Shown here: piece by piece, positions 1 through 64,000 of the stretch
Layout of the letters: the number at the start of each line of letters is the position of its first letter
Position numbering within the stretch: the stretch's first letter is position 1
Source: Bacteroidia bacterium
GTDB lineage: Bacteria > Bacteroidota > Bacteroidia > Cytophagales > Cyclobacteriaceae
Direction: 5' to 3'
Assembly: GCA_030425425.1 (NCBI GenBank)
Contig: JAUIAO010000019.1
Location: 1-64,000, forward strand
Length of the DNA stretch: 64,000 bases
Position numbers and translations under genes: made by a program
Notes under the pieces: model-generated
The model's database searches: none
Told to the model about the DNA's origin: nothing
What the model saw: only the letters and a program-made list of their open reading frames with translations

Positions 1-127
1 ACTTAAACTACCCACTGACTACTATCGACATGTCTTTAGAGAAACCGCCCAGTACGAGAGTACGCTGGGTGGTGTGAGAGGACAACAAAGATAGGTTTGA
101 TCACCTATCTTTGTTTCCTACTCGATT
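1..127 (+). mobile_element. 3' end of a group II intron (domains V and VI)
   Basis: Bases 44-73 fold as a group II intron domain V. A 9-bp lower stem (44-52 with 65-73) contains a CGC triad at 46-48 facing GTG at 69-71 with the characteristic G-U wobble. Above it lie a 2-base bulge at 63-64, a short upper stem and a GAGA tetraloop at 56-59. Bases 76-123 fold as domain VI: a long stem (84-95 with 104-115) over a lower stem (76-82 with 116-123), with A120 bulged on the 3' side as the branch point. The sequence then runs to CGAT, so the 3' splice site is at about 126/127, giving the usual 7-base branch-to-end distance and an AY end. The rest of the intron, including any reverse transcriptase, lies to the left of the window. 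Coordinates 1-40 are assumed to be intron (domain IV or its tail). Confidence 0.85.
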
Positions 128-141
128 GTCAAAATGCTTGT

Positions 142-720
142 TTACTTGTTGGAAACGATTTTGATATTCAAATCGAATTCATCATAGATAGTCTTATCAC
201 CCAAATCATCGAAAAAGCTACCTGATCCGTAACGAATATTATATTTAGATCGGTCAATTGTAAGTTTCGCAGTGCTCACGATAGCGTTGCCTTGCTCTTC
301 TGTATTGGCGATAAACTGGATAGGATGTGTGATTCCTTTGATTGTCATGTCACCGACTACTTTGTATTTGTTTGGACCCTGTGGGATTGCTCTGGTCACT
401 ACAAATTTTGCCGTTGGGTATTTATCTACTCCGAAGAAGTCATCAGATTTCAAATGACCTACAAGTTTATCTTTCCACTCACCAGACAAATCACTGTTAT
501 CAATAGTTGTCATATCCACTTCAAATGAGCCACCAACAAGCTGACCCTTTTCGTATTTCAGATTTCCATTTTTTAGCTGTACTGTGCCATTGTGATCTCC
601 TGTGACTTTTCGTCCAATCCAAGTGACGGTACTTTCGCTGGTAGCCACTTCGTATTTTTTTTCAGCATTCTCACCTGTAGAGAATAGCAAAATCGCCGAT
701 AATAAAATTGTTTTTAACAT
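142..720 (-). CDS. yceI: YceI family periplasmic protein
   Basis: This 192-aa protein has a signal peptide (about residues 1-19, ending GENA) followed by one YceI domain filling the rest of the chain. Family-typical stretches are visible: TWIGRKVTGDHNGT near residue 33, FFGVDKYPTAKF in the middle and GITHPIQF after it. YceI proteins are lipocalin-like beta-barrels that bind polyisoprenoid lipids in the periplasm. The actual ligand here is unknown. The gene is monocistronic and divergent from the gene at 856. Its 3' end lies only 15 bases from the end of a group II intron. The length is normal for the family. Confidence 0.9.
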   Translation of the reverse strand: MLKTILLSAILLFSTGENAEKKYEVATSESTVTWIGRKVTGDHNGTVQLKNGNLKYEKGQLVGGSFEVDMTTIDNSDLSGEWKDKLVGHLKSDDFFGVDKYPTAKFVVTRAIPQGPNKYKVVGDMTIKGITHPIQFIANTEEQGNAIVSTAKLTIDRSKYNIRYGSGSFFDDLGDKTIYDEFDLNIKIVSNK

Positions 721-855
721 TATTTTTCGTGTTTAAATATGTATGTACATGTATGTTAATACATCGATAACGATTGTGAATAATTAATGTTCATATTTTT
801 TTAAAAATATTTCTAGATTAGTAGAAAGAAGGTCTTTGTTCTGATTCTATCTGAT

Positions 856-1893
856 ATGAAACGGGTGCTGTATTTTTTTATATTCATGACATTGGTTCAG
901 AGCTCATCCGGCCAGGAACTGCTTAAGTTTTTTATAAACAGGCGTCAAAATGTTGTTGACTCATCATTATCCGATTTGATCAGGGTTATAGAGATTTCTC
1001 AGAAAGGACCATACGAATTTGCTGATTATAATCATGATCAAATACTCGTTAGGTCTGGTACAGTAGATATAGACTACAATTATGACGGTGAGGAAGAGGT
1101 GACAGACTATGAGTTTTTGTTGGATGGAGAAATTACCACCTACTATCCAAACAGTAGTAAGGCCTCTCTCGGGAATTTTAAGAAAAATAAGAAGACTGGT
1201 TTGTTTACAGAGTGGTATGAAAATGATGCAATTCGGGCTGTAATCAACTATGAAGTGATGGGTTGGACCAACCAAAGGAAAAAGAAATTAGTGGATTTTT
1301 ATGATTCAACGGGTGTTCAATTGGTGACTAATGGTATTGGGGAGAGCTACAAGGTGTATGATAATGGCGATTATGAAAGAGGTCCAATCGAAGAGGGAAG
1401 ACGACATGGAGAGTGGACAGGCTATTTCTATCTAAATGATCAATCTTATGACTTCAAGGAATTGTATGACGATGGGAAGCTGGTTTCTGGTTATAGCTAT
1501 GATACGCTCGATAACATTTATAAATATGACAAGAAAATCACAAGGCCTTATTACAAAACCGGGATGAGAGGTTTTTTTGATCTTCTAAATAGCCAACTAT
1601 ATTATCCAAAAGATGCACGCAAGCAGAAAATTGAGGGTGAAGTTTCAATCAAGTTCAGTATTGATGAAAATGGTTATTTTGAAAATCTTGAAATTCAAAA
1701 ATCCCTGTTTCCAAGTTTGGATCAGTTATTACTTCAATTGGTAAAAAAATCAGGTGGCGATTGGACACCCGGACGATATAGGGGAGTAGTCACATCCAAA
1801 TTCACACAAGTCATTCCCGTAAAATTCGATTTGAATGGCGAATTCAGGATGAATGGATATAAGCAATTTTATTACCAAAAGGATGATGAATAG
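856..1893 (+). CDS. Exported protein with MORN-like repeats and a C-terminal TonB domain
   Basis: This 345-aa protein has a signal peptide (residues 1-19). The middle (about residues 90-200) contains short glycine/tyrosine/tryptophan-rich units, such as KTGLFTEWYEND and RRHGEWTGYFYLND, resembling MORN_2/YwqK antitoxin-like repeats. Residues about 237-325 match the TonB C-terminal domain pattern: YPKDARKQKIEGEVSIKF, then IDENGYFENLEI, ending in a VIPVKFDL-type strand. Such proteins are common in Bacteroidota. They lack the N-terminal membrane anchor and Pro-rich spacer of a true TonB, so a role in energising a receptor is doubtful. Its function is unknown; a periplasmic or envelope protein is likely. 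Confidence 0.7.
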   Translation: MKRVLYFFIFMTLVQSSSGQELLKFFINRRQNVVDSSLSDLIRVIEISQKGPYEFADYNHDQILVRSGTVDIDYNYDGEEEVTDYEFLLDGEITTYYPNSSKASLGNFKKNKKTGLFTEWYENDAIRAVINYEVMGWTNQRKKKLVDFYDSTGVQLVTNGIGESYKVYDNGDYERGPIEEGRRHGEWTGYFYLNDQSYDFKELYDDGKLVSGYSYDTLDNIYKYDKKITRPYYKTGMRGFFDLLNSQLYYPKDARKQKIEGEVSIKFSIDENGYFENLEIQKSLFPSLDQLLLQLVKKSGGDWTPGRYRGVVTSKFTQVIPVKFDLNGEFRMNGYKQFYYQKDDE

Positions 1894-1920
1894 CTTTGCA
1901 CCTCAATTGAAAAGAATTAA

Positions 1921-2484
1921 ATGATACAAATAGGAGATACCCTCATTTCGGATGACGTAAAAGAACAGTTTTTTGTTTGTGATCTGGAAAAATGTAAAGG
2001 CGCCTGCTGTGTGGAAGGAGATCTTGGTGCTCCGCTGAACGAGGATGAATTGGCAGATATGGAAGAAGTCATGGAAGTGGTAAAACCTTATCTTTCAGAT
2101 GAGGCAGTGGCAGCCCTGGAAAAGGACGGAGCTTTTTTACTCGACGAAGATGGAGACTTCAGTACTACTACAATTGATAACCGAGAATGTGCTTTTGCCT
2201 TTTATGATGAAAAAGGAATTTTGAAGTGCAGCATAGAGCAAGCGTGGAGAGATGGAAAGACCAAAATTCAAAAACCAGTATCTTGTCATTTATACCCAAT
2301 AAGAGTAGTGAAGCTACATGACTTCCTGGCATTGAATTATGATCGATGGCATATTTGTGGTCCCGCTTGTGATCTTGGAGAAAAATTATCTGTTCCCGTA
2401 TACAAATTCCTCAAGGATCCCTTAATCAGAAGATTTGGTGAGGACTGGTATAACAAGCTCTGTGAAGAAATCGAGAAATCATAA
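1921..2484 (+). CDS. DUF3109 family protein (YkgJ-like cysteine cluster)
   Basis: This 187-aa cytoplasmic protein is rich in conserved cysteines: C20, C25, C29 and C30 in [11 protein letters not shown], then [21 protein letters not shown] and [10 protein letters not shown]. The spacing matches the DUF3109 family, related to the YkgJ CxxxCxxCC proteins thought to bind zinc or an iron-sulfur cluster. The length is typical. It begins 27 bases after the upstream gene and may share its transcript. No catalytic role is established for the family. Confidence 0.85.
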
Positions 2485-2591
2485 CAGAAGGTAATAAATC
2501 AAGTTGTAAGTGGTTGATACATGAATCATTCGCCTTGAATCCTATTTCATACAGATTTATTGCCAGGTAAACTAGAATTGATCATTTTCTC

Positions 2592-2615
2592 CTGTAAATT
2601 TCTTTTCTTTTACAG
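2592..2615. repeat. Inverted repeat ahead of the chemosensory cluster
   Basis: CTGTAAA at 2592-2598 is repeated inverted as TTTACAG at 2609-2615, with a 10-base T-rich spacer. It lies about 55 bases upstream of the first MCP gene in a 184-base intergenic region with no other gene. It could be an operator or a leader hairpin. I see no convincing TAnnTTTG promoter next to it. Confidence 0.3.
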
Positions 2616-2668
2616 ATTAAGCGAGCATTTCCCCAGCCAATGCCCGACCCAGAATAACCAGGCAACTA

Positions 2669-5176
2669 ATGAAATTCAATTTTAGTATTCGTAAGAAGAT
2701 GATGATCTTCATCGTAGGTCTCATCGCTGTTGTTTACCTAATAACAGTCAGTTATATCACCTTAAGCTTGAGAAATGAAGCAATTGATGAAGGTTGGAAA
2801 CTAGTCACTACGGCTGCAGATCAGAAGGCTTATGAGATCCAAACCATTCTCAATGAGGATATCGCTGTAGCCAGAACTATGGCCACTGCTATGAAAGCCA
2901 TTGTAGATCTGCCTGAGGAGGAGCGTAATGAAGCCAGAAAAAAAGTGATGGTAGACGTACTCAAATCGAATCCTAAGTATGAAGCTACCTGGATGAGCTA
3001 TGAATTGTGGACCATAGACCCAGATTGGGATAAGCCATTTGGAAGGGAGCGGGCAACTTATTATCTGAAGGATGGTGAAGTACAGGAGCATATCAGGATG
3101 GGTAACCTTGATGGTGACCCGGAAAGTGGCCCATATATAGAATCAAAAAGAGATGGAAAGGAAGCCATAGATGAGCCGTATGAATTTGCGGCCTATGGTG
3201 GTGAGTCAGACGAGTTGCTGCTCGGAGTGTCTCCACTAGCACCAATCATGATCGACGGTAAATTCGGAGGACTCATAGGTACAGACATGTTTTTGAATGA
3301 TTTCAAAACCATGAGCGACATTGATTTTTATGAGCGTGGATTTGCATTTTTGGTGTCTCACAAGGGACGCATCATTTCTCATAAAAGTGAAAAGTATGGT
3401 AATCAGCTCATCGATTCACTTGATTTTTCTGATTGGGATGTGGAGGAAGTCAAAGCTAAAATTATCAATGGAGAATCTTTCCGAATGGAAACACGAGACG
3501 GTTATTTTGGAGATGAAAAAGTGATTGTCGCCTTTGCTCCGATTCAGATTGGATACTCTGATCGCCCATGGACGGTAGGACTTGAGATTCCACTCAAAGA
3601 GATTACTGCTCCCATTACCCAAGCTTTCATTGTAGCTACAATTGTGGCGTTTATTGGCTTTTTAGGTTTGATTATTATCACTTATTGGATCTCGGCGAAT
3701 ATTGCGACCTCATTGGAGAAATCCAGTGCGCTTCTGCAAAAATTGGCCAAAGGAGATCTTGATCACGAAAACCGACTGAATATCAACTCAAAAGATGAGT
3801 TGGGATACTTGGCACAAGCAGCTAATGAGCTGATGGATGAGCTGGTGAAAAAATCAGAATTTGCAGAAAGAGTGGGTAAGGGTGATTTGTTGCATGAATA
3901 TGAAGTAGCTGGCGAACGCGATATGCTGGGCTATTCATTGCTTAGAATGCGACAAAACCTGCAAACTGTAATCAATGAAATCAATACGGTACTCACACAG
4001 GCCGGTGAGCAAGGCGAGCTGTACAGTTCGCGCATAGAGACTTCCTGGGAAGAGGGTGCATGGCAGGAGCTTACATACGCAATCAACAAACTATTGGATT
4101 CCTTTGCTAGTCCATTTCAGCAATTTAACGCTGTGGTCAACGCAATGGCAGAAGGCAATTTCTCCACCAGGTTTGAAGGTGATCAGCAGGGTGATATTCA
4201 GCAGGTGGCAGCCAATCTCAATAAAGCTCAGGATAACATCAGCGAACTCCTCAATGAGATTACCAGTGGAGCAGTTATTGTGGCTGAATCAGCTGCAGAA
4301 CTACTGGCAGTCAATGAAGAAATGTCGGTCAACACAAAAGAGATTGCCAGCTCTATCGCAGAAATGAGCAATGGAGCTCAAAATCAAGTGAGCAAAGTAG
4401 ATGAATCCTCTAGACTGGTGGAGAATATTATGCAGTCTTCCAATGAAATGGGTGGACAGGCAGACACGATTAATGGTGCCGCTCAGGATGGTGCAGACTC
4501 CAGTGAAAAGGGGCAGAAACTTGTCAGAAAAGTGGGCTTTAGCATGAAAGATATTGCGGCTTTTACCAATGACACGTATGATTCTATTCAGGTATTGACC
4601 AAGAGATCTAATGAAATATCTACTGTGCTATCTGTAATTACAGAAATCGCTTCTCAAACTAATTTACTGGCATTGAATGCGGCCATTGAAGCAGCACAAG
4701 CAGGGGATGCCGGGCGCGGGTTTGCAGTGGTGGCAGAAGAAATCAGGAAACTGGCAGAAGGTTCCAAAAAATCTGCTCGTGAAATCGAGAAACTCATCAA
4801 TGACGTCTTGAATGATGTGCAAACGACCAGCTCCGCAATAGAAATGATGAAGGCAAGTGTGAAAAATGGAGAGGAAGCTACAGGCTATGCTTCCGATGCA
4901 TTTAAGGAGATCACGGATTCTACTGTGAAGACATTGAGCATGTCTGAGGAGATTAGGAAACGCGTCATGAATCAGATCGATTCCATTAAAAATGTGGTGA
5001 CAATCACAGAATCAGTGGTGGTCATTGCCGAGCAGACTGCTGCAGGATCTGAAGAAATTGCCAGTTCTGCCTCAGAATTATCTGCAGGTATGGAAAGCTC
5101 TGGGAATAAGAGTCAGGAGTTGGCCGTATTGGCTGAGCAGCTGAAAAACAAACTCAGTCATTTCAAACTGTCGTAA
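2669..5176 (+). CDS. Methyl-accepting chemotaxis protein with dCache sensor domain
   Basis: This is an 835-aa transmembrane chemoreceptor. TM1 is at about residues 10-32. A periplasmic double-Cache-type domain spans about 33-313 and includes FAFLVSHKGRIISH, the typical membrane-distal/proximal Cache pattern. TM2 is at about 314-343. A HAMP domain follows, then further HAMP-like helices to about residue 540, then the MCP signalling domain (545-835). The hairpin tip around residue 659 ([19 protein letters not shown]) is fully conserved and would bind CheW and CheA. Cache domains generally sense small organic ligands; the ligand here cannot be read from sequence. It is the first gene of the chemosensory cluster and is followed 18 bases later by cheW. 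Confidence 0.93.
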   Translation: MKFNFSIRKKMMIFIVGLIAVVYLITVSYITLSLRNEAIDEGWKLVTTAADQKAYEIQTILNEDIAVARTMATAMKAIVDLPEEERNEARKKVMVDVLKSNPKYEATWMSYELWTIDPDWDKPFGRERATYYLKDGEVQEHIRMGNLDGDPESGPYIESKRDGKEAIDEPYEFAAYGGESDELLLGVSPLAPIMIDGKFGGLIGTDMFLNDFKTMSDIDFYERGFAFLVSHKGRIISHKSEKYGNQLIDSLDFSDWDVEEVKAKIINGESFRMETRDGYFGDEKVIVAFAPIQIGYSDRPWTVGLEIPLKEITAPITQAFIVATIVAFIGFLGLIIITYWISANIATSLEKSSALLQKLAKGDLDHENRLNINSKDELGYLAQAANELMDELVKKSEFAERVGKGDLLHEYEVAGERDMLGYSLLRMRQNLQTVINEINTVLTQAGEQGELYSSRIETSWEEGAWQELTYAINKLLDSFASPFQQFNAVVNAMAEGNFSTRFEGDQQGDIQQVAANLNKAQDNISELLNEITSGAVIVAESAAELLAVNEEMSVNTKEIASSIAEMSNGAQNQVSKVDESSRLVENIMQSSNEMGGQADTINGAAQDGADSSEKGQKLVRKVGFSMKDIAAFTNDTYDSIQVLTKRSNEISTVLSVITEIASQTNLLALNAAIEAAQAGDAGRGFAVVAEEIRKLAEGSKKSAREIEKLINDVLNDVQTTSSAIEMMKASVKNGEEATGYASDAFKEITDSTVKTLSMSEEIRKRVMNQIDSIKNVVTITESVVVIAEQTAAGSEEIASSASELSAGMESSGNKSQELAVLAEQLKNKLSHFKLS

Positions 5177-5194
5177 CCACTTAATTTTAAGACT

Positions 5195-5686
5195 ATGACC
5201 AAAGAACAATCCTGGGTGGAGCAGGCCGAGAGCACGGTGATCACAAAAGGCTCAGATCGTGAACAGGTAGAGATGTCCGGTCTTGTAGTTTTTACGGTTA
5301 ATTCGCAGCAATATGCCATTGCTGTGGAGCATATAAAAGAAGTGATTCACACACCTCCAATTACACCATTGCCCCAATCTCCTGATTTACTGGGAGTTTG
5401 CAATGTCAGAGGGACCGTAATCGCAGTAATGGATATGTACCAAAAGATTACCAAAAAAGATGCTGAAAGCCTGGATGGATTCATTTTAATATTGGAAAAC
5501 GAAGATCTGAAGGTTGGAGTGCTAGTAGATCAAATACCAGAATCCACTCAAGTAGAATCTCAAAAAATCAACACCTCTGCAGCTGCTTTGAAATCCCTGG
5601 ATAATGATGAAAGATTTATCACTGGGGTAGTGAGAACAGATGAACGATTTATATTCTTAATAGACCCTTTTTTACTTATTAATTAA
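5195..5686 (+). CDS. cheW: CheW coupling protein (first copy)
   Basis: This 163-aa protein has an approximately 25-residue polar N-terminal tail, then a CheW domain: LVVFTVNSQQYAIAVEHIKEV, ITPLPQSPDLLGVCNVRGTV and VGVLVDQIPESTQV. It scaffolds receptor tips to the P5 domain of CheA. It lies between the two MCP genes, so it probably serves the upstream receptor. It is distinct from the second cheW at 7954, which suggests receptor-specific coupling (inference). Confidence 0.93.
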   Translation: MTKEQSWVEQAESTVITKGSDREQVEMSGLVVFTVNSQQYAIAVEHIKEVIHTPPITPLPQSPDLLGVCNVRGTVIAVMDMYQKITKKDAESLDGFILILENEDLKVGVLVDQIPESTQVESQKINTSAAALKSLDNDERFITGVVRTDERFIFLIDPFLLIN

Positions 5687-5724
5687 ATTTTTAACCCTCG
5701 AATTTTAATTACCCTAAACCAACT

Positions 5725-7944
5725 ATGATGAACAATGATTATTTAGTTTTAGCGTTTTCTCTCACCTTTATCGCAGTTCCGATTGCTATTGGTGTCGCTA
5801 AGCTGGTATTGAAAAACTCAATACTATTTCGAATAGCTATAGGCTCTGTCCTTACCGTGGCTATCATAGCCTACCTCGGCTTTATAGTCGGCAAACTTGG
5901 TATAATTCAGCTGTTGTGGGCCATTCCTGTAGGCATTGGCTTTACGAGTTTGTTCTTTTATTACCTTCATTTCCGTCTTAGGCAACCACTGAGTGCTATT
6001 TCAAGGAATATCGAAGAATTAGAAAGAGGACATATTTCTGAATTCGAGGTGAATAAGCTTAATAAAGATGATGAAGTAGGTGATATCATTCGATCACTCA
6101 ACAAACTGAGCAGTTCTATAGGTCAGGCATCATTTTTTGCTACGGAGATTACCCGTGGAAACTTAGATGTGGAATTCGATGTGCGGGACAATGAAGATGC
6201 GCTGGGTCACGCATTGATTGGAATGCGGGACAATTTGAAAAATATCTTTCGTCTGACAAACGAAGTTGTAGTAAGTGCTGGACAGGAAGGTAACCTTAAC
6301 TCCAGAATTCAACTGGATGATCTGTCTGGGATCTGGCTGGGGCTTTCGCGAAATATCAATGCGCTGATCGATGGAATTGCCAACCCTTTGGAAAAAATCA
6401 ACACCATAGTTCGATACATGGCAGAAGGGGATCTTACCAAACGTTTTGAAGGCGAGGTAAAAGGTGACATGAAAAGTCTTGCAAATAATCTAAATCAGGC
6501 GATGGATAATCTGGATGGCTTGCTTCACCAGATAGCGACACATGCTTCCATCATTGATAATTCTGCCACGGAAATGAACCTTACTGGCGAAGAAATGAAC
6601 GCCAGCACCAATGAGATCGCTACAGCCATTGCTCAGATGAGTCATGGAGCCCAGAGCCAGGTATCTAAAGTAGATGAATCGTCGGCATTGTTAGAAAATA
6701 TATTGCAGAAATCTTCTCAGATGCTAGAAAAGTCTGAGCAAATCAATGACGCTGCAAAACAAAGTGCCAACGATAGCCAAAATGGCTTGGATGTTGTCAA
6801 AGAGTTGGTGTCTAGTATGACGGAAATATCTGAATTTTCCAGGAAGACTGATGAGTCTATGAAGGTGCTCAGCGAGCGTTCAGGACAGATTACCCAGGTG
6901 TTGAGTGTGATCACGGAGATTGCTTCACAAACCAATTTACTGGCTCTGAATGCGGCTATAGAAGCGGCACAGGCGGGTGATGCGGGTCGAGGATTTGCCG
7001 TAGTTGCAGAAGAGATTAGAAAGCTTGCCGAAAGCTCTCGTGTGTCCGCAAGAGAGATTGAGACATTAGTGAAAGATGTGCAGTCGGATACAAAAGAAAC
7101 GGCCAAGGTGATCAAGCAAATGAAAGGAGTAGTAGATTCTGGAGCAAAGGCCTCCAATACTGCCAATGATACTTTCCAGACCATTTTGAATTCTACGAAT
7201 AGCACTTTAGAGTTTTCCGAGGATATACTGCAATCAGCTAAGAATCAAATAACGGACATTAATGAAGTAATTCTCATCACAGAAGGTGTGGTGGTAATAG
7301 CAGAACAAACCGCTGCTGGTACAGAAGAAGTAGCCTCTTCGGCTACAGAGATGTCTTCTGGTATGCAGGGGTATCATGACAAAGCTCAGGAGTTGGCATC
7401 TGTAGCTGATGAGTTCAAGAAAGGTATTAGTATGGTACGCTTGTCAGGAGAGTCTAAAGAAAACAAGGTGCTTTACAATATGAGAGCTGCCTTTGAGCAT
7501 GAAAAAATGCTACTCGATTCTTTGCTGGATAATGTTCCGGATTTGATTTACTTCAAGGATAAAGATTCTAAATTTATCAGGGCCAGTAAGTCACTTATTG
7601 GAATACATAAATTGAATACACTCGATGATCTTATTGGAAAATCTGATTTTGACTTTTTTGGTGAGCATGCTAAAAAAGCATTTCAGGATGAGCAGGAGAT
7701 TATCCAAACAGAAACTCCAAAACTCAATATGGTCGAACAAGAAGATCGAAGTGATGGCTCGCAGACCTGGGTTTCTACCTCCAAGATTCCACTCAAAAAC
7801 AAGGATGGAGAGGTCATTGGCACATTTGGGATTTCTAAGGATATAACGGATTTCAAATTGGAAGAGCAAAAGAACAAGGAGCAAGAGCAACTCCTGGAGA
7901 AGATTACAAAAGAATTGGAGCAGCTCAAACAGAACAAAAGTTAA
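5725..7944 (+). CDS. Methyl-accepting chemotaxis protein with C-terminal PAS domain
   Basis: This 739-aa receptor has three N-terminal hydrophobic segments (about residues 7-29, 32-57 and 60-84) with almost no periplasmic loop. A HAMP domain (85-140) and helical linker follow, then an MCP signalling domain with the conserved tip [19 protein letters not shown]. After the signalling domain comes a PAS domain (about 590-710: [45 protein letters not shown]) and a charged coiled-coil tail. The sensor module is therefore cytoplasmic and placed distal to the methylation helices, unlike the usual N-terminal input. The PAS domain may sense redox, a metabolite or a cofactor. A second cheW follows 9 bases later. 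Confidence 0.92.
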
Positions 7945-7953
7945 GTTTCGATA

Positions 7954-8496
7954 ATGAATACAGTGATCACAGACCAAGAACTCAAGCGTAGAGAGGCTCT
8001 TCATCGGCAGTTTATAGATGAAATTGCTGCTTTGAAAGATCAGTTGGTGCACCTTGTAGTATTCGACTTGTCCGGAAGATCATTTGCGATAGAAATTTCC
8101 AAAATTCACGAGGTTGTGAAAACTCCTGCCATCACCCCAATGCCTAAAATGCCTTCTTATATTCCTGGAATAGGGAAGATCAGAGGGAATAGTATTTTAC
8201 TTTTAGACTTGTCAGGAAAATTGGGGATGGAGAACCCTGAAACTTTATCAGGTAGAATGGAATACACGGTGGTGGTGAGCAGTGGAAGATTTACCATTGG
8301 GATTTTAACTCCTACTGTGCCCACTACTAAAAAAATATCTGGAAGTCATATTCAGCCAACGGGTATAGACCTGGCGGGTACTCCAGAAGACGAAACATAC
8401 ATCAAAGGATTAATTCATGATGAAGACCAGCAGCATTTTTTTATTGATATTGATGAATTGATAGAGGGAGATCGGATGACAGCCAGAACCCAATAA
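7954..8496 (+). CDS. cheW: CheW coupling protein (second copy)
   Basis: This 180-aa protein has a helical N-terminal extension of about 35 residues, then a CheW fold: LVVFDLSGRSFAIEISKIHEV, ITPMPKMPSYIPGIGKIRGN and IGILTPTVPTTKKI. It differs considerably from the copy at 5195. It sits immediately after the PAS-bearing MCP and before cheB, with 11 bases to the next start. Its probable role is to couple that receptor to CheA. Confidence 0.92.
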   Translation: MNTVITDQELKRREALHRQFIDEIAALKDQLVHLVVFDLSGRSFAIEISKIHEVVKTPAITPMPKMPSYIPGIGKIRGNSILLLDLSGKLGMENPETLSGRMEYTVVVSSGRFTIGILTPTVPTTKKISGSHIQPTGIDLAGTPEDETYIKGLIHDEDQQHFFIDIDELIEGDRMTARTQ

Positions 8497-8507
8497 AGCA
8501 CACTGTA

Positions 8508-9551
8508 TTGAGTAAAAAAATCAAAATATTGATTGTAGATGATTCGGCCTTTATGAGGTTGTTGCTGACAGATCTGTTTTCAAAAGATCCGGACTTGGAA
8601 GTAATCGGAACGGCCTCAGATGGTAAACAGGCAGTGAATCAAGTGAGAGATTTGAATCCTGATCTGGTTGTGCTTGATATGAATATGGGTGACTATGACG
8701 GGCTTTATGGTGTAGAGCGCATCATGAAAGAATATCCCAGACCCGTACTTATTCTAAGTTCGGTGGGCAATTCTAACCTCAATCCGATTTTTGATGCCTT
8801 AGCATTAGGTGCAGTGGATTATATCAACAAACCAAAGACCGGTAATTCGAAAATCCGTGAAATGGATGAGGAACTATTGGCTAAGGTGAAAAAGGTAGCT
8901 CGTGCACATCCTATGGTAGCACCGGCACTGGCTGGAAAAGAATTGCATAAATTCCCTCATACTTTTGATCATAAAGCTAATTACGACATTATCGTGGTGG
9001 GCGCCTCTACAGGTGGTCCCACGGCCATCGAAAAACTGCTAACCTCACTTCCAGCCAATCTCAACGTTCCAGTTGTGATTGCTCAGCATATGCCCGCAAA
9101 TTTCATTAAGTCTTTCGCCAATAGGCTGAATAGTATCGGAGGACTAAAAGTGACAGTTGGTAAGAAAGGTATGACCCCAAAACCAGGGGTAGTAACCATT
9201 GCTCCGGGTGATAGCAATATGATATTGGAGAAAGGTAAATCAGGAGATCAGGTTCAAATTGGCTTTACACGAGAGGTGTATACTGACTATAATCACCCTT
9301 CCATCAATGCGCTGATGTGGTCTGTGGGTGAGTGCTATGGAAGCCGTGCAATTGGTGTATTGCTGACTGGGATGGGCAAAGACGGAGTAAAAGGTCTGAA
9401 ACACATTAGAGATAAGGGAGGCAAGACTATTGCCCAGGATGAGAAATCTTCGGTGATCTATGGGATGCCCAAGATGGCCGTGGAAAAAAATGCAGCAGAA
9501 GTAGTGCTGAACATAAAAGAAATTGGTGGTTATCTGGTAAACTGTTTATAA
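8508..9551 (+). CDS. cheB: Protein-glutamate methylesterase CheB
   Basis: This 347-aa protein joins a receiver domain (1-125) to a methylesterase domain (about 155-345). The receiver has the acidic pair D11/D12 and phospho-acceptor D57. The proline that usually follows two or three residues later is absent (LDMNMGDYDG). The esterase shows the full triad: S167 in GASTGGP, H194 in AQHMP and D292 in GMGKDG. It removes methyl groups from receptor glutamates during adaptation, opposing CheR. The start codon is TTG at 8508, 11 bases after the previous stop and giving the canonical MSKKIKILIVDDS start. No in-frame ATG lies nearby. Confidence 0.95.
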   Translation: MSKKIKILIVDDSAFMRLLLTDLFSKDPDLEVIGTASDGKQAVNQVRDLNPDLVVLDMNMGDYDGLYGVERIMKEYPRPVLILSSVGNSNLNPIFDALALGAVDYINKPKTGNSKIREMDEELLAKVKKVARAHPMVAPALAGKELHKFPHTFDHKANYDIIVVGASTGGPTAIEKLLTSLPANLNVPVVIAQHMPANFIKSFANRLNSIGGLKVTVGKKGMTPKPGVVTIAPGDSNMILEKGKSGDQVQIGFTREVYTDYNHPSINALMWSVGECYGSRAIGVLLTGMGKDGVKGLKHIRDKGGKTIAQDEKSSVIYGMPKMAVEKNAAEVVLNIKEIGGYLVNCL

Positions 9552-11279
9552 GTGAACTCAAAAGAATCCGAATATCGAGAACTGTTTCTGATGGAAGCCA
9601 GAGAAAATCTGGAGGAATTAGAGAGACAATTCATTAAACTGGAAGGCAATCAGAAGAATAAGTCTGCTGTGAAGGAGATTTTCAGGATCATGCATACCAT
9701 AAAAGGAAATGCCATGGGACTGGGACTCGATGCTGTTGCGGACCTTTCGCATGTGATGGAAGACGTAATGTCGGCAATCAAAGATGGAAAGGTCGAGCTG
9801 GATGATAAATTGTTCCAGTTGTTGTTCAGGGGGAATGATAAACTTACGAGCCTGATCAATGCCATTCAGACCGGCGAGAAGGTAAGCTTTTTGGGAATCA
9901 AAACGAGCCTTTCGTTGCATCTTAAAAAAGCACTGGAAAGTGCTGAAGAAGAAGCACCCACTAAAGAGGAAGAATCTCAATCAGAAGATAAAGATCAGGC
10001 CCAGGATCATGAAGAAGAGGTGGATGACAAGTCTAGTACTATTTCCTTTTCGGATGTCATTCAAATTCCCGTGAAGAAAATGGATGAGCTGATGAATGAA
10101 GTAGGACAATTGATCATAGAGCGTGATCGATTATTGGCTATGAGTATCACCAAGCCGCTTTTGCATTCAGATTTAGAAGCTTTAAAGAGGATCACTTCTG
10201 ATTTGCAATACAGCATCATGAATTCACGAATGGTCCAGGTCGGCTTTTTATTCAATAAATTCCACAGAGTATTACGCGACGCGGCGGCCATAGAAGGAAA
10301 AAAAGTACAATTAGAACTCAAAGGCACCGAGATCGAAATAGACCGTAATGTACTGAAGGTGATGAGCGATTCACTTGTACACCTGGTGAGAAATGCCGTC
10401 AGCCATGGTATAGAAGAAGATACAGATCGTGTAAAAGCTGGCAAAGACGCAGTTGGTAAAATTACCCTGAGTGCTACTTATGAGAGAGATCGCGTGATTA
10501 TAACTGTGGCGGATGATGGGGCCGGTATTTCAGCGAAGAAAATACGAAAAAGCATTGTGGATAAAGGACTCGTTACAGCGTCGATGAGTGAGGCCATGAA
10601 GGATGAGGAAGTGATTCAGTATATTTTTGAAGCCGGGTTCTCCAATGCCAAAACGGTCAATGAATTATCTGGTAGAGGTGTAGGAATGGATGTGGTGAAG
10701 AGGGCTGTAGAATCTGTAGGTGGACAGGTAAGAATTGATACCGAAGAGGGAAAAGGCACTAAGGTATCTTTGCACGTGCCAGTATCACTTGCCTTGAAAA
10801 GCACAATGCTATTTGAGGTGAATTCCGTTCAATATCTGATGGCATTATCTTACACAGAGTCTATTGTGACGCTCAGCAAGTCAGCGATACATAAGCTAGG
10901 TGGAGGACTGACTACCGAATATAGAGACGAACCGATCATGGTGGTTTTTCTGAAAGATATTCTGGATCTTCCTCACCTCAGGGCTATCAGTGAGAGAGGT
11001 GTGTTGCAGCGAAATTATGAACTTACAGAGGAAGATAAAGAGCTTGAAATGCTCGTAGTTCATTATGCAGGAAAAACCACAGGAGTGATAGTGGATAAAG
11101 TGATACAGCAAATGGAGATCATAGAAAAGCCGCTTGCAAAACCATACAATCAAATAAAATTATTGAGTGGAACAACCATTTTAGGAAATGGTAGCGTAAG
11201 CCCGGTAATAGATGTGGCAGTCGTGACTGACCTGGTCCATAAGAATGCATTATACTGGCAGCTGGAAGAAGACAAATGA
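9552..11279 (+). CDS. cheA: Chemotaxis histidine kinase CheA (no P2 domain)
   Basis: This 575-aa kinase has P1/Hpt (1-110, phospho-site H48 in HTIKGNAMGLG), then an acidic linker (about 133-165, mostly E/D/S/Q), P3 dimerisation (about 165-235), P4 ATPase (N box HLVRNAVSHGIE, G1 ADDGAGI, G2 GRGVGMDVVKRAVE) and P5 CheW-like (about 420-570). The P2 domain that docks CheY and CheB in many CheAs is not recognisable; only the acidic linker is there. The start is GTG at 9552, directly after the cheB stop. The end overlaps cheR by 4 bases (ATGA), implying translational coupling. Confidence 0.95.
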   Translation: MNSKESEYRELFLMEARENLEELERQFIKLEGNQKNKSAVKEIFRIMHTIKGNAMGLGLDAVADLSHVMEDVMSAIKDGKVELDDKLFQLLFRGNDKLTSLINAIQTGEKVSFLGIKTSLSLHLKKALESAEEEAPTKEEESQSEDKDQAQDHEEEVDDKSSTISFSDVIQIPVKKMDELMNEVGQLIIERDRLLAMSITKPLLHSDLEALKRITSDLQYSIMNSRMVQVGFLFNKFHRVLRDAAAIEGKKVQLELKGTEIEIDRNVLKVMSDSLVHLVRNAVSHGIEEDTDRVKAGKDAVGKITLSATYERDRVIITVADDGAGISAKKIRKSIVDKGLVTASMSEAMKDEEVIQYIFEAGFSNAKTVNELSGRGVGMDVVKRAVESVGGQVRIDTEEGKGTKVSLHVPVSLALKSTMLFEVNSVQYLMALSYTESIVTLSKSAIHKLGGGLTTEYRDEPIMVVFLKDILDLPHLRAISERGVLQRNYELTEEDKELEMLVVHYAGKTTGVIVDKVIQQMEIIEKPLAKPYNQIKLLSGTTILGNGSVSPVIDVAVVTDLVHKNALYWQLEEDK

Positions 11280-12127
11280 GCAAAAAACCGCAGCAAAATA
11301 ATGTTTTTCAAAAGCCATCAGAGCTGATTTCCAATGAGGAAATGGATGCTCTAATGGTAGCGATCAAAAATCGTTACGGGTTGGACTTTACTAATTATGA
11401 AAAGTCCTCACTCAAAAGAGGGATTAATCGACTTATGCTCAAGCATAATATGGAATCTTCAATAGATCTTTGGAGTAGAGTATTGCATGATTCAGGTTTT
11501 TTTCAGAAGGCTATCGATGACTTATTAGTAAACCTCACGGAGCTATTCAGAAATCCCGATGTTTGGATCAAACTGAGAGACGATCTTTTGGATCAATATC
11601 TTGGCAAAAGCCTCAATATATGGCATGCTGGTTGTTCCACGGGAGAAGAAGTCTATACGATGAATATTGTCCTTGAAGAAAAAAAGCTCTTCAATAAAGC
11701 ACGTTTGTATGCGTCAGATTTGAGCAATAAGGCACTGGAAAAAGCTAAAATTGGCGATTATCCTCTGGAGATCATCAAGCAATACCTAAATCCATTTCTA
11801 AAGTTCTTCCCACGAAAACAGCTTGAAGATTTTTTCGATTTTCATGATAAACACGCGGCTATCAAGCCACATTACAAAGAGAACGTGCGTTTTGAAAGAC
11901 ACAATCTGGTACACGATAAGCCACTCGGAAAATTCGACATAGTTTTCTGTAGAAATGTGATGATCTATTTCGATGAGGTTTTGAAAGAACGAGTACTAAA
12001 TTTGATCTATGAAAGTCTAAAACCAGGAGGATATTTAATAATCGGCTATTATGACATTATGCCTGAATTTGGTAAGCAAAAATTCAAAGTATATGATGTT
12101 AAAACCAGAATCTACACCAAAGCGTAA
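11276..12127 (+). CDS. cheR: Chemotaxis protein methyltransferase CheR
   Basis: This 283-aa SAM-dependent methyltransferase methylates receptor glutamates. An N-terminal helical domain (about 20-95, with SLKRGINRLML and LTELFRNPDVW) is followed by a Rossmann domain containing the SAM loop (WHAGCSTGEEVY), ASDLSNKALEKA and DIVFCRNVMIYFD. There is no C-terminal tethering or TPR extension. Its ATG overlaps the cheA stop. Confidence 0.95.
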   Translation: MSKKPQQNNVFQKPSELISNEEMDALMVAIKNRYGLDFTNYEKSSLKRGINRLMLKHNMESSIDLWSRVLHDSGFFQKAIDDLLVNLTELFRNPDVWIKLRDDLLDQYLGKSLNIWHAGCSTGEEVYTMNIVLEEKKLFNKARLYASDLSNKALEKAKIGDYPLEIIKQYLNPFLKFFPRKQLEDFFDFHDKHAAIKPHYKENVRFERHNLVHDKPLGKFDIVFCRNVMIYFDEVLKERVLNLIYESLKPGGYLIIGYYDIMPEFGKQKFKVYDVKTRIYTKA

Positions 12128-12139
12128 ATCAACAATCAT

Positions 12140-12505
12140 ATGAGCCAAAAAATATTAGTTGTAGATGATTCGGGATATTCGAGAATGTTGGTGAAAAATG
12201 TTCTTAAAAAAGCCGGTCATGAAGTAATTGGAGAAGCCAAAGATGGTGCTGAGGCATTGGATAAAATTGAATCGTTAAAACCAGAAATAATCACCTTGGA
12301 TAATATTTTGCCAGATATGACTGGCATAGATATTTTAAGAGTAATGAAAGAGAATGATTTGAAGGCAAAAGTCATTATGATCAGTGCTGTAGGACAGCTC
12401 TCTGCTATAGAAGATGCTACAGAGTTGGGGGTGTTTCAATATATAATTAAACCATTTGATGAAGAGGATTTATTAGAGGCTTTGAAACAATTAGAAAATG
12501 GATAA
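12140..12505 (+). CDS. CheY-type single-domain response regulator (1 of 3)
   Basis: This 121-aa stand-alone receiver has all key residues: D9/D10, phospho-acceptor D54 (TLDNILPDMTG), S82, Y101 and K104 (IIKPF). It starts 12 bases after cheR, so it is the natural output regulator of the adjacent CheA. No flagellar genes are present in the window. In this type of bacterium the target may be gliding or another motility machine (inference). It is very similar to the CheY at 13246. Confidence 0.92.
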   Translation: MSQKILVVDDSGYSRMLVKNVLKKAGHEVIGEAKDGAEALDKIESLKPEIITLDNILPDMTGIDILRVMKENDLKAKVIMISAVGQLSAIEDATELGVFQYIIKPFDEEDLLEALKQLENG

Positions 12506-12612
12506 CCTCGCGTTTTTCTCGGGTTAACGACAAATATCATGGCTTAAACGAATATACTTCCTGAACTCATCTTTTTTTATAAACTTGCACGCTAACCATT
12601 AACCAATTCAAC

Positions 12613-13218
12613 ATGTTTGCAAAACTTAACGATAATGAGCTAGAGATAGCTTCTAAGCTCGTATTTGATGGTTTATCCATGGCAAAAAAATCCATGGAAC
12701 AAATATTACAGAGTCCAATTTCTATTGAAAAAGTAGATTACAGCGATACTGTAAAGTCCGTATTGCCCAGATACTTACAGGCCGAGGCACAGACTGTACA
12801 CGTCATCAAAACTCAGCTTATTGGAGAGTTAAAAGGTATCAGCTTTTTGGTATTCAGTGACCAGGAAGTGAAGAAAGTTTATGAGGCATGCCTGCCAGGA
12901 ACGATCATCAATAGCAGTAGTCCTGAAAGCAAAATGATGAAAATGGGATTTCTCACAGAAGTAGACAATATGATGGCTGCAGCTGTGATTACCGAGTTTT
13001 CAAATTTCCTTGGTGTAGAAATGTACGGAAATGTGCCTTCATTACATGTGATGAAAGGTGAAGAAGTAAATGATTTTCTGGAAAAAGAATCAGGAGATTT
13101 TACATCAGTAATACATTTCAAGGCGATATTTCATGGAAAAGAGCTGGATATATCTCCAGATTTCATTTGGGTTTTTCAAGAAGAATTTGTGAACAAAATA
13201 AAGGCTATAGTCGGTTAA
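12613..13218 (+). CDS. CheC-like chemotaxis phosphatase (first copy)
   Basis: This 201-aa protein carries one complete CheC/CheX/FliY phosphatase signature: ExxN in FLTEVDN, followed after exactly 22 residues by P (GNVP). In this family the Glu and Asn dephosphorylate CheY-P. A symmetrical second active site, as in classical CheC, is not evident. No cheD, the usual CheC partner, is in the window. The gene is flanked by two cheY genes, with 107 bases before it and 27 bases after. It is a clear paralogue of the protein encoded at 17877-18506 on the other strand. Confidence 0.8.
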   Translation: MFAKLNDNELEIASKLVFDGLSMAKKSMEQILQSPISIEKVDYSDTVKSVLPRYLQAEAQTVHVIKTQLIGELKGISFLVFSDQEVKKVYEACLPGTIINSSSPESKMMKMGFLTEVDNMMAAAVITEFSNFLGVEMYGNVPSLHVMKGEEVNDFLEKESGDFTSVIHFKAIFHGKELDISPDFIWVFQEEFVNKIKAIVG

Positions 13219-13245
13219 TATAGCGATCAGTTAACTAAACAAGAA

Positions 13246-13608
13246 ATGGCAAAAACGATTTTAATTGTAGATGACTCGATATACATGAGGTCATTGATAA
13301 GAACGGCTTTAGAGGAGGCAGATTTTGAGATAGTTGGAGAGGCTAAAGACGGAGAGACAGCCATAGATTTGGCATTGGAGACTCAGCCGGATTTGATCAC
13401 TCTAGACAATATACTTCCAGATATGATGGGGTTTGAGATCCTCAAAGTATTGCGTGAGCAAGGTCTGGAATCTAAAATAGTGATGATCAGTGCAGTTGGT
13501 CAGCAGACAGTTGTAAATAAAGGAAAAGAATTAGGAGCAATCGATTATATTGTGAAGCCTTTCACTTCAGAGGGTTTAGTGGATGTAGTCAATAAAGCAC
13601 TATCCTAA
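13246..13608 (+). CDS. CheY-type single-domain response regulator (2 of 3)
   Basis: This 120-aa stand-alone receiver has D9/D10, phospho-acceptor D54 (TLDNILPDMMG), an ISA motif carrying the conserved Ser, DYIVKPF with the conserved Lys, and no output domain. It resembles the regulator at 12140 closely, sharing EAKDG, LDNILPDM and MISAVGQ, so the two probably arose by duplication. It lies between a CheC-like phosphatase and the membrane kinase, which makes it a candidate substrate of both. Confidence 0.92.
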   Translation: MAKTILIVDDSIYMRSLIRTALEEADFEIVGEAKDGETAIDLALETQPDLITLDNILPDMMGFEILKVLREQGLESKIVMISAVGQQTVVNKGKELGAIDYIVKPFTSEGLVDVVNKALS

Positions 13609-13644
13609 CATTTTGTACCCGACCAGCGCCTAAGGGAGAATAAA

Positions 13645-16272
13645 ATGAAAGTACTATACGACCTACCTATACGTATCAAATTTGCAGTGGTGCTTGTCCC
13701 ATTGATTGTAATCATTATTGCCTTTGATTACTTGCAGATCAAGCACAATTATCTCGATTATTCTGATGCAGAGCGTTTGAATGAAGCGCTTTTACTAGGA
13801 ATAGAGATCAATCATGTGGTGCACCAACTTCAGAAAGAAAGAAGTATCTCTATGGGGTTTTACTCCACAGACGGATATGATTTTGAGGAAGAGCTGAAAA
13901 TACAGGTTTCCCACACGGACAGTACCATCGATGAGTTTTATAATGAGCTAAGCAGAGGTGATGTGGATGGAGCACTGGCCAGACATATGGATGACATTGC
14001 CTTGCTTCGTACCAAGTTTGGTTCATTAAATGATATTCGCGAAAAAGTGGTTGGGCATCAGCTCGATGTAAACCAGATTCTGCAATACTATTCAGATATC
14101 AATGATGAGTCATTGAATATGGTCGATCAGCTGATCAACGAGACCAGAGACAAAGAAATCGCACAGCAGGTTCATGCCTTAATTTATTTTTTGAAAGCCA
14201 AAGAACGAGCCAGTATAGAACGAGCTATCGGCACAAAAGCTTTTTCTACCAAGCAAATGGATGACGAGCTTTATAGTCAATTTGCTGCTCTTGTAGCCGA
14301 ACAAAATTCTTACCTGGATGCTTTTCGAGTCATCGCTGATGAATCTTCTCACCAGGCTTTCGAGCGATTAGTGACTGGGCATGATGTCAATGAAGTGGAC
14401 CGACTGAGAGACCTGATTCACCTCAGAGAGAGTTTCGGTGCTGATGCCAGTTATTGGTATGATGTAGCTACCAGTAAAATCAACGCCTACAAGAAGGTTG
14501 AAAATAACATTTCACAAAGGCTATTGACAAGAACGGATTATTTGGCTAGAACAGCTTTTAGGAAATTCTGGACTTTCATTGTACTAGACATACTCATTGG
14601 AGTAATTGCATTTTACCTGATGTCTATCATTGTGACTAATCTTCTGACCAATGTTGGTATCCTGGAACGGTTTACCAAGCGGATTTCAAAAGGTGACTTA
14701 TCGAAGAAGGTGAGTATTGCTACTAAAGATGAAATTGGCCAGTATGCGAAAACCTTTAATGTAATGGTGGATGAGATCAATAAGTCTCATAACATTCTGA
14801 AAAAGGAACGGGACAAGGCCAAATTCCTCTACAACAATATTTATCGCGTTTCATTAGTGGTTTTCAAAAATATCCATCAGGGTATTTTTCTGCTCGATAG
14901 AAAATACAAGATGAGTAAACTTTACTCCTCTGCAATGGAGGAGATCTTTGGCTCAGAGAAAATTGCAGGAGAAAATTTTGCCAATTTCATGAGGCCACTG
15001 ATCATTCCAAGAGATTTGGAAGCACTGGAAATGTTCATGAAGCACTTGTTTAATGAAGATATGGATGAGGATGTAGTCAACCAGCTCAATCCTATCGAAC
15101 AAGTTAAAATATACAGTGAAAAGGATGGTGTGGTAACCACTAAGTTTATTCGAGTGAATTTTACTCGTATTTGGCGGAAAAATCGAATAGTTAATGTGAT
15201 GGTTACCGTTTCTGATGAGACAGAATCTATATTGTTACAAAAACACCTTGAAGAATCTGAAAAGAGGAAAAAACAAGAAACTGAACAAGTTCTCAGTATC
15301 CTCAAAATCGATCCAAGTCTCATTAGAGGGTTCCTGTACAATGCAAAACGAACCTTGCGAAGTATTTCTGAGCGCTATGAAACTGACAAGGAATCTAACC
15401 TTCAGGAGCTGTTGAATTTTACGTTTGAGACTGTACATAGTCTTAAATCCAACGCGGTTGTTATCGGTTTAGACATTATGTCTGAGAAATTTCATGAAAT
15501 CGAGAATGTGATTTCTGATTTACAAAATAGAGACATTACCGGAAAGGACTTTTTGACTGTATTGTATGAAATAGACGATGCAGATAAGATTATAGATGAT
15601 ATGAGCTCAATGCTCAAGAAAGTGGCAGATATATACAGGAAGTATCCTTCAGGAGGGCATGTAGTTTCTAATATTATGCTCATTGATACACTGGAAAGAG
15701 CTGTAAAGACTTTGTCTGAAAAAATGGAAAAACCTGTGGATTTCTTCTTTAAGAATGAAGCCAATCTGGTGATTCCTAATGAGCATATAGAGACCTTTAA
15801 AGATGTAATGATCCAGTTGATCAGGAATACCATGCATCACGGCATAGAATCTAAAGATATTCGTGTATTGGGTGGTAAGCTGATACGCGGTAGTGTCGTT
15901 GTTGAGCTCGATAGTCCGTCCGAAGAACTGATCAAGATCACCTATAAGGATGATGGTAGAGGATTAGATTTGACGGAGATAAAAGGTAAAGCAGTGGAGC
16001 ACGGTTATGTTACGCAGTACGAAGCTGATCAATTACCTGATGAGGAGGCGGCAAAGCTGATTTTCAAAAATGGGTTTACAACATCGGATACAGTCAATGA
16101 GCATGCCGGGAGAGGGCAAGGGATGTCTGCTGTGAAAAACCTGATAGAAGGGATGGGAGCATATTTCGAGATGCAATTTGAACAAGGAAAGTATTTTAAA
16201 TTGACCATTGATTTGCCATATAGTGGTGAGCAGAATCTGGAAAGTGATGAGCATGAGGTTATTGATAGTTGA
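13645..16272 (+). CDS. Membrane NIT-HAMP-Hpt-ATPase kinase, CheA-like without a CheW domain
   Basis: This is an 875-aa protein. TM1 is at about residues 13-30. A helical extracytoplasmic domain (about 40-305) resembles the NIT nitrate/nitrite-sensing domain (HQLQKERSISMGFYS). TM2 is at 312-335, followed by HAMP (335-390) and a PAS-like region (about 395-530). Then comes an Hpt-like helical bundle with H598 in VHSLKSNAVVIG, and a CheA-type ATPase (N box LIRNTMHHGIES, DDGRGLD, GRGQGMSAVKNLIEG). There is no H-box dimerisation domain of the HisKA type and no P5 CheW-like domain, so it should not dock into MCP arrays. I infer a membrane sensor kinase that trans-phosphorylates its Hpt and then one of the neighbouring CheYs. 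It overlaps the next gene by 26 bases. Confidence 0.82.
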   Translation: MKVLYDLPIRIKFAVVLVPLIVIIIAFDYLQIKHNYLDYSDAERLNEALLLGIEINHVVHQLQKERSISMGFYSTDGYDFEEELKIQVSHTDSTIDEFYNELSRGDVDGALARHMDDIALLRTKFGSLNDIREKVVGHQLDVNQILQYYSDINDESLNMVDQLINETRDKEIAQQVHALIYFLKAKERASIERAIGTKAFSTKQMDDELYSQFAALVAEQNSYLDAFRVIADESSHQAFERLVTGHDVNEVDRLRDLIHLRESFGADASYWYDVATSKINAYKKVENNISQRLLTRTDYLARTAFRKFWTFIVLDILIGVIAFYLMSIIVTNLLTNVGILERFTKRISKGDLSKKVSIATKDEIGQYAKTFNVMVDEINKSHNILKKERDKAKFLYNNIYRVSLVVFKNIHQGIFLLDRKYKMSKLYSSAMEEIFGSEKIAGENFANFMRPLIIPRDLEALEMFMKHLFNEDMDEDVVNQLNPIEQVKIYSEKDGVVTTKFIRVNFTRIWRKNRIVNVMVTVSDETESILLQKHLEESEKRKKQETEQVLSILKIDPSLIRGFLYNAKRTLRSISERYETDKESNLQELLNFTFETVHSLKSNAVVIGLDIMSEKFHEIENVISDLQNRDITGKDFLTVLYEIDDADKIIDDMSSMLKKVADIYRKYPSGGHVVSNIMLIDTLERAVKTLSEKMEKPVDFFFKNEANLVIPNEHIETFKDVMIQLIRNTMHHGIESKDIRVLGGKLIRGSVVVELDSPSEELIKITYKDDGRGLDLTEIKGKAVEHGYVTQYEADQLPDEEAAKLIFKNGFTTSDTVNEHAGRGQGMSAVKNLIEGMGAYFEMQFEQGKYFKLTIDLPYSGEQNLESDEHEVIDS

Positions 16273-16624
16273 CGATTCCTCCATCATGAGGCGAATCATA
16301 GAGAAACATCTCAATGAGTATGAAATTGAAATCATTGGTATGGCTGCTGATGGAAATGAGGCTGTAGATCTTGTGAAGAAGAAAAAGCCAGATGTTATCA
16401 CTCTCGATATTACCATGCCAGGAATGGATGGGCTTGCCTGTCTCGATGAAATCATGAAAATTCATCCAAAAGCCAAGGTAATGATCATCACTGCATTGGC
16501 AGATAAGCTTACCGGACTGAGAGCGCTTGACAAAGGTGCACGAGGATTTCTTTATAAACCTGTGAATGCAGGCGACCTGGCTAAGGCATTTGACCGATTA
16601 TTGAAAAGAAATGAAAACAAGTAA
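16247..16624 (+). CDS. CheY-type single-domain response regulator (3 of 3)
   Basis: This receiver of about 125 aa has D9/D10, D54 (TLDITMPGMDG), a Thr in IITAL and the KP motif in LYKPV. The start was chosen at ATG 16247 (MSMRLLIVDDSS); a second ATG at 16253 is equally possible. A TTG at 16208 would add 13 non-conserved residues deep inside the kinase gene and is unlikely. It overlaps the kinase gene by 26 bases and the next gene by 14, a strong sign that kinase, CheY and CheX work together. It is more divergent than the other two CheYs. Confidence 0.9.
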   Translation: MSMRLLIVDDSSIMRRIIEKHLNEYEIEIIGMAADGNEAVDLVKKKKPDVITLDITMPGMDGLACLDEIMKIHPKAKVMIITALADKLTGLRALDKGARGFLYKPVNAGDLAKAFDRLLKRNENK

Positions 16625-17078
16625 AGCAGACTTTGACGCTACGTGTAATCTGTTTATCAATTCGGTAAACAACTATTTCAGGCACCTAACTGAGATAGAT
16701 TCTAAGCTAAACGTGCCCTATTTGAAGGAGTCAGAGGGGCTTGTGTTGAAAGATTATACAGGAATGATCGGTATTTCAGGGAATAGAAAAGGGTTTGTCT
16801 ATATTTCTGCTAATCGAGATATGTATGAGGATCTGATCAAGATTTTTATTGGAATCGAAGATCCTTCTGATGAAGATATATTAGATATGGCGGGAGAGAT
16901 TAGTAATGTGGTGGCGGGTAATGTGCGCGCTAACTTGGGAGCTAATTTTATGATATCTGTGCCAGTCGTTTTTCAGGGGATGCCCAATCAACTGAAAATT
17001 CCAGATGATGTCTCTATCTATGTGATTCCGATTATTTGGAATAGTCACGAGGCTTATGTAGTGATTGGTTTACAGTAA
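16611..17078 (+). CDS. cheX: CheX-like CheY-P phosphatase
   Basis: This 155-aa protein of the CheX/CheC fold has the active-site pattern ExxN (GEISNVVAGNVRANLG), followed by ISVPVVF with the conserved Pro. Its length fits CheX, which acts as a dimeric CheY-P phosphatase. It begins inside the end of the CheY gene at 16247 (14-base overlap), making that CheY its likely substrate. A SpoIIE phosphatase gene follows after 9 bases. Confidence 0.85.
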   Translation: MKTSKADFDATCNLFINSVNNYFRHLTEIDSKLNVPYLKESEGLVLKDYTGMIGISGNRKGFVYISANRDMYEDLIKIFIGIEDPSDEDILDMAGEISNVVAGNVRANLGANFMISVPVVFQGMPNQLKIPDDVSIYVIPIIWNSHEAYVVIGLQ

Positions 17079-17087
17079 ATCTCTTCA

Positions 17088-17876
17088 GTGGTCAATCAAG
17101 AACATTCATATTATAACCTTGGCATTTCATCCGATCAGGATGAAACTATGCGCAATTACTTTTCGCGTTTTCCTGAGGAGCTCATCGCAAGTGTGATGGA
17201 TGCTTTTGTGATTAATAAACCTAAAACTGGTAAGTCTGGTGGTGATGGTTTCTGGGTGCATCAAAAAGGCGATGAGCTTTATTTGGTCTTGTATGATTGT
17301 ATGGGGCATGGTCATTTAGCTAGCATGATGACGCGAATCTATGCACAGTCAGTAGAAAAAGTAATTCTGGAAGATAAAGTTGAGGATCCAGGTACTATAC
17401 TTCGTTATTTGCATTATAGGATTCTTACACAATTCAAAGGCAAAACCAAGGTCAAAATCGGGCCAAGCTCTGATGTGGGCGTATTGAAAATCAATACAGC
17501 CATGCGGAAGATAGAGTACTCCGGTGCTCGGTTGGAATTGATACATGTGCTTGGGAATGGGAAAACAGAAGTGATCAAGTCAGGCAGAATGCCTATTGGT
17601 GATTACCCAGATCAAGAGCATGATTATGGCACTACTTTGGTGGAACTGAGTAGCCAGCGTATTTCAAACTTTTATATTAATTCTGATGGTTTCAAAGATC
17701 AAGCGGGTGGTGAAAGTGGTAAAAAACTTGGTCGAAAAGGACTTGTAGAGATGTTGGAAAAACTACACGGCAAACCAATGCTGGATCAAAAAAATCAGAT
17801 CACGGAATTCATTAGTAATTGGAAAGGTGGCCATGGGCAAGTGGATGATATGCTCATGATAGGTTTTGCAATCTAA
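17088..17876 (+). CDS. SpoIIE/PP2C-type serine/threonine phosphatase
   Basis: This 262-aa protein consists almost wholly of a PP2C (SpoIIE/RsbU) domain, with metal-binding stretches GKSGGDGFW, VLYDCMGHGH, NSDGFKDQ and DDMLMIGF. No receiver or sensor domain is attached. The start is GTG at 17088, 9 bases after cheX. Stand-alone SpoIIE phosphatases usually act on an STAS anti-anti-sigma protein, but none is encoded nearby, so the substrate is unknown. It is the last gene of the rightward chemosensory unit and abuts the opposing CheC-like gene with no gap. Confidence 0.85.
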   Translation: MVNQEHSYYNLGISSDQDETMRNYFSRFPEELIASVMDAFVINKPKTGKSGGDGFWVHQKGDELYLVLYDCMGHGHLASMMTRIYAQSVEKVILEDKVEDPGTILRYLHYRILTQFKGKTKVKIGPSSDVGVLKINTAMRKIEYSGARLELIHVLGNGKTEVIKSGRMPIGDYPDQEHDYGTTLVELSSQRISNFYINSDGFKDQAGGESGKKLGRKGLVEMLEKLHGKPMLDQKNQITEFISNWKGGHGQVDDMLMIGFAI

Positions 17877-18506
17877 TTATCCTGATGTGTTTAGCTGAAG
17901 TACCTTTAGGAAATGTTCGTCCATCATCCAGATAAAAAATGGTGAAATATTCACTACCTGACCTTCCAATACACTCTTCACATGAAATGCCGTACGATGA
18001 ATTTTGCCTTCCTTTTCAAAGTATTGATTGATTTCGTTACCAGGTAAAATCTGAATTTGAGGTACTTTTAATTCTAATTGTACTCCCAGGGCTTCAGATA
18101 TTTCTTTTAAGGATAAAGCAGTGATAACATTCTCAATTTCTGACATGAATCCATGCTTCATGAGCTTGTTTTCTGTTCGTTTTTCGGATTTGAATTCTTC
18201 GGGTAAACAGACTGAGTTGATTAGATCTACTTCATGGTCCAGAATGACGAAGTAAAATGCGCCATGTATTTCTCCGCTGAATACCATTTTCACCAGATGT
18301 GCTTTGAATCTCCCTAGTTGGTCCAATTCTGAAATTGGATCCATCAATCCTGTATCAAAAACAATATGCTTGGCCTTGATACGGATTTTAAGCATCTGCT
18401 CCATCGAGCGCACGGCTTGATCGAGTGCGCTGTGTACCAGGTCAGACACAATTTCGTATTGCTCTGATGTAAAATGAAATTGTCTGTGATTCCCTACCAC
18501 CACCAT
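17877..18506 (-). CDS. CheC-like chemotaxis phosphatase (second copy)
   Basis: This 209-aa paralogue of the protein at 12613 has the same single active-site signature: ExxN in FMSEIEN, then 22 residues, then P in LKVP. The end regions also match (ISPFFIWMMDEHF against ISPDFIWVFQEEF). It is read toward the chemosensory operon: its stop codon directly abuts the stop of the SpoIIE gene, with no terminator between them. It is separately transcribed, perhaps from the TATATTTG element at 18525-18532. It is probably a CheY-P phosphatase. Confidence 0.78.
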   Translation of the reverse strand: MVVVGNHRQFHFTSEQYEIVSDLVHSALDQAVRSMEQMLKIRIKAKHIVFDTGLMDPISELDQLGRFKAHLVKMVFSGEIHGAFYFVILDHEVDLINSVCLPEEFKSEKRTENKLMKHGFMSEIENVITALSLKEISEALGVQLELKVPQIQILPGNEINQYFEKEGKIHRTAFHVKSVLEGQVVNISPFFIWMMDEHFLKVLQLNTSG

Positions 18507-18524
18507 TTAGTTGCTATTTAATTG

Positions 18525-18532
18525 CAAATATA
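18525..18532 (-). promoter_or_regulatory. Candidate -7 element for the second CheC-like gene
   Basis: TATATTTG on the minus strand matches the Bacteroidota TAnnTTTG -7 consensus and lies 18 bases upstream of the ATG. The only -33 candidate, TTTG at 18548-18551, is 15 bases away, shorter than the usual 19 or so, so this is a weak call. Confidence 0.4.
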
Positions 18533-18548
18533 GCTTACAGTCAGGGTC

Positions 18549-18581
18549 AAAAAAAGGTTTCGAGTATGCCCGAAACCTTTT
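18549..18581 (-). terminator. Intrinsic terminator after accC
   Basis: An 11-bp perfect stem (18552-18562 with 18571-18581) with an 8-base loop is followed on the minus strand by a T tract. It lies 7 bases past the accC stop and ends the yceD-accC operon before the CheC-like gene. Confidence 0.85.
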
Positions 18582-18587
18582 GATTTT

Positions 18588-19934
18588 TTATTCGATATCT
18601 GAAAAATCGAAAGTCTCGAGAAACTTAGTCGTAAACTTCCCAGATTTAAACTGAGGATCGTCCATGAGTTTGATGTGGAATGGAATAGTGGTTTTAATAC
18701 CTTCAATTACCATTTCCTGAAGTGCACGCTTCATTCTCACAATCGCTTCTTCTCTTGTTTGCCCACTTACGATCAGCTTGGCAATCATTGAGTCATAGTA
18801 TGGAGGTATTACATAACCAGCGTAAACATGGCTGTCAACACGCACTCCATGACCTCCTGGAAGGTGTAGATTAGTGATTTTTCCCGGGCTTGGTCTAAAT
18901 CCATTTGCCGGATCCTCCGCATTGATTCTACACTCTATAGCATGCAGCTGAGGGTAATAATTTCTTCCAGAAACTTCCACACCTGCAGCAACTTTGATTT
19001 GCTCTTTGATCAAGTCAAAATCGGTCACTTCTTCAGTGATTGGGTGCTCAACCTGAATCCTGGTGTTCATTTCCATGAAATAAAAATCTCCATTTTTGTC
19101 TACTAGAAATTCTACTGTCCCAGCTCCTTCATAGCCGATGGCTTCAGCTCCTTTGATAGCTGCTTGTCCCATTTTTTCTCTCAATTCCTGAGTGACAATA
19201 GGAGATGGTGTTTCTTCCAGGAGTTTTTGATGTCTTCTCTGAATAGAGCAGTCTCTTTCTGACAAATGACACGCTTTTCCTCTGCTATCACCTACCACTT
19301 GGATCTCAATATGGCGAGGTTCTTCAATAAACTTCTCGAGGTATAATCCATCATTACCAAAAGATGCGCCTGCTTCCTGGCGTGCACTATCCCAGGCTTT
19401 TTTGAATTCATCTGGTTTGTTGACCAGTCTCATTCCCTTTCCACCACCACCAGCAGTGGCTTTGAGCATTACCGGATAACCAGCTTCATCTGCCAGTTTC
19501 AATCCTTGTTCCATTGATTCTAACAAACCATCAGAACCTGGAATGGTCGGCACACCGGCTTCTTTCATTGTAGCTTTTGCAGAGGCTTTATCACCCATTT
19601 TGTTGATCATGTCTGCAGAAGCACCAATAAATTTAATGCCATATTCCTCGCATACTCTTGAGAATTCAGCATTCTCAGATAAAAATCCATAACCAGGATG
19701 GATGGCATCTGCATTGGTGATCTCCGCTGCAGATATGATCTGAGGAATTTTCAAATAAGAGTCCTTGCTCGATGGGGGTCCCAGACAAACTGCTTCGTCA
19801 GCGAACCGTACATGAAGGCTGTCTGCATCTGCAGTAGAATACACTGCTACAGTCTTAATGCCCATTTCTTTACAAGTACGAATGACCCGAAGAGCTATTT
19901 CTCCACGGTTAGCTATCAGAATTTTTTTAAACAC
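18588..19934 (-). CDS. accC: Acetyl-CoA carboxylase, biotin carboxylase subunit
   Basis: This 448-aa ATP-grasp enzyme carboxylates biotin on AccB, the first half-reaction of malonyl-CoA synthesis. It starts with [19 protein letters not shown]. It has the glycine-rich ATP loop ([14 protein letters not shown]), the [11 protein letters not shown] and [15 protein letters not shown] segments, and [13 protein letters not shown]. The length is standard. It is the last gene of the leftward operon, 17 bases after accB. The carboxyltransferase genes (accA/accD) are not in the window. Confidence 0.97.
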
Positions 19935-19951
19935 GGTTTTATGGGTTTAGG

Positions 19952-20422
19952 TTATGAAGGATCTACCAAAAATAATGGCTGATCATACTCAACAGGCTGC
20001 GCATCATCTACCAATATTTTCACCACTTTACCGGATATTTCAGATTCTATTTCATTAAAAAGCTTCATTGCTTCTACGATACACACTGTATCGCCTTGCT
20101 TTACTGCATCACCTACACTTACAAAAGGATCTGATTCCGGATTAGCAGACCTGTAGAATGTTCCAATCATTGGAGATTTGATAGTGATCAAATGATCATC
20201 GCTGGCAGCAGGAGCAGGTTTTTCTGCTGATGGTGCTGGAGCGGGCACAGGTGCAGCTACTGGTGCTGGAGTCGCAGCAGGTGCTGGTGCAGGCGCTGAA
20301 GTAGTCACCACACCGGATGATCTTTTTACGCTTAGTTTAAATTCTTCCGTTTCAATATTTACTTCCTCTAGTCCAGATCCGGAAATGAAGTCTATTAGAT
20401 CACGTAATTCTTTTGCTTTCAT
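19952..20422 (-). CDS. accB: Biotin carboxyl carrier protein of acetyl-CoA carboxylase
   Basis: This 156-aa protein has an N-terminal helical part (1-40), a long Ala/Pro linker (about 40-72), then the biotinyl domain (about 78-156). The biotin-accepting Lys is in [11 protein letters not shown], and a PMIGTFYRS strand begins the domain. It carries biotin between AccC and the carboxyltransferase. It lies between efp and accC in one leftward operon. Confidence 0.96.
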
Positions 20423-20506
20423 TTTTTCGCTTTTATGTGAGCGCCTGGTTTCGACGGGTTCAGTAGAGGCGCAAAATGTTGTTTTGTCTAACTAAAGGTA
20501 AAACAA

Positions 20507-21070
20507 TTATTTAACTCGTTCTACGTATGAGTTAGTCTCTGTATTAATCTTGATGGTTTCATCCTGATTGATGAATAGTGGAACCTGAATAGTAGCCCCA
20601 GTTTCCAATTCAGCAGGTTTTGTAGCGTTTGTCGCTGTATCTCCTTTCAATCCTGGTTCTGTGTAAACAATCTGAAGAACCACATGCTGAGGGAGCTCCA
20701 CACCCAAGACTTTTTCTTGTTCTGCATGAAAAAGAATATCTACTTCCTGACCATCCTTCAAGTATTGTGGAGCATTGATCATTTCTTCCTGTACAGGTAT
20801 CTGCTCGAAAGTACTGCTGTCCATGAAATGGTATCCCAAATCATCTTTGAATAAGAACTGATGTGCTCTTCTTTCTACTCGAGCGGTAGTTACTTTATGT
20901 CCTGCAGAAAAAGTATTATCTATCACTTTTCCGGTGGTGAGGCTTTTGAGCTTGGTACGCACAAACGCCGGACCTTTCCCAGGTTTTACATGTTGGAATT
21001 CAACAATCATGAAAAGGTCGTGATTGAATTCAATTACAAGACCATTTCTGAAATCTGCTGTAGTTGCCAT
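20507..21070 (-). CDS. efp: Translation elongation factor P
   Basis: This 187-aa, three-domain EF-P relieves ribosome stalling at proline runs. The loop that reaches the peptidyl-transferase centre reads KPGKGPAFVRTKLK, with K32 at the tip. This is a lysine-type EF-P, so either a beta-lysylation-type or no modification is expected. The C-terminal signature GDTATNATKPAELETGA is present. It is co-transcribed with fabH (15-base gap) and accB. Confidence 0.97.
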   Translation of the reverse strand: MATTADFRNGLVIEFNHDLFMIVEFQHVKPGKGPAFVRTKLKSLTTGKVIDNTFSAGHKVTTARVERRAHQFLFKDDLGYHFMDSSTFEQIPVQEEMINAPQYLKDGQEVDILFHAEQEKVLGVELPQHVVLQIVYTEPGLKGDTATNATKPAELETGATIQVPLFINQDETIKINTETNSYVERVK

Positions 21071-21085
21071 GATAAGATTTTAAGA

Positions 21086-22084
21086 TTATTTCGGATCGTA
21101 TGCCCACTTCAACCATGTAGCACCCCAGGTAAATCCACCTCCAAATGCTGCTAGTACAATATTGTCTCCTTTGTTTAATTGGGATTCATAATCCCAAAGG
21201 CAAAGTGGAAGGGTGCCGGCAGTAGTGTTGCCGTATCTCTGTATGTTGAGCATTACTTTTTCGTCTGTAACACCCATTCTTCTTGCAGTTGCATCAATGA
21301 TTCGCTTATTCGCCTGATGTGGTACAAGCCAAGCGATATCATCAGATGTGAGGCCATTTTTCTCCACCACCTCTGCAGCCACATCCGCCATATTTGTTAC
21401 CGCGAATTTGAAAACTGTGCTGCCTTCTTGATAAGCAAAATGCTCTCTGTTAGCCACTGTTTCCTCTGTGGCAGGTTTTCGGCTTCCTCCAGCTTTCATG
21501 TGTAGGTATGGAGCTCCCGATCCATCAGATCGTAATATGGAATCCATTACTCCAACTTCTTCTGTGGTGGGCTCCAGTAAAACTGCTCCGCCACCATCAC
21601 CAAAAATGATGCAAGTGGTTCTGTCTGTGTAGTCAATGATACTGCTCATTTTGTCGGCACCAATAACGACTACTTTTTTGTAAGTTCCGGATTCAATGTA
21701 TTTCGCTCCCGTATCCAGGGCGAATAAGAAACCAGAACATGCCGCACTCAGATCATAACTGAACGCATTTTTGGCACCAACCATATCGGCTATGATATTG
21801 GCTGTTGCCGGGAAAGGCATGTCAGGAGTAACAGTAGCGCAAATGATCAGGTCAATTTCCTCAGGATTCGTGTTGGTTTTTTCCAGAAGACCTTTTACCG
21901 CTTCTGCCCCAATCACCGAAGTGCCTTGCTCTTCACCTTTCAGGATTCTTCTCTCTACAATTCCTGTTCTGGATCGGATCCACTCATCGTTGGTCTCCAC
22001 CATTTGTTCCAACTCCTGGTTGGTCAGGACGTAATCCGGTACATATCCTTGTACCCCTGTGATTGCTGCTCTTGTTTTTGTCAT
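21086..22084 (-). CDS. fabH: 3-oxoacyl-ACP synthase III (FabH)
   Basis: This 332-aa thiolase-fold enzyme starts fatty-acid synthesis by condensing an acyl-CoA with malonyl-ACP. The catalytic triad is visible: Cys in [12 protein letters not shown], His in VPHQANKRI and Asn in RYGNTTAGT. Length and order are typical. It lies between rpmF and efp. The frequent neighbour plsX is absent here. Confidence 0.97.
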
Positions 22085-22107
22085 GCCGCTAGAATTCTCC
22101 GGCTAAC

Positions 22108-22299
22108 TTACGCCAAAACTTCCTTTTCCATGACCACTTTACCTTTATAGTAAAGTTTTCCTTCGTGCCAGTGTGCTCTGTGTGGTAAATGAGCTTCACC
22201 TGTAGTTTGACAAATTACATAATTCTTAGGTGCAGCTTTTACGTGAGTTCTTCTCTTATCCCTTCTTGTTCTCGAAATCTTTCTCTTAGGATGTGCCAT
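22108..22299 (-). CDS. rpmF: Ribosomal protein bL32
   Basis: This 63-aa basic protein begins [19 protein letters not shown], which is diagnostic for L32, and continues [16 protein letters not shown]. No zinc-binding four-cysteine set is present: only one Cys is seen, so this is the C-minus form. It sits directly after yceD, as in most bacteria. Confidence 0.97.
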
Positions 22300-22308
22300 T
22301 TTATTCTA

Positions 22309-22845
22309 CTATTTATTCTCTTTTAGCTTTTTTAATGCTTCCCATCTGGGGTCAGTGGTGTCTTTGTTTTCTTCTTCCTCTGATTCCTCGTGTGAAGTAT
22401 AAATAAGGTCTGGTTGCTCATCTTCTATTTCTGCAAATCTTGGATGCAGTTTTTTTAATGGCACAGCCAGACTTATAAATTCATATATGTATTCGCTTAC
22501 ATCAAGGGTGGCTGTGTCATTTTTGATCACAATTACATCCTCGCTGAGTGTGTAATTTTCCTCACCAAATTTGATGATCAGCTGCTCTTCAAGATCAATC
22601 GGGTAATCGAACGAATCTAGACTTCTATCACAAATAAGTTCTACTGAAACTTCTATTTTGAAGTCTAATGTCATCATCGTAGCTGATTTATTCAACGATA
22701 AATGGCATTTTCCTGATCCTTTTTCTACGATGCTGTTTTCGAAAAATCCGAACAATTTATTGTCAATTTCAAACTCAAATTCGTGCTGTTTGAGGCTTAA
22801 ATTGAAAATGTCTATCCGAAATTCTTTGAGCCCTTTCATCGTCAT
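22309..22845 (-). CDS. yceD: YceD family protein (DUF177), 23S rRNA accumulation protein
   Basis: This 178-aa acidic protein has the DUF177 core: a central CDRSLDSFDYPID segment, then FGEENYTLSEDV and a C-terminal PRWEALKKLKENK motif. In other bacteria YceD supports 23S rRNA levels and is coupled to L32. It is the first gene of the leftward operon, 9 bases ahead of rpmF. A TAAATTTG element lies at 22871-22878. Confidence 0.88.
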   Translation of the reverse strand: MTMKGLKEFRIDIFNLSLKQHEFEFEIDNKLFGFFENSIVEKGSGKCHLSLNKSATMMTLDFKIEVSVELICDRSLDSFDYPIDLEEQLIIKFGEENYTLSEDVIVIKNDTATLDVSEYIYEFISLAVPLKKLHPRFAEIEDEQPDLIYTSHEESEEEENKDTTDPRWEALKKLKENK

Positions 22846-22870
22846 TACCTTCTTTTCGCCTAAAGAACCG

Positions 22871-22878
22871 CAAATTTA
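22871..22878 (-). promoter_or_regulatory. Candidate -7 element of the yceD-accC operon
   Basis: TAAATTTG on the minus strand fits TAnnTTTG and lies 25 bases upstream of the yceD start. A possible -33 TTTG (CAAA at 22902-22905 on the plus strand) is 23 bases away, somewhat long. Confidence 0.5.
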
Positions 22879-22920
22879 GAAATATTCACTATATAAAAAA
22901 ACAAATTTGAGAGGAGTATT

Positions 22921-23952
22921 TTATTGGTTCCCTATCCTGTTTTTAATAATGTCTGCTGTGAGGAATATGGCATTTCTCATGGACTCCTCATTTGCACAGT
23001 TTTTTCCAGCGATCTGGAATCCTGTTCCGTGATCCGGTGATACCCGAACGAAAGACAAACCAGCGGTATAATTGACCCCAGAATCAAAGGCCATATTTTT
23101 GAAAGGAACTAATCCTTGATCGTGATACATAGCAAGAATACCGTCAAAACTTTTGAACTGGAAAGTGCCAAAAAAACCATCCGCAGGGAATGGACCAAAT
23201 ACCAGGTTTCCTTTTTCTTTAAATGATTTGATCACCGGTTCAATGACCTTTATTTCTTCATCGCCAAGCAGTCCATTTTCTCCAGCATGCGGATTAAGTC
23301 CTAACACGGCCACTCGGGGTTTTTTGATTCCAAAATCTTTTTTCAGACTCTTGATCATGATTTTTAATTTGGACTCTATTCGCTCAGCTGTCAGTGCTTC
23401 GGGTACGTCTTTGATAGAAATATGGCCGGTAGCGACACCTATTCTTAAATTTTCTGTGACTAAAAACATCAGGCTGTCTTTTGCGCCATCCTCCTTTGTC
23501 AGGTATTCGGTGTGCCCTGGAAATTGAAAATCCTCGGATTGAGAATGCTCTTTGCTGATTGGTGCAGTAACTAAACCTTGAATTTTGCCTTCTTTCAAAT
23601 CACTCACGGATGATCTTAGTGAATTGATAGCATATTCTCCTCCCTCCATATTTGGGTTTCCGGGATTAACCTCAAAATTCGTGGAATTTAGGTTGATGAC
23701 ATTGATTTTACCATGATGAATTTTATCAATGGAATTGGTCTGGTTGTAATTGAAGTTTTGAATTTTCAATTGCTTACGATAATACGAAATCAGTTTACCA
23801 TCTGCATAGATCACAGGAGTGAGTAATTTCAAAATTCTATTATCAGCAAGTGCCTTAATAGCTACTTCTGGTCCTATACCGTTGATGTCTCCAATAGAAA
23901 TACCAATGACCGGATTTACATTCTTTTGCTCTTCGTGAGAAGTATCCCTCAT
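22921..23952 (-). CDS. pdxA: 4-hydroxythreonine-4-phosphate dehydrogenase
   Basis: This 343-aa NAD-dependent enzyme belongs to the DXP-dependent pyridoxal phosphate pathway. Visible motifs are VIGISIGDINGIGPEV at the start, TAPISKE, FPGHTEYL, and the metal/active-site segments LGLNPHAGENG and MYHDQGLVPFK. The length is normal. It is transcribed leftward toward yceD with a 75-base gap, and it is divergent from rsmA. Confidence 0.96.
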   Translation of the reverse strand: MRDTSHEEQKNVNPVIGISIGDINGIGPEVAIKALADNRILKLLTPVIYADGKLISYYRKQLKIQNFNYNQTNSIDKIHHGKINVINLNSTNFEVNPGNPNMEGGEYAINSLRSSVSDLKEGKIQGLVTAPISKEHSQSEDFQFPGHTEYLTKEDGAKDSLMFLVTENLRIGVATGHISIKDVPEALTAERIESKLKIMIKSLKKDFGIKKPRVAVLGLNPHAGENGLLGDEEIKVIEPVIKSFKEKGNLVFGPFPADGFFGTFQFKSFDGILAMYHDQGLVPFKNMAFDSGVNYTAGLSFVRVSPDHGTGFQIAGKNCANEESMRNAIFLTADIIKNRIGNQ

Positions 23953-24007
23953 AATTTATCAATTTTACAACGGCGAAAAGTTAAGTCATTTTAAAATAAC
24001 GACAAGT

Positions 24008-24769
24008 TTGAAAAAGGTCACTCCCAAAAAGTATTTAGGTCAACACTTTCTAAAAGATGAGCGGATTGCTCAGAAAATTGTAGGAGGTTTTGATGTGTCA
24101 GAATTAGGGTCGATCATAGAAGTAGGACCTGGTACCGGAGTGTTGACTAAGTATCTATTTGGTACAGAAGGTTTTTTTGCATTTGATGTGGATCAGGAAT
24201 CAGTTGACTTTTTAAAAACCACGTATCCGGATCATGCGAATCAGGTAAAATTTCAGGATTTTCTGCAGTATGACCTTGGTACGCTTCACCATCCAATCGG
24301 AGTAATTGGTAATTTTCCTTATAATATTTCCTCGCAGTTATTTTTCAAAATTTGGGATAACAGAGGTAGTGTGACTGACGTGGTTTGCATGATCCAAAAA
24401 GAAGTGGCTGATCGGATAGTAGCTAAAGAAGGAAACAAAACTTATGGAATTTTGAGTGTATTGCTTCAGGCGTTCTATGATATTGAATATTTGTTTACTG
24501 TGCCTCCGGGAGTATTTATTCCACCGCCGAAAGTCAATAGCGCGGTGATTCGCTTGCGAAGAAATGAGGTGGAAAAGCTAAGCTGTGATGAAGTATTGTT
24601 CAAGAAGGTGGTGAAGGCTGGATTTGGAAAAAGACGAAAGACCTTGCGCAACGCCCTAAAAGACCTAAATTTGGCCTTCTCTACAGAAAAACCAGTTTTT
24701 GATAAACGCGCAGAACAATTGTCTGTTGACGATTTTATCCAACTGACTAAATACATCTCCCATGAGTGA
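24008..24769 (+). CDS. rsmA: 16S rRNA dimethyladenosine transferase
   Basis: This 253-aa KsgA/RsmA enzyme dimethylates the two adjacent adenines near the 16S rRNA 3' end. It shows KKYLGQHFLKDE, the SAM motif IIEVGPGTGVLT, the catalytic NFPYN motif (GNFPYNISS) and FGKRRKTLRN at the C-terminus. The start is TTG at 24008, giving the expected LKKVTPKKYLGQHFL N-terminus. It overlaps mgtE by 8 bases. Confidence 0.97.
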   Translation: MKKVTPKKYLGQHFLKDERIAQKIVGGFDVSELGSIIEVGPGTGVLTKYLFGTEGFFAFDVDQESVDFLKTTYPDHANQVKFQDFLQYDLGTLHHPIGVIGNFPYNISSQLFFKIWDNRGSVTDVVCMIQKEVADRIVAKEGNKTYGILSVLLQAFYDIEYLFTVPPGVFIPPPKVNSAVIRLRRNEVEKLSCDEVLFKKVVKAGFGKRRKTLRNALKDLNLAFSTEKPVFDKRAEQLSVDDFIQLTKYISHE

Positions 24770-26126
24770 AGTAATGGAATTCGAACTTTCGAAAGAATTT
24801 TTGGAGCGCTTCAACCAAGCGTTAGAAGAAAAGGATAATTCCTTTATCGAACAGTCTCTAGCTGGAGTCAATTCTGCAGACATCACTTCATTGCTCTATG
24901 AGTTTGATGCTGAGCAGTGCAAATACGTTTTTAGTATTCTCCCAACAGAAGTCGATGCTCAGATCCTCAATGATCTGGATCAGGATATTAGAGAATCTTT
25001 TCTACAGGATTTCACACCGGAGGAGTTGGCTGCATATCTGGAATATCTGGATTCGGATGATGGAGCCGATATTCTCTATCAGATGTCTCTTAAAAAACAG
25101 GAAGAAGTCATCAAACACATGGAGAACGAAGAGAAGGCCAGTTACATTCTGGATTTGCTTCGTTACGAAGAAGATGTGGCAGGTGGGCTGATGGCCAAAG
25201 AATTGATGAAGGCAGACGTGAACTGGTCTGTAGATCGATGTATCGAAGAAATCAGAATTCAAGCAGAGAGTGTTACAAAAATATTCTCCGTATATGTGGT
25301 AGATAGTGAAGGTAAACTGCTCGGCTGGACATCACTGAAAAGATTGGTATTGGAAGACGGTAAAACTAAAGTGGCAGACTTTTATGACGATAATATCGTG
25401 TCTGTAGAAACCTATATGAGTGAGGAAGAAGTGGCGCAGATCATGCAAAAATATGATCTGGAATCTGTGCCGGTGATCAATGCTAGAGGAAAACTAGTTG
25501 GCCGAATTACGATTGATGATATTGTAGATGTAATTATGGAACTGGCCGAGGAAGAGCGACAGTTAATGACGGGTATCAGTGCGGATGTAGAAGAGGATGA
25601 TACTGTCTGGATGCTCAGTAAGGCTAGATTGCCCTGGTTAATTATAGGTATGGTAGGAGGCCTTATAGGCGCGCAGTTTCTGAGTATTTTTGACGCTGAT
25701 ATCGCGTTGATTCCGGCTTTGGCATTTTTCATTCCACTCATCACCGCTACAGGTGGTAATGTTGGAATCCAATCATCGTCTATTGTTGTTCAGAGCCTTG
25801 CCAACCCCAATGTATTTGCAGGAACGATGTTGCAACGTTTACTCAAAGTATTGTTTGTGGCTGTAGTGAATGGAGTGATATTGGCATTGATGGTATTTGG
25901 AGTAGTGATGTTGGTCAATCAAAACCAACCTTTGGCTATGACTGTTTCGATTGCCCTTTTTAGCGTGGTATTACTGGCTTCATTTATGGGGACGGTCACC
26001 CCTTTGGTGCTTGATAAATTTGGAATCAACCCGGCACTTGCCTCAGGGCCTTTTATCACTACTGCGAACGATTTGCTTGGCCTTGCTGTTTATTTCTCCG
26101 TCGCTCACATGCTATATAATCTATGA
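24762..26126 (+). CDS. mgtE: Magnesium transporter MgtE
   Basis: This 454-aa channel has an N-terminal superhelical domain (1-130), a CBS pair (about 135-255), a plug helix and a five-helix membrane domain (about 285-454). The pore-type motifs ITATGGNVGIQSS and TPLVLDKFGINPALASGPF are present. Cytoplasmic Mg2+ bound by the N/CBS domains closes the channel in this family. It is coupled to rsmA by overlap, and its stop overlaps the next start by 4 bases. Confidence 0.95.
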   Translation: MSEVMEFELSKEFLERFNQALEEKDNSFIEQSLAGVNSADITSLLYEFDAEQCKYVFSILPTEVDAQILNDLDQDIRESFLQDFTPEELAAYLEYLDSDDGADILYQMSLKKQEEVIKHMENEEKASYILDLLRYEEDVAGGLMAKELMKADVNWSVDRCIEEIRIQAESVTKIFSVYVVDSEGKLLGWTSLKRLVLEDGKTKVADFYDDNIVSVETYMSEEEVAQIMQKYDLESVPVINARGKLVGRITIDDIVDVIMELAEEERQLMTGISADVEEDDTVWMLSKARLPWLIIGMVGGLIGAQFLSIFDADIALIPALAFFIPLITATGGNVGIQSSSIVVQSLANPNVFAGTMLQRLLKVLFVAVVNGVILALMVFGVVMLVNQNQPLAMTVSIALFSVVLLASFMGTVTPLVLDKFGINPALASGPFITTANDLLGLAVYFSVAHMLYNL

Positions 26127-27079
26127 ATACCCGACCGCACAATGTTTTAATTATCGATGATATGCATTCCAGTATTACGTCATTGCTAAAAGATGCTGGA
26201 TTTATCCCTGATTATCGCCCGGAAATCAAGAAAGGGGAAGTCTATCAAATCATCCATCAGTATGAAGGGCTGATCGTGCGTAGTAAGATGAAAGTTGATA
26301 AGGAGTTGATAGATCGTGCAGTGAATTTGAAATTTGTGGGCAGGGCAGGAGCAGGGGTGGATAATGTAGATTATCAATATCTCGATCAAAAAGGAATTAG
26401 GCTTGTTAATGCTCCTGAAGGAAATAGAGATGCTTTGGCAGAACACGCAATGGGAATGTTGCTGACCCTTTTTAACAGAATCAATACGGCTGATCAGGAA
26501 GTAAGACAAGGTATCTGGAGGCGAGAGGAAAACAGAGGCTGGGAAATCATGGGGCACACAATTGGGATTTTCGGCTTTGGCTATATGGGAGAGGCTTTCG
26601 CCAAGCGTCTCAGAGGTTTTGAGTGTAATGTGATTGCTTATGATGGATACAAATCAGGGTTTTCTAACGAGTATGTGACTCAGGTTGATTTGGAAACATT
26701 CATGAAGGAAACGGAAATTCTTAGTATCCACGTACCATTGACCAGCGAGACAAAGTATATGTTTGATGATGCGTTTTTCGGCCAGTTCCAATCCCTCAAA
26801 GTGCTGTTGAATACCAGTCGAGGAGAAGTAGTGAAACTTTCGGCTGTCAATAACTTGTTGGATTCCGGTAGGCTTGTTTGTGCAGGATTGGACGTATTGG
26901 AAAATGAGAAGCTGGATCGCCTGAGTGACGAACAACAAACAGAATTTGAAAAATTGATCAAGCGAGACAATGTGCTATTGACTCCTCATGTGGGTGGATG
27001 GAGCTACGAATCTTATCGCAAAATCAATATAGTATTGGTTAAGAAGCTGGTAGCTGAGGGGCTCGCTCATCTTGAGTGA
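26123..27079 (+). CDS. D-2-hydroxyacid dehydrogenase (phosphoglycerate dehydrogenase-like)
   Basis: This 318-aa NAD-dependent enzyme shows FVGRAGAGVDNVD, the nucleotide-binding GIFGFGYMGEAFAKRL, the catalytic Arg in NTSRGEVV and the His in LTPHVGGWS. It has the size of short SerA-like enzymes with no C-terminal ACT domain. 3-Phosphoglycerate is the likely substrate but is not proven. The start ATG overlaps the mgtE stop. Confidence 0.88.
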   Translation: MNTRPHNVLIIDDMHSSITSLLKDAGFIPDYRPEIKKGEVYQIIHQYEGLIVRSKMKVDKELIDRAVNLKFVGRAGAGVDNVDYQYLDQKGIRLVNAPEGNRDALAEHAMGMLLTLFNRINTADQEVRQGIWRREENRGWEIMGHTIGIFGFGYMGEAFAKRLRGFECNVIAYDGYKSGFSNEYVTQVDLETFMKETEILSIHVPLTSETKYMFDDAFFGQFQSLKVLLNTSRGEVVKLSAVNNLLDSGRLVCAGLDVLENEKLDRLSDEQQTEFEKLIKRDNVLLTPHVGGWSYESYRKINIVLVKKLVAEGLAHLE

Positions 27080-27081
27080 GA

Positions 27082-27111
27082 TTGTATATAGATGGAAATA
27101 GTTTATATTTG
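27082..27111 (+). promoter_or_regulatory. greA promoter
   Basis: TTG at 27082-27084 and TATATTTG at 27104-27111 are separated by 19 bases, a near-perfect Bacteroidota -33/-7 pair. It lies just past the dehydrogenase stop and would start transcripts at about 27118-27121, giving greA a leader of about 80 bases. Confidence 0.75.
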
Positions 27112-27150
27112 CCATCCAAAATCGAAATAATACACACAAAAATACGATAA

Positions 27151-27179
27151 AGACGGTCCGGTATGGACCGTTCTTTTTT
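27151..27179 (+). terminator. Intrinsic terminator in the greA leader
   Basis: The stem ACGGTCC (27153-27159) pairs with GGACCGT (27165-27171) and is followed by TCTTTTTT. It sits between the promoter at 27082-27111 and the greA ATG at 27202. It can end the upstream mgtE operon, but it also lies inside the predicted greA leader. Confidence 0.8.
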
Positions 27180-27201
27180 GTTTAAACGGTAACGTAAAAA
27201 T

Positions 27202-27675
27202 ATGTCTGCAGTTAATTATTACACAAAAGAAGGTCTGGAGAAGTTGAAGAATGAGTTGAACGAGCTGAAGACCAAAGGTAGATCCAATATGGCTAAGCAG
27301 ATCGCTGAAGCAAGAGATAAAGGAGACTTGAGTGAAAATGCTGAGTATGATGCTGCGAAAGATGCACAGGGGTTGCTCGAACTGAAGATATCAAAGCTGG
27401 AGGCTGTAGTAGGAAATGCCCGGGTGATAGATGAGTCAAATCTCGATACGTCAAAGGTTGGGATTCTGAGTACTGTGACCATTCAAAATAAGAAAAATGG
27501 CATGAAGGTAAAATACCAGATAGTGGCAGAAGAGGAAGCAGATTTGAAGCTTAATAAGATCTCTATCAAATCACCAATTGGTAAAGGGCTTGTAGGAAAG
27601 AAGCAGGGCGAGATAGCCAAAATCAAAGTGCCTGCTGGTGAGATGGAGTTTGATATTCTTGAAATAGCCTACTAA
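27202..27675 (+). CDS. greA: Transcription elongation factor GreA
   Basis: This 157-aa protein has a coiled-coil domain carrying the acidic tip (DKGDLSENAEYDAAK) and a C-terminal FKBP-like domain (ISIKSPIGKGLVGKKQGE). It stimulates RNA cleavage in backtracked RNA polymerase. The length is canonical. The leader holds a promoter and a terminator hairpin. The HIT gene follows after one base. Confidence 0.97.
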   Translation: MSAVNYYTKEGLEKLKNELNELKTKGRSNMAKQIAEARDKGDLSENAEYDAAKDAQGLLELKISKLEAVVGNARVIDESNLDTSKVGILSTVTIQNKKNGMKVKYQIVAEEEADLKLNKISIKSPIGKGLVGKKQGEIAKIKVPAGEMEFDILEIAY

Positions 27676-27676
27676 G

Positions 27677-28072
27677 ATGCCTACAATATTTGCCCGTATT
27701 ATTTCCAGAGAAATTCCAGCACACATTGTGGCTGAGGACGAAAATTATCTGGCATTTTTAGATATTAACCCTTTGGTAGAGGGACATACACTCGTCATTC
27801 CAAAAAAGGAAGTGGATTACATTTTCGATCTTGATGATGAGACATTGGCTGGACTAAATGTTTTTGCTAAAAAAGTAGCTAAAGGAATAGAATCAGTAGT
27901 AGAGTGTGAGCGAATTGGTGTAACCGTAATAGGTCTGGAAGTGCCGCATGCTCATGTACACCTGATTCCGATCAATAACGTAGATGATATGAACTTTGGG
28001 CGGATGAAGCTGAGCCCCACCAAAGAGGAGCTCGCTGAAATGGCTGAAAAGATTAAATCGGCATTGAATTAG
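27677..28072 (+). CDS. HIT family nucleotide-binding protein
   Basis: This 131-aa protein has the histidine triad HAHVHLIPI and FARIISREIPAHIVAEDE at the N-terminus, as in HinT/PKCI-type hydrolases of purine nucleoside phosphoramidates. It lies directly behind greA in one transcript, an arrangement I have often seen associated with Bacteroidota. The terminator at 28081-28108 ends the unit. Confidence 0.94.
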   Translation: MPTIFARIISREIPAHIVAEDENYLAFLDINPLVEGHTLVIPKKEVDYIFDLDDETLAGLNVFAKKVAKGIESVVECERIGVTVIGLEVPHAHVHLIPINNVDDMNFGRMKLSPTKEELAEMAEKIKSALN

Positions 28073-28080
28073 GAAACTGG

Positions 28081-28108
28081 AAAGTGAAGTGAGAGCTTCA
28101 CTTTTTTT
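28081..28108 (+). terminator. Intrinsic terminator after the HIT gene
   Basis: A 9-bp perfect stem (28081-28089 with 28096-28104) with a 6-base loop is followed by a T run. It lies 8 bases after the stop. Confidence 0.9.
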
Positions 28109-28162
28109 GTTGAACTGCCGCTCGGGTTTGTGTCCTTATAAATCTTCCAGGAAAGATTTTTC

Positions 28163-28510
28163 TCAAGCCTTCTTTACAAATTCTGATTTTAGAGCCATTG
28201 ATCCAAAACCATCGATTTTACAGTCGATGTTGTGATCGCCATCAACCAACCGGATGGATTTCACTTTGGTGCCAGCTTTGATTGGTTTCGGTGCACCTTT
28301 CACTGGTAAGTCTTTTACCACTACCACTGCATCACCATCCTGAAGCACGTTTCCATTCGCATCTTTTACCACAGGCTCAGCAGAAGTTTCTTCTTCCTCT
28401 GCAAGTTTTGGATCCCACTCATGACCACATTCAGGGCAAGCTAAAAGGTTTTCCATTGGATAAGCATAAGGGGAATTGCAGTTTGAGCAGGGAGGGAATT
28501 GATCAGACAT
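28163..28510 (-). CDS. YjdM/PhnA-type zinc-ribbon protein
   Basis: This 115-aa protein begins with a zinc ribbon ([12 protein letters not shown] and [10 protein letters not shown]) and continues with the conserved [20 protein letters not shown] and [10 protein letters not shown] segments of the YjdM (formerly PhnA) family. Despite the old name it is not shown to be a phosphonoacetate hydrolase. It is monocistronic and leftward. Confidence 0.9.
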
Positions 28511-28532
28511 TTTGAATTTTTTAGCGAAGATA

Positions 28533-29015
28533 TTAATCCTTTAGATAAATCGTTCTAACAGACTTTTTTTCTGAGGGTCGTATGGATCTACCTACATGGC
28601 GAACTGTTATTCCTCCCGCTACTAGTGAAATCCCGGCAGCAAGCATAGGCCAGCTAGTTTCTTCATCATCTTCAGTCTCCAAACCTCCAAAATAAAAGAT
28701 TAATCCACCTAATAGGGCGGAAGTGGTGCCGATAAACTCAAATGGCGCAGCAAAAATGTCACCTGGACGAGTTTCTCTAACCTCTACGGCTTTGACATTT
28801 AATAAATCAATCGGTGTGATATTTTGGTATAATGAACCATTAATTACTTTGAATGGTGCGGTATAGATTTCACCGCTCTTCATAATTACTGCATGGATAT
28901 TTTTGACCTTGATAAATTCTTTTTCGTTTGTAATGGGCTCGTTAAAATAAAAAGATTGACTGCAAGAATTGAGTAATATTGAAATTGATATTAAAAGTGA
29001 AAAATGTTTGTTCAT
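28533..29015 (-). CDS. Predicted lipoprotein of unknown function
   Basis: This protein of about 160 aa starts at [11 protein letters not shown], with a lipobox ending LLNSC (Cys about residue 17), so it is probably attached to a membrane. A longer reading to 29054 adds 13 residues that would spoil the signal peptide. After a beta-rich first half there is a hydrophobic, glycine-rich stretch (about 105-145: [18 protein letters not shown] and [13 protein letters not shown]) that could span a membrane twice. I recognise no family. Confidence 0.65.
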
Positions 29016-29264
29016 TCGTATGTATTTTGAAGTTATGCCTGTTTCCTGATACAATTATTCATGGTCGGTTGGAGGGCAAAATTTGCTTTGGCTATGCCAA
29101 TGTATGGTATGCTTTGGTTTAATGCAAATTGAGGTATTTGAAATTCATTTTTGCGTTAAAAACAACAATTGTCCCCAATTTTCATTTGTCTGATGATTTC
29201 TACAACTAAAGGTGAAAATGCTGCTGGTAGCCTAATTGTGGTGTTTTAGGTATCATGCCCAGGT

Positions 29265-29272
29265 TATGTTTG
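29265..29272 (+). promoter_or_regulatory. Candidate -7 element for the small gene at 29301
   Basis: TATGTTTG fits TAnnTTTG and lies 28 bases before the ATG at 29301. The -33 region is a T-run (TTTT at 29243-29246) rather than a clear TTTG. Confidence 0.45.
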
Positions 29273-29300
29273 TATTGTAATCAACCAAAAATCCAGCAAT

Positions 29301-29516
29301 ATGAAAAAGTTAATCATCGCCGCATTCATCACCCTAAGCATAGGTATTATAAAAACGGAAGGAACCGGAGCAAGCATCAGAAGAGTAAAAGAAGGCTCCT
29401 TTACTCCAGAGTCAATGACGGAACTTTTTGCTTATCAAAATCATACATATGTAGAAGATGGAGTATTTGTGAAGCCTGCTTATGCCATTGATCTTTTTGA
29501 TGAGCTTTATGATTAG
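29301..29516 (+). CDS. Small exported protein of unknown function
   Basis: This 71-aa protein starts with a lysine pair and a hydrophobic stretch (MKKLIIAAFITLSIGIIKT) resembling a short signal peptide, followed by an acidic/aromatic tail (SFTPESMTELFAYQNHTYVE, ending FDELYD). A -7-like element lies upstream. An overlapping frame starting at 29255 is basic with irregular composition and is less credible. I recognise no family. Confidence 0.5.
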   Translation: MKKLIIAAFITLSIGIIKTEGTGASIRRVKEGSFTPESMTELFAYQNHTYVEDGVFVKPAYAIDLFDELYD

Positions 29517-29610
29517 TGAATAGTTTATTGGTGAGTGGTAGATTCGTAAGTAATTGAGAATTATGTTTTAAATAACCCAATAACCAATAACCCTATAACT
29601 AACCAACCAA

Positions 29611-30171
29611 TCACTTTTTCCTTCTCGGATTTTCGGATAAAAAAGCATTCCAGCTTTTATAGCTTTTTTTCTGACTACTACCCCCTTGATAATGATGGCA
29701 CATTGCCACAGCCAAAGCATCAGTCGCATCCAGTAGTTTGGGCGCATCATCGAATTTCAATAAAGTTTTCACCATAGCCGCCACTTGTTCTTTGGAGGCG
29801 TTACCATTTCCAGTAACAGACTGTTTTACTTTTTTTGGGGCGTATTCTGTAATTGGGATTTCTCTGGATAATGCGGCTGCCATCGCTACTCCCTGCGCAC
29901 GGCCCAGTTTGAGCATGGACTGTACGTTTTTTCCAAAAAATGGAGCTTCAAGAGCTACTTCATCAGGATGATAATCGTCGATAAGACTGAGTACCCGGTC
30001 GAAGATTTTTTTGAGTTTGAGTTCATGTCCGCTGTATTTGCTTAGGTGGATTACACCAAATTGTATCAAGGTTATTTTTTGCTTTATAACTTTGATCAAT
30101 CCATAACCCATCACACTGGTACCGGGATCCAGCCCAAGAATAATTTTCTCAGATGAAGTGGAGTTTGACAT
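29611..30171 (-). CDS. ruvC: Holliday junction resolvase RuvC
   Basis: This 186-aa RNase H-fold endonuclease resolves Holliday junctions moved by RuvAB. The catalytic acids are visible in ILGLDPGTSVMGYG, EVALEAPFFGKN and LDATDALAVAMCHH. The C-terminal tail is about 15 residues longer than in many RuvCs and basic. It is divergent from the flippase-like gene, whose longest reading would overlap the ruvC start. Confidence 0.96.
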   Translation of the reverse strand: MSNSTSSEKIILGLDPGTSVMGYGLIKVIKQKITLIQFGVIHLSKYSGHELKLKKIFDRVLSLIDDYHPDEVALEAPFFGKNVQSMLKLGRAQGVAMAAALSREIPITEYAPKKVKQSVTGNGNASKEQVAAMVKTLLKFDDAPKLLDATDALAVAMCHHYQGGSSQKKSYKSWNAFLSENPRRKK

Positions 30172-30215
30172 TCGTGCAAAGTAAGTATATCAATTCAGGA
30201 TCGAAAAACCTTCTT

Positions 30216-31040
30216 ATGTGGATCATAAAGGTGATGGTCTTTTTGGGTTGTCTTTGGTTTGTTAGTGACAAGATTCTTGATACGGATTTTTCTATATTCA
30301 ATCTCCGAATGACACCCACTCAGGTCCTGACAATTTTGGGTGTTTTTTTATTGATGCCAATCAACTGGGGTTTAGAAGTTTACAGGTGGAAGCTTGCCAC
30401 CCCACATGAAAATCTGACCGTTACGGAGAGTATGACGGCAGTTTTAGGAGGCCTGGCTATGAACTGGGTCTTGCCTTTAACCTCTGGAGATCTGGCTACC
30501 CGCTTGTCCAATGTGAATTACCATGTTAAAACGGCCTGGTCGATTGCCTTGGTAAGAGGAGTATCCATCTTCCTGACGTTGGTATTTGGGAGTCTTGGCT
30601 TGCTGTATTTTTTCAATTATTCATTGAGCTGGTTTTGGGTGATTGTTGGGGTTTCGCTTGTTATTGTTTCCATTATTTTTTGGAAATATCAATTTCAGAA
30701 TCAGTCAGATCTTGTCCGGGTCATTTCCGTTTCCGTAATCAGGTTTCTTGTTTTTTCATTTCAATTCGGTCTTCTCATCTGGGCTTTTAATCTGGAATTA
30801 TTAATCATCCAGATAGCTGCAGGAGTCGGATGGGTTTTCCTATTTAGAAGTGTATTGCCTTCCCTTTTCGGGAATTTTGGTGTTCGTGAAGCCAGCGCTT
30901 TGGTCTTTTTCGATGCTTTGGTTCCCAATTCTGAAATGATATTAATCCCAACTACTTTGATTTGGTTGGTCAATACAGTCATACCCTCTCTCATTGGAGC
31001 CGGGTTAATTTTTAATTTAAAAGTTAAACTTGCCCAATGA
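30216..31040 (+). CDS. Multi-spanning membrane protein, lysylphosphatidylglycerol synthase TM-like family
   Basis: This is a protein of about 274 aa with seven to eight hydrophobic helices and the family motif FGNFGVREASALVFF near residue 225. This matches the UPF0104/AglD/LPG-synthetase transmembrane fold, found in proteins proposed to handle lipid-linked substrates. The start is placed at ATG 30216; an upstream ATG at 30153 would overlap ruvC and add 21 polar residues. It overlaps the glycosyltransferase gene by 4 bases, so a joint role in glycolipid or envelope polysaccharide assembly is plausible. Confidence 0.75.
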   Translation: MWIIKVMVFLGCLWFVSDKILDTDFSIFNLRMTPTQVLTILGVFLLMPINWGLEVYRWKLATPHENLTVTESMTAVLGGLAMNWVLPLTSGDLATRLSNVNYHVKTAWSIALVRGVSIFLTLVFGSLGLLYFFNYSLSWFWVIVGVSLVIVSIIFWKYQFQNQSDLVRVISVSVIRFLVFSFQFGLLIWAFNLELLIIQIAAGVGWVFLFRSVLPSLFGNFGVREASALVFFDALVPNSEMILIPTTLIWLVNTVIPSLIGAGLIFNLKVKLAQ

Positions 31041-32149
31041 TCATTTTTATCGGGTTTTCATTGGTATACATTGGGTTCTTGTGGTGGAGTAGGTTTCATT
31101 GGAACAGGATCTCCGTTCAAGCTCCACCCGAACCAAAGAAACTGACTTTTTCCATTATTATTCCTGTAAGAAATGAAGCCGAAAATATCTCTCAAATCTT
31201 ATCTGATCTTGAAAATCAGCAATATCCAAAAGATCAGTTTGAAGTCATTCTTGTAGATGATCACTCTGAGGATAGTACGCTAAAGATGGCTCTCCAATAT
31301 CTTGGACAATCAAATATTCAATATCAGGTAGTCTCGCTTTTTGATTTTGGGCTAACAGGTAAAAAACAGGCAATTACCAAGGGTGTAGAGCGAGCCAATT
31401 TTGAGATCATCCTGTCAACAGATGGAGATTGTCACTTGCCAGCTAGTTGGATTCAGTCTTATTCAAAGATGTATTCCATTGGAGATTATCAAATGGTGGC
31501 AGGTCCTGTGAAAATGTGTGCTGACAACTTTTTTACTCGGATACAAGCCATAGAGTTTGCTGGTCTTGTAGGTATTGGGGCTTCCAGTTTGCAATCTGGT
31601 AATCCTGGAATGTGCAATGGCGCAAACCTTTCATATAAAAAATCAGCATTCAACCTGGTAAATGGGTACGAAGGGAATTTTCAGGTGCCATCCGGTGATG
31701 ATGAGTTTTTACTTCAGAAGATATTCAAATTATACCCAGAATCTGTTGGGTATCTAAAAGACAAAGAAGGGATTGTTGAAACATCGGCTAAACCAACCTT
31801 TGGTGAGTTGATAAGCCAAAGGTTAAGATGGAGCAGCAAATGGAAGTATCACAAGAGTTCGTATATCAAGGCAATGGCTGTCCTCTTGTTTAGCAATTAT
31901 ATAAGCGAATTGGTGGCGCTCGGATTGGTACTTTCAGGAGTTTATAGGCCTGAGTTATTTATTGTCATTTTTGCGTTAAGGTGGATGACACTTTACCAAT
32001 TTGGAGTTCCAATTGGACGTTTTTTCGACCATAAAAGCTTGTTTTGGTATACATTGATCATTGAGATAATTTACCCTTTCTTCGTGGTATTCTTGGGATT
32101 AGCTTCTATTTTTGGGCATTATTCCTGGAAAGGCAGAAGTTATACATGA
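31037..32149 (+). CDS. Membrane-bound family 2 glycosyltransferase
   Basis: This 370-aa protein has an N-terminal membrane helix, then a GT-A domain. Visible motifs are FSIIIPVRNEAENI, VDDHSEDST for nucleotide-sugar binding, STDGDCHLP (the metal-binding DxD type) and QRLRWSSKWKYH resembling the processive-GT QxxRW motif. Two C-terminal hydrophobic helices follow. It probably builds a lipid- or envelope-linked glycan. Both ends overlap neighbouring genes by 4 bases. Confidence 0.88.
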   Translation: MIIFIGFSLVYIGFLWWSRFHWNRISVQAPPEPKKLTFSIIIPVRNEAENISQILSDLENQQYPKDQFEVILVDDHSEDSTLKMALQYLGQSNIQYQVVSLFDFGLTGKKQAITKGVERANFEIILSTDGDCHLPASWIQSYSKMYSIGDYQMVAGPVKMCADNFFTRIQAIEFAGLVGIGASSLQSGNPGMCNGANLSYKKSAFNLVNGYEGNFQVPSGDDEFLLQKIFKLYPESVGYLKDKEGIVETSAKPTFGELISQRLRWSSKWKYHKSSYIKAMAVLLFSNYISELVALGLVLSGVYRPELFIVIFALRWMTLYQFGVPIGRFFDHKSLFWYTLIIEIIYPFFVVFLGLASIFGHYSWKGRSYT

Positions 32150-32397
32150 CAGACGAAGAATTTGATGTGTTGGACGAACTTTACTTTGTGATAAAGTACG
32201 GAGATTTGTTAGAAGAAACAGGACTCCCATCTGAGCAACTGATCCAAGTTTTACAGAGCCTTTATAGTAAGGGTTGGATCAAAATAATGGAGACAGTAGA
32301 TGATGAACTGTCCGCATCAGAAATAGACTTAAAGAATAGTGCGGGATCATACTTTTTCTTAGCTACAAAAAGTGGTTTGCTGGCACATAATACATAA
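32146..32397 (+). CDS. Small acidic protein, perhaps winged-helix
   Basis: This 83-aa cytoplasmic protein is acidic. Its first 50 residues (DELYFVIKYGDLLEETGLP, then LIQVLQSLYSKGWIKIME) have the helix-turn-helix-plus-strand rhythm of a winged-helix fold, and it ends with a hydrophobic patch (AGSYFFLATKSGLLAH). I recognise no family and the fold is a guess. It is translationally coupled to the GT2 gene (4-base overlap) and lies 6 bases from the SpoIIE phosphatase gene. Confidence 0.6.
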   Translation: MTDEEFDVLDELYFVIKYGDLLEETGLPSEQLIQVLQSLYSKGWIKIMETVDDELSASEIDLKNSAGSYFFLATKSGLLAHNT

Positions 32398-32403
32398 TTC
32401 AGA

Positions 32404-33585
32404 ATGCCTAAAACGCTGGACATACGAGATCTTGAACTTAATGCATTATTGGAGATCACTCAAGCGATTAATAACAATCTTTCCGAGAGTGATCTTTATA
32501 GGATATATAAGTTCACATTGCTCGCTGACCTGAAAGTGCAGCGTCTGGCACTTTTTGTATATGACAATGATTGGGAGTGTAAAGTGCATTTTGGAACAGT
32601 ACGAAACTGGGCTGAGTCTTCACTGGATTCCAATTATAGAAAGCTGACCGATATTACATCCATACAGGAAAATAATGAATACGGGGAGTTTGAGCAGGCT
32701 ATACCTGTTACACACAAGTCCAAGTTATTGGCTGTGGTGATGGTGGGGCAGGTGTCTGCACAAAGTGACTCTACTTTTCTAAGGGCACTTACCAATATTA
32801 TTATCGTTGCGATCGAAAATAAAAAGCTGGCGCGCAAGCAATTGCAACAAGAGGCTTATCGACGAGAGTTAGAGATTGCCAAAAAAGTACAGAATTTTCT
32901 TTTTCCAAAACAACTCCCTCACAATCACCGCCTGAAAATCGAAGCTGTTTATTTACCTCATCAAGATGTAGGAGGAGACTATTACGATTACCTGTCAATA
33001 GATAATGATCGATTTTTGGTCTGTGTAGCAGATGTGAGCGGAAAAGGTGTTCCAGCCGCATTGCTGATGTCTAATTTTCAAGCATCTTTGCGAACACTCG
33101 TTCGCAAGACCTACGATGCTCAGGAAATCGTGACGGAGCTCAATCATATCATTACGGAAAGTGGTAATGGTGAGAATTTTATAACATTCTTTTTAGGGAT
33201 TTACAGTTTTTCAGAAAAGTCCTTTGAATATATCAATTGCGGTCACAACCCGCTCTACATTGTTACTGACGATGGAGTGCAAGAGCTTAATAACGGAACC
33301 ACAATTTTAGGAATGTTTGATCCTCTTCCATTTCTCGAGACGAACACCATCAATAACCTGGATCACTTTTTCTTTTTTGGCTACACGGATGGACTCACAG
33401 AAACCTTCAATTTTCAGGACGATCAGTTTGGAGAGGATAGGCTGTTGAGTTTCCTTGAAAAAGGAATGCCAGAAGATATCAATATGTTTCACAAAGACAT
33501 TTTTAAAAGTCTTGATGATTTTCGTGGAGGTACACCCTATCGGGATGATATTACCATGCTTTCTTGTTTGGTCAAAAACCAATGA
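32404..33585 (+). CDS. GAF-SpoIIE serine/threonine phosphatase (RsbU-like)
   Basis: This 393-aa protein has a GAF-like sensor region (about 15-145), a short coiled coil (QQEAYRRELEIAKKVQNFLFP, here given as separate parts: EAYRRELEIAKKV then QNFLFPKQLP), and a PP2C/SpoIIE domain (about 190-390). Metal motifs are VGGDYYDYL, ADVSGKGVPAALLMSN, GYTDGLTE and RDDITMLS. Such enzymes typically dephosphorylate an STAS protein in partner-switching pathways; no such partner is encoded nearby. It is embedded in a coupled operon, its stop overlapping the next start. Confidence 0.88.
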   Translation: MPKTLDIRDLELNALLEITQAINNNLSESDLYRIYKFTLLADLKVQRLALFVYDNDWECKVHFGTVRNWAESSLDSNYRKLTDITSIQENNEYGEFEQAIPVTHKSKLLAVVMVGQVSAQSDSTFLRALTNIIIVAIENKKLARKQLQQEAYRRELEIAKKVQNFLFPKQLPHNHRLKIEAVYLPHQDVGGDYYDYLSIDNDRFLVCVADVSGKGVPAALLMSNFQASLRTLVRKTYDAQEIVTELNHIITESGNGENFITFFLGIYSFSEKSFEYINCGHNPLYIVTDDGVQELNNGTTILGMFDPLPFLETNTINNLDHFFFFGYTDGLTETFNFQDDQFGEDRLLSFLEKGMPEDINMFHKDIFKSLDDFRGGTPYRDDITMLSCLVKNQ

Positions 33586-34226
33586 GAACTTATCTATTCA
33601 AAAACCCCGATTGGTTCAGATGGATTTATCGTACTGCTCTCTGGAAAGTTAAAACCTCACAGAAGGAGATTTATTTAACTTTTGATGATGGTCCATCAAC
33701 CGAAGTGACCGATTGGGTGATTAATATTCTCTCAGAATACGATGCCCGTGGGACTTTTTTTTGTGTGGGAAGTCAAATATTAAAACACCCGGACATTCTT
33801 CGTAAGCTACAAGTAAAAGGACACGCCATTGGAAATCATACACTCAATCATGTGAATGGGCGAAAGTGTTCCGTAAACTCCTATCTTCAAGAGGTAGAAG
33901 ATACCCAGAAACTTCTTAAACTTTATAACCCAGACAAACTCTTCAGACCACCCTATGGTAAAATCAATTTCAAACAATTCTGGCAACTCCGTGAAAAAAA
34001 CTATCAGATAGTGATGTGGTCTCATCTTTCGGGTGATTTTGATTCGAACCTTAATATCAAAAACTCAATTAAGTCATTAAAAAAAGCACCAGCGGGTTCA
34101 ATATTGGTTTTTCATGACTCTCGCAAGGGATTTGAAAATCTTCAGCAAATATTGCCCGTAGTTCTAGAGCAATTCTCAACTTTGGGTTTTCAATTCAAAA
34201 CCCTTAGAGATGATCCGGTTAGTTGA
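33582..34226 (+). CDS. Polysaccharide deacetylase (NodB-type)
   Basis: This is a protein of about 214 aa. The start is placed at ATG 33582, overlapping the previous stop, because the upstream alternative at 33564 only adds residues from the other frame's end. NodB motifs are TFDDGPS (catalytic base and metal Asp), HTLNHVNG (metal His residues), RPPYGK and VFHDS. It probably removes N-acetyl groups from a cell-wall or surface glycan, consistent with the glycosyltransferase upstream. It overlaps tatD by 17 bases. Confidence 0.88.
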   Translation: MRTYLFKNPDWFRWIYRTALWKVKTSQKEIYLTFDDGPSTEVTDWVINILSEYDARGTFFCVGSQILKHPDILRKLQVKGHAIGNHTLNHVNGRKCSVNSYLQEVEDTQKLLKLYNPDKLFRPPYGKINFKQFWQLREKNYQIVMWSHLSGDFDSNLNIKNSIKSLKKAPAGSILVFHDSRKGFENLQQILPVVLEQFSTLGFQFKTLRDDPVS

Positions 34227-34977
34227 TTCCCATGCCCATATTTATTTAGATGATTTCCGAGAAGATCTCAATGAAGTAATTGACAGAGCAAAAGAAGCTG
34301 GAGTTGAGAGAATCTACATGCCCAATATAGATCATACATCAATTGAAGATATGTTGCGTTTGGCTGATGATTTTCCTGGATATTGTCTCCCAATGATGGG
34401 GCTTCATCCATGCTCGGTAGAAAAGAACTTTGAAAAAGAACTTTATGAAGTAGAGGATTATTTGAGTAAGGGTGGTTTTTGTGCAGTAGGCGAGATGGGG
34501 ACAGATCTTTATTGGGATAAAACCTATTTCGAACAGCAGAAGGAGGCTTTTAAAATTCAATGTGACCTGGCGTGGAAATTTAAATTACCAATAGTTATTC
34601 ATTGTAGAGAATCTATAGATGAGACCATTGAATTGGTCAGGCCTTTTACAGAAAAGGGTTTAACTGGGGTTTTTCATTGTTTTACAGGTACTTTGGAACA
34701 GGCAAAGCAAATCATAAGTTTGGGATTTAAACTAGGTTTGGGAGGGGTTGCTACCTTCAAGAAAGGTGGAATGGAGCCAGTCATCAGAGGAATAGGATTG
34801 GAAAACCTGCTTTTGGAAACAGATAGCCCGTATCTTGCACCTACTCCCAATAGAGGGAAAAGAAACGAACCTTCATACGTAGGATTGGTCGCTGCAAAAA
34901 TAGCCCGCGAGTTAGGGAAAGATCAGGAAGAAATTGGAGAAATTACATCCTCAAACAGCATAACCCTTTTTAGTTGA
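34210..34977 (+). CDS. tatD: TatD family metal-dependent hydrolase
   Basis: This 255-aa TIM-barrel protein has VDSHAHIYLDDF, GLHPCSVEKNF, AVGEMGTDLYW, VIHCRES, VFHCFTG and LLETDSPYLAP, the full TatD metal-site set. The family has 3'-5' exonuclease or DNase activity in several bacteria and is widely conserved. It overlaps both neighbouring genes. Confidence 0.93.
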   Translation: MIRLVDSHAHIYLDDFREDLNEVIDRAKEAGVERIYMPNIDHTSIEDMLRLADDFPGYCLPMMGLHPCSVEKNFEKELYEVEDYLSKGGFCAVGEMGTDLYWDKTYFEQQKEAFKIQCDLAWKFKLPIVIHCRESIDETIELVRPFTEKGLTGVFHCFTGTLEQAKQIISLGFKLGLGGVATFKKGGMEPVIRGIGLENLLLETDSPYLAPTPNRGKRNEPSYVGLVAAKIARELGKDQEEIGEITSSNSITLFS

Positions 34978-36044
34978 TGAATTACAAAATAGTCAATATC
35001 AGGACAACTGCATCTGTCGATCCAGTAGATTCTATCCTGATCATATATACTGGAGGTACTTTCGGGATGGCCTTCGATGAGGCTGGCGCACTCGCTCCTT
35101 TTAATTTTGGAAGAGTAATAGATCGATTACCTGAGTTGAGAGGATTAGAATTAAAAATTACAGTAATTTCATTCCCTGAGCCAAGAGATTCCTCCAATAT
35201 CAATGCCCAGGACTGGGAAGATATCGCTTATATTATTTATGAAAATTACTCACAGTATGACGGATTTGTCATTCTTCATGGCACAGATACTATGGCTTAC
35301 AGTGCTTCTGCCTTATCCTACATGCTCGATGGGTTGAATAAACCCGTGATTTTTACGGGTGCGCAGATTCCAATTGGCTCGATTCGATCGGATGCACGAG
35401 AAAATCTGATTACGGCAATCGAGATTGCTTCGGCAAAAAAAGGAGGTGTTCCTGTTGTGAATGAGGTATGCATTTATTTTAATTATTTTCTTTTAAGAGG
35501 AAATCGCTCTCAAAAAATACGAAGTAGCACTTTTGCAGCGTTCCAATCACAGAACTATCCATATTTGGCGGAATCAGGGATAGAAATAGAGTACCGGGAT
35601 AACTACATGAAACCTCATGACCCCAAGGCAAAACTTAAATTAAGAAAGGGTTTTGATGACAATGTGGCGATTCTGAAGATTTTCCCTGGGATAACACAAA
35701 ATACCGTTGAAGGATTTTTTAAGATCAAAAATTTAAGAGGTGTTGTGTTGGAAACATATGGTTCGGGGAATACCATGAATTTTCCTTGGTTCATTAAAGC
35801 GATGCAAAAAGCACTTAAAAAGGGAGTAGTGATCTTCAATGTGAGTCAGTGTAGTGGAGGAGAAGTCATTCAGGGAAGGTACGAGACTAGCAAGCGACTA
35901 AATGATATTGGTATCATGGGAGGAGGAGACATAACTACAGAGGCGGCAATCACTAAATTGATGTTTTTGCTGCATAACGAAAAGGATATTGAAAAACTAA
36001 AAAGAAAATTGGTCACTCCTATAAATGGAGAGATGGACGGGTGA
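34974..36044 (+). CDS. ansA: Type I L-asparaginase
   Basis: This 356-aa enzyme hydrolyses asparagine to aspartate and ammonia. The two active-site threonine segments are present: IIYTGGTFGM and ILHGTDTMAYSASALSYML. There is no signal peptide, so it is the cytoplasmic type I form. It overlaps tatD by 4 bases and is the last gene of the rightward operon. Confidence 0.92.
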   Translation: MMNYKIVNIRTTASVDPVDSILIIYTGGTFGMAFDEAGALAPFNFGRVIDRLPELRGLELKITVISFPEPRDSSNINAQDWEDIAYIIYENYSQYDGFVILHGTDTMAYSASALSYMLDGLNKPVIFTGAQIPIGSIRSDARENLITAIEIASAKKGGVPVVNEVCIYFNYFLLRGNRSQKIRSSTFAAFQSQNYPYLAESGIEIEYRDNYMKPHDPKAKLKLRKGFDDNVAILKIFPGITQNTVEGFFKIKNLRGVVLETYGSGNTMNFPWFIKAMQKALKKGVVIFNVSQCSGGEVIQGRYETSKRLNDIGIMGGGDITTEAAITKLMFLLHNEKDIEKLKRKLVTPINGEMDG

Positions 36045-36132
36045 AAACTCCGTTAATGTAATTTTTTTTTGCATAAAGGCTATTTTCTTGATTTATTTGT
36101 GCCCCTTGAATAGGAGGGCTTCAGGTAATTTA

Positions 36133-36220
36133 GGAGAGGTGGCCGAGTGGTTGAAGGCGCACGCCTGGAAAGTGTGTATACTCCAAAAGGGTATCGAGGG
36201 TTCGAATCCCTCTCTCTCCG
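36133..36220 (+). tRNA. tRNA-Ser (anticodon GGA)
   Basis: An 88-base class II tRNA. The acceptor stem GGAGAGG (36133-36139) pairs with TCTCTCC (36213-36219), with discriminator G at 36220. The anticodon loop CTGGAAA gives GGA (serine, UCC/UCU). It has a long variable arm (GTATACTCCAAAAGGGTATC region) and a T arm GAGGGTTCGAATCCCTC. CCA is not encoded. Confidence 0.96.
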
Positions 36221-36293
36221 CGAGTTCTTGAATAATTAAATATATTTACGATAAATAAACTTTGAAACTTAACCGAAGACGACCACAGAGATT

Positions 36294-37124
36294 ATGAAAA
36301 AGTTAATGACTCTTTTGATGTTAGCAGGTGTTTTCACCTTTTCTTCAGTGAATGCATTCGCACAAGATGACAGTACCGATGTAGCATCGGACAGTGTTGC
36401 CGTTGCAGCTGACTCAGTATCAGAAGCTCCAGAAGAGGAGCCTGCTGTAGCGATTGCAGAAGAAATTGCGGAAGAACCTGAAACAGAAGCAACTTTCCAT
36501 CAGATTGTGAAAGAACAATTTATTGATGGAGGTCCTGAATTCATGGGTATTGTATTGATTTGTTTGATTTTAGGCCTTGCTGTTGCAATTGAGCGTATCA
36601 TTCATTTGAACCTGGCTTCAACAAACGTGAAAAAATTGTTGAGCAATGTAGAAAGCGCATTGTCTTCTGGTGGTGTTGAGGCTGCTAAGGAAGTGTGCAA
36701 AAATACAAGAGGTCCGGTAGCATCAATATTCGTTCAGGGTATGATGAGAATGTCTGAAGGTATCGAAATGGTGGAGAAATCTATCGTCGCTTACGGATCA
36801 GTAGAAATGGGTAAATTGGAAAAGGGAATGGTATGGATATCATTGTTCATCTCACTTGCTCCAATGCTTGGTTTCATGGGTACTGTAATTGGTATGATCG
36901 ATGCATTCGATGCTATTGCGGAAGCTGGTGACGTATCTCCTGCACTTGTGGCTGGTGGTATTAAAGTAGCACTATTGACAACTGTAGGTGGTTTGATAGT
37001 GGCTGTAATTCTTCAGCTTTTCTACAACTACCTTGTTTCTAAAATTGATGGAATTGTAAATAGCATGGAAGATGCTTCAATTTCACTTGTCGATATGCTT
37101 GTAAAGCATAATTTGTCTAAATAA
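36294..37124 (+). CDS. exbB: ExbB/TolQ/MotA-family proton channel protein
   Basis: This 276-aa protein has a signal peptide (1-23), an acidic low-complexity periplasmic stretch (24-65, rich in E, A, V and S), then three membrane helices, the last two enclosing the TolQ/ExbB core (AYGSVEMGKLEKGMVWIS, LAPMLGFMGTVIGMIDAF and ALLTTVGGLIVAVILQLFYN). With ExbD it forms a proton-driven motor. The partner could be TonB, but no tonB lies beside it. The cleaved signal peptide plus acidic extension is typical for Bacteroidota versions. Confidence 0.92.
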   Translation: MKKLMTLLMLAGVFTFSSVNAFAQDDSTDVASDSVAVAADSVSEAPEEEPAVAIAEEIAEEPETEATFHQIVKEQFIDGGPEFMGIVLICLILGLAVAIERIIHLNLASTNVKKLLSNVESALSSGGVEAAKEVCKNTRGPVASIFVQGMMRMSEGIEMVEKSIVAYGSVEMGKLEKGMVWISLFISLAPMLGFMGTVIGMIDAFDAIAEAGDVSPALVAGGIKVALLTTVGGLIVAVILQLFYNYLVSKIDGIVNSMEDASISLVDMLVKHNLSK

Positions 37125-37142
37125 TCTAAAACCTGATAGATA

Positions 37143-37448
37143 ATGGATATTATAGATGTAGGATTATTCTTAAGTTATGTGTTGATCGTTTTATCAGCAC
37201 TGGCAGCTATCTTGATACCATTGGCTCAATCATTTGGTGACCCTCAGTCACTAGTGAAATCAGGAATTGGATTAGGTATTTTGGTTGTGGTATTCTTAAT
37301 TGGATACATTGCAGCAGACTCAAGTTCTGCTGGTACAACTGAAGCGACATCTAAACTGGTTGGAGCCGGTATCATTTCAATGTACATATTCTTTTTCCTT
37401 GCTGTTATAGGAATTGTATATACTGAAATTTCTAAATTGATTAAGTAA
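37143..37448 (+). CDS. Small three-helix membrane protein in the exb operon
   Basis: This 101-aa protein has three hydrophobic helices (about residues 4-30, 39-58 and 72-97) and no long soluble part. It lies 18 bases after exbB and abuts exbD1 (stop/start share a base), so it probably belongs to the same motor complex. I know it only as a conserved companion of Bacteroidota exbB/exbD operons; it has no assigned function. Confidence 0.75.
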   Translation: MDIIDVGLFLSYVLIVLSALAAILIPLAQSFGDPQSLVKSGIGLGILVVVFLIGYIAADSSSAGTTEATSKLVGAGIISMYIFFFLAVIGIVYTEISKLIK

Positions 37449-38083
37449 TGCCCAGAGGTAAGAAAAGACCATTACCTGAGGTAAGCTCAGGGTCCATGGC
37501 GGATATAGCGTTTCTTTTGTTGATTTTCTTTTTGGTAACTACCACAATTGCGAATGACAAGGGAATTACGTTATTACTCCCGCCAAAGCCGGATCCGAAT
37601 GAGCCACCTCCAGAGGTGACCAAAAATGATAAGAATATCTTCAAGATCTTAGCTAATTCACAAGACCAGTTGCTTGTAGAGGATGAACCTTACAAGCAAC
37701 CAATGTCTGAGTTGAAAAAAGAAGTGAAGGAATTTATTCTAAACTTTGGTAATCCGGGAGAGGAAGGTATAGAAGTATACAATAGTTTACCTTCCATGAT
37801 GAAATCCGAAATAAACCGTTTCGGAAAGCGACTAGACTCCTCAGATGACCCGACTGAATGTGTGATTTCATTTAAAGCGGCTAGGGGTACAAGTTACGAT
37901 TTGTACATCGGTGTATTAGATGCAATTAATGCTGCTTACAACGAAGTATATGCTCAGCGTGTTGGAATCACGGTTGAAGAATGGCTGTCATTGGATAAAG
38001 ATGATCCAATACAGAAGGATATGTATGACCGTGCAAGGAGTAATATTCCTCGTGCGATATCAATTGCTGAACCTGATAAATAA
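37448..38083 (+). CDS. exbD: ExbD/TolR family biopolymer transport protein (first copy)
   Basis: This 211-aa protein has a basic N-terminus, one membrane helix with the essential Asp (SMADIAFLLLIFFLVTTTI) and a long periplasmic domain (about 35-211), longer than the roughly 140 residues of E. coli ExbD. It is a partner of ExbB in the proton-driven motor. It is followed 9 bases later by a second exbD. Confidence 0.92.
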   Translation: MPRGKKRPLPEVSSGSMADIAFLLLIFFLVTTTIANDKGITLLLPPKPDPNEPPPEVTKNDKNIFKILANSQDQLLVEDEPYKQPMSELKKEVKEFILNFGNPGEEGIEVYNSLPSMMKSEINRFGKRLDSSDDPTECVISFKAARGTSYDLYIGVLDAINAAYNEVYAQRVGITVEEWLSLDKDDPIQKDMYDRARSNIPRAISIAEPDK

Positions 38084-38092
38084 ATTTGAATT

Positions 38093-38551
38093 ATGTCAAA
38101 GTTTAAGAAAAGTTCAAATACACAACAGGAGATTCCTACGGCTGCATTGCCTGATATTATTTTCATGTTGTTGTTTTTCTTCATGGTAACTACTGTGATG
38201 CGGGAAACAGATATTATGGTGAAGCAGACATTGCCCAGAGCTACTCAATTAACTAAAATTGAGCGTAAATCATTGGTTAGTTACATTTATATTGGAGAGC
38301 CGAGAAATACATCACTTTATGGAGGTGAACCAAAAATTCAGACCAACGATGTATTCGTGGACGCAAATGAAATTGTGCAGTTTGTGAGTCAGGAAAAGGA
38401 TAAGTTGTCTGAAGTAGAACGTGACCAGATCACCATGTCAATGAAAGTGGATGTGGATGTGAAAATGGGTATTATTTCTGATGTGCAGCAGGAATTACGT
38501 GAAGCAAATGCAAGAAAAGTTCTCTACAGTGCAATAAGAAGTGCTGAATAG
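38093..38551 (+). CDS. exbD: ExbD/TolR family biopolymer transport protein (second copy)
   Basis: This 152-aa protein has one membrane helix with the conserved Asp (ALPDIIFMLLFFFMVTTVM) and a periplasmic domain. It differs clearly from the copy upstream, so the motor may contain an ExbD heterodimer (inference). The unit ends at the terminator at 38573-38603. Confidence 0.92.
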   Translation: MSKFKKSSNTQQEIPTAALPDIIFMLLFFFMVTTVMRETDIMVKQTLPRATQLTKIERKSLVSYIYIGEPRNTSLYGGEPKIQTNDVFVDANEIVQFVSQEKDKLSEVERDQITMSMKVDVDVKMGIISDVQQELREANARKVLYSAIRSAE

Positions 38552-38572
38552 AATAAAATATGAATAAGATTG

Positions 38573-38603
38573 AAAAGGACGTCAATTTTGGCGTCCTTTT
38601 TTT
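38573..38603 (+). terminator. Intrinsic terminator of the exb operon
   Basis: The 9-bp stem AAAAGGACG (38573-38581) pairs with CGTCCTTTT (38592-38600), followed by T residues. It lies 22 bases past the exbD2 stop. The A-rich 5' side could also end leftward transcripts, but the gene on that side reads away from it toward this point, so bidirectional use is possible. Confidence 0.88.
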
Positions 38604-38610
38604 GTTTAAG

Positions 38611-39018
38611 TCAGTCCTTTTTAGATTTTAGCCAATTTTTTAAATTATCAGTGAGTTTGGTAATTTGATCTCCGGCTTCCCCCAAGATTTTATCAGCTTC
38701 CTTTTTTAACTTTTGAGCTTCCTTTTCAGTGGATTTGTTCACCTTTTTAATTGTTCTATCAATTTTTTTTCTCTCCTTTTTAAGCTTATCAATTGTTTCT
38801 TCTATTTGGTATTTAGCATCTACTCCAGCGCCATTAGCTTCCTTTACTAAGTCTTCAATTTTTCCTGATAGCTCCTCATTTTTTTCACTTAGCTTTTTCA
38901 AAATTTCTGATTTAATATCAGCCTCTTTTTGTTCTTTTTTCTGGGTTTCACACCCAAGAGAAAAGATCGTAATCATGGCTAAAAGAAAGACTGTTTTTAT
39001 TCTTGAGTCCTTAATCAT
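38611..39018 (-). CDS. Coiled-coil lipoprotein
   Basis: This 135-aa protein has a signal peptide and lipobox (FSLGC, Cys about residue 23), then an almost entirely helical, Lys/Glu-rich region with heptad-like spacing (about 30-125), predicted to form a long coiled coil. It could act as a spacer or structural envelope protein. I see no recognised family. It lies 12 bases after the aldehyde dehydrogenase gene on the same strand. Confidence 0.7.
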   Translation of the reverse strand: MIKDSRIKTVFLLAMITIFSLGCETQKKEQKEADIKSEILKKLSEKNEELSGKIEDLVKEANGAGVDAKYQIEETIDKLKKERKKIDRTIKKVNKSTEKEAQKLKKEADKILGEAGDQITKLTDNLKNWLKSKKD

Positions 39019-39030
39019 AATAATTCTATT

Positions 39031-40401
39031 TTATTTATCGATATATATGGTCTTGATATTCAAGAATTCATAAAAACCTTGCTGAGCGAGTTCTCTGCCA
39101 TATCCGCTTTTTTTAATTCCACCAAATGGCAATCTTGGATCTGATTTTACGAATGCATTAACAAATGCACTCCCTACCTCTAATCTTGTTTCAGCAATAT
39201 ATCTGGCTTTTTTTATATCTCTTGAAAACACTACTCCTCCTAATCCATAATCTGTTTGATTTGCCAATTCAATGGCTTCTTCCTCACTTTTTGCTTCAAT
39301 GACAACAGCTACTGGTCCAAAAATTTCTTCTTCAAAAGCTGGCATTCCCGGAGATACATTAGTGAGTAAAGTCATCGGATAAAAGAAACCCTTGCCCTCT
39401 GGAACATACCCTCCTAATACACAAGTAGCTCCCATATCAACCGATTTCTTGACCTGTGAGTGCACTGTTTCTCTCAAATCTTTACGAGCTAAGCTACCCA
39501 GATCAGGATTCTTAAGTGGGTCTCCAAATTGTTTCGTCTTTAAATGTTGAGTGAGAATTTCTGTGAATTCTTTCACATTTTTTTTTGTCACAATGAATCG
39601 TTTTGCAGCTATACAGCTTTGGCCAGAATTGAGAACCCTACCGGCTACACAAGCTTTCACAGCCAGGTCTATGTCTGCATCATCGAGTATGATGTATGGA
39701 TCACTTCCTCCTAGTTCTAAGACGGACTTTTTCAAATGTTTCCCTGCTATTTCCGCGACTAATTTTCCGGCGTTAGTCGAACCCGTTAAAGTCACACCAG
39801 AAATGTAACGGTTAGATATTACGTTTTCTACCTGTGGGATATCAATGATAATGGTATTGAATAGGTTTAATGGAAACCCAGCCGATTCTACGAGTTCTTG
39901 TATTTTTAATCCACAGGCTGTTGTGTTAGGGGCATGTTTGAGAATACCCGCATTTCCAGCCATAAGATTAGGTGATAAAAACCTAAAAACTTGCCAGAAA
40001 GGAAAATTCCAAGGCATTATTGCGAAAATAATCCCGGTTGGCTGGTATGAAATATAGCTTTCGGATGCATCTGTTTTGATATTTTGCGGAGTTAGAAAGT
40101 GTGCCGCTTTTTCTGCGAAATATTCACATACCCATGCACATTTTTCTATTTCAGCTATGGATTGATTTAATGGTTTACCCATCTCTGTAGTGATCAGGTG
40201 ACCAAGAGATTCTTTCTCGTTTTTTAACAATTCTGCTAAAACGAGCATTTTAGATTTTCTATGATAAAGAGTAGTTTGACGCCATTCCAAAAATGCTGCT
40301 TGTGTCTTTTTTATATGCTCAGAAAGTTCATTGTCAGATTGGTACTGATATGAGGCTATTTCTTCTTCTGTTGATGGGTTTACCGTCGAAAATGAATTCA
40401 T
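39031..40401 (-). CDS. NAD(P)-dependent succinate-semialdehyde dehydrogenase
   Basis: This is a protein of about 456 aa of the aldehyde dehydrogenase superfamily. Visible are MPWNFPFWQVFRF, VTLTGSTNAGKLV, catalytic Glu in LELGGSDPYI, catalytic Cys in SGQSCIAAKRFI and PFGGIKKSGYGRELA. The pattern is closest to the succinate-semialdehyde dehydrogenase (GabD/Sad) group. The start was set at ATG 40401 (MNSFSTVNPST); the upstream option at 40437 would overlap the HNH gene and add 12 atypical residues. Confidence 0.88.
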   Translation of the reverse strand: MNSFSTVNPSTEEEIASYQYQSDNELSEHIKKTQAAFLEWRQTTLYHRKSKMLVLAELLKNEKESLGHLITTEMGKPLNQSIAEIEKCAWVCEYFAEKAAHFLTPQNIKTDASESYISYQPTGIIFAIMPWNFPFWQVFRFLSPNLMAGNAGILKHAPNTTACGLKIQELVESAGFPLNLFNTIIIDIPQVENVISNRYISGVTLTGSTNAGKLVAEIAGKHLKKSVLELGGSDPYIILDDADIDLAVKACVAGRVLNSGQSCIAAKRFIVTKKNVKEFTEILTQHLKTKQFGDPLKNPDLGSLARKDLRETVHSQVKKSVDMGATCVLGGYVPEGKGFFYPMTLLTNVSPGMPAFEEEIFGPVAVVIEAKSEEEAIELANQTDYGLGGVVFSRDIKKARYIAETRLEVGSAFVNAFVKSDPRLPFGGIKKSGYGRELAQQGFYEFLNIKTIYIDK

Positions 40402-40418
40402 TAGGCACTTGCTTTTCT

Positions 40419-40907
40419 TTACAGAAAAGGTAGCCAATCTGTTCTAATTGATTGCAGATTGTTTCTTAAAAACATAATGTATGAAGGCTTATAAGGTCGC
40501 TTTTGAAGTTTGAGTCCTACTTCTTCAGGCGTGAAATCTCCCTTTTTGGAATTACAGGTTTGGCAAGCTGTGACCAGGTTGGTCCATGTAGATTGACCAC
40601 CTTTGGATTTAGGAATAAGATGATCTATTGTGAGATTTTTATCAGTGCCGCAATATTGACAATTGTATTGATCTCTTTTGAAAATATTATGTCTGGTAAG
40701 CACAACACCTTTATAAGGTATATTAATGTATTTTTTTATACGGATTACTGAAGGGTAAGGAAAAACCAGATCAATGGAATGGAGTGCTTTTTCCTTATTA
40801 TCACTGAGGATGTCAGCTTTCTGAAGGTATGTAAGCAGAAATGCCCTCTCAACACTGCAAAGTGAAATAGTGCTAAAATCTGCATTTAATACCAAAACTG
40901 AGTCCAT
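40419..40907 (-). CDS. HNH endonuclease family protein
   Basis: This 162-aa protein has a zinc-bearing HNH motif: CQYCG, then LTIDHLIPKSKGG, then WTNLVTACQTCNSKKGD. The N-terminal half is conserved in stand-alone HNH proteins of Bacteroidota (LVLNADFSTISLCSVERAF). It sits stop-to-start against smpB. There are no other mobile or phage genes around it, so it is a resident gene. Its cellular role is unknown. Confidence 0.85.
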   Translation of the reverse strand: MDSVLVLNADFSTISLCSVERAFLLTYLQKADILSDNKEKALHSIDLVFPYPSVIRIKKYINIPYKGVVLTRHNIFKRDQYNCQYCGTDKNLTIDHLIPKSKGGQSTWTNLVTACQTCNSKKGDFTPEEVGLKLQKRPYKPSYIMFLRNNLQSIRTDWLPFL

Positions 40908-41381
40908 TTAGAGTTTCATTTTTTTAAGTTCTCGATCCTGGTCTTTTTTCTTAATACTATCTCTTTTGTCATAGAGCTTTTTACCTTTCGCTATAGCAAT
41001 TTCAAGTTTTGCAAATCCCCGACTGTTGATGAAAATTCGGGTGGGTACTATCGTAAGGCCTTTTTCTTCAACTTTCGCTTTTATTTTTTCTAGTTCTTTA
41101 CGCTTCAGCAACAGTTTTCTTTCTCGTTTCATTTCATGAGAGGAAAAAGAACTATTCGAGTATTCCGAAATATTCATGCTTTTGACATACATTTCGTTGC
41201 CCTGAAAATAGCAATAGGCTTCTTGTAAGCTGGCTTTTCTTTCCCTCAAGGATTTGATCTCAGTACCTTGCAATACGATTCCTGCTTCATATTTATCTAT
41301 GAATTCATATTCAAAACTCGCCTTTCGGTTTTTGATGTGAATGTTACTCGAAAACCTTTGTTGATCTTTTGACTTAGCCAT
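40908..41381 (-). CDS. smpB: SsrA-binding protein SmpB
   Basis: This 157-aa protein binds tmRNA in trans-translation. It shows NRKASFEYEFIDKYEAGI, VLQGTEIKSLRERKAS, ERKLLLKRKELEKI and a basic C-terminal tail (KKLYDKRDSIKKKDQDR). The length is typical. No tmRNA gene is seen in this window. Confidence 0.96.
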   Translation of the reverse strand: MAKSKDQQRFSSNIHIKNRKASFEYEFIDKYEAGIVLQGTEIKSLRERKASLQEAYCYFQGNEMYVKSMNISEYSNSSFSSHEMKRERKLLLKRKELEKIKAKVEEKGLTIVPTRIFINSRGFAKLEIAIAKGKKLYDKRDSIKKKDQDRELKKMKL

Positions 41382-41433
41382 TCGATTAGTGTAATTTTTT
41401 AAATTAGTGAAGATTGTCCTTGAAATGAAATAA

Positions 41434-42444
41434 TTAGTCTGAAAAAGCCAATCTCGGAAGTGGGCTATCTCTTAAAGAGCCTACCTTTCCGTTTAAGAAA
41501 TGATAGTGTCCACTTATTGCAATCATCGCTGCATTGTCTGTACAATACTCAAATTTGGGGATAAAGGTTTTCCATCCTTCCTTTTTTGAGAGGGATTGAA
41601 TTTCATTTCTTAATCCACTATTGGCTGAAACGCCCCCTGCAATGGCAATATTTCTGATTCTTTCTAATTTGGAAGCTTTCTTGAGCTTTTTCATTAGCAT
41701 TTGAATCAATGTATGCTGCAGGCTGGCGGCCAGGTCATTGAGGTTTTCTTCGATGAAATTTTCATTGTTTTTTTTCTGATCTCTTAAAAAATACATGAAG
41801 GCAGTTTTTATTCCTGAAAATGAATAATCGAGATCAGGAATGTCACTATGTGGAAAGGAGAATCTTTCCGGATCTCCCGATTGAGCCAGCTGGTCAATTT
41901 TAGGTCCTCCAGGATAACCTACACCGAGAAGTTTTGCACACTTGTCAAAGGCTTCACCCACTGCATCATCTTTCGTCTGCCCAATGATTTCCATATCAAT
42001 GTGGCTCTTGACCTTAACGATTTGGGTGTGTCCTCCGCTCACCGTTAAACAAAGGAATGGAAAATCCGGTCTTGGTTCATCTATGAAATGAGCGAGTATG
42101 TGGGCTTGCATGTGATTAACGGGAATCACTGGAATGTTGAGCGTCATAGCAGCTGTTTTGGCGAAAGTACTTCCTACTAAAAGTGCCCCTAATAGACCTG
42201 GACCTTGCGTATAAGCAATGGCAGACAGGTCTTTCATACTGAGATCTACAGACTTTAGTGCATCGTCAATTACCGGAATGATATTCTTCTGATGTGCCCT
42301 GGAGGCCAGTTCAGGAACTACTCCTCCGTACTTTTCATGTATCAATTGCGTTGTTACAATGTTATTGATTATTTGACCATCTTTGCAGATAGCAGCTGCA
42401 GTTTCGTCACAGGATGACTCGATTCCAAGGATAATTGTACTCAT
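41434..42444 (-). CDS. tsaD: tRNA N6-threonylcarbamoyladenosine synthase subunit TsaD
   Basis: This 336-aa ASKHA-fold protein transfers threonylcarbamoyl to A37 of ANN-decoding tRNAs. It has ILGIESSCDETAAAI, the metal-binding HMQAHILAHF, CLTVSGGHTQI, VGEAFDKCAKLLG and IAGGVSANSGLR. Its start is 23 bases from the oppositely oriented tamB start, so the two promoters must overlap. Confidence 0.97.
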   Translation of the reverse strand: MSTIILGIESSCDETAAAICKDGQIINNIVTTQLIHEKYGGVVPELASRAHQKNIIPVIDDALKSVDLSMKDLSAIAYTQGPGLLGALLVGSTFAKTAAMTLNIPVIPVNHMQAHILAHFIDEPRPDFPFLCLTVSGGHTQIVKVKSHIDMEIIGQTKDDAVGEAFDKCAKLLGVGYPGGPKIDQLAQSGDPERFSFPHSDIPDLDYSFSGIKTAFMYFLRDQKKNNENFIEENLNDLAASLQHTLIQMLMKKLKKASKLERIRNIAIAGGVSANSGLRNEIQSLSKKEGWKTFIPKFEYCTDNAAMIAISGHYHFLNGKVGSLRDSPLPRLAFSD

Positions 42445-42467
42445 AAACTTCTCAATAAAGTCTGGGT

Positions 42468-45400
42468 TTGAAGGGTAAAATTACATTTAGAAGTTTTCTT
42501 AAGAGTGTCAGAAAAATTCTTTTCTGGACTATTAGTGTCATTTTGATGCTAATGGTTGTTTTAATCCTTCTATTACAGACTTCATTTTTTCAGAATTTTC
42601 TTTCAGATCAGGTTTTATCACTGATTAATAATAAAACAAGGGAAACGGTAAGCATCGAAAAAGTTAAAATTCGATGGTTTGATCAGGTTTCCGTTTCTGG
42701 TCTTGAGTTGAGAGATTATCAAGATAACCTGATGCTAAATACAGCAGAAGTGACTGTAAATTTTGGACTTAGGAGGTTGCTTACTAATGGAAATATCAGC
42801 TTTGATGAGATCAACGTTACAGACGGTGCGCTTGATTTGAGAAAATATCAGGACTCTCTGAATATCAATCTCGTGGAATTCATCAATGACCTGAAGCAAT
42901 TGACTTCAAAACCGAAGGATACGACAGTAGCTCCTCCACAATTAAAAATCGCAACTGTGAATTTGGATCAATTCACATTTATTTATGATAATCAATTGAA
43001 TGACAGTTTGGCTGAAGGAAAGTTTGATTATGGGCATTTTAAATTGTCTATTCCAGAAGGGGGTTTTTCAAACTTTCTCTTGTGGTCTGATACGATCCGA
43101 ATGAATATTAATTCATTCTCTTCAATAGACTCTGTAAGTGGTATGGAGCTGAATAGTTTGTCTACAGATTTTGAATTGAATAGTCAAAATATATTACTTA
43201 AGAACCTGAATTTGATTACTCCGGATAGCCAGGTAGATGGTGACCTGGGTTTGCATTTTACCGATTTCGGTGCCTTAGGGGATTTTATCAACGAAGTTGA
43301 TCTGGATGTGAGTTTAAATGAGTCTGTTGTTTCCCAGACTGATATCAACTTTTTTGCTGATCTACCATTTAACGATTTTCAAGCTGAGGTTACCGGAAAT
43401 ATTAAAGGGCCTATTTCCAGGTTGGCAATACAGGATTTGATTTTAGACTTTGGGGAGAATTCAAGGCTAGTAGGAAATTTCGATTTTATGGGATTACCGA
43501 AACTTGATGAGACATTTATTGATGCAAGAATCTCGGAGGGTCAAATAGATCAAACCGATTTTAAAATATTTGGGAACTTTGATTTTGATCAGGCAAGTGA
43601 ATTAGGTCAACTAAATTTTAAGGGGCGATTTTTAGGTTTTGTTCATGATTTTGTAGCGAACGGTGATTTTCAGACTCCCCTTGGGCGTTTTTCTTCAGAT
43701 ATAAATCTCAAGTTTCCGAAGGGTTGGGAGAATGCCCAATATTCTGGTAAAATGGAACTTTTCAACTTTAATGTTGGGCTGCTAATTGGTGAAAAAAAAG
43801 CAATTCAGAAAGTCAATCTCAAAGGGTCTCTCAAGGGAAGTGGATTGAGAGTAGATAATGCCAACTTTTACCTGGATGCGGTCCTTAGAAACTCTCAAAT
43901 ATTTGGGTATCAATATGATAAAATAAAAGCCAAGGGACAGTTTGCAGCGTCTTTTTTTGAGGGTGAATTAAATGTTACAGATTCTAATTGTCTTGTCACT
44001 TCTACAGCCAGCGTTGATTTATCTGAGAAACCGGAAATTGTAAAATTGAATTCCAATATTCAAACATTACGGCTTCAAGAGTTAGGGTTCAGTCCTGAAA
44101 AACTAGACATACAAGGAGTTATCTCTGCTGATCTAATGTCATTGAATATTGATAGCCTGGAAGGCAATGTTCGGGTTGATTCATTAGATATCAACTGGAA
44201 AAATAAATCTGTTAGCGTCGATTCAATCCTGGTGGGATCTACACGTCGAAATGGGATAAGAGATATTCAATTTGTTTTACCTGACCTAGATTTTCATATG
44301 GAAGGGGACTTCACTTTTTCTCAGATTTCGCAAGACTTTAAAATTATCAGCTCAGATCTGGAGCGATATTTTGACACTGATAAGACTCAAAGTCACATTT
44401 CAAAAACGTCGAATGAATACACGATAGATTTTGAAATTTTATATGATGACATTAATGAGTACTTGAATTTGTTTTCTGAAGCACCCATTTTCATTACACC
44501 GAAAGGAGAAATAGCGGGCACTTATTATCAACGGAATAATGCTACTTTATCATTTTTTGCAGAGATAGATTCAGTGAACTATGCGAATGTTGGGTTTGCT
44601 AAAAATACCCTGGATATCAATTTCTCCAAACAAATGGACTCAACAATGATTATTGCATCAGCTTTTGTAGAATCCAAGGCTCAATATTGGAAAGATAATC
44701 CACCAACAGAAGACTTGTCTTTGGAGGCAGTTTGGTTGGATAATAAAATCAACGCAAATCTGCACATTGAACAACCTGCAAATGACAGTTATGCCAATGT
44801 GAATGGCGAAATGCTTCTAGCTAAAGACCAACTGATCTATCAATTCAAACCGTCTGATTTGACAGCTTTCGGGGAGCAGTGGTTTTTTAATCCAGATAAT
44901 AAAATAACATTCAGACAAAATCGGATTGATATTGCCAAACTAGAGCTTTATCAGAAAAACCAATCCATCCTTTTGGAAGGTAATTATTCAGATAGCATGG
45001 AGACAGCACTGAATTTGAAATTTGATGACTTTGATTTGCACACTTTGGAAACCTTATTACCGGAGCGAATTGGTGGAGTTATGAATTCAGTAATAGAATT
45101 TGATAGACCTAATAGTTCAGAACCATTCAGGCTAAAGAGCGATTTACAAATTTCAGATTTTTCAGTTGATAACCTTCCTGTAGGAAATATTCGAGGGAAT
45201 ACTTACTGGGATAATAAATTGGAGGGGCTAAGGCTAGATCTTAATGTTCAGAAAGAAGGGGTTAATACCATAGACGTCTACGGTTATTTCAAACCAGCTA
45301 CTTCTGAAGAACAATTCAACATCAATGCCACTTTCGAGGAAGCATCATTACGGTTATTGGAGCCGTTTGCCGGAGAAGTGGTCTCAGAATTGGGAGGCTT

Positions 45401-46946
45401 TGCAAGTGGTGAAATATCGCTTACCGGCAATGTCAAATATCCAATCTTGAGAGGGGAGGCCTATCTGTCTCAAGGTGAATTTAAACTCAATTATCTGGGA
45501 ACAAACTATAAGTTTGACGGGGCCTTGGAGTTTGACAATAATAAGGTTGTATTATCCACTATTAACTTAATGGATGAAAAGAACGATAAAGCTGTACTTA
45601 CAGGCAATGTAGCTCATAGTGGCCTTGATGATATTTCGCTCGATCTGCGCTTGAACGCTCAGAATTTTCAATTTCTAAATACTTCTTCTACTGATAACTC
45701 TTTGTATTACGGTGTAGCGAATGGTACAGGAGTTATTGATGTCACAGGCAACTTAAATGACATTTTGATCAAGGCGCAGGCAACTACTGAGAAAGGAACA
45801 AAAATTTTCATTCCGTTGACTTCAGATTCGGAAGTGAATCAAAAAGATTACATTTCATTTGTGGATTTTTCTGATTCTACGCAGACTGTCGATATTGAGC
45901 AAGTTGTGCAAGAAAGTATTTCTGGTATTCGCCTTGATTTTGATTTGGATGTGACTACTGATGCTTATGTTGAATTGATTTTCAATATTCGAACCGGAGA
46001 TATTATCAGAGGTAGAGGTAATGGTAATTTGAATCTGGTTCTGGATACTAATGGGGATTTTGAATTATTTGGAGATATATCCATCGACGAAGGGGCTTAT
46101 AATTTTACTATTCCAGCTATTGGTATCAATAAGGAGTTTAATGTGGTGGAAGGGAGTACAATTAGCTGGTATGGTGATCCATATGCCGGAAAGTTAGATT
46201 TGGATGCCACCTATCGTCAATTAGCTTCTTTTGATAATTATCACGGTTTTGTAGAAGGAGAAAATCCAAATGTAACATCACAAAAGTACCCTGTTATCGT
46301 TTTGCTAGATCTTCAGGGAGATATGCTTTCACCGCAGATTGACTTTGAGATAAAATTAGAAGACACCCAAGCTTCACTCATAAGTCAGGAACAGCAAGAT
46401 ATGGCAGAAATTAATAATGATGAGCAAGAGCTCAAAAGGCAGGTTTTTAGCTTATTGATATTGAGAAAGTTTTCACCACGAAATAGTTATCTCGGAGGAA
46501 GCAATACTGCAGTACAAGGTAGTGTGAGCGAATTTTTATCCAATCAGTTGTCTTATTTTGTGAGTCAGATGGATGATAACCTGGAGGTAGATATTGATTT
46601 AGCTTCTTTAGATAATAATGCATTTAATACTTTTCAATTGAGATTGTCATATACTTTTCTTGATGGAAGGTTAAGAGTCAGTGGGGCAGGTGGATTACCT
46701 CAAAATAATACCGAGGAAGTTTCTACGGGAATGAATAATTACCTTGGTGATTGGTCCATTCGCTATTTGATTACCCAGGATGGTCATTTGAGAGTAAAAG
46801 CATTTAGTCAAACTGATCAGATTCGTGACAACCAAAGAGAAACAGGGGTAAGCTTTCAGTTTGTGAAATCCTTTGATGATTTTAAAGAACTGATGACTAG
46901 CACCAGGAAAAAAGCATTACAAAACCCAAAACCTTCTCAGGATTAG
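42468..46946 (+). CDS. tamB: TamB-like translocation/assembly protein
   Basis: This 1492-aa protein has an N-terminal membrane anchor (about residues 13-36) followed by a very long repetitive beta-strand region, the beta-taco lipid-transport fold of the TamB/AsmA group. The DUF490 domain is at about 1100-1490 (GRGNGNLNLVLDTNGDFELF, WYGDPYAGKLDLDATY and LSYTFLDGRLRVSGAGGL). It probably bridges inner and outer membrane and helps lipid or outer-membrane protein transport. No tamA/bamA-type gene adjoins it. The start is TTG at 42468; no ATG is available before the membrane segment. Confidence 0.92.
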   Translation: MKGKITFRSFLKSVRKILFWTISVILMLMVVLILLLQTSFFQNFLSDQVLSLINNKTRETVSIEKVKIRWFDQVSVSGLELRDYQDNLMLNTAEVTVNFGLRRLLTNGNISFDEINVTDGALDLRKYQDSLNINLVEFINDLKQLTSKPKDTTVAPPQLKIATVNLDQFTFIYDNQLNDSLAEGKFDYGHFKLSIPEGGFSNFLLWSDTIRMNINSFSSIDSVSGMELNSLSTDFELNSQNILLKNLNLITPDSQVDGDLGLHFTDFGALGDFINEVDLDVSLNESVVSQTDINFFADLPFNDFQAEVTGNIKGPISRLAIQDLILDFGENSRLVGNFDFMGLPKLDETFIDARISEGQIDQTDFKIFGNFDFDQASELGQLNFKGRFLGFVHDFVANGDFQTPLGRFSSDINLKFPKGWENAQYSGKMELFNFNVGLLIGEKKAIQKVNLKGSLKGSGLRVDNANFYLDAVLRNSQIFGYQYDKIKAKGQFAASFFEGELNVTDSNCLVTSTASVDLSEKPEIVKLNSNIQTLRLQELGFSPEKLDIQGVISADLMSLNIDSLEGNVRVDSLDINWKNKSVSVDSILVGSTRRNGIRDIQFVLPDLDFHMEGDFTFSQISQDFKIISSDLERYFDTDKTQSHISKTSNEYTIDFEILYDDINEYLNLFSEAPIFITPKGEIAGTYYQRNNATLSFFAEIDSVNYANVGFAKNTLDINFSKQMDSTMIIASAFVESKAQYWKDNPPTEDLSLEAVWLDNKINANLHIEQPANDSYANVNGEMLLAKDQLIYQFKPSDLTAFGEQWFFNPDNKITFRQNRIDIAKLELYQKNQSILLEGNYSDSMETALNLKFDDFDLHTLETLLPERIGGVMNSVIEFDRPNSSEPFRLKSDLQISDFSVDNLPVGNIRGNTYWDNKLEGLRLDLNVQKEGVNTIDVYGYFKPATSEEQFNINATFEEASLRLLEPFAGEVVSELGGFASGEISLTGNVKYPILRGEAYLSQGEFKLNYLGTNYKFDGALEFDNNKVVLSTINLMDEKNDKAVLTGNVAHSGLDDISLDLRLNAQNFQFLNTSSTDNSLYYGVANGTGVIDVTGNLNDILIKAQATTEKGTKIFIPLTSDSEVNQKDYISFVDFSDSTQTVDIEQVVQESISGIRLDFDLDVTTDAYVELIFNIRTGDIIRGRGNGNLNLVLDTNGDFELFGDISIDEGAYNFTIPAIGINKEFNVVEGSTISWYGDPYAGKLDLDATYRQLASFDNYHGFVEGENPNVTSQKYPVIVLLDLQGDMLSPQIDFEIKLEDTQASLISQEQQDMAEINNDEQELKRQVFSLLILRKFSPRNSYLGGSNTAVQGSVSEFLSNQLSYFVSQMDDNLEVDIDLASLDNNAFNTFQLRLSYTFLDGRLRVSGAGGLPQNNTEEVSTGMNNYLGDWSIRYLITQDGHLRVKAFSQTDQIRDNQRETGVSFQFVKSFDDFKELMTSTRKKALQNPKPSQD

Positions 46947-47002
46947 AATAATTTTTTACTATTGGTTACAAAACATAGTAAGTGTTTGTCGGTTTATCCA
47001 GA

Positions 47003-48301
47003 ATGGAAAAGATCAATGTTTTCTGGCACAGAAGGGACTTAAGAATACAAGATAACACAGGGTTATATTATGCACTTACTAGCGAATTGCCTGTGCTCCC
47101 AATTTTTATCTTCGATACGAATATACTTTCAAAGTTAGAAGAGCAAAATGACGCTCGGGTAACTTTTATTCATGAGCAAATTGTCAAATTGAATGAGGAA
47201 TATTCCCAAAAGGGGAGTGGTCTCAAAGTGTTCAATTGTACACCTGAGGAAGCGTTTAATGAGCTATTAGATACCTATGAAATTGCCGGAATTTACACCA
47301 ATCGAGATTATGAGCCTGAAGCAATAACTAGGGATTCAGCCATTCAGGAATTAGTCCAACAGCATGGAGCAGAGTTTTATACTTTCAAGGATCAGGTGAT
47401 TTTTGAAAAAGGTGAAATCCTAACAGATAAGGGAGAACCTTATAAAGTATTCACTCCTTTTAAGAATAAATGGCTTCAAAAATACAAGGATATTGATCAC
47501 AAGTCCATTGATACTCAGAAACATCTAAAAAATACTTTCCAGCTAAAAGGTACAGACATTCCCACTATTGAAGAATTAGGGTTTGAGCCATCTGAGTTGA
47601 CATTTCCGGATAAGACCTATTCTGAGCAAATTGTGGAGAAATATGCAGATGATAGAGATTTTCCAGCGAAGAAAGGCACAACCAGATTGGGGGTGCATTT
47701 AAGGTTTGGAACCATCAGTGTGAGAGAGTTAGCTGCTCAAACTTCCTCTTTGTCGGAGACATATCTTAGTGAATTAATCTGGAGAGAGTTTTATATGATG
47801 ATTCTGGCTTACTTTCCTGAAGTGGTTGATAAGGCGTTTAAATCTAAATATGATCAGATAAAGTGGATCAATGACGAAGATCAATTTATAAAATGGTGCG
47901 AAGGAAAAACAGGTTACCCTATTGTAGATGCTGGAATGCGGGAGTTAAATGCCACGGGATATATGCATAATAGGGTGAGGATGGTGGTTTCTAGCTTTTT
48001 AACAAAGCATTTGCTAATTGATTGGAGATGGGGAGAGCGATATTTTGCCAAGAAACTACTCGACTATGAACTAGCAAGTAATAATGGCGGGTGGCAATGG
48101 GCCGCCGGTACGGGAACAGATGCCCAGCCATATTTCAGAGTCTTTAACCCTAAAAGTCAACAAGAAAAATTTGACCCTGACTATTCATACATTAAGAAAT
48201 GGGTTCCCGAATTCGATACTCCCAAATATCCAAAACCCATTGTGGATCATAAACAAGCACGAGTCAGAGCAATAGAAACCTATAAGGAGGCAGTTTCCTA
48301 G
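47003..48301 (+). CDS. phr: Deoxyribodipyrimidine photolyase (class I)
   Basis: This is a protein of about 432 aa that repairs UV-induced pyrimidine dimers with light. The start is at ATG 47003 (MEKINVFWHRRDLRIQDNTG); a GTG at 46982 would add 7 residues. The N-terminal Rossmann-like antenna domain is followed by the FAD-binding helical domain (RLGVHLRFGTISVRELA, LIWREFYMMIL, MRELNATGYMHNRVRM, GGWQWAAGTGTDAQPYFRVF). It could also be a cryptochrome, but the substrate-side residues look photolyase-like. Confidence 0.92.
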   Translation: MEKINVFWHRRDLRIQDNTGLYYALTSELPVLPIFIFDTNILSKLEEQNDARVTFIHEQIVKLNEEYSQKGSGLKVFNCTPEEAFNELLDTYEIAGIYTNRDYEPEAITRDSAIQELVQQHGAEFYTFKDQVIFEKGEILTDKGEPYKVFTPFKNKWLQKYKDIDHKSIDTQKHLKNTFQLKGTDIPTIEELGFEPSELTFPDKTYSEQIVEKYADDRDFPAKKGTTRLGVHLRFGTISVRELAAQTSSLSETYLSELIWREFYMMILAYFPEVVDKAFKSKYDQIKWINDEDQFIKWCEGKTGYPIVDAGMRELNATGYMHNRVRMVVSSFLTKHLLIDWRWGERYFAKKLLDYELASNNGGWQWAAGTGTDAQPYFRVFNPKSQQEKFDPDYSYIKKWVPEFDTPKYPKPIVDHKQARVRAIETYKEAVS

Positions 48302-48338
48302 CTTAATTTTCTTAAATTTCCATAATTAAATTATAACT

Positions 48339-48737
48339 ATGGATTTCAAAGCATTCAGTCAAAAACTTGCCGATAAGATCGGTGGAGATTATCAGGAATA
48401 TGATGACAATCATTCCATATTCATTGTGCCACTTGAAGACAGTCGTTTTCAGACTGTAATTGCCAGAATAGTAGAACATGAAAAGTACGGTCGGAAGATC
48501 GTTCAGGTGTCCTCTAAAGTTTGTAGTACAGAGGAGCAAATTGATTACGCTGCTGTTTTGGAGGCAAGTAAGGATTTTATCCATACAAATTTCATTGTCG
48601 AAGATGGGTATCTAAAAATTGATACTTCAATTTATATGGATTATGCTGATGAGGCATTGATTGAAGACATGGTAAAGGAAGTAGCTGAAACTGCTGACGA
48701 GTGGGAAAATAAGATAACCGGAAAAGATATCAATTGA
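48339..48737 (+). CDS. Conserved hypothetical protein, YbjN/secretion-chaperone-like fold possible
   Basis: This 132-aa acidic soluble protein alternates helix and strand: MDFKAFSQKLADKIGG, then a four-strand middle (SIFIVPLEDSRFQTVIARIV), then ending with a helical DEALIEDMVKEVAETADEW. The pattern resembles YbjN/CesT-like proteins, but I cannot assign a family from sequence alone. It lies 37 bases after phr and directly before the RNase P RNA gene. Confidence 0.65.
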   Translation: MDFKAFSQKLADKIGGDYQEYDDNHSIFIVPLEDSRFQTVIARIVEHEKYGRKIVQVSSKVCSTEEQIDYAAVLEASKDFIHTNFIVEDGYLKIDTSIYMDYADEALIEDMVKEVAETADEWENKITGKDIN

Positions 48738-48742
48738 TTTAA

Positions 48743-48750
48743 TAATTTTG
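48743..48750 (+). promoter_or_regulatory. -7 element of the RNase P RNA gene
   Basis: TAATTTTG fits TAnnTTTG and ends 3 to 6 bases before the start of the RNase P RNA. No clear -33 TTG at the expected distance is seen. Confidence 0.55.
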
Positions 48751-48752
48751 CA

Positions 48753-49128
48753 ATAGCAAGTCGGCTCATCGTCCTGTGATTGCAGGAAGGAAAGTCCGGG
48801 CAGCATAGAGCAGCGTACTTCTCAACAGGAAGGTGTTGCACTGGAAACAGTGCAGTAACAGATAGTGCCACAGAAAATATACCGTCCTTTTTCGGGCAAC
48901 CGTTTCAGGATAAGGGTGAAAAGGTGAGGTAAGAGCTCACCGGCTATTGTGCGAACAATGGTGCGAGGTAAACCTTACGCGCTGAAAGACCAAATAGGTT
49001 CTGTATAGAGTCGCTCGCTCATATTGCAGAATGGGTAGGTTGATAGACTTTATCAGCAATGATAAAGCTAGATAAATGATGAGCATCCTTCAAAGGATAC
49101 AGAACCCGGCTTATAGACTTGCTTATTT
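48753..49128 (+). ncRNA. rnpB: RNase P RNA (class A)
   Basis: An RNA of about 375 bases, the catalytic part of RNase P, which removes tRNA 5' leaders. The conserved 5' core is GGAAGGAAAGTCCGGGCAGC (P4 half, around 48786) and the 3' core is ACAGAACCCGGCTTAT (around 49100). The P1 stem is GCAAGTC near 48756 paired with GACTTGC near 49116. Internal CRI/CRII-like blocks, such as ACAGTGCAGTAACAGA and GCGAGGTAAACC, are in order. The ends are set by P1 and are accurate to a few bases. Confidence 0.93.
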
Positions 49129-49144
49129 AACCTTTCAATGAATT

Positions 49145-50302
49145 ATGCCACAAATACTTATTGTTGATGACGAGAAAGCTATCCGTCAGGCACTACAAGA
49201 CATATTGACAGAAGAATCTTATCAAGTGTCTCTGGCTCAGGATGGTGAAGAAGCTTGGACTTTGATTCAGGATAACCAATATGATCTCGTGCTTTGTGAT
49301 ATCAAAATGCCTAAAATGGATGGTATCGAATTACTGACAAAATGTAGTGAGTCAGAAATCGACACACCTTTTGTGATGATTTCAGCACACGGCACCATCG
49401 ATACCGCAGTAGATGCAACCAAAAAAGGAGCTTACGATTTCATTCAAAAGCCACCGGATCTTAATCGTCTGCTTTTGACTATTAGAAATGCACTAAGTAA
49501 TTCTAACTTAAAAACTGAGACCAAACAACTAAAAAGAAAAATCAAGAAAGGCTTTGAGATTGTTGGAGAATCAGATAAGATCACTGAGATCAAACAGACC
49601 ATTGAAAAAGTAGCACCCACGGAGGCAAGAGTATTGATAACTGGTGAGAATGGGACTGGAAAGGAGTTGGTAGCCAGATGGTTACATGAAAAAAGCAATA
49701 GGGCAAAAGGTCCAATGATTGAAGTAAATTGTGCCGCTATTCCATCTGAATTAATCGAGAGTGAATTATTTGGCCATGAGAAAGGATCATTCACTTCTGC
49801 CCACAAACAGCGCATCGGAAAGTTTGAGCAGGCGCAGGGGGGTACACTTTTTCTTGATGAGATTGGTGATATGAGCTTATCTGCTCAAGCTAAAGTACTT
49901 CGCGCACTTCAAGAGAATAAAATCACGAGGGTAGGCGGAGATAAAAGCATCAATGTAGATGTGCGGGTTTTAGCTGCAACTAATAAAAACTTAAAGAGGG
50001 AAATTGAGGATGGTAAATTCAGAGAAGATTTGTACCACAGACTGAGTGTTATGATTATTCAGGTCCCGGCATTGCGAGAGAGAGCGGAAGATATACCACT
50101 ACTCGTTAATCATTTTTTAGAACAGGTAGCAACTGATTATGGCACCAAGCCTAAAAGTGTTGATAAAAAGGGTGTGGAATTATTGAAGAGCTATCCTTGG
50201 ACAGGAAATATCCGTGAACTCAGGAATATAGTCGAACGCTTGGTCATAATGTCTAATGACCAAATCACTGAAGAGAATGTAAGAAAGTATGTTGAAATAT
50301 GA
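49145..50302 (+). CDS. NtrC-type response regulator with AAA+ domain but no HTH
   Basis: This 385-aa protein has a receiver (1-120, D52 in LCDIKMPKMDG) and a sigma-54 AAA+ domain (about 140-370). Walker A is GENGTGKE (167-174), Walker B GGTLFLDEIGDM, and the end of the AAA+ lid reads YPWTGNIRELRNIVERL. The chain stops about 25 residues later without the Fis-type HTH that NtrC family members use for DNA binding. The GAFTGA loop that contacts sigma-54 reads GSFTSA (214-219). It probably works from solution, or together with another DNA-binding protein. It starts 17 bases after the RNase P RNA. Confidence 0.88.
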   Translation: MPQILIVDDEKAIRQALQDILTEESYQVSLAQDGEEAWTLIQDNQYDLVLCDIKMPKMDGIELLTKCSESEIDTPFVMISAHGTIDTAVDATKKGAYDFIQKPPDLNRLLLTIRNALSNSNLKTETKQLKRKIKKGFEIVGESDKITEIKQTIEKVAPTEARVLITGENGTGKELVARWLHEKSNRAKGPMIEVNCAAIPSELIESELFGHEKGSFTSAHKQRIGKFEQAQGGTLFLDEIGDMSLSAQAKVLRALQENKITRVGGDKSINVDVRVLAATNKNLKREIEDGKFREDLYHRLSVMIIQVPALRERAEDIPLLVNHFLEQVATDYGTKPKSVDKKGVELLKSYPWTGNIRELRNIVERLVIMSNDQITEENVRKYVEI

Positions 50303-50311
50303 GGAAATAAA

Positions 50312-50345
50312 GGTTAACGTTAATTAAACGTTAGCCTTTTCTGCA
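50312..50345 (+). terminator. Terminator shared by the sigma-54 regulator and the small lipoprotein
   Basis: The stem GGTTAACGTT (50312-50321) pairs with AACGTTAGCC (50327-50336) around a short loop, followed by TTTTCT. It ends the rightward regulator gene. Its 3' half coincides with the last codons of the leftward 42-aa gene, so it is partly inside that coding region. Confidence 0.78.
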
Positions 50346-50452
50346 GTAACTGGCTTCTCAACATCAGACTTTGCATAAGTAGGGCAAGTCCTCTGAGTAC
50401 AAGCAGATAGACCTAAAACAACAAGGGCGATAATTGCAAGTTTTAATTTCAT
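50324..50452 (-). CDS. Small lipoprotein (42 aa)
   Basis: ATG at 50450-50452 opens a 42-aa reading frame, MKLKLAIIALVVLGLSACTQ followed by RTCPTYAKSD and an acidic/basic tail ending EKANV. The signal peptide and lipobox (LSAC, Cys18) are textbook, and the mature part is only 25 residues. A second Cys (CPTYA) could bind a metal or form a disulfide. It is convergent with the sigma-54 regulator. Small lipoproteins with CPTYA-like motifs occur elsewhere in Bacteroidota, as far as I recall. The function is unknown. Confidence 0.72.
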   Translation of the reverse strand: MKLKLAIIALVVLGLSACTQRTCPTYAKSDVEKPVTAEKANV

Positions 50453-50565
50453 GAGCGGTTTATTTTCTCTTTATAACTAAACTTAGGATGTGATAACTCA
50501 TCAAAAGTATGATTTACTTTAGTACTAAACAAAGAAAATGTCCTATTTATTGTTTTTTACTTTGA

Positions 50566-51537
50566 TTATACCAGCAAATTGCAGCCTCTGATGTCAGAAT
50601 TATCGAATCTGCCTAAGACCTCAAAGATTTCATTTTTCTTAGTAATACCCAAATCCTGAGTTGCAATAAATGCACATGAGTGTACGTTAGCCAAATCAAT
50701 AACGTTAATCCCTCCTGTTTTATTTTTTGGTAAAATGGTCAATGGATCATTTGTATCTCGGACTAATACTCTGGCCCATTTTGGAAATGACAAATTTGTG
50801 TGTTCACCATAAGCCTGTGTGGTTAATTCACACATTCCATATTCGGAATGTATAGCTTCTTGATTGAATCCTTTTTTTAGGATTGAGTGGAGTTCCTCTT
50901 TGATCATTTCTTTCCTTCTTCCTTTCATTCCTCCTGTTTCCATGATTACAAGATCTTGTGCATTTATTTCGAAAGATTCTATCAGGTCAAGAAGGGCATA
51001 AGTGACTCCAATCAATAATTTTTTACCACTTGTATTATGCAATCGATCTTTTAATTCCTCATGATTTTGAAGAAAATATCCACTTTCTGGTTTCGAATAC
51101 TTTATGAACGAATCTACCATGCTAATTAGCGAAGAATCCCCTTGTTCTAGATAAGATGGTAATAGGGCGAAAATAGTCCATTGATCCAATTTACCATATT
51201 TGGATTCAAATATCACTTTGGCATTTTCGTGGTAAAACCCCAGGTTTCTAATCTGATGTTTGCTTCTGTAAGCCATTGATGTACCGCTACTTAGAAATGT
51301 TTTTTCTGGAGTCCATTCTTCTGTCCTGATCTCATGAAACTTGAAAAGCTCTATTGGTAAAAAAGGGATTTCTTCCAGTCTTGAGACGTTTTCTGGAGTT
51401 TTTTTAAGGTTCGAACAAAACTTTTGATAAATATCATTGTATTGATATTGATATTTAAAAAGTGATAATGCTTTGGATTCGAAATTGGACGAATTAGTGT
51501 TAAATAGATCGGAAATGAAATTTTTGTAATCGAGCAT
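50566..51537 (-). CDS. LuxE-like acyl-protein synthetase/acyltransferase family protein
   Basis: This 323-aa protein is of the LuxE/PaaK-type adenylate-forming family: PFLPIELFKFHEIRT, TFLSSGTSMAYRSKH and LLIGVTYALLDLIESFE, with SEYGMCELTTQAYGE. LuxE proteins activate fatty acids for transfer to a partner. There is no luciferase or reductase (luxC/luxD) here. Stand-alone members are common in Bacteroidota, where they accompany lipid or polyketide genes. Its substrate is unknown. The C-terminal lysine-containing subdomain normally seen in acyl-CoA ligases is short here. Confidence 0.85.
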   Translation of the reverse strand: MLDYKNFISDLFNTNSSNFESKALSLFKYQYQYNDIYQKFCSNLKKTPENVSRLEEIPFLPIELFKFHEIRTEEWTPEKTFLSSGTSMAYRSKHQIRNLGFYHENAKVIFESKYGKLDQWTIFALLPSYLEQGDSSLISMVDSFIKYSKPESGYFLQNHEELKDRLHNTSGKKLLIGVTYALLDLIESFEINAQDLVIMETGGMKGRRKEMIKEELHSILKKGFNQEAIHSEYGMCELTTQAYGEHTNLSFPKWARVLVRDTNDPLTILPKNKTGGINVIDLANVHSCAFIATQDLGITKKNEIFEVLGRFDNSDIRGCNLLV

Positions 51538-51659
51538 TGGTTATCAACATGGTTGAAATAGATTTACAAATCCCTCGGAGCAAGTCAATGATTGTAAATC
51601 ATTTATCGTTGAAAAAGTTTCCATAATTGCGAAATTGTAACAATAAGGGTAAGGAATAG

Positions 51660-51667
51660 TAGTTTTG
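51660..51667 (+). promoter_or_regulatory. -7 element ahead of the lipoprotein at 51677
   Basis: TAGTTTTG fits TAnnTTTG. The distance of 9 bases to the ATG at 51677 means an extremely short leader, and it argues that the upstream TTG at 51665 is not the start codon. A -33 TTG at 51635-51637 is 22 bases away. Confidence 0.45.
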
Positions 51668-51676
51668 TTTTCAAGT

Positions 51677-52543
51677 ATGCGAATTAAGGCAGTTCAAATA
51701 TCCATAATTTTGATCACTCTTTTCGTGAGTTCATGTTTTGAACCACCTGAGTTTTCTGATATTCCAAATGTTACTTTTCACAGTCTTACTTATCTAAATT
51801 ACGAAGCAGGAAGTGATTCCATGATTTTGGTGTTCGATTTTGAGGATGGAGATGGAGATATCGGATTGAGATCTGGTGATGAAGATACATATTCACCATA
51901 TCATCCGTTTTATTATGTTTTGGATTATTATGAGGATTATGATGTAGAAGATGCAGAGTGTCTCTACGGTACCACTCGAACAAGAAGGGTAAATATAGAT
52001 GGTAAGGAGAAAATTACCTACGATGGAGAAGTTGTAGATTCTTTGTATAAACTGGTGAGCTATTCGGATGACGAAATTACTCCACCCCTTTTTTTAGTTG
52101 ATGATTCAGGTACCCTTTACGATTTTTCTGACATTGATAATCGGCCGATATACAATTGTGCGAATTATGATGAGTTTCAGACTGTTTGCTTCGGAACGGA
52201 TACTTTTTATATTGAGAAAAATGAGTATCACAATAATTTTCATATCGAATTTCAGCGAAAGCGAAATGGGGTCTACAGTAAAATTGATTTTGCCTCAGAG
52301 TTCGGAAATACAAGTTGTGATGTGGTAGATTTTAATGGTAGAATACCATTGTTTGATGAAGATAATGTCGGTAGATCAATAAGTGGATCGATTGATTATG
52401 CTATGCAGTCTGCAGGCTTTCCAATTGTACTAAGACAAGATACCTTTCGTATCAAATTTTATATCTATGATCGGGCTCTTAATAAAAGCAATGAAGTGAT
52501 TTCTCCCGATCTTACATTGAGAGAAATCACTATAGACCGATAA
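51677..52543 (+). CDS. Lipoprotein of unknown function
   Basis: This is a protein of about 288 aa with a signal peptide ending in VSSC (Cys about residue 20). The mature region is acidic and beta-rich, with an EF-hand-like FEDGDGDIGLRSGDEDTY near residue 55 that may bind calcium. Such DGDGDIG motifs occur in outer-membrane-associated Bacteroidota lipoproteins. The start is ATG 51677. It abuts the opposing E1 gene with no gap. Confidence 0.75.
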   Translation: MRIKAVQISIILITLFVSSCFEPPEFSDIPNVTFHSLTYLNYEAGSDSMILVFDFEDGDGDIGLRSGDEDTYSPYHPFYYVLDYYEDYDVEDAECLYGTTRTRRVNIDGKEKITYDGEVVDSLYKLVSYSDDEITPPLFLVDDSGTLYDFSDIDNRPIYNCANYDEFQTVCFGTDTFYIEKNEYHNNFHIEFQRKRNGVYSKIDFASEFGNTSCDVVDFNGRIPLFDEDNVGRSISGSIDYAMQSAGFPIVLRQDTFRIKFYIYDRALNKSNEVISPDLTLREITIDR

Positions 52544-54949
52544 TCAGAACAATGGTTTGAAGTTGTCACTATCCATTTCTGACATCAACTCATAAATTTT
52601 CTCGAATACATCTTCTGTGTTGGGCTTAGAGAAGTAGTCTCCATCCGTACCATAAGCAGGGCGGTGTTCTTGTCCTGTGATAGTAATTGGTTTCGAATCC
52701 AGGTAATAATAACCGTTATCTTTTTCCAGCACATTTCGCATCATAAATGCGGAAGCTCCTCCCGGAACATCTTCATCAATAAATGCCACTCTGTTGGTTT
52801 TTTTAATTGATTCTACAATGATTCCATGACGATCGAATGGAAGTAATGTTTGTACATCTATGACTTCACAACTTATCCCAAATTCATTCAATTGATGTGC
52901 TGCTTCCATCACTATTCGGCACATTGACCCATAAGTTACCAACGTAATATCGGAGCCTTCTCTGATTACCTCAGGTGTAGCTAGCGGCACTTTCATTTCA
53001 CCAATATTCTCTGGTAGTTTTTCTTTGAGGCGATACCCGTTCAATGGCTCAATGATCAGTGCAGGATCATCTGAATCCATCAAAGTATTGTAAAAACCAG
53101 CTGCTTGTGTGAAGTTACGAGGAACGATAACATGAATACCTCGAATAGAACTTAGTAACATACCCATTGGCGAACCACTGTGCCAAACACCTTCTAGTCT
53201 GTGGCCTCTTGTTCTGATAATTAATGGTGCTTTCTGGCCTCCTTTAGTTCTATAATGTAAACTGGCCAAATCATCTGAGAGTGTCTGAATGGCATAGTAG
53301 ATGTAATCCAAGTATTGTATTTCTGCAATTGGTCTAAGCCCTCGCATTGCAGCTCCAATCCCCTGACCAATGATTGATAATTCGCGAATTCCAGTGTCAG
53401 AAATTCGAATCTCACCAAACTTTTCTTGCAAGCCAGCAAAACCCTGATTGACATCACCGATTTTACCGACATCTTCACCAAATGCGATCACTCGCGGGTC
53501 ACGACTGAATAGTTCAGTAAAACAAGCCTGAACAACCTCTCTACCATCTACCACCGGTGAATCTTCGTCATATTCAGGTTTAACCTCTGTGATTTTGAGT
53601 GGCGAAGCTTCTGAGCGACTGGTGATATGAGAGCTATATTCATTGCGATATTTAGCGAGTTTATCATTATACCAGCTAATCAATAAATCCTTTTCCTGAG
53701 ATTGATCTTCACGCAAGTATCGGAGACTTTTCCTGACGGCTCGCATGATGTCCGCCTTTAGTGGATTGAGTGCCGTTTTGAGATCGTCTTTGATCTGCTG
53801 TAGGATTTTGTTGTTTTTAGAACTCAGTGCTGCTTTGCCTATCAATTCGAGTGCCTGATTCATATCCTCTTTGATCTCAGTCGTGAAGGCCTTCCATGCG
53901 TTATCGCGGGCTTTTTTAGCTCTCGTTTTAGCTTCTTTCTCGATTTTTTTAAGTTCTTCTTCTGTAGCAAAACCCTCTTCGAGAATCCATTCTTTCATTT
54001 TCAAGAGACAATCGTGTTCCTTTTCCCATACGAGTCGGTCTTTGCTTTTGTAGCGTTCGTGTGAACCAGAAGTAGAGTGTCCTTGAGGCTGGGTGAGCTC
54101 TTCTACATGGACCAGACAAGGGATATGCTCTTCACGGGCCATTTTCACTGCTTTTTGATAGGTTTCTATCAACGCAGGATAATCCCATCCTTTGACTGTG
54201 AATATTTCTAATCCTTCTTCATTATCACTGCTTTGAAGACCAGCCAGAGCTTTAGAGATAGATTCTTTGGTAGTGTGGTACTTCTGTGGTACTGATATAC
54301 CATAATAGTCATCCCAAACAGACATAACCATTGGGATTTGTAATACGCCAGCTGCATTCATTGCTTCCCAGAAATGACCCTCTGATGTGGATGCATTACC
54401 AATTGTACCAAAGGCGACTTCATTTCCATTGATAGAAAAATCCTTAAAATCTGAAAGCTCAGGGTTGTTCCTGTAAAGCTTGGAGGCCCATCCAAGTCCT
54501 ACAAGTCTTGGCATTTGTCCGGCAGTGCATGAAATATCTGAAGAAGTGATTTTCATGTCTGTGAGAGTTTTCCATTCACCTTTCTCATTGAGCGTTCTGG
54601 TGCCAAAGTGCCCGTTCATCATGCGGCCTCCAGAAGCCGGCTCGTCTTTTACATCAGTGTGTGCATAGAGCTGAGCAAAAAATTCCTGTGATGTAGTCTG
54701 ACCAATGGCCATAACGAATGTCTGATCACGATAATAACCAGATCTCCAGTCTCCATTTTGAAAGAATTTGGCAGCAGCTATTTGTGCTACCTCTTTACCA
54801 TCTCCGAAGATTCCAAACTTTGCTTTGCCCATGAAAACTTCTTTTCTACCAATGAGGCTGTCTTCACGGCTTTCAATAGCAAGAGAGTAATCTTCTAAAA
54901 TTTCCTGTGCGGTTAAGCTAATTTTTTTGGCTGTCTTCACTTCGTTCAT
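52544..54949 (-). CDS. Fused E1 component of a 2-oxoacid (branched-chain) dehydrogenase complex
   Basis: This 801-aa thiamine diphosphate enzyme has an E1-alpha domain (about 1-345: DWRSGYYRDQTFVMAIG, GNASTSEGHFWEAMN, PQGHSTSGSHERYK) and an E1-beta domain (about 465-801: VIAFGEDVGKIGDVNQGFAG, HSGSPMGMLLSS, GASAFMMRNVLE). They are joined by a charged helical linker of about 120 residues (345-465). It decarboxylates branched-chain or related 2-oxoacids and passes the acyl group to E2. The single-chain form is widespread in Bacteroidota. E2/E3 genes are not in the window. A minus-strand TAAGTTTG element lies at 54984-54991. Confidence 0.93.
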   Translation of the reverse strand: MNEVKTAKKISLTAQEILEDYSLAIESREDSLIGRKEVFMGKAKFGIFGDGKEVAQIAAAKFFQNGDWRSGYYRDQTFVMAIGQTTSQEFFAQLYAHTDVKDEPASGGRMMNGHFGTRTLNEKGEWKTLTDMKITSSDISCTAGQMPRLVGLGWASKLYRNNPELSDFKDFSINGNEVAFGTIGNASTSEGHFWEAMNAAGVLQIPMVMSVWDDYYGISVPQKYHTTKESISKALAGLQSSDNEEGLEIFTVKGWDYPALIETYQKAVKMAREEHIPCLVHVEELTQPQGHSTSGSHERYKSKDRLVWEKEHDCLLKMKEWILEEGFATEEELKKIEKEAKTRAKKARDNAWKAFTTEIKEDMNQALELIGKAALSSKNNKILQQIKDDLKTALNPLKADIMRAVRKSLRYLREDQSQEKDLLISWYNDKLAKYRNEYSSHITSRSEASPLKITEVKPEYDEDSPVVDGREVVQACFTELFSRDPRVIAFGEDVGKIGDVNQGFAGLQEKFGEIRISDTGIRELSIIGQGIGAAMRGLRPIAEIQYLDYIYYAIQTLSDDLASLHYRTKGGQKAPLIIRTRGHRLEGVWHSGSPMGMLLSSIRGIHVIVPRNFTQAAGFYNTLMDSDDPALIIEPLNGYRLKEKLPENIGEMKVPLATPEVIREGSDITLVTYGSMCRIVMEAAHQLNEFGISCEVIDVQTLLPFDRHGIIVESIKKTNRVAFIDEDVPGGASAFMMRNVLEKDNGYYYLDSKPITITGQEHRPAYGTDGDYFSKPNTEDVFEKIYELMSEMDSDNFKPLF

Positions 54950-54983
54950 GTTTTAGGGGGTTAATGTTGTTTGGGGTCACCTA

Positions 54984-54991
54984 CAAACTTA
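54984..54991 (-). promoter_or_regulatory. Candidate -7 element of the E1 gene
   Basis: TAAGTTTG on the minus strand fits TAnnTTTG and lies 34 bases from the ATG. There is no recognisable -33 element. Confidence 0.4.
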
Positions 54992-55065
54992 ACGATTTTT
55001 AAGGTATTTACGGTTCATTTACCATAGATTCTATCAATTGGGAGGAATGGAAACGTTTGTCATCC

Positions 55066-55088
55066 ATATAATATATTGCGTATTATAT
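55066..55088. repeat. AT-rich inverted repeat between the E1 gene and ald
   Basis: ATATAATA (55066-55073) is repeated inverted as TATTATAT (55081-55088) around TATTGCG. It lies in a 269-base divergent region that holds no gene. It is a candidate operator, for example for an Lrp/AsnC-type regulator of ald. Such an AT-rich repeat could also arise by chance. Confidence 0.3.
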
Positions 55089-55157
55089 AATGGCAGAATA
55101 TAATATTGATAATATTTGCCAGTATTTATAGTAAATATCGAATTTTTGAAGGGTGAA

Positions 55158-55186
55158 TTGAATGTGAAATGAGCCACTTATCTTTG
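55158..55186 (+). promoter_or_regulatory. ald promoter
   Basis: TTG at 55158-55160 and TATCTTTG at 55179-55186 with an 18-base spacer make a good Bacteroidota -33/-7 pair. The transcript would start around 55193, giving a leader of about 25 bases. Confidence 0.7.
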
Positions 55187-55218
55187 CATTATTCTACAAC
55201 ATTAACCCTAGTTGCGCT

Positions 55219-56334
55219 ATGATTATTGGTGTTCCAAAAGAGATTAAAAACAATGAAAACCGTGTGGCCGTCACACCTGCAGGAGTCAAAGAATTGACCA
55301 AACATGGTCATGAGGTTTATATTCAAACCACGGCTGGATTAGGTAGTGGATTTCCAGATGAATTATATGTAGAGGCTGGTGCCAAAATCCTCCCGACGAT
55401 TGAGGATACCTATACCATTGCCGAAATGGTGATGAAAGTGAAAGAACCTATTGAGCCGGAATATAAATTGATCAAAAAAGATCAATTGGTGTTTACCTAT
55501 TTTCATTTTGCATCCTATGAACCTCTTACAAAAGCAATGATGGAAAGTGGTGCTGTATGCTTAGCTTATGAAACAGTAGAAAAACCGGATCATTCTTTGC
55601 CTCTTTTGGTACCAATGTCTGAGGTGGCCGGTAGAATGGCGATTCAGGAAGGTGCCAAATATCTGGAAAAGCCGATGGGTGGGCGTGGTATCCTACTTGG
55701 TGGCGTGCCGGGTGTTAGGCCTGCAAAAGTGCTTATATTGGGAGGCGGAGTAGTTGGTACGAATGCTGCTAAGATGGCTGCAGGAATGGGAGCTGATGTA
55801 ACTATCATGGATGTGAACCTGCCAAGACTAAGGTATCTGGATGATGTAATGCCTGCTAATGTCAATACATTCATGTCAAATGAATATAACATTCGTGAAT
55901 TGGTAGCTTCTCATGATTTGATCGTGGGAGCAGTTTTGATTCATGGAGCCAAAGCACCTCACCTGATCACTAAGGATATGTTGAAAGATATGAAGCCAGG
56001 TACAGTATTGGTAGATGTGGCTGTGGATCAGGGTGGATGCATCGAGACATGTAAGCCGACTACTCACGAAAACCCAACTTATGAAATTGACGGAGTGGTT
56101 CACTATTGTGTTGCGAATATGCCAGGTGCAGTTCCTTACACTTCTACTTTGGCGCTCACGAATGCCACTTTGCCGTACGCCTTACAATTGGCTAATTTGG
56201 GATGGAAAAAAGCGTGTAAGGATAATCGGGAGTTGTTGCTGGGACTCAATGTGATCAATGGTGAAATCGTGTATGATGGCGTAGCTAATGCATTTGATTT
56301 GCCATCAGTGCCCGCTGAAAAATATTTAGATTAA
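55219..56334 (+). CDS. ald: Alanine dehydrogenase
   Basis: This 371-aa NAD-dependent enzyme interconverts L-alanine and pyruvate plus ammonia. Visible are MIIGVPKEIKNNENRVAVTP at the start, FTYFHFASYEPLTKAM, LILGGGVVGTNAAKMAAGMG for NAD binding and VDVAVDQGGCIETCKPT. The length is standard. The stop abuts the opposing HsdR-N gene directly. Confidence 0.96.
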   Translation: MIIGVPKEIKNNENRVAVTPAGVKELTKHGHEVYIQTTAGLGSGFPDELYVEAGAKILPTIEDTYTIAEMVMKVKEPIEPEYKLIKKDQLVFTYFHFASYEPLTKAMMESGAVCLAYETVEKPDHSLPLLVPMSEVAGRMAIQEGAKYLEKPMGGRGILLGGVPGVRPAKVLILGGGVVGTNAAKMAAGMGADVTIMDVNLPRLRYLDDVMPANVNTFMSNEYNIRELVASHDLIVGAVLIHGAKAPHLITKDMLKDMKPGTVLVDVAVDQGGCIETCKPTTHENPTYEIDGVVHYCVANMPGAVPYTSTLALTNATLPYALQLANLGWKKACKDNRELLLGLNVINGEIVYDGVANAFDLPSVPAEKYLD

Positions 56335-56775
56335 TCAAGCTTTATAAATAGGAAACTCCTTGAGCTGAGTATATTTTCCAGATTCAAGTTTCCAGATAAA
56401 GTGGTTGAGGCCGTTTGTTATTGCAACATAATGTGCTTCAACCACTTTGTTGTATGTGGCAATTTGGTTTAATGCTTCTCTGTTAATTTTCACCTCTGGG
56501 TTTTTACATTCTACCACCAAAAAAGTGGTACCATCTGGCTTCATAATGCTAATGTCTGATCGCTTCTGAGATTTAAAATAAGAAAGTCCCGTTTCCACTT
56601 TCATCATACTTTTCGGGTACTTCAGGTGATTGATCATCAAATGAGTAAAGTGTTGTCGGACCCATTCTTCTGGAGTTAAGACCACATATTTTTTCCTGAT
56701 GATATCAAACACAAACTCATTTCCTTCCTCAGTTTTGAGCTTAAGATCGCATGGAGGGAGGTTGAGCTTTTGCAT
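56335..56775 (-). CDS. Stand-alone HsdR N-terminal (PD-(D/E)XK nuclease-like) protein
   Basis: This 146-aa protein matches the type I restriction enzyme R N-terminal domain. It has a PD-(D/E)XK-type core: RSDISIMKPDGTTFLVVECK holds the Asp and the E-x-K, followed by a conserved REALNQIATYNKVVEAHYVAI helix-strand. There is no helicase part, and no hsdM or hsdS nearby. It may be a small nuclease or, as in other Bacteroidota, a housekeeping protein of unknown role. It lies one base from the MFS transporter gene upstream. Confidence 0.85.
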   Translation of the reverse strand: MQKLNLPPCDLKLKTEEGNEFVFDIIRKKYVVLTPEEWVRQHFTHLMINHLKYPKSMMKVETGLSYFKSQKRSDISIMKPDGTTFLVVECKNPEVKINREALNQIATYNKVVEAHYVAITNGLNHFIWKLESGKYTQLKEFPIYKA

Positions 56776-56776
56776 G

Positions 56777-58066
56777 TTATTTAGGCTGAGTTTTGTTCAG
56801 TTTGACAAAAACCAAAATCATCAATCCAATTACAAAATACGAAGCTAGTGCTAAAGTGCTGTATCGCATGCTGCCAGTAAGCTGGTCTATGAATCCATAA
56901 CTGAAAGTCCCAATCACAACACTCATCAAATATGTAACGTCGAAAAATGAAAAGTAAGACGCGTGATCAATGGTGTCTTTCGGTACCAACTTGGAGAATG
57001 TAGCTCGGCTTAGTGCCTGAATACCACCCATTACCAAACCAACTGAGGCGGCGATAATGTAAAATTGATTGACAGTGGTGATGGTATAAGCATATAGACA
57101 GATTCCAATCCAAATGATGATCATGGCACCCAAAGAGAAAATATTTCCCATTTTATCTGAAATACGGGCGAATAGAATCGCTCCGCCTATCGCTACGAAT
57201 TGGATGATCAGAATGACAGGGATTAATTCCGCTGAACCAAGATTGAGCTCCTTAGTGCCGAACAATGTGGCCAACAACATGATGGTCTGTACCCCCATGT
57301 TGAAAAAGAAAAACGCCAATAGATAACGAGTGATATTCGATTGATCTTTCAATGCGAAGAACACTTTTCTCAGCTCCAGATATCCGTTTAATAAGATTTT
57401 GCCGGTTGGTTTTCTGTTGAAAACATTGGTAGGAAGGTTTCTGAACGGGATTTGTGCAAATCCGATCCACCAAACTGCAACCAATAAGAATACTGTTCTG
57501 GTAGCCATTCCTTTGTCAGGAAAACCGAAAGTGTCATAGAAGGTAATCAAGACCAAACTCAAAATAAGCAAGATGGCACTTCCTACATAGCCGAATGAAT
57601 ATCCTCTTGCACTCACACGGTCAGTCATATTTTCAGGAGCGATTTCCGGCAAGTAGGCATCATAAAACACCAATCCGGAGCTGTAACCCAAACTAGCTAA
57701 AACGACCATGATAATTCCCCACTCCAAACTATCCGCAGTGAAGAAGAACATTCCGGCACAGGCCAGAGAACCAATCGTCGTGAAGATTCTCAGGAACGTC
57801 ATTTTCTTACCGGTGTAATCAGCAATACCCGATAGCAAAGGAAGAATCATCGCTGCAATTAGGTAGGACACAGAAATAGCGTAACTGTATAGAACTGAAT
57901 TCACCACTTCCAAACCGAAAAAGGTGACTTTATCGTCTGATGATTCATTGGCAGTTACTGCCGTGTAATAAATGGGGAAAATGGAGGTGTTGATCACAAG
58001 GTTATAGACTGAATTGGCCCAGTCATACATGCACCATGAGTTGATAAGTTTTTTATTGGTCTCCAT
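56777..58066 (-). CDS. MFS transporter, UMF1 family
   Basis: This 429-aa protein has twelve predicted membrane helices. The N-terminal INSWCMYDWANSVYNLVIN is the UMF1/Atg22-like signature, and SARGYSFGYVGSAI and GGIQALSRATFSKLVP are further family motifs. The substrate is unknown; Atg22-like members export amino acids in yeast, but this does not transfer directly. It probably shares a transcript with the HsdR-N gene. Confidence 0.88.
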   Translation of the reverse strand: METNKKLINSWCMYDWANSVYNLVINTSIFPIYYTAVTANESSDDKVTFFGLEVVNSVLYSYAISVSYLIAAMILPLLSGIADYTGKKMTFLRIFTTIGSLACAGMFFFTADSLEWGIIMVVLASLGYSSGLVFYDAYLPEIAPENMTDRVSARGYSFGYVGSAILLILSLVLITFYDTFGFPDKGMATRTVFLLVAVWWIGFAQIPFRNLPTNVFNRKPTGKILLNGYLELRKVFFALKDQSNITRYLLAFFFFNMGVQTIMLLATLFGTKELNLGSAELIPVILIIQFVAIGGAILFARISDKMGNIFSLGAMIIIWIGICLYAYTITTVNQFYIIAASVGLVMGGIQALSRATFSKLVPKDTIDHASYFSFFDVTYLMSVVIGTFSYGFIDQLTGSMRYSTLALASYFVIGLMILVFVKLNKTQPK

Positions 58067-58149
58067 TTATGTTGGTATTTAGTGTCGCAAGCTTACTAAG
58101 ATTTTGGCAGTTTTAGACTCATGAATTTTTCGGCTTACGACATCATCCT

Positions 58150-59157
58150 TCAGTATTGCAATAAGCTTAAAATCTCATTCCACACTTCTTTATTCACTTT
58201 CATGCCTTTTTCTCTATTGGATTTTATCGCTCTGAGAGTTCTTTCACCCGGATACAAAATCTGGCTTCCTAAATTCGTTGGTGATGATGTTCGGCTGTAA
58301 TCAATGATTTCGTTAATTAGTTTTTCAGAGATATTTGGATCTTGAAATAATGCTGGATAAATGCATAGGAAAACCTGGGATAAGCCAGTTTCGTGCTCTT
58401 GTTCTCCAATTTTGGAAGTAGATTTCCCAGCCGACAAAAGAGTAGCGAGCATATCCAAAATCATAGACAGGGCCGAGCCTTTCCAATACCCAATTGGTAA
58501 ACCGCGTTCTTTTTGGAGGATTTTTTCCGGATCATTGGATAGCTCGTTATTCACATCCCATCCTCCGGGATAGGGTAATTTTTCACCTCTCAGGCGGTAC
58601 TCATTGATTTTGCCAAATGAATATTGTGAAATCGCCATGTCTAATACTACATGACCCTTATTGCGTGGTATTGCTATAATGAAAGGATTGTTTCCGATTC
58701 TGCTTTCTTTACCACCCCAAGGTGGCATATTGGGCTTGGTATTGGTAAACATGATTGCAATACATCCAGCCTCAGCAGCTTGCCACCCATAGGCACCGCC
58801 GCGCATCCAATGATTTGTGTTTTTGAGTGCAACCAACCCCATGCCATCACTCTTTGCCAGTTCTATGGCTCGGTTGGTACATTTGCGGGCATTGATCACA
58901 CCTGGTCCAAACTGACCATCCCACTGCTCTATGCTCCCAAAGGCATTCAATTTAATAGCTTCCTGATCCGTTTTCACAATTCCCTCAGACACCAAATGGA
59001 GAAATGAAGCCACTCGGTTGATCCCATGTGAGTTCACTCCTGCCAGGGTATTTTCTGTATGTGTGTCAGCTAAAACCTTTGCCTTTTCATCGTTGAAACC
59101 ATATTTGGTAAACAGTCGATGCAATAGATCTTTCATTTCCGATTCAGAGATTAGCAT
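58150..59157 (-). CDS. Ldh family (malate/L-sulfolactate/L-lactate dehydrogenase-like) oxidoreductase
   Basis: This 335-aa NAD(P)-dependent enzyme is of the YlbC/YiaK type: HTENTLAGVNSHGINRVASFL at the start (shown in parts: HTENTLAGVNSHG, INRVASFL), LVALKNTNHWMRGGAYGW and WKGSALSMILDMLATLLSAG. Family members reduce 2-oxoacids such as 2,3-diketogulonate or sulfopyruvate. The substrate cannot be told here. It stands alone between the transporter and ndh. Confidence 0.85.
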   Translation of the reverse strand: MLISESEMKDLLHRLFTKYGFNDEKAKVLADTHTENTLAGVNSHGINRVASFLHLVSEGIVKTDQEAIKLNAFGSIEQWDGQFGPGVINARKCTNRAIELAKSDGMGLVALKNTNHWMRGGAYGWQAAEAGCIAIMFTNTKPNMPPWGGKESRIGNNPFIIAIPRNKGHVVLDMAISQYSFGKINEYRLRGEKLPYPGGWDVNNELSNDPEKILQKERGLPIGYWKGSALSMILDMLATLLSAGKSTSKIGEQEHETGLSQVFLCIYPALFQDPNISEKLINEIIDYSRTSSPTNLGSQILYPGERTLRAIKSNREKGMKVNKEVWNEILSLLQY

Positions 59158-59243
59158 AATTTGGAAATCATTGGTTTATCTGATCAATTTAGAGGGTTTG
59201 CCTTGAATCAAAGATGAAATAGTTGAATTATTCTCATCCATTC

Positions 59244-59255
59244 ATGTAGGTACAT
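59244..59255. repeat. Palindrome in the ndh upstream region
   Basis: ATGTA at 59244-59248 is mirrored as TACAT at 59251-59255 around GG. It lies 73 bases before the ndh start and could be an operator. Confidence 0.3.
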
Positions 59256-59279
59256 CGTTAATGTAAGTGGTCTCTTTCT

Positions 59280-59299
59280 GGAAGCTAAACAAGGCTTCC
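59280..59299 (+). promoter_or_regulatory. Hairpin in the ndh leader
   Basis: GGAAGC (59280-59285) pairs with GCTTCC (59294-59299) around an 8-base loop. There is no T run, so it is not an intrinsic terminator. It may shield or stabilise the leader. Confidence 0.35.
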
Positions 59300-59327
59300 T
59301 CTCATCTGTTATTAAATAAAAAGCTAC

Positions 59328-60653
59328 ATGCAAACTGTACTGGAAGTCCCTATCAAAAAGTCAGATAAAATCAACGAACGTATTCCCAAAACCAACAAAC
59401 CTCGAGTGGTGATCATTGGAGGAGGTTTTGCAGGAATAGAGCTGGTTCGGCACCTGACCAAACAAGATGTACAAGTAGTGATGGTGGATAAAAGCAATCA
59501 TCATACATTCATTCCACTACTTTATCAAGTAGCCACAGCAGGACTGAGTCCCGGAGATATCAGTAGTCCGCTTCGCGAGTTTTTGCAGGAGAAGGAGAAT
59601 TTCCACTTCCGAATGGCCAAAGTGTTGAACATCTTGCCTGATGCCAAAAAAATTGAAACTACACTCGGTATGCTGGATTATGATTATCTGGTAATTGCCT
59701 CTGGTGCAACTACCAATTTCTTTGGCAACAAGCAGCTTCAGCAAAATGCATTGAAACTGCGGGAAATGAGTGATGCCATAGAGCTTCGAACCAGGCTAAT
59801 CACCAATTTTGAGGAGGCACTGCAGCTCTATGATGAAGAGCAGGACGAACTGGAAAAGCACATGAATGTGGTGATAGTAGGAGCAGGGCCCACAGGTGTG
59901 GAGCTGGCAGGAGCCATCGGTGAGTTAAAAGATCATGTATTGCCAAAAGATTATCCTGAACTGGATTTTTCTAAGATGCACATTCACCTGATCGAAGGGC
60001 AGGATAAGGTATTGCCTACCATGAGTCCACAATCCGGTAACCGAGCGGCGAGATATGTGCAGCAATTTGGTGTGGACTTGCATCTGGGCAAACTGGTCAA
60101 AAGCTATGAAAACGGTGTAGCCACGCTGAGCGATGGATCAGAAATCAAGACGAACTGCCTGATCTGGGCGGCTGGTGTGAAAGGGCGAGTCATTCCCGGA
60201 CTGAGAGAAGGGGCGGTAGATCGAGGTAGAATTATCGTAGATGAGTACAATCGGGTACAGCAGCATGAATATGTATTTGCTATCGGTGATGTGGCAATGC
60301 AAAAAGATAAAAAATACCCAAATGGATTACCACAGCTGGCTCCAGTAGGTATACAGCAAGCAAAACTGTTAGCAGAAAACCTGATGAAAATCCTGGATGG
60401 AAATTCTCCCAAACCTTTCCAATATCTCGACAAAGGATCCATGGCAACTATTGGTAGGAATAAGGCGGTAGTGGATGCGCCTTTAGGGGTGCGATTAGGT
60501 GGTTTTATTGGTTGGTTTGTTTGGATGTTTGTCCACCTGTTTTCTATAATTGGCATCCGTCGAAAGTTATTAGTCTTCTCCAATTGGGTATGGAATTACC
60601 TGACTTATAACAGAGGTAATCGCCTAATTATCAATAAGGATGTGGATGACTAA
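59328..60653 (+). CDS. ndh: Type II NADH dehydrogenase
   Basis: This 441-aa FAD enzyme oxidises NADH and reduces quinone without pumping protons. It has an N-terminal FAD loop (VVIIGGGFAGIELVRHL), LLYQVATAGLSPGDI, the NADH-binding VVIVGAGPTGVELAGAIGEL and LPQLAPVGIQQAKLLAENL. A C-terminal hydrophobic helix pair (about 385-425) probably binds the membrane. There are about 20 extra polar residues at the N-terminus. Confidence 0.95.
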   Translation: MQTVLEVPIKKSDKINERIPKTNKPRVVIIGGGFAGIELVRHLTKQDVQVVMVDKSNHHTFIPLLYQVATAGLSPGDISSPLREFLQEKENFHFRMAKVLNILPDAKKIETTLGMLDYDYLVIASGATTNFFGNKQLQQNALKLREMSDAIELRTRLITNFEEALQLYDEEQDELEKHMNVVIVGAGPTGVELAGAIGELKDHVLPKDYPELDFSKMHIHLIEGQDKVLPTMSPQSGNRAARYVQQFGVDLHLGKLVKSYENGVATLSDGSEIKTNCLIWAAGVKGRVIPGLREGAVDRGRIIVDEYNRVQQHEYVFAIGDVAMQKDKKYPNGLPQLAPVGIQQAKLLAENLMKILDGNSPKPFQYLDKGSMATIGRNKAVVDAPLGVRLGGFIGWFVWMFVHLFSIIGIRRKLLVFSNWVWNYLTYNRGNRLIINKDVDD

Positions 60654-60669
60654 TCAAAAAATGAAAAAT

Positions 60670-60704
60670 AAGCACTGGTTCAAATGCCGGTGCTTTTCGT
60701 TTTA
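60670..60704 (+). terminator. Intrinsic terminator after ndh
   Basis: AAGCACTGG (60670-60678) pairs with CCGGTGCTT (60687-60695) with one G-T pair, followed by TTCGTTTT. It lies 17 bases past the ndh stop and also ends the leftward small gene on the other side. Confidence 0.85.
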
Positions 60705-60715
60705 GAGTCAATGGA

Positions 60716-60847
60716 TTACTCCTGTTCTCTCTTTTTCTGTTTCTTTTTTGCTGAAATCCAGAGGATCAATGCAAGGCCCAAAATGAGTAATACGGGCAGG
60801 TAGCTGCCAATGAAATAACCTATTTCGTATCCGAGACTTTTTTCCAT
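60716..60847 (-). CDS. Small single-span membrane protein (43 aa)
   Basis: ATG at 60845-60847 opens a 43-aa frame: MEKSLGYEIGYFIGSYLP, one hydrophobic helix (VLLILGLALILWISA) and a basic tail (KKKQKKREQE). It has a clean start, one membrane span and a positive-inside tail, and it is convergent with ndh across a shared terminator. Its 132 bases fill much of a 348-base gap that otherwise holds only a terminator and a promoter element. The function is unknown. Confidence 0.6.
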   Translation of the reverse strand: MEKSLGYEIGYFIGSYLPVLLILGLALILWISAKKKQKKREQE

Positions 60848-60951
60848 ATGGCGAATTTAGTAGATGTTCAATAAGAATTTCAAAGTCTTTTAAATGGATG
60901 TTTAAGCTTGTGAAAAAGGAAGGTGTGTAAGCTCGTGGAGGTTTAGGTGAT

Positions 60952-60959
60952 TATATTTG
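60952..60959 (+). promoter_or_regulatory. -7 element of the RDD gene
   Basis: TATATTTG fits TAnnTTTG and lies 42 bases before the ATG at 61002. There is no clear -33 TTG at the right distance. Confidence 0.5.
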
Positions 60960-61001
60960 GGGAGTTCGATGTGACCAATTGAATGAAACCATAAAACTAG
61001 A

Positions 61002-61712
61002 ATGGAAAAACAGAATTTTTTCACCTCAAAATTTAAAAACAAAACCTCCGAAGAACTTAGGAAAATTGTAGATGACAATAAGTTTCAAAAAGACGCGAAA
61101 CTTGCAGCAATTTGGGAGCTTGAATCAAGGGATGAGCTTTCTGATGAAGAGGAGGAGATGAGAGAAAAAATCAATACCGAGGAGGAAAACAGAGTCGCTT
61201 CTACACTTGCTAATCAACGATATGAGACATTTTGGCAAAGATTTTTTGCTGCTATTATTGATGGATTGGTTATGTGGCCAATTGGTTTTGGGTTAAAATA
61301 TTTGCTTGGTTCGGATATTGGTTATGTAGTCATCATTGGTCAATTATTAAACAGTTTTTCACCTTACCTATATTCCGTTTTGTTTCACGGATTCAAAGGT
61401 CAAACTTTAGGGAAGATGGCCATGGGCGTGATTGTGGTTGATTTTGAAACAGAAGGAGAGATAGATTTGAAACAGGCGTTTCTTAGAGATAGTGTGCCTA
61501 TAGTCTTGATGGTTGGGGTATATATTTATTCATTAATAATGTTCGTAGGAAATCTTGAAAATGCTGGTTTTGTGGCTTTTGCACCATTGTTTTTCATAGC
61601 CATCCTTAACTTTATTTGGGTTTCCCTGGAGATTTTTTCGATGCTTTTCAATGATAAGTCCAGAGCGGTTCATGATTTAATTGCCAAAACTGTTGTTGTG
61701 CGATCAGAATAA
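61002..61712 (+). CDS. RDD family membrane protein
   Basis: This 236-aa protein has a charged N-terminal helical part (1-65: SEELRKIVDDNKFQKDAKLA and ELESRDELSDEEEEM) followed by an RDD domain with three to four membrane helices (about 72-220). The RDD hallmark residues are in YETFWQRFFAAIIDGLVMW, GQTLGKMAMGV and SRAVHDLIAKTVVV. The family's function is unknown; some members have been linked to ion or sodium transport. Confidence 0.88.
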   Translation: MEKQNFFTSKFKNKTSEELRKIVDDNKFQKDAKLAAIWELESRDELSDEEEEMREKINTEEENRVASTLANQRYETFWQRFFAAIIDGLVMWPIGFGLKYLLGSDIGYVVIIGQLLNSFSPYLYSVLFHGFKGQTLGKMAMGVIVVDFETEGEIDLKQAFLRDSVPIVLMVGVYIYSLIMFVGNLENAGFVAFAPLFFIAILNFIWVSLEIFSMLFNDKSRAVHDLIAKTVVVRSE

Positions 61713-61756
61713 ATTATTGGTTTTGTTTAATAACAACACTTATTCAAGGTGAATCT

Positions 61757-61790
61757 AAAAAACGCCACCCTTTCGAGTAGCGTTTTTGGT
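61757..61790. terminator. Bidirectional terminator between the RDD and lipoprotein genes
   Basis: AAAAACGC (starting about 61757) pairs with GCGTTTTT (ending about 61787), with A and T runs on both sides, between two convergent genes. It can work in both directions. Confidence 0.8.
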
Positions 61791-61799
61791 TTCATTTTC

Positions 61800-62321
61800 T
61801 TAAAGTGCCTCCAGCTTCCCACTAAATTTCAAAGATGTGCCTCCTGCAGTTTCCATGGTCACGTCGGTCCAGGACATATCTAGCTTGGTAGCGTCATCAG
61901 CATTTTCAGTCAAGGTAATCGTACCACCAGTAGAGTAAAGTGTCTCTGCTGCATGTCCGTAAAATAACATCGAAAACTCAGTTTCTGCCATCCCAACAGT
62001 ATTTGGGAATGTGCCGGCTGTTCCCACCACCGTATATGTGCCGGCAACTGGTCTGGATCCATATTTGAAATATCCGTCTAGTTTAGAGCCAGAGTTTTGG
62101 CAAGGATTCATGACCACACTCAATATCCCCTGTGCATTGATCGAAAGGTTAGACGAGTATGGAGTGCAAACGGTATTGTCATCATCAAAAATGACTTCAT
62201 TAGCACCTGCTTCTGTTTTTTCGATTTCATCCTCTATTTCTTTAGTCACCTCTTCTGGATCGCAAGAGAAAGAGACAATCGTAAGTAATAATAAGGCAGT
62301 GATTGTTTTGAATTTTGTCAT
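61800..62321 (-). CDS. Predicted lipoprotein of unknown function
   Basis: This is a protein of about 173 aa. The start is placed at ATG 62319-62321 (MTKFKTITALLLLTIVSFSC), giving a lipobox ending SFSC. A longer reading to 62399 adds a non-signal 26-residue prefix. The mature part has an acidic helix (EEVTKEIEDEIEKTE), then a beta-rich domain with paired cysteines (NTVCTPY and MNPCQNSGSK), and it ends in a strand (GTSLKFSGKLEAL). I recognise no family. Confidence 0.7.
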   Translation of the reverse strand: MTKFKTITALLLLTIVSFSCDPEEVTKEIEDEIEKTEAGANEVIFDDDNTVCTPYSSNLSINAQGILSVVMNPCQNSGSKLDGYFKYGSRPVAGTYTVVGTAGTFPNTVGMAETEFSMLFYGHAAETLYSTGGTITLTENADDATKLDMSWTDVTMETAGGTSLKFSGKLEAL

Positions 62322-62557
62322 GGTTTTTAGTTTTATCAGTGGCAATGTTATCGTCAGATTTGAATAAATAATATCCGTACTACATGGTATTTTGATCAAA
62401 ACTGATAGGTAGAAAACTCAATAGATTGGATACCTAAAAATTCTTATTTCAATTACAAAAAATCATTCCATATTCGCGGCGATTTTTTCGATGTAAAGTT
62501 TAGCTTTTTCATACCCTCATCGTTAAAGGACTATCAGCATTTTGATGCCTGAAATCT

Positions 62558-63277
62558 TTGATCAACAATTCTGATTTGGAGCACAAAACCTTGGGTTTTG
62601 AAATCCACGCACAGCCCAACGACGAAACATGTGGGCCCACCTGCTTGCAGGCTGTGTATCAATATTACGATGATCCTGTGTCTCTTCGTGACGTCATTAC
62701 TCAAGTGAAAACACTCAAAAGCGGAGGTACACTTGCCGTGATGCTCGGTAATCATGCACTTTCTCGCGGATATCAGGTGACGATCTATACTTATAATCTT
62801 CAGATGTTTGACCCAACATGGTTCAACGGAAAGGTTGATCTTATACAGAAACTTCAGCAGCAGAGGACCTACAAATCGACGAAGAAATTTGACGTGGCTA
62901 CTGATGCTTATCTCACTTTTTTACAGAAAGGGGGGAAGATCAAGTTTGAGGAATTGAATGCGAGACTGATAAAAAATCTACTCAATCAGAATTTGCCAAT
63001 TTTGACAGGACTGAGTGCTACTTATCTCTACAACTGTGCACGTGAGATTGGGGAAACCAATCAATACAATGATATCCAAGGTGAGCCAACTGGACATTTT
63101 GTGGTGGTAAAAGGGTATGACCCTGTAAACAGGCTGGCTCATATTGCGGATCCACTTGAGAAAAATCCTATTAGTGATACACAGCATTATATGGTCAACC
63201 TTCAGCGGCTGATCAACTCCATTTTATTGGGGATAGTAACCTATGATGCTAACCTGCTCATTATTCACAAAAGCTAA
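62558..63277 (+). CDS. C39-like cysteine peptidase family protein
   Basis: This 239-aa protein has a papain-fold/C39-like core: QPNDETCGPTCLQAVYQYY carries the Gln/Cys oxyanion-nucleophile pair, GHFVVVKGYD carries the His, and IADPLEKNPIS the Asp. There is no transporter domain and no signal peptide. The start is TTG at 62558, giving MINNSDLEHKTL; an in-frame TTG at 62576 is an alternative. The stop codon is followed immediately by the ATG of a RimK-like/RLAN gene, so the two are probably functionally linked. Confidence 0.82.
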   Translation: MINNSDLEHKTLGFEIHAQPNDETCGPTCLQAVYQYYDDPVSLRDVITQVKTLKSGGTLAVMLGNHALSRGYQVTIYTYNLQMFDPTWFNGKVDLIQKLQQQRTYKSTKKFDVATDAYLTFLQKGGKIKFEELNARLIKNLLNQNLPILTGLSATYLYNCAREIGETNQYNDIQGEPTGHFVVVKGYDPVNRLAHIADPLEKNPISDTQHYMVNLQRLINSILLGIVTYDANLLIIHKS

Positions 63278-64000
63278 ATGTCAACAAAATATATCATCAC
63301 TGAAAAACCGGATCAATGGACAGGTTTGCCGGTAGGTGTGGAAGTGATCACACCCAGTGAGTATTTTTCAGAAGAGTCTTATTTGAAAAATAGGAAAGTG
63401 AAGGTTGTAAACCTTTGTAAAAGTTATCAATATCAGAGTTTGGGATATTATGTGTCACTTCTGGCAGGAGCTAGAGGGCACAAAGTGATGCCAGAGATCG
63501 CCACGCTGCAGGATTTTCGATTTCCTTCTTTAATGAAAGAAGATGCCGAGGATTTTGAAGATCTGATCCAGCAATACCTTAAGAAACAATCCACGGATAA
63601 ACTTGAGCTGATCATCTGCTTTGGAAAAGTGGAAGAGAATAAGCTTGGAAGAATTGGATCATTGCTGTTTAATTTATTCCAGGTGCCGATTCTGAAAGCC
63701 ACTTTTGTGAAGAAAGACAAATGGGCTCTGAATTCTCTGAAACCATTGAACGTCGTTGATTTGCCTGAGCAATCTAAATCACTTCTTCAGCAGGCTTTGC
63801 AGGAATATTTGATGGGTAAAAACCGTCTTCTGAAGCAATATAGCCGCAAGAAATACGACATGGCGATCTTGGTAAACCCTGAAGAGACTACTCCTCCTTC
63901 GGATAAAAAGGCCATTCAGAATTTTGTGAAAGCAGGGGAGAAGGTAGGATTCAACGTGGATTTGATTACAAGGAATGACTTTGCGAAGTTGATCCAATAT
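63278..64000 (+). CDS. RimK-like ligase N-terminal (RLAN) domain protein, cut by window edge
   Basis: The open frame starts at ATG 63278, directly after the peptidase stop, and runs to the window end with no stop (241 residues seen). The start reads MSTKYIITEKPDQWTGLPVG. The segments VVNLCKSYQYQSLGYYVSLL, ARGHKVMPEIATLQDFR and KKYDMAILVNPEETTPPSDK match the RLAN domain found N-terminal to RimK-type ATP-grasp ligases. The ATP-grasp part should lie beyond the edge. Such proteins are predicted to join amino acids to a carboxylate by ATP-driven amide formation. It is paired with a C39-like peptidase gene. Confidence 0.75.
   Translation, partial: MSTKYIITEKPDQWTGLPVGVEVITPSEYFSEESYLKNRKVKVVNLCKSYQYQSLGYYVSLLAGARGHKVMPEIATLQDFRFPSLMKEDAEDFEDLIQQYLKKQSTDKLELIICFGKVEENKLGRIGSLLFNLFQVPILKATFVKKDKWALNSLKPLNVVDLPEQSKSLLQQALQEYLMGKNRLLKQYSRKKYDMAILVNPEETTPPSDKKAIQNFVKAGEKVGFNVDLITRNDFAKLIQY

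Follow-up and report, generated by a model that had tools for sequence, protein, structure and literature searches.

RLAN neighbourhoods with a GNAT, a papain-like peptidase and a GCS2 protein were reportedly described by Iyer et al. in 2009, with a peptide pathway as the predicted role. Fusions of a GNAT to a papain-like peptidase, near RLAN and RimK ATP-grasp, are said to be mentioned both there and in the Pfam note on PF14401. The locus described here resembles these neighbourhoods in its RLAN and RimK-type ATP-grasp protein and in the GCS2 gene nearby. It differs from the reported neighbourhoods in having a fixed four-gene operon, an N-formylglutamate amidohydrolase-like gene (FGase), a free-standing C39-like gene and a measured exclusion between GCS2 and GNAT. 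This exclusion, together with the partner changes seen on the ligase tree, may be the part that is new.

Ngg, which we take to be a GNAT/ATP-grasp fusion, belongs to the second comparable system. According to PMC8070244, Ngg N-acetylates one glutamine and joins it to a second, PA3460 is called a GNAT, and the NAGGN operon consists of asnO, ngg and a peptidase gene. The NAGGN system is similar in that one enzyme performs both N-acetylation and peptide bond formation and a peptidase is encoded in the operon; the GNAT-RLAN fusions found in this study are similarly laid out. It differs in that the ligase here bears an RLAN domain, and that GCS2 replaces GNAT in the locus type of the window. Glutathione synthesis, when considered with Alr0975, a primitive phytochelatin synthase, offers a third parallel: glutathione is made by a GCS2-family enzyme and an ATP-grasp ligase, and Alr0975 is a papain-fold enzyme with a fold like that of the C39 protein. 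Here the subfamilies fall below the curated cut-offs, an FGase is added, and the Pfam matches of the C39 protein at E 0.01 include no phytochelatin synthase family. The C39 domains of bacteriocin-type systems (ComA and PCAT1) share the fold, whereas the protein of the window has no transporter domain, is about 100 residues longer and is encoded in a ligase operon.

In PMC9756463, a RimK family protein of Pseudomonas sp. ANT_H4 is listed beside a GNAT on pyomelanin-forming fosmids. PMC7367687, the one paper retrieved that contains both "RLAN" and "ATP-grasp", concerns a mouse decarboxylase. The literature search, for which subscription papers were mostly beyond reach, brought up no experimental work on RLAN ligases. 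The original prediction stated that RLAN systems are described only by prediction; the search is consistent with this, although it does not prove it.

Structure of the Operon

The window is the whole analysed stretch of DNA, 64,000 nucleotides in length. Its last two genes are the beginning of an operon, whose remainder had been supposed to lie past the window edge. This is the case. When the contig is read further, the ligase gene ends at contig position 64732 (484 aa in total), and the gene sequence continues with GCS2, a carboxylate-amine ligase of the kind anticipated to the right, and FGase (Table 1). The absence of a gap between the peptidase stop and the next ATG is also borne out by ORF reading: the TAA directly precedes ATG 63278, with 0 bp between them. 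The two are adjacent genes, not one polypeptide.

Table 1. Genes, domain and putative catalytic residues of the operon. Positions are those of the window unless marked as contig positions.
Feature	Position	Strand	Remarks
C39-like papain-fold gene	62558-63277	+	TTG start, 239 aa
Putative catalytic Q19	62612-62614	+	Invariant in GCS2-type alignment
Putative catalytic C25	62630-62632	+	Invariant in GCS2-type alignment
Putative catalytic H180	63095-63097	+	Invariant in GCS2-type alignment
Putative catalytic D198	63149-63151	+	Invariant in GCS2-type alignment
RLAN + RimK-type ATP-grasp ligase gene, 5' part in window	63278-64000	+	PF14401 and PF08443 above cut-off
RLAN domain, residues 27-173 of ligase	63356-63796	+	PF14401
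GCS2-type carboxylate-amine ligase gene	contig 64736-65971		Outside window, 411 aa
FGase (N-formylglutamate amidohydrolase-like) gene	contig 65938-66666		Outside window, 242 aa

In profile searches of the source genome (a 5.85 Mb draft), RLAN has this single match and FGase has no further match elsewhere, while a second GCS2 match elsewhere is weaker (31.7 vs 92.2 bits). Scans of the operon revealed no excess of sigma-70-type promoters (14 sites vs 11.6 in shuffles, sd 3.2) or of terminators (2 vs 3.4 in shuffles).

The 3' flank contains two other elements. A short palindromic repeat occurs in 5 copies within 3.3 kb 3' of the operon (contig 66823-70087; L002:6823-10087) and extends there into the predicted N-termini of local ORFs. 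At up to 3 mismatches, it is seen at 17 places genome-wide and at none in the window, and its reversed control at 0. An AstE/AspA-like gene lies 3.5 kb 3' of the operon (contig 70195-71136; L002:10195-11136). Such a gene follows FGase immediately in L034 and L038, from two genomes of one genus, and 7 of the 97 GCS2 loci have one close to the operon. It is possibly a lineage-bound fifth member of the operon.

The RLAN Ligase

The product encoded after the peptidase gene had been assigned to RLAN, and PF14401 supports this assignment with 150.1-153.3 bits against a cut-off of 25 (E 1.4e-44 to 4.8e-44). The ATP-grasp domain expected after residue 241 is present: the RimK-like ATP-grasp family PF08443 matches residues 282-459 with 54.9 bits (Pfam cut-off 21). 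Eight ATP-grasp residues were checked and are kept in 96-97 of 97 GCS2 loci and in 99 of 99 GNAT loci, and the same counts hold for K283, K323, E451 and N453. For these, as for the checked residues of the other proteins, the individual roles are presumed from general knowledge of the families. At one locus (L070:5273-7954), the RLAN ligase is frameshifted near its start and GCS2 is split into two ORFs; both are probably assembly errors, and the frameshift disturbs some columns of one alignment.

The predicted model of the ligase has a mean pLDDT of 80.9, and its fold matches cover residues 190-484. The highest Z scores are those of ArgX (Z 27.7, rmsd 2.5, 265 aligned), LysX (Z 27.4) and RimK (Z about 26). 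D-Ala-D-Ala ligases reach a Z of 24.4 and are at the top by Foldseek E-value. These are all amino-acid ligases, and ArgX, LysX and RimK act on proteins.

Because the best matches by Z act on proteins, protein tagging stays a rival to the peptide pathway proposed below. RimK adds amino acids to the end of ribosomal protein S6; similarly, the RLAN/RimK ligase and GCS2 would extend the end of a protein, and C39 and FGase would remove the added residues. The constant pairing with two hydrolases would suit such a write/erase system. We consider tagging rather unlikely, however. The ligase scores 79.2 bits against the cut-off of 143.4 of TIGR00768 (rimK_fam, alpha-L-glutamate ligase), and the match to D-Ala-D-Ala ligases, whose substrates are free amino acids, is nearly as good as that to the enzymes acting on proteins. 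Also, no LysW-like ORF was found within 4 kb, and no gene for a substrate protein recurs near GCS2 loci among ORFs of at least 60 aa within 4 kb, where the most frequent family is seen at 15 of 97. A protein substrate might nevertheless have its gene at another place in the genome.

The GCS2 and FGase Proteins

The GCS2 protein matches PF04107 with 91.4 bits (Pfam cut-off 21). It is below the glutathione GshA model TIGR02048 (50.1 vs 249.05 bits) and the YbdK model TIGR02050 (59 vs 176.4 bits), and the best of the equivalog or subfamily models, NF010039, gives 70.1 bits against 371. Since none of these models reaches its cut-off, the use of glutamate by this protein is a guess at the family level. 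Comparison with solved structures by sequence gave no confident relative: a designed helical bundle (E 0.05) matches by chance, plant glutamate-cysteine ligases follow at E 0.25-0.6, and a single-sequence query returned nothing. The 12 GCS2 residues checked are kept in 93-97 of 97 GCS2 loci.

The FGase protein matches PF05013 with 76 bits (Pfam cut-off 28.9) and has no NCBIfam match; its activity is predicted from the family. By sequence, the nearest solved structures are 2odf (Atu2144; E 1.5e-34) and then 2q7s. Eleven residues were checked and are kept in 67-72 of 72 proteins. One FGase of 420 aa (L163:8693-9955) is extended at its C-terminus by what, on visual inspection, resembles an HD-type phosphohydrolase domain.

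The C39-Like Protein

PF13529 (Peptidase C39-like) matches the first protein of the operon with 43.6 bits (Pfam cut-off 24), and PF03412 with 31.2 bits (cut-off 22) over a span of 48 residues only. The catalytic roles of Q19, C25, H180 and D198 are presumed from knowledge of papain and C39 peptidases. All four are unchanged in the 34 aligned GCS2-type members (34 of 36; L037 and L102 were omitted). Among the C39 proteins of all GCS2 loci, H180 and D198 are kept without exception (87 of 87), and Q19 and C25 in 85 of 87, the other 2 being gaps. The putative active-site residues of all four proteins are thus kept in nearly all operons with GCS2, which indicates that the genes of the GCS2 type are not decayed. 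In the GNAT-type C39 domains, Q and C are kept in 61 of 61, while H180 is not aligned in 17 and D198 in 25 of the 61, and E takes the place of D198 in 11.

The predicted model (mean pLDDT 88.8) matches the C39 domains of ComA and PCAT1, the latter with Z 15.7, rmsd 1.7 and 134 aligned residues. Other matches are Alr0975 (Z 14.5, rmsd 3.4, 165 aligned) and PeiR, a pseudomurein endoisopeptidase, which is the top match of Foldseek (Z 13.9, 150 aligned). The match to Alr0975 is one of common fold, its Z being near that of ordinary C39 peptidases.

The resemblance to Alr0975, whose structure is an acyl-enzyme with glutathione, brings up a low-molecular-weight thiol. In this scenario, the operon would make a glutathione-like gamma-Glu-Cys-X and the C39 protein would act on it like a phytochelatin synthase; GCS2 and ATP-grasp parallel in type both glutathione-making steps. 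However, the GshA models are not reached, and relatives with GNAT would make no gamma-Glu thiol. Furthermore, BshC of bacillithiol synthesis is present in 58 of 59 relatives, source included, and RLAN in 20 of the same 59. Because BshC is there regardless of RLAN, the main route to a thiol probably does not run through this operon. The related idea of a replacement for glutathione is weakened by the same distribution. A thiol product is therefore considered improbable.

PCAT1 and ComA are leader peptidases, and the graspetide ligase PsnB is found lower among the structural matches of the ligase model. A graspetide-like ribosomal peptide, of which the ATP-grasp enzyme would crosslink the precursor and the C39 protein would cut the leader, would accord with these matches; both C39 domains and ATP-grasp ligases are known from such clusters. 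Yet the C39 protein has no ABC transporter domain in Pfam, no precursor family recurs near GCS2 loci among ORFs of at least 60 aa, and such a pathway offers no evident role for GCS2 or FGase. We regard this explanation as very improbable.

Distribution of RLAN and Sampling of Loci

RLAN is found in 20 of 59 relatives and, when 296 genomes are sampled from the phylum of the source, in 35; the source is included in both counts. A second sample, of 398 genomes from the phylum of Thiobacillus thioparus (genome G351, labelled Pseudomonadota and included in the count; its locus is L116), has RLAN in 72. The profile search gave 0 of 14 control genomes. Among the matches listed, the closest named relatives belong to Marinoscillum, with 75% identity.

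The sample comprises 207 loci: 53 are every match in the relatives and the phylum draw, 80 are named, and 74 come from the G351-phylum draw. The named loci are the best 80 of 582 confirmed matches and are biased toward the type of the query. In the G351-phylum draw, 74 of 75 places were taken, the 75th being L116, already among the 80. Merging of ligases at least 99% identical leaves 204 loci. Counts are from a six-frame scan whose profiles, for GNAT as for the other parts, derive from the sampled loci themselves; with these profiles, a GNAT threshold of 60 bits and a reach of 3.5 kb from the ligase, an unrelated GNAT would escape.

Partner Genes and Gene Order

The partner of the RLAN ligase is GCS2 at 97 loci, GNAT at 99 and neither at 11, and no locus has both. 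Merging at 99% identity brings these counts to 95, 98 and 11. One GCS2 locus (L120) has a weak GNAT match of 40 bits, 2 kb off. Several of the 11 loci with neither are cut short close to the ligase: in L031, L155 and L170 only 2, 76 and 102 bp follow it, and in L252 the sequence stops 651 bp upstream. FGase is seen at 72 of the 97 GCS2 loci versus 0 of the 99 GNAT loci.

The comparison of operons thus did bring out GNAT in the RLAN loci of relatives, as had been envisaged. The linkage of peptidase and ligase genes holds as well: a C39 domain and the RLAN gene are no more than 3.5 kb apart at 154 of 207 loci (87 of 97 with GCS2, 61 of 99 with GNAT and 6 of 11 with neither). C39 was not found at 10 of 97 GCS2 and 38 of 99 GNAT loci, nor FGase at 25 of 97 GCS2 loci, some of which end at a contig edge. 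Being missing from some loci, neither gene looks essential to the product.

For the genes present, all 97 GCS2 loci show the order C39-RLAN-GCS2-FGase on one strand. All four genes are found at 66 of them; 21 are without FGase, 6 without C39, and 4 have RLAN and GCS2 alone. The median stop-to-start gaps, with the starts of the longest ORFs, are 0, -4 and -8 bp, and gaps from -60 to +30 account for 80 of 87, 78 of 94 and 59 of 69 measured. The original prediction considered the ligase and the peptidase as a make/trim pair. Order, spacing and intact sites across several phyla support such a pairing well, but C39 and RLAN are not the whole unit, which also includes a second ligase and an amidohydrolase.

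The best GNAT match is fused to C39 at 60 loci and to the RLAN ligase at 15, and is separate at 24. Among the 74 loci of the G351-phylum draw, GNAT is present at 72 and GCS2 at 0, while L116 itself is of the GCS2 type. Thirty of these 74 have no same-strand partner, and a divergent GNAT is seen at 29 of the 30.

Other neighbours of the 97 GCS2 loci were clustered from ORFs of at least 60 aa within 4 kb. The top families are seen at 15, 13, 12 and 10 of 97 loci; the commonest is mostly on the opposite strand and sigma-factor-like by eye. Visual inspection of the 12 families found at the most loci showed neither a transporter nor an AsnO-type amidotransferase.

A LysW-type carrier was sought separately. 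At 45 of 207 loci (25 GNAT, 17 GCS2 and 3 neither), an ORF of 30-110 aa within 4 kb carries two CxxC motifs, and none of these ORFs has the WGE end, which is the LysW-like motif; the candidate was rejected. In a Verrucomicrobiota MAG (L131:2080-6273), a GNAT-RLAN pair is followed by genes that by eye are diaminopimelate decarboxylase-like and dihydrodipicolinate synthase-like. These neighbours perhaps hint at lysine or diaminopimelate as a substrate.

Phylogeny of the Ligases and Partner Changes

The tree contains 109 representatives of 194 rows, in which rows of the same label were collapsed at 72% identity and from which the 11 loci with neither partner and 2 short rows were omitted. The tree was built by a quick method, its branch support is limited to SH-aLRT, and the composition of six rows is unusual. 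On it, the partner label changes 3 times, against a mean of about 36 after shuffling (0 of 500 shuffles as low). All 3 changes are forced by starred branches.

The main GNAT group includes 39 of 50 GNAT rows, largely from the G351-phylum draw, and L151 adjoins it. A second group of 9 GNAT rows, from Verrucomicrobiota, Bacteroidia and others, sits inside the GCS2 clade (SH-aLRT 98). L181, also with GNAT, is nested in the GCS2 clade as well. In L181 and in L182, which is not in the tree, GNAT is directly downstream of the ligase, which is the slot of GCS2. Both GNAT groups nested in the GCS2 clade are also devoid of C39 and FGase, indicating that the swap does not concern one gene alone. The exclusion between GCS2 and GNAT is partly due to ancestry. 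The few changes support functional replacement without proving it.

A Possible Pathway to a Capped Peptide

The operon combines two amide-forming and two amide-breaking enzymes in a fixed order, which suggests a unit of synthesis and recycling. We propose with moderate confidence that its four genes make and recycle a small capped peptide, and that related bacteria use GNAT in place of GCS2. The chemistry ascribed to the GCS2, GNAT, RLAN/RimK and C39 families is general knowledge.

In the first step, GCS2 with ATP would attach an amino acid or amine, through its amine, to a carboxylate, for which the gamma-carboxylate of glutamate is the likeliest candidate. The GNAT of other lineages would instead form an equivalent N-cap from an acyl-CoA. 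The RLAN/RimK ligase would then form the second amide bond via an acyl phosphate. In a third step, the C39 protein would form a thioester at Cys25, from which the acyl part might be either hydrolysed or transferred, as phytochelatin synthase does with gamma-Glu-Cys. Finally, FGase would open the amide made by GCS2 and release glutamate. The FGase family consists of glutamate-specific amidohydrolases acting on N-formylglutamate, and the presence of FGase beside GCS2 only fits the removal of a glutamyl cap.

The simplest explanation for the exclusive choice between GNAT and GCS2 is that they are two ways to N-cap a like substrate, from acyl-CoA or by ATP-dependent glutamylation. It can be tentatively speculated, with less confidence than for the pathway itself, that the cap is interchangeable, gamma-glutamyl when made by GCS2 and recycled by FGase or N-acyl when made by GNAT, and that RLAN adds an invariant core in both types. 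If so, these loci would represent a widespread, undescribed class of metabolites.

RLAN ligases are common, yet they are without a described product in the literature searched. The exclusion between GCS2 and GNAT makes this orphan operon testable: its product would bear a cap that can be taken off, on a core common to the two types. A mass-spectrometric comparison of two organisms could reveal this product.
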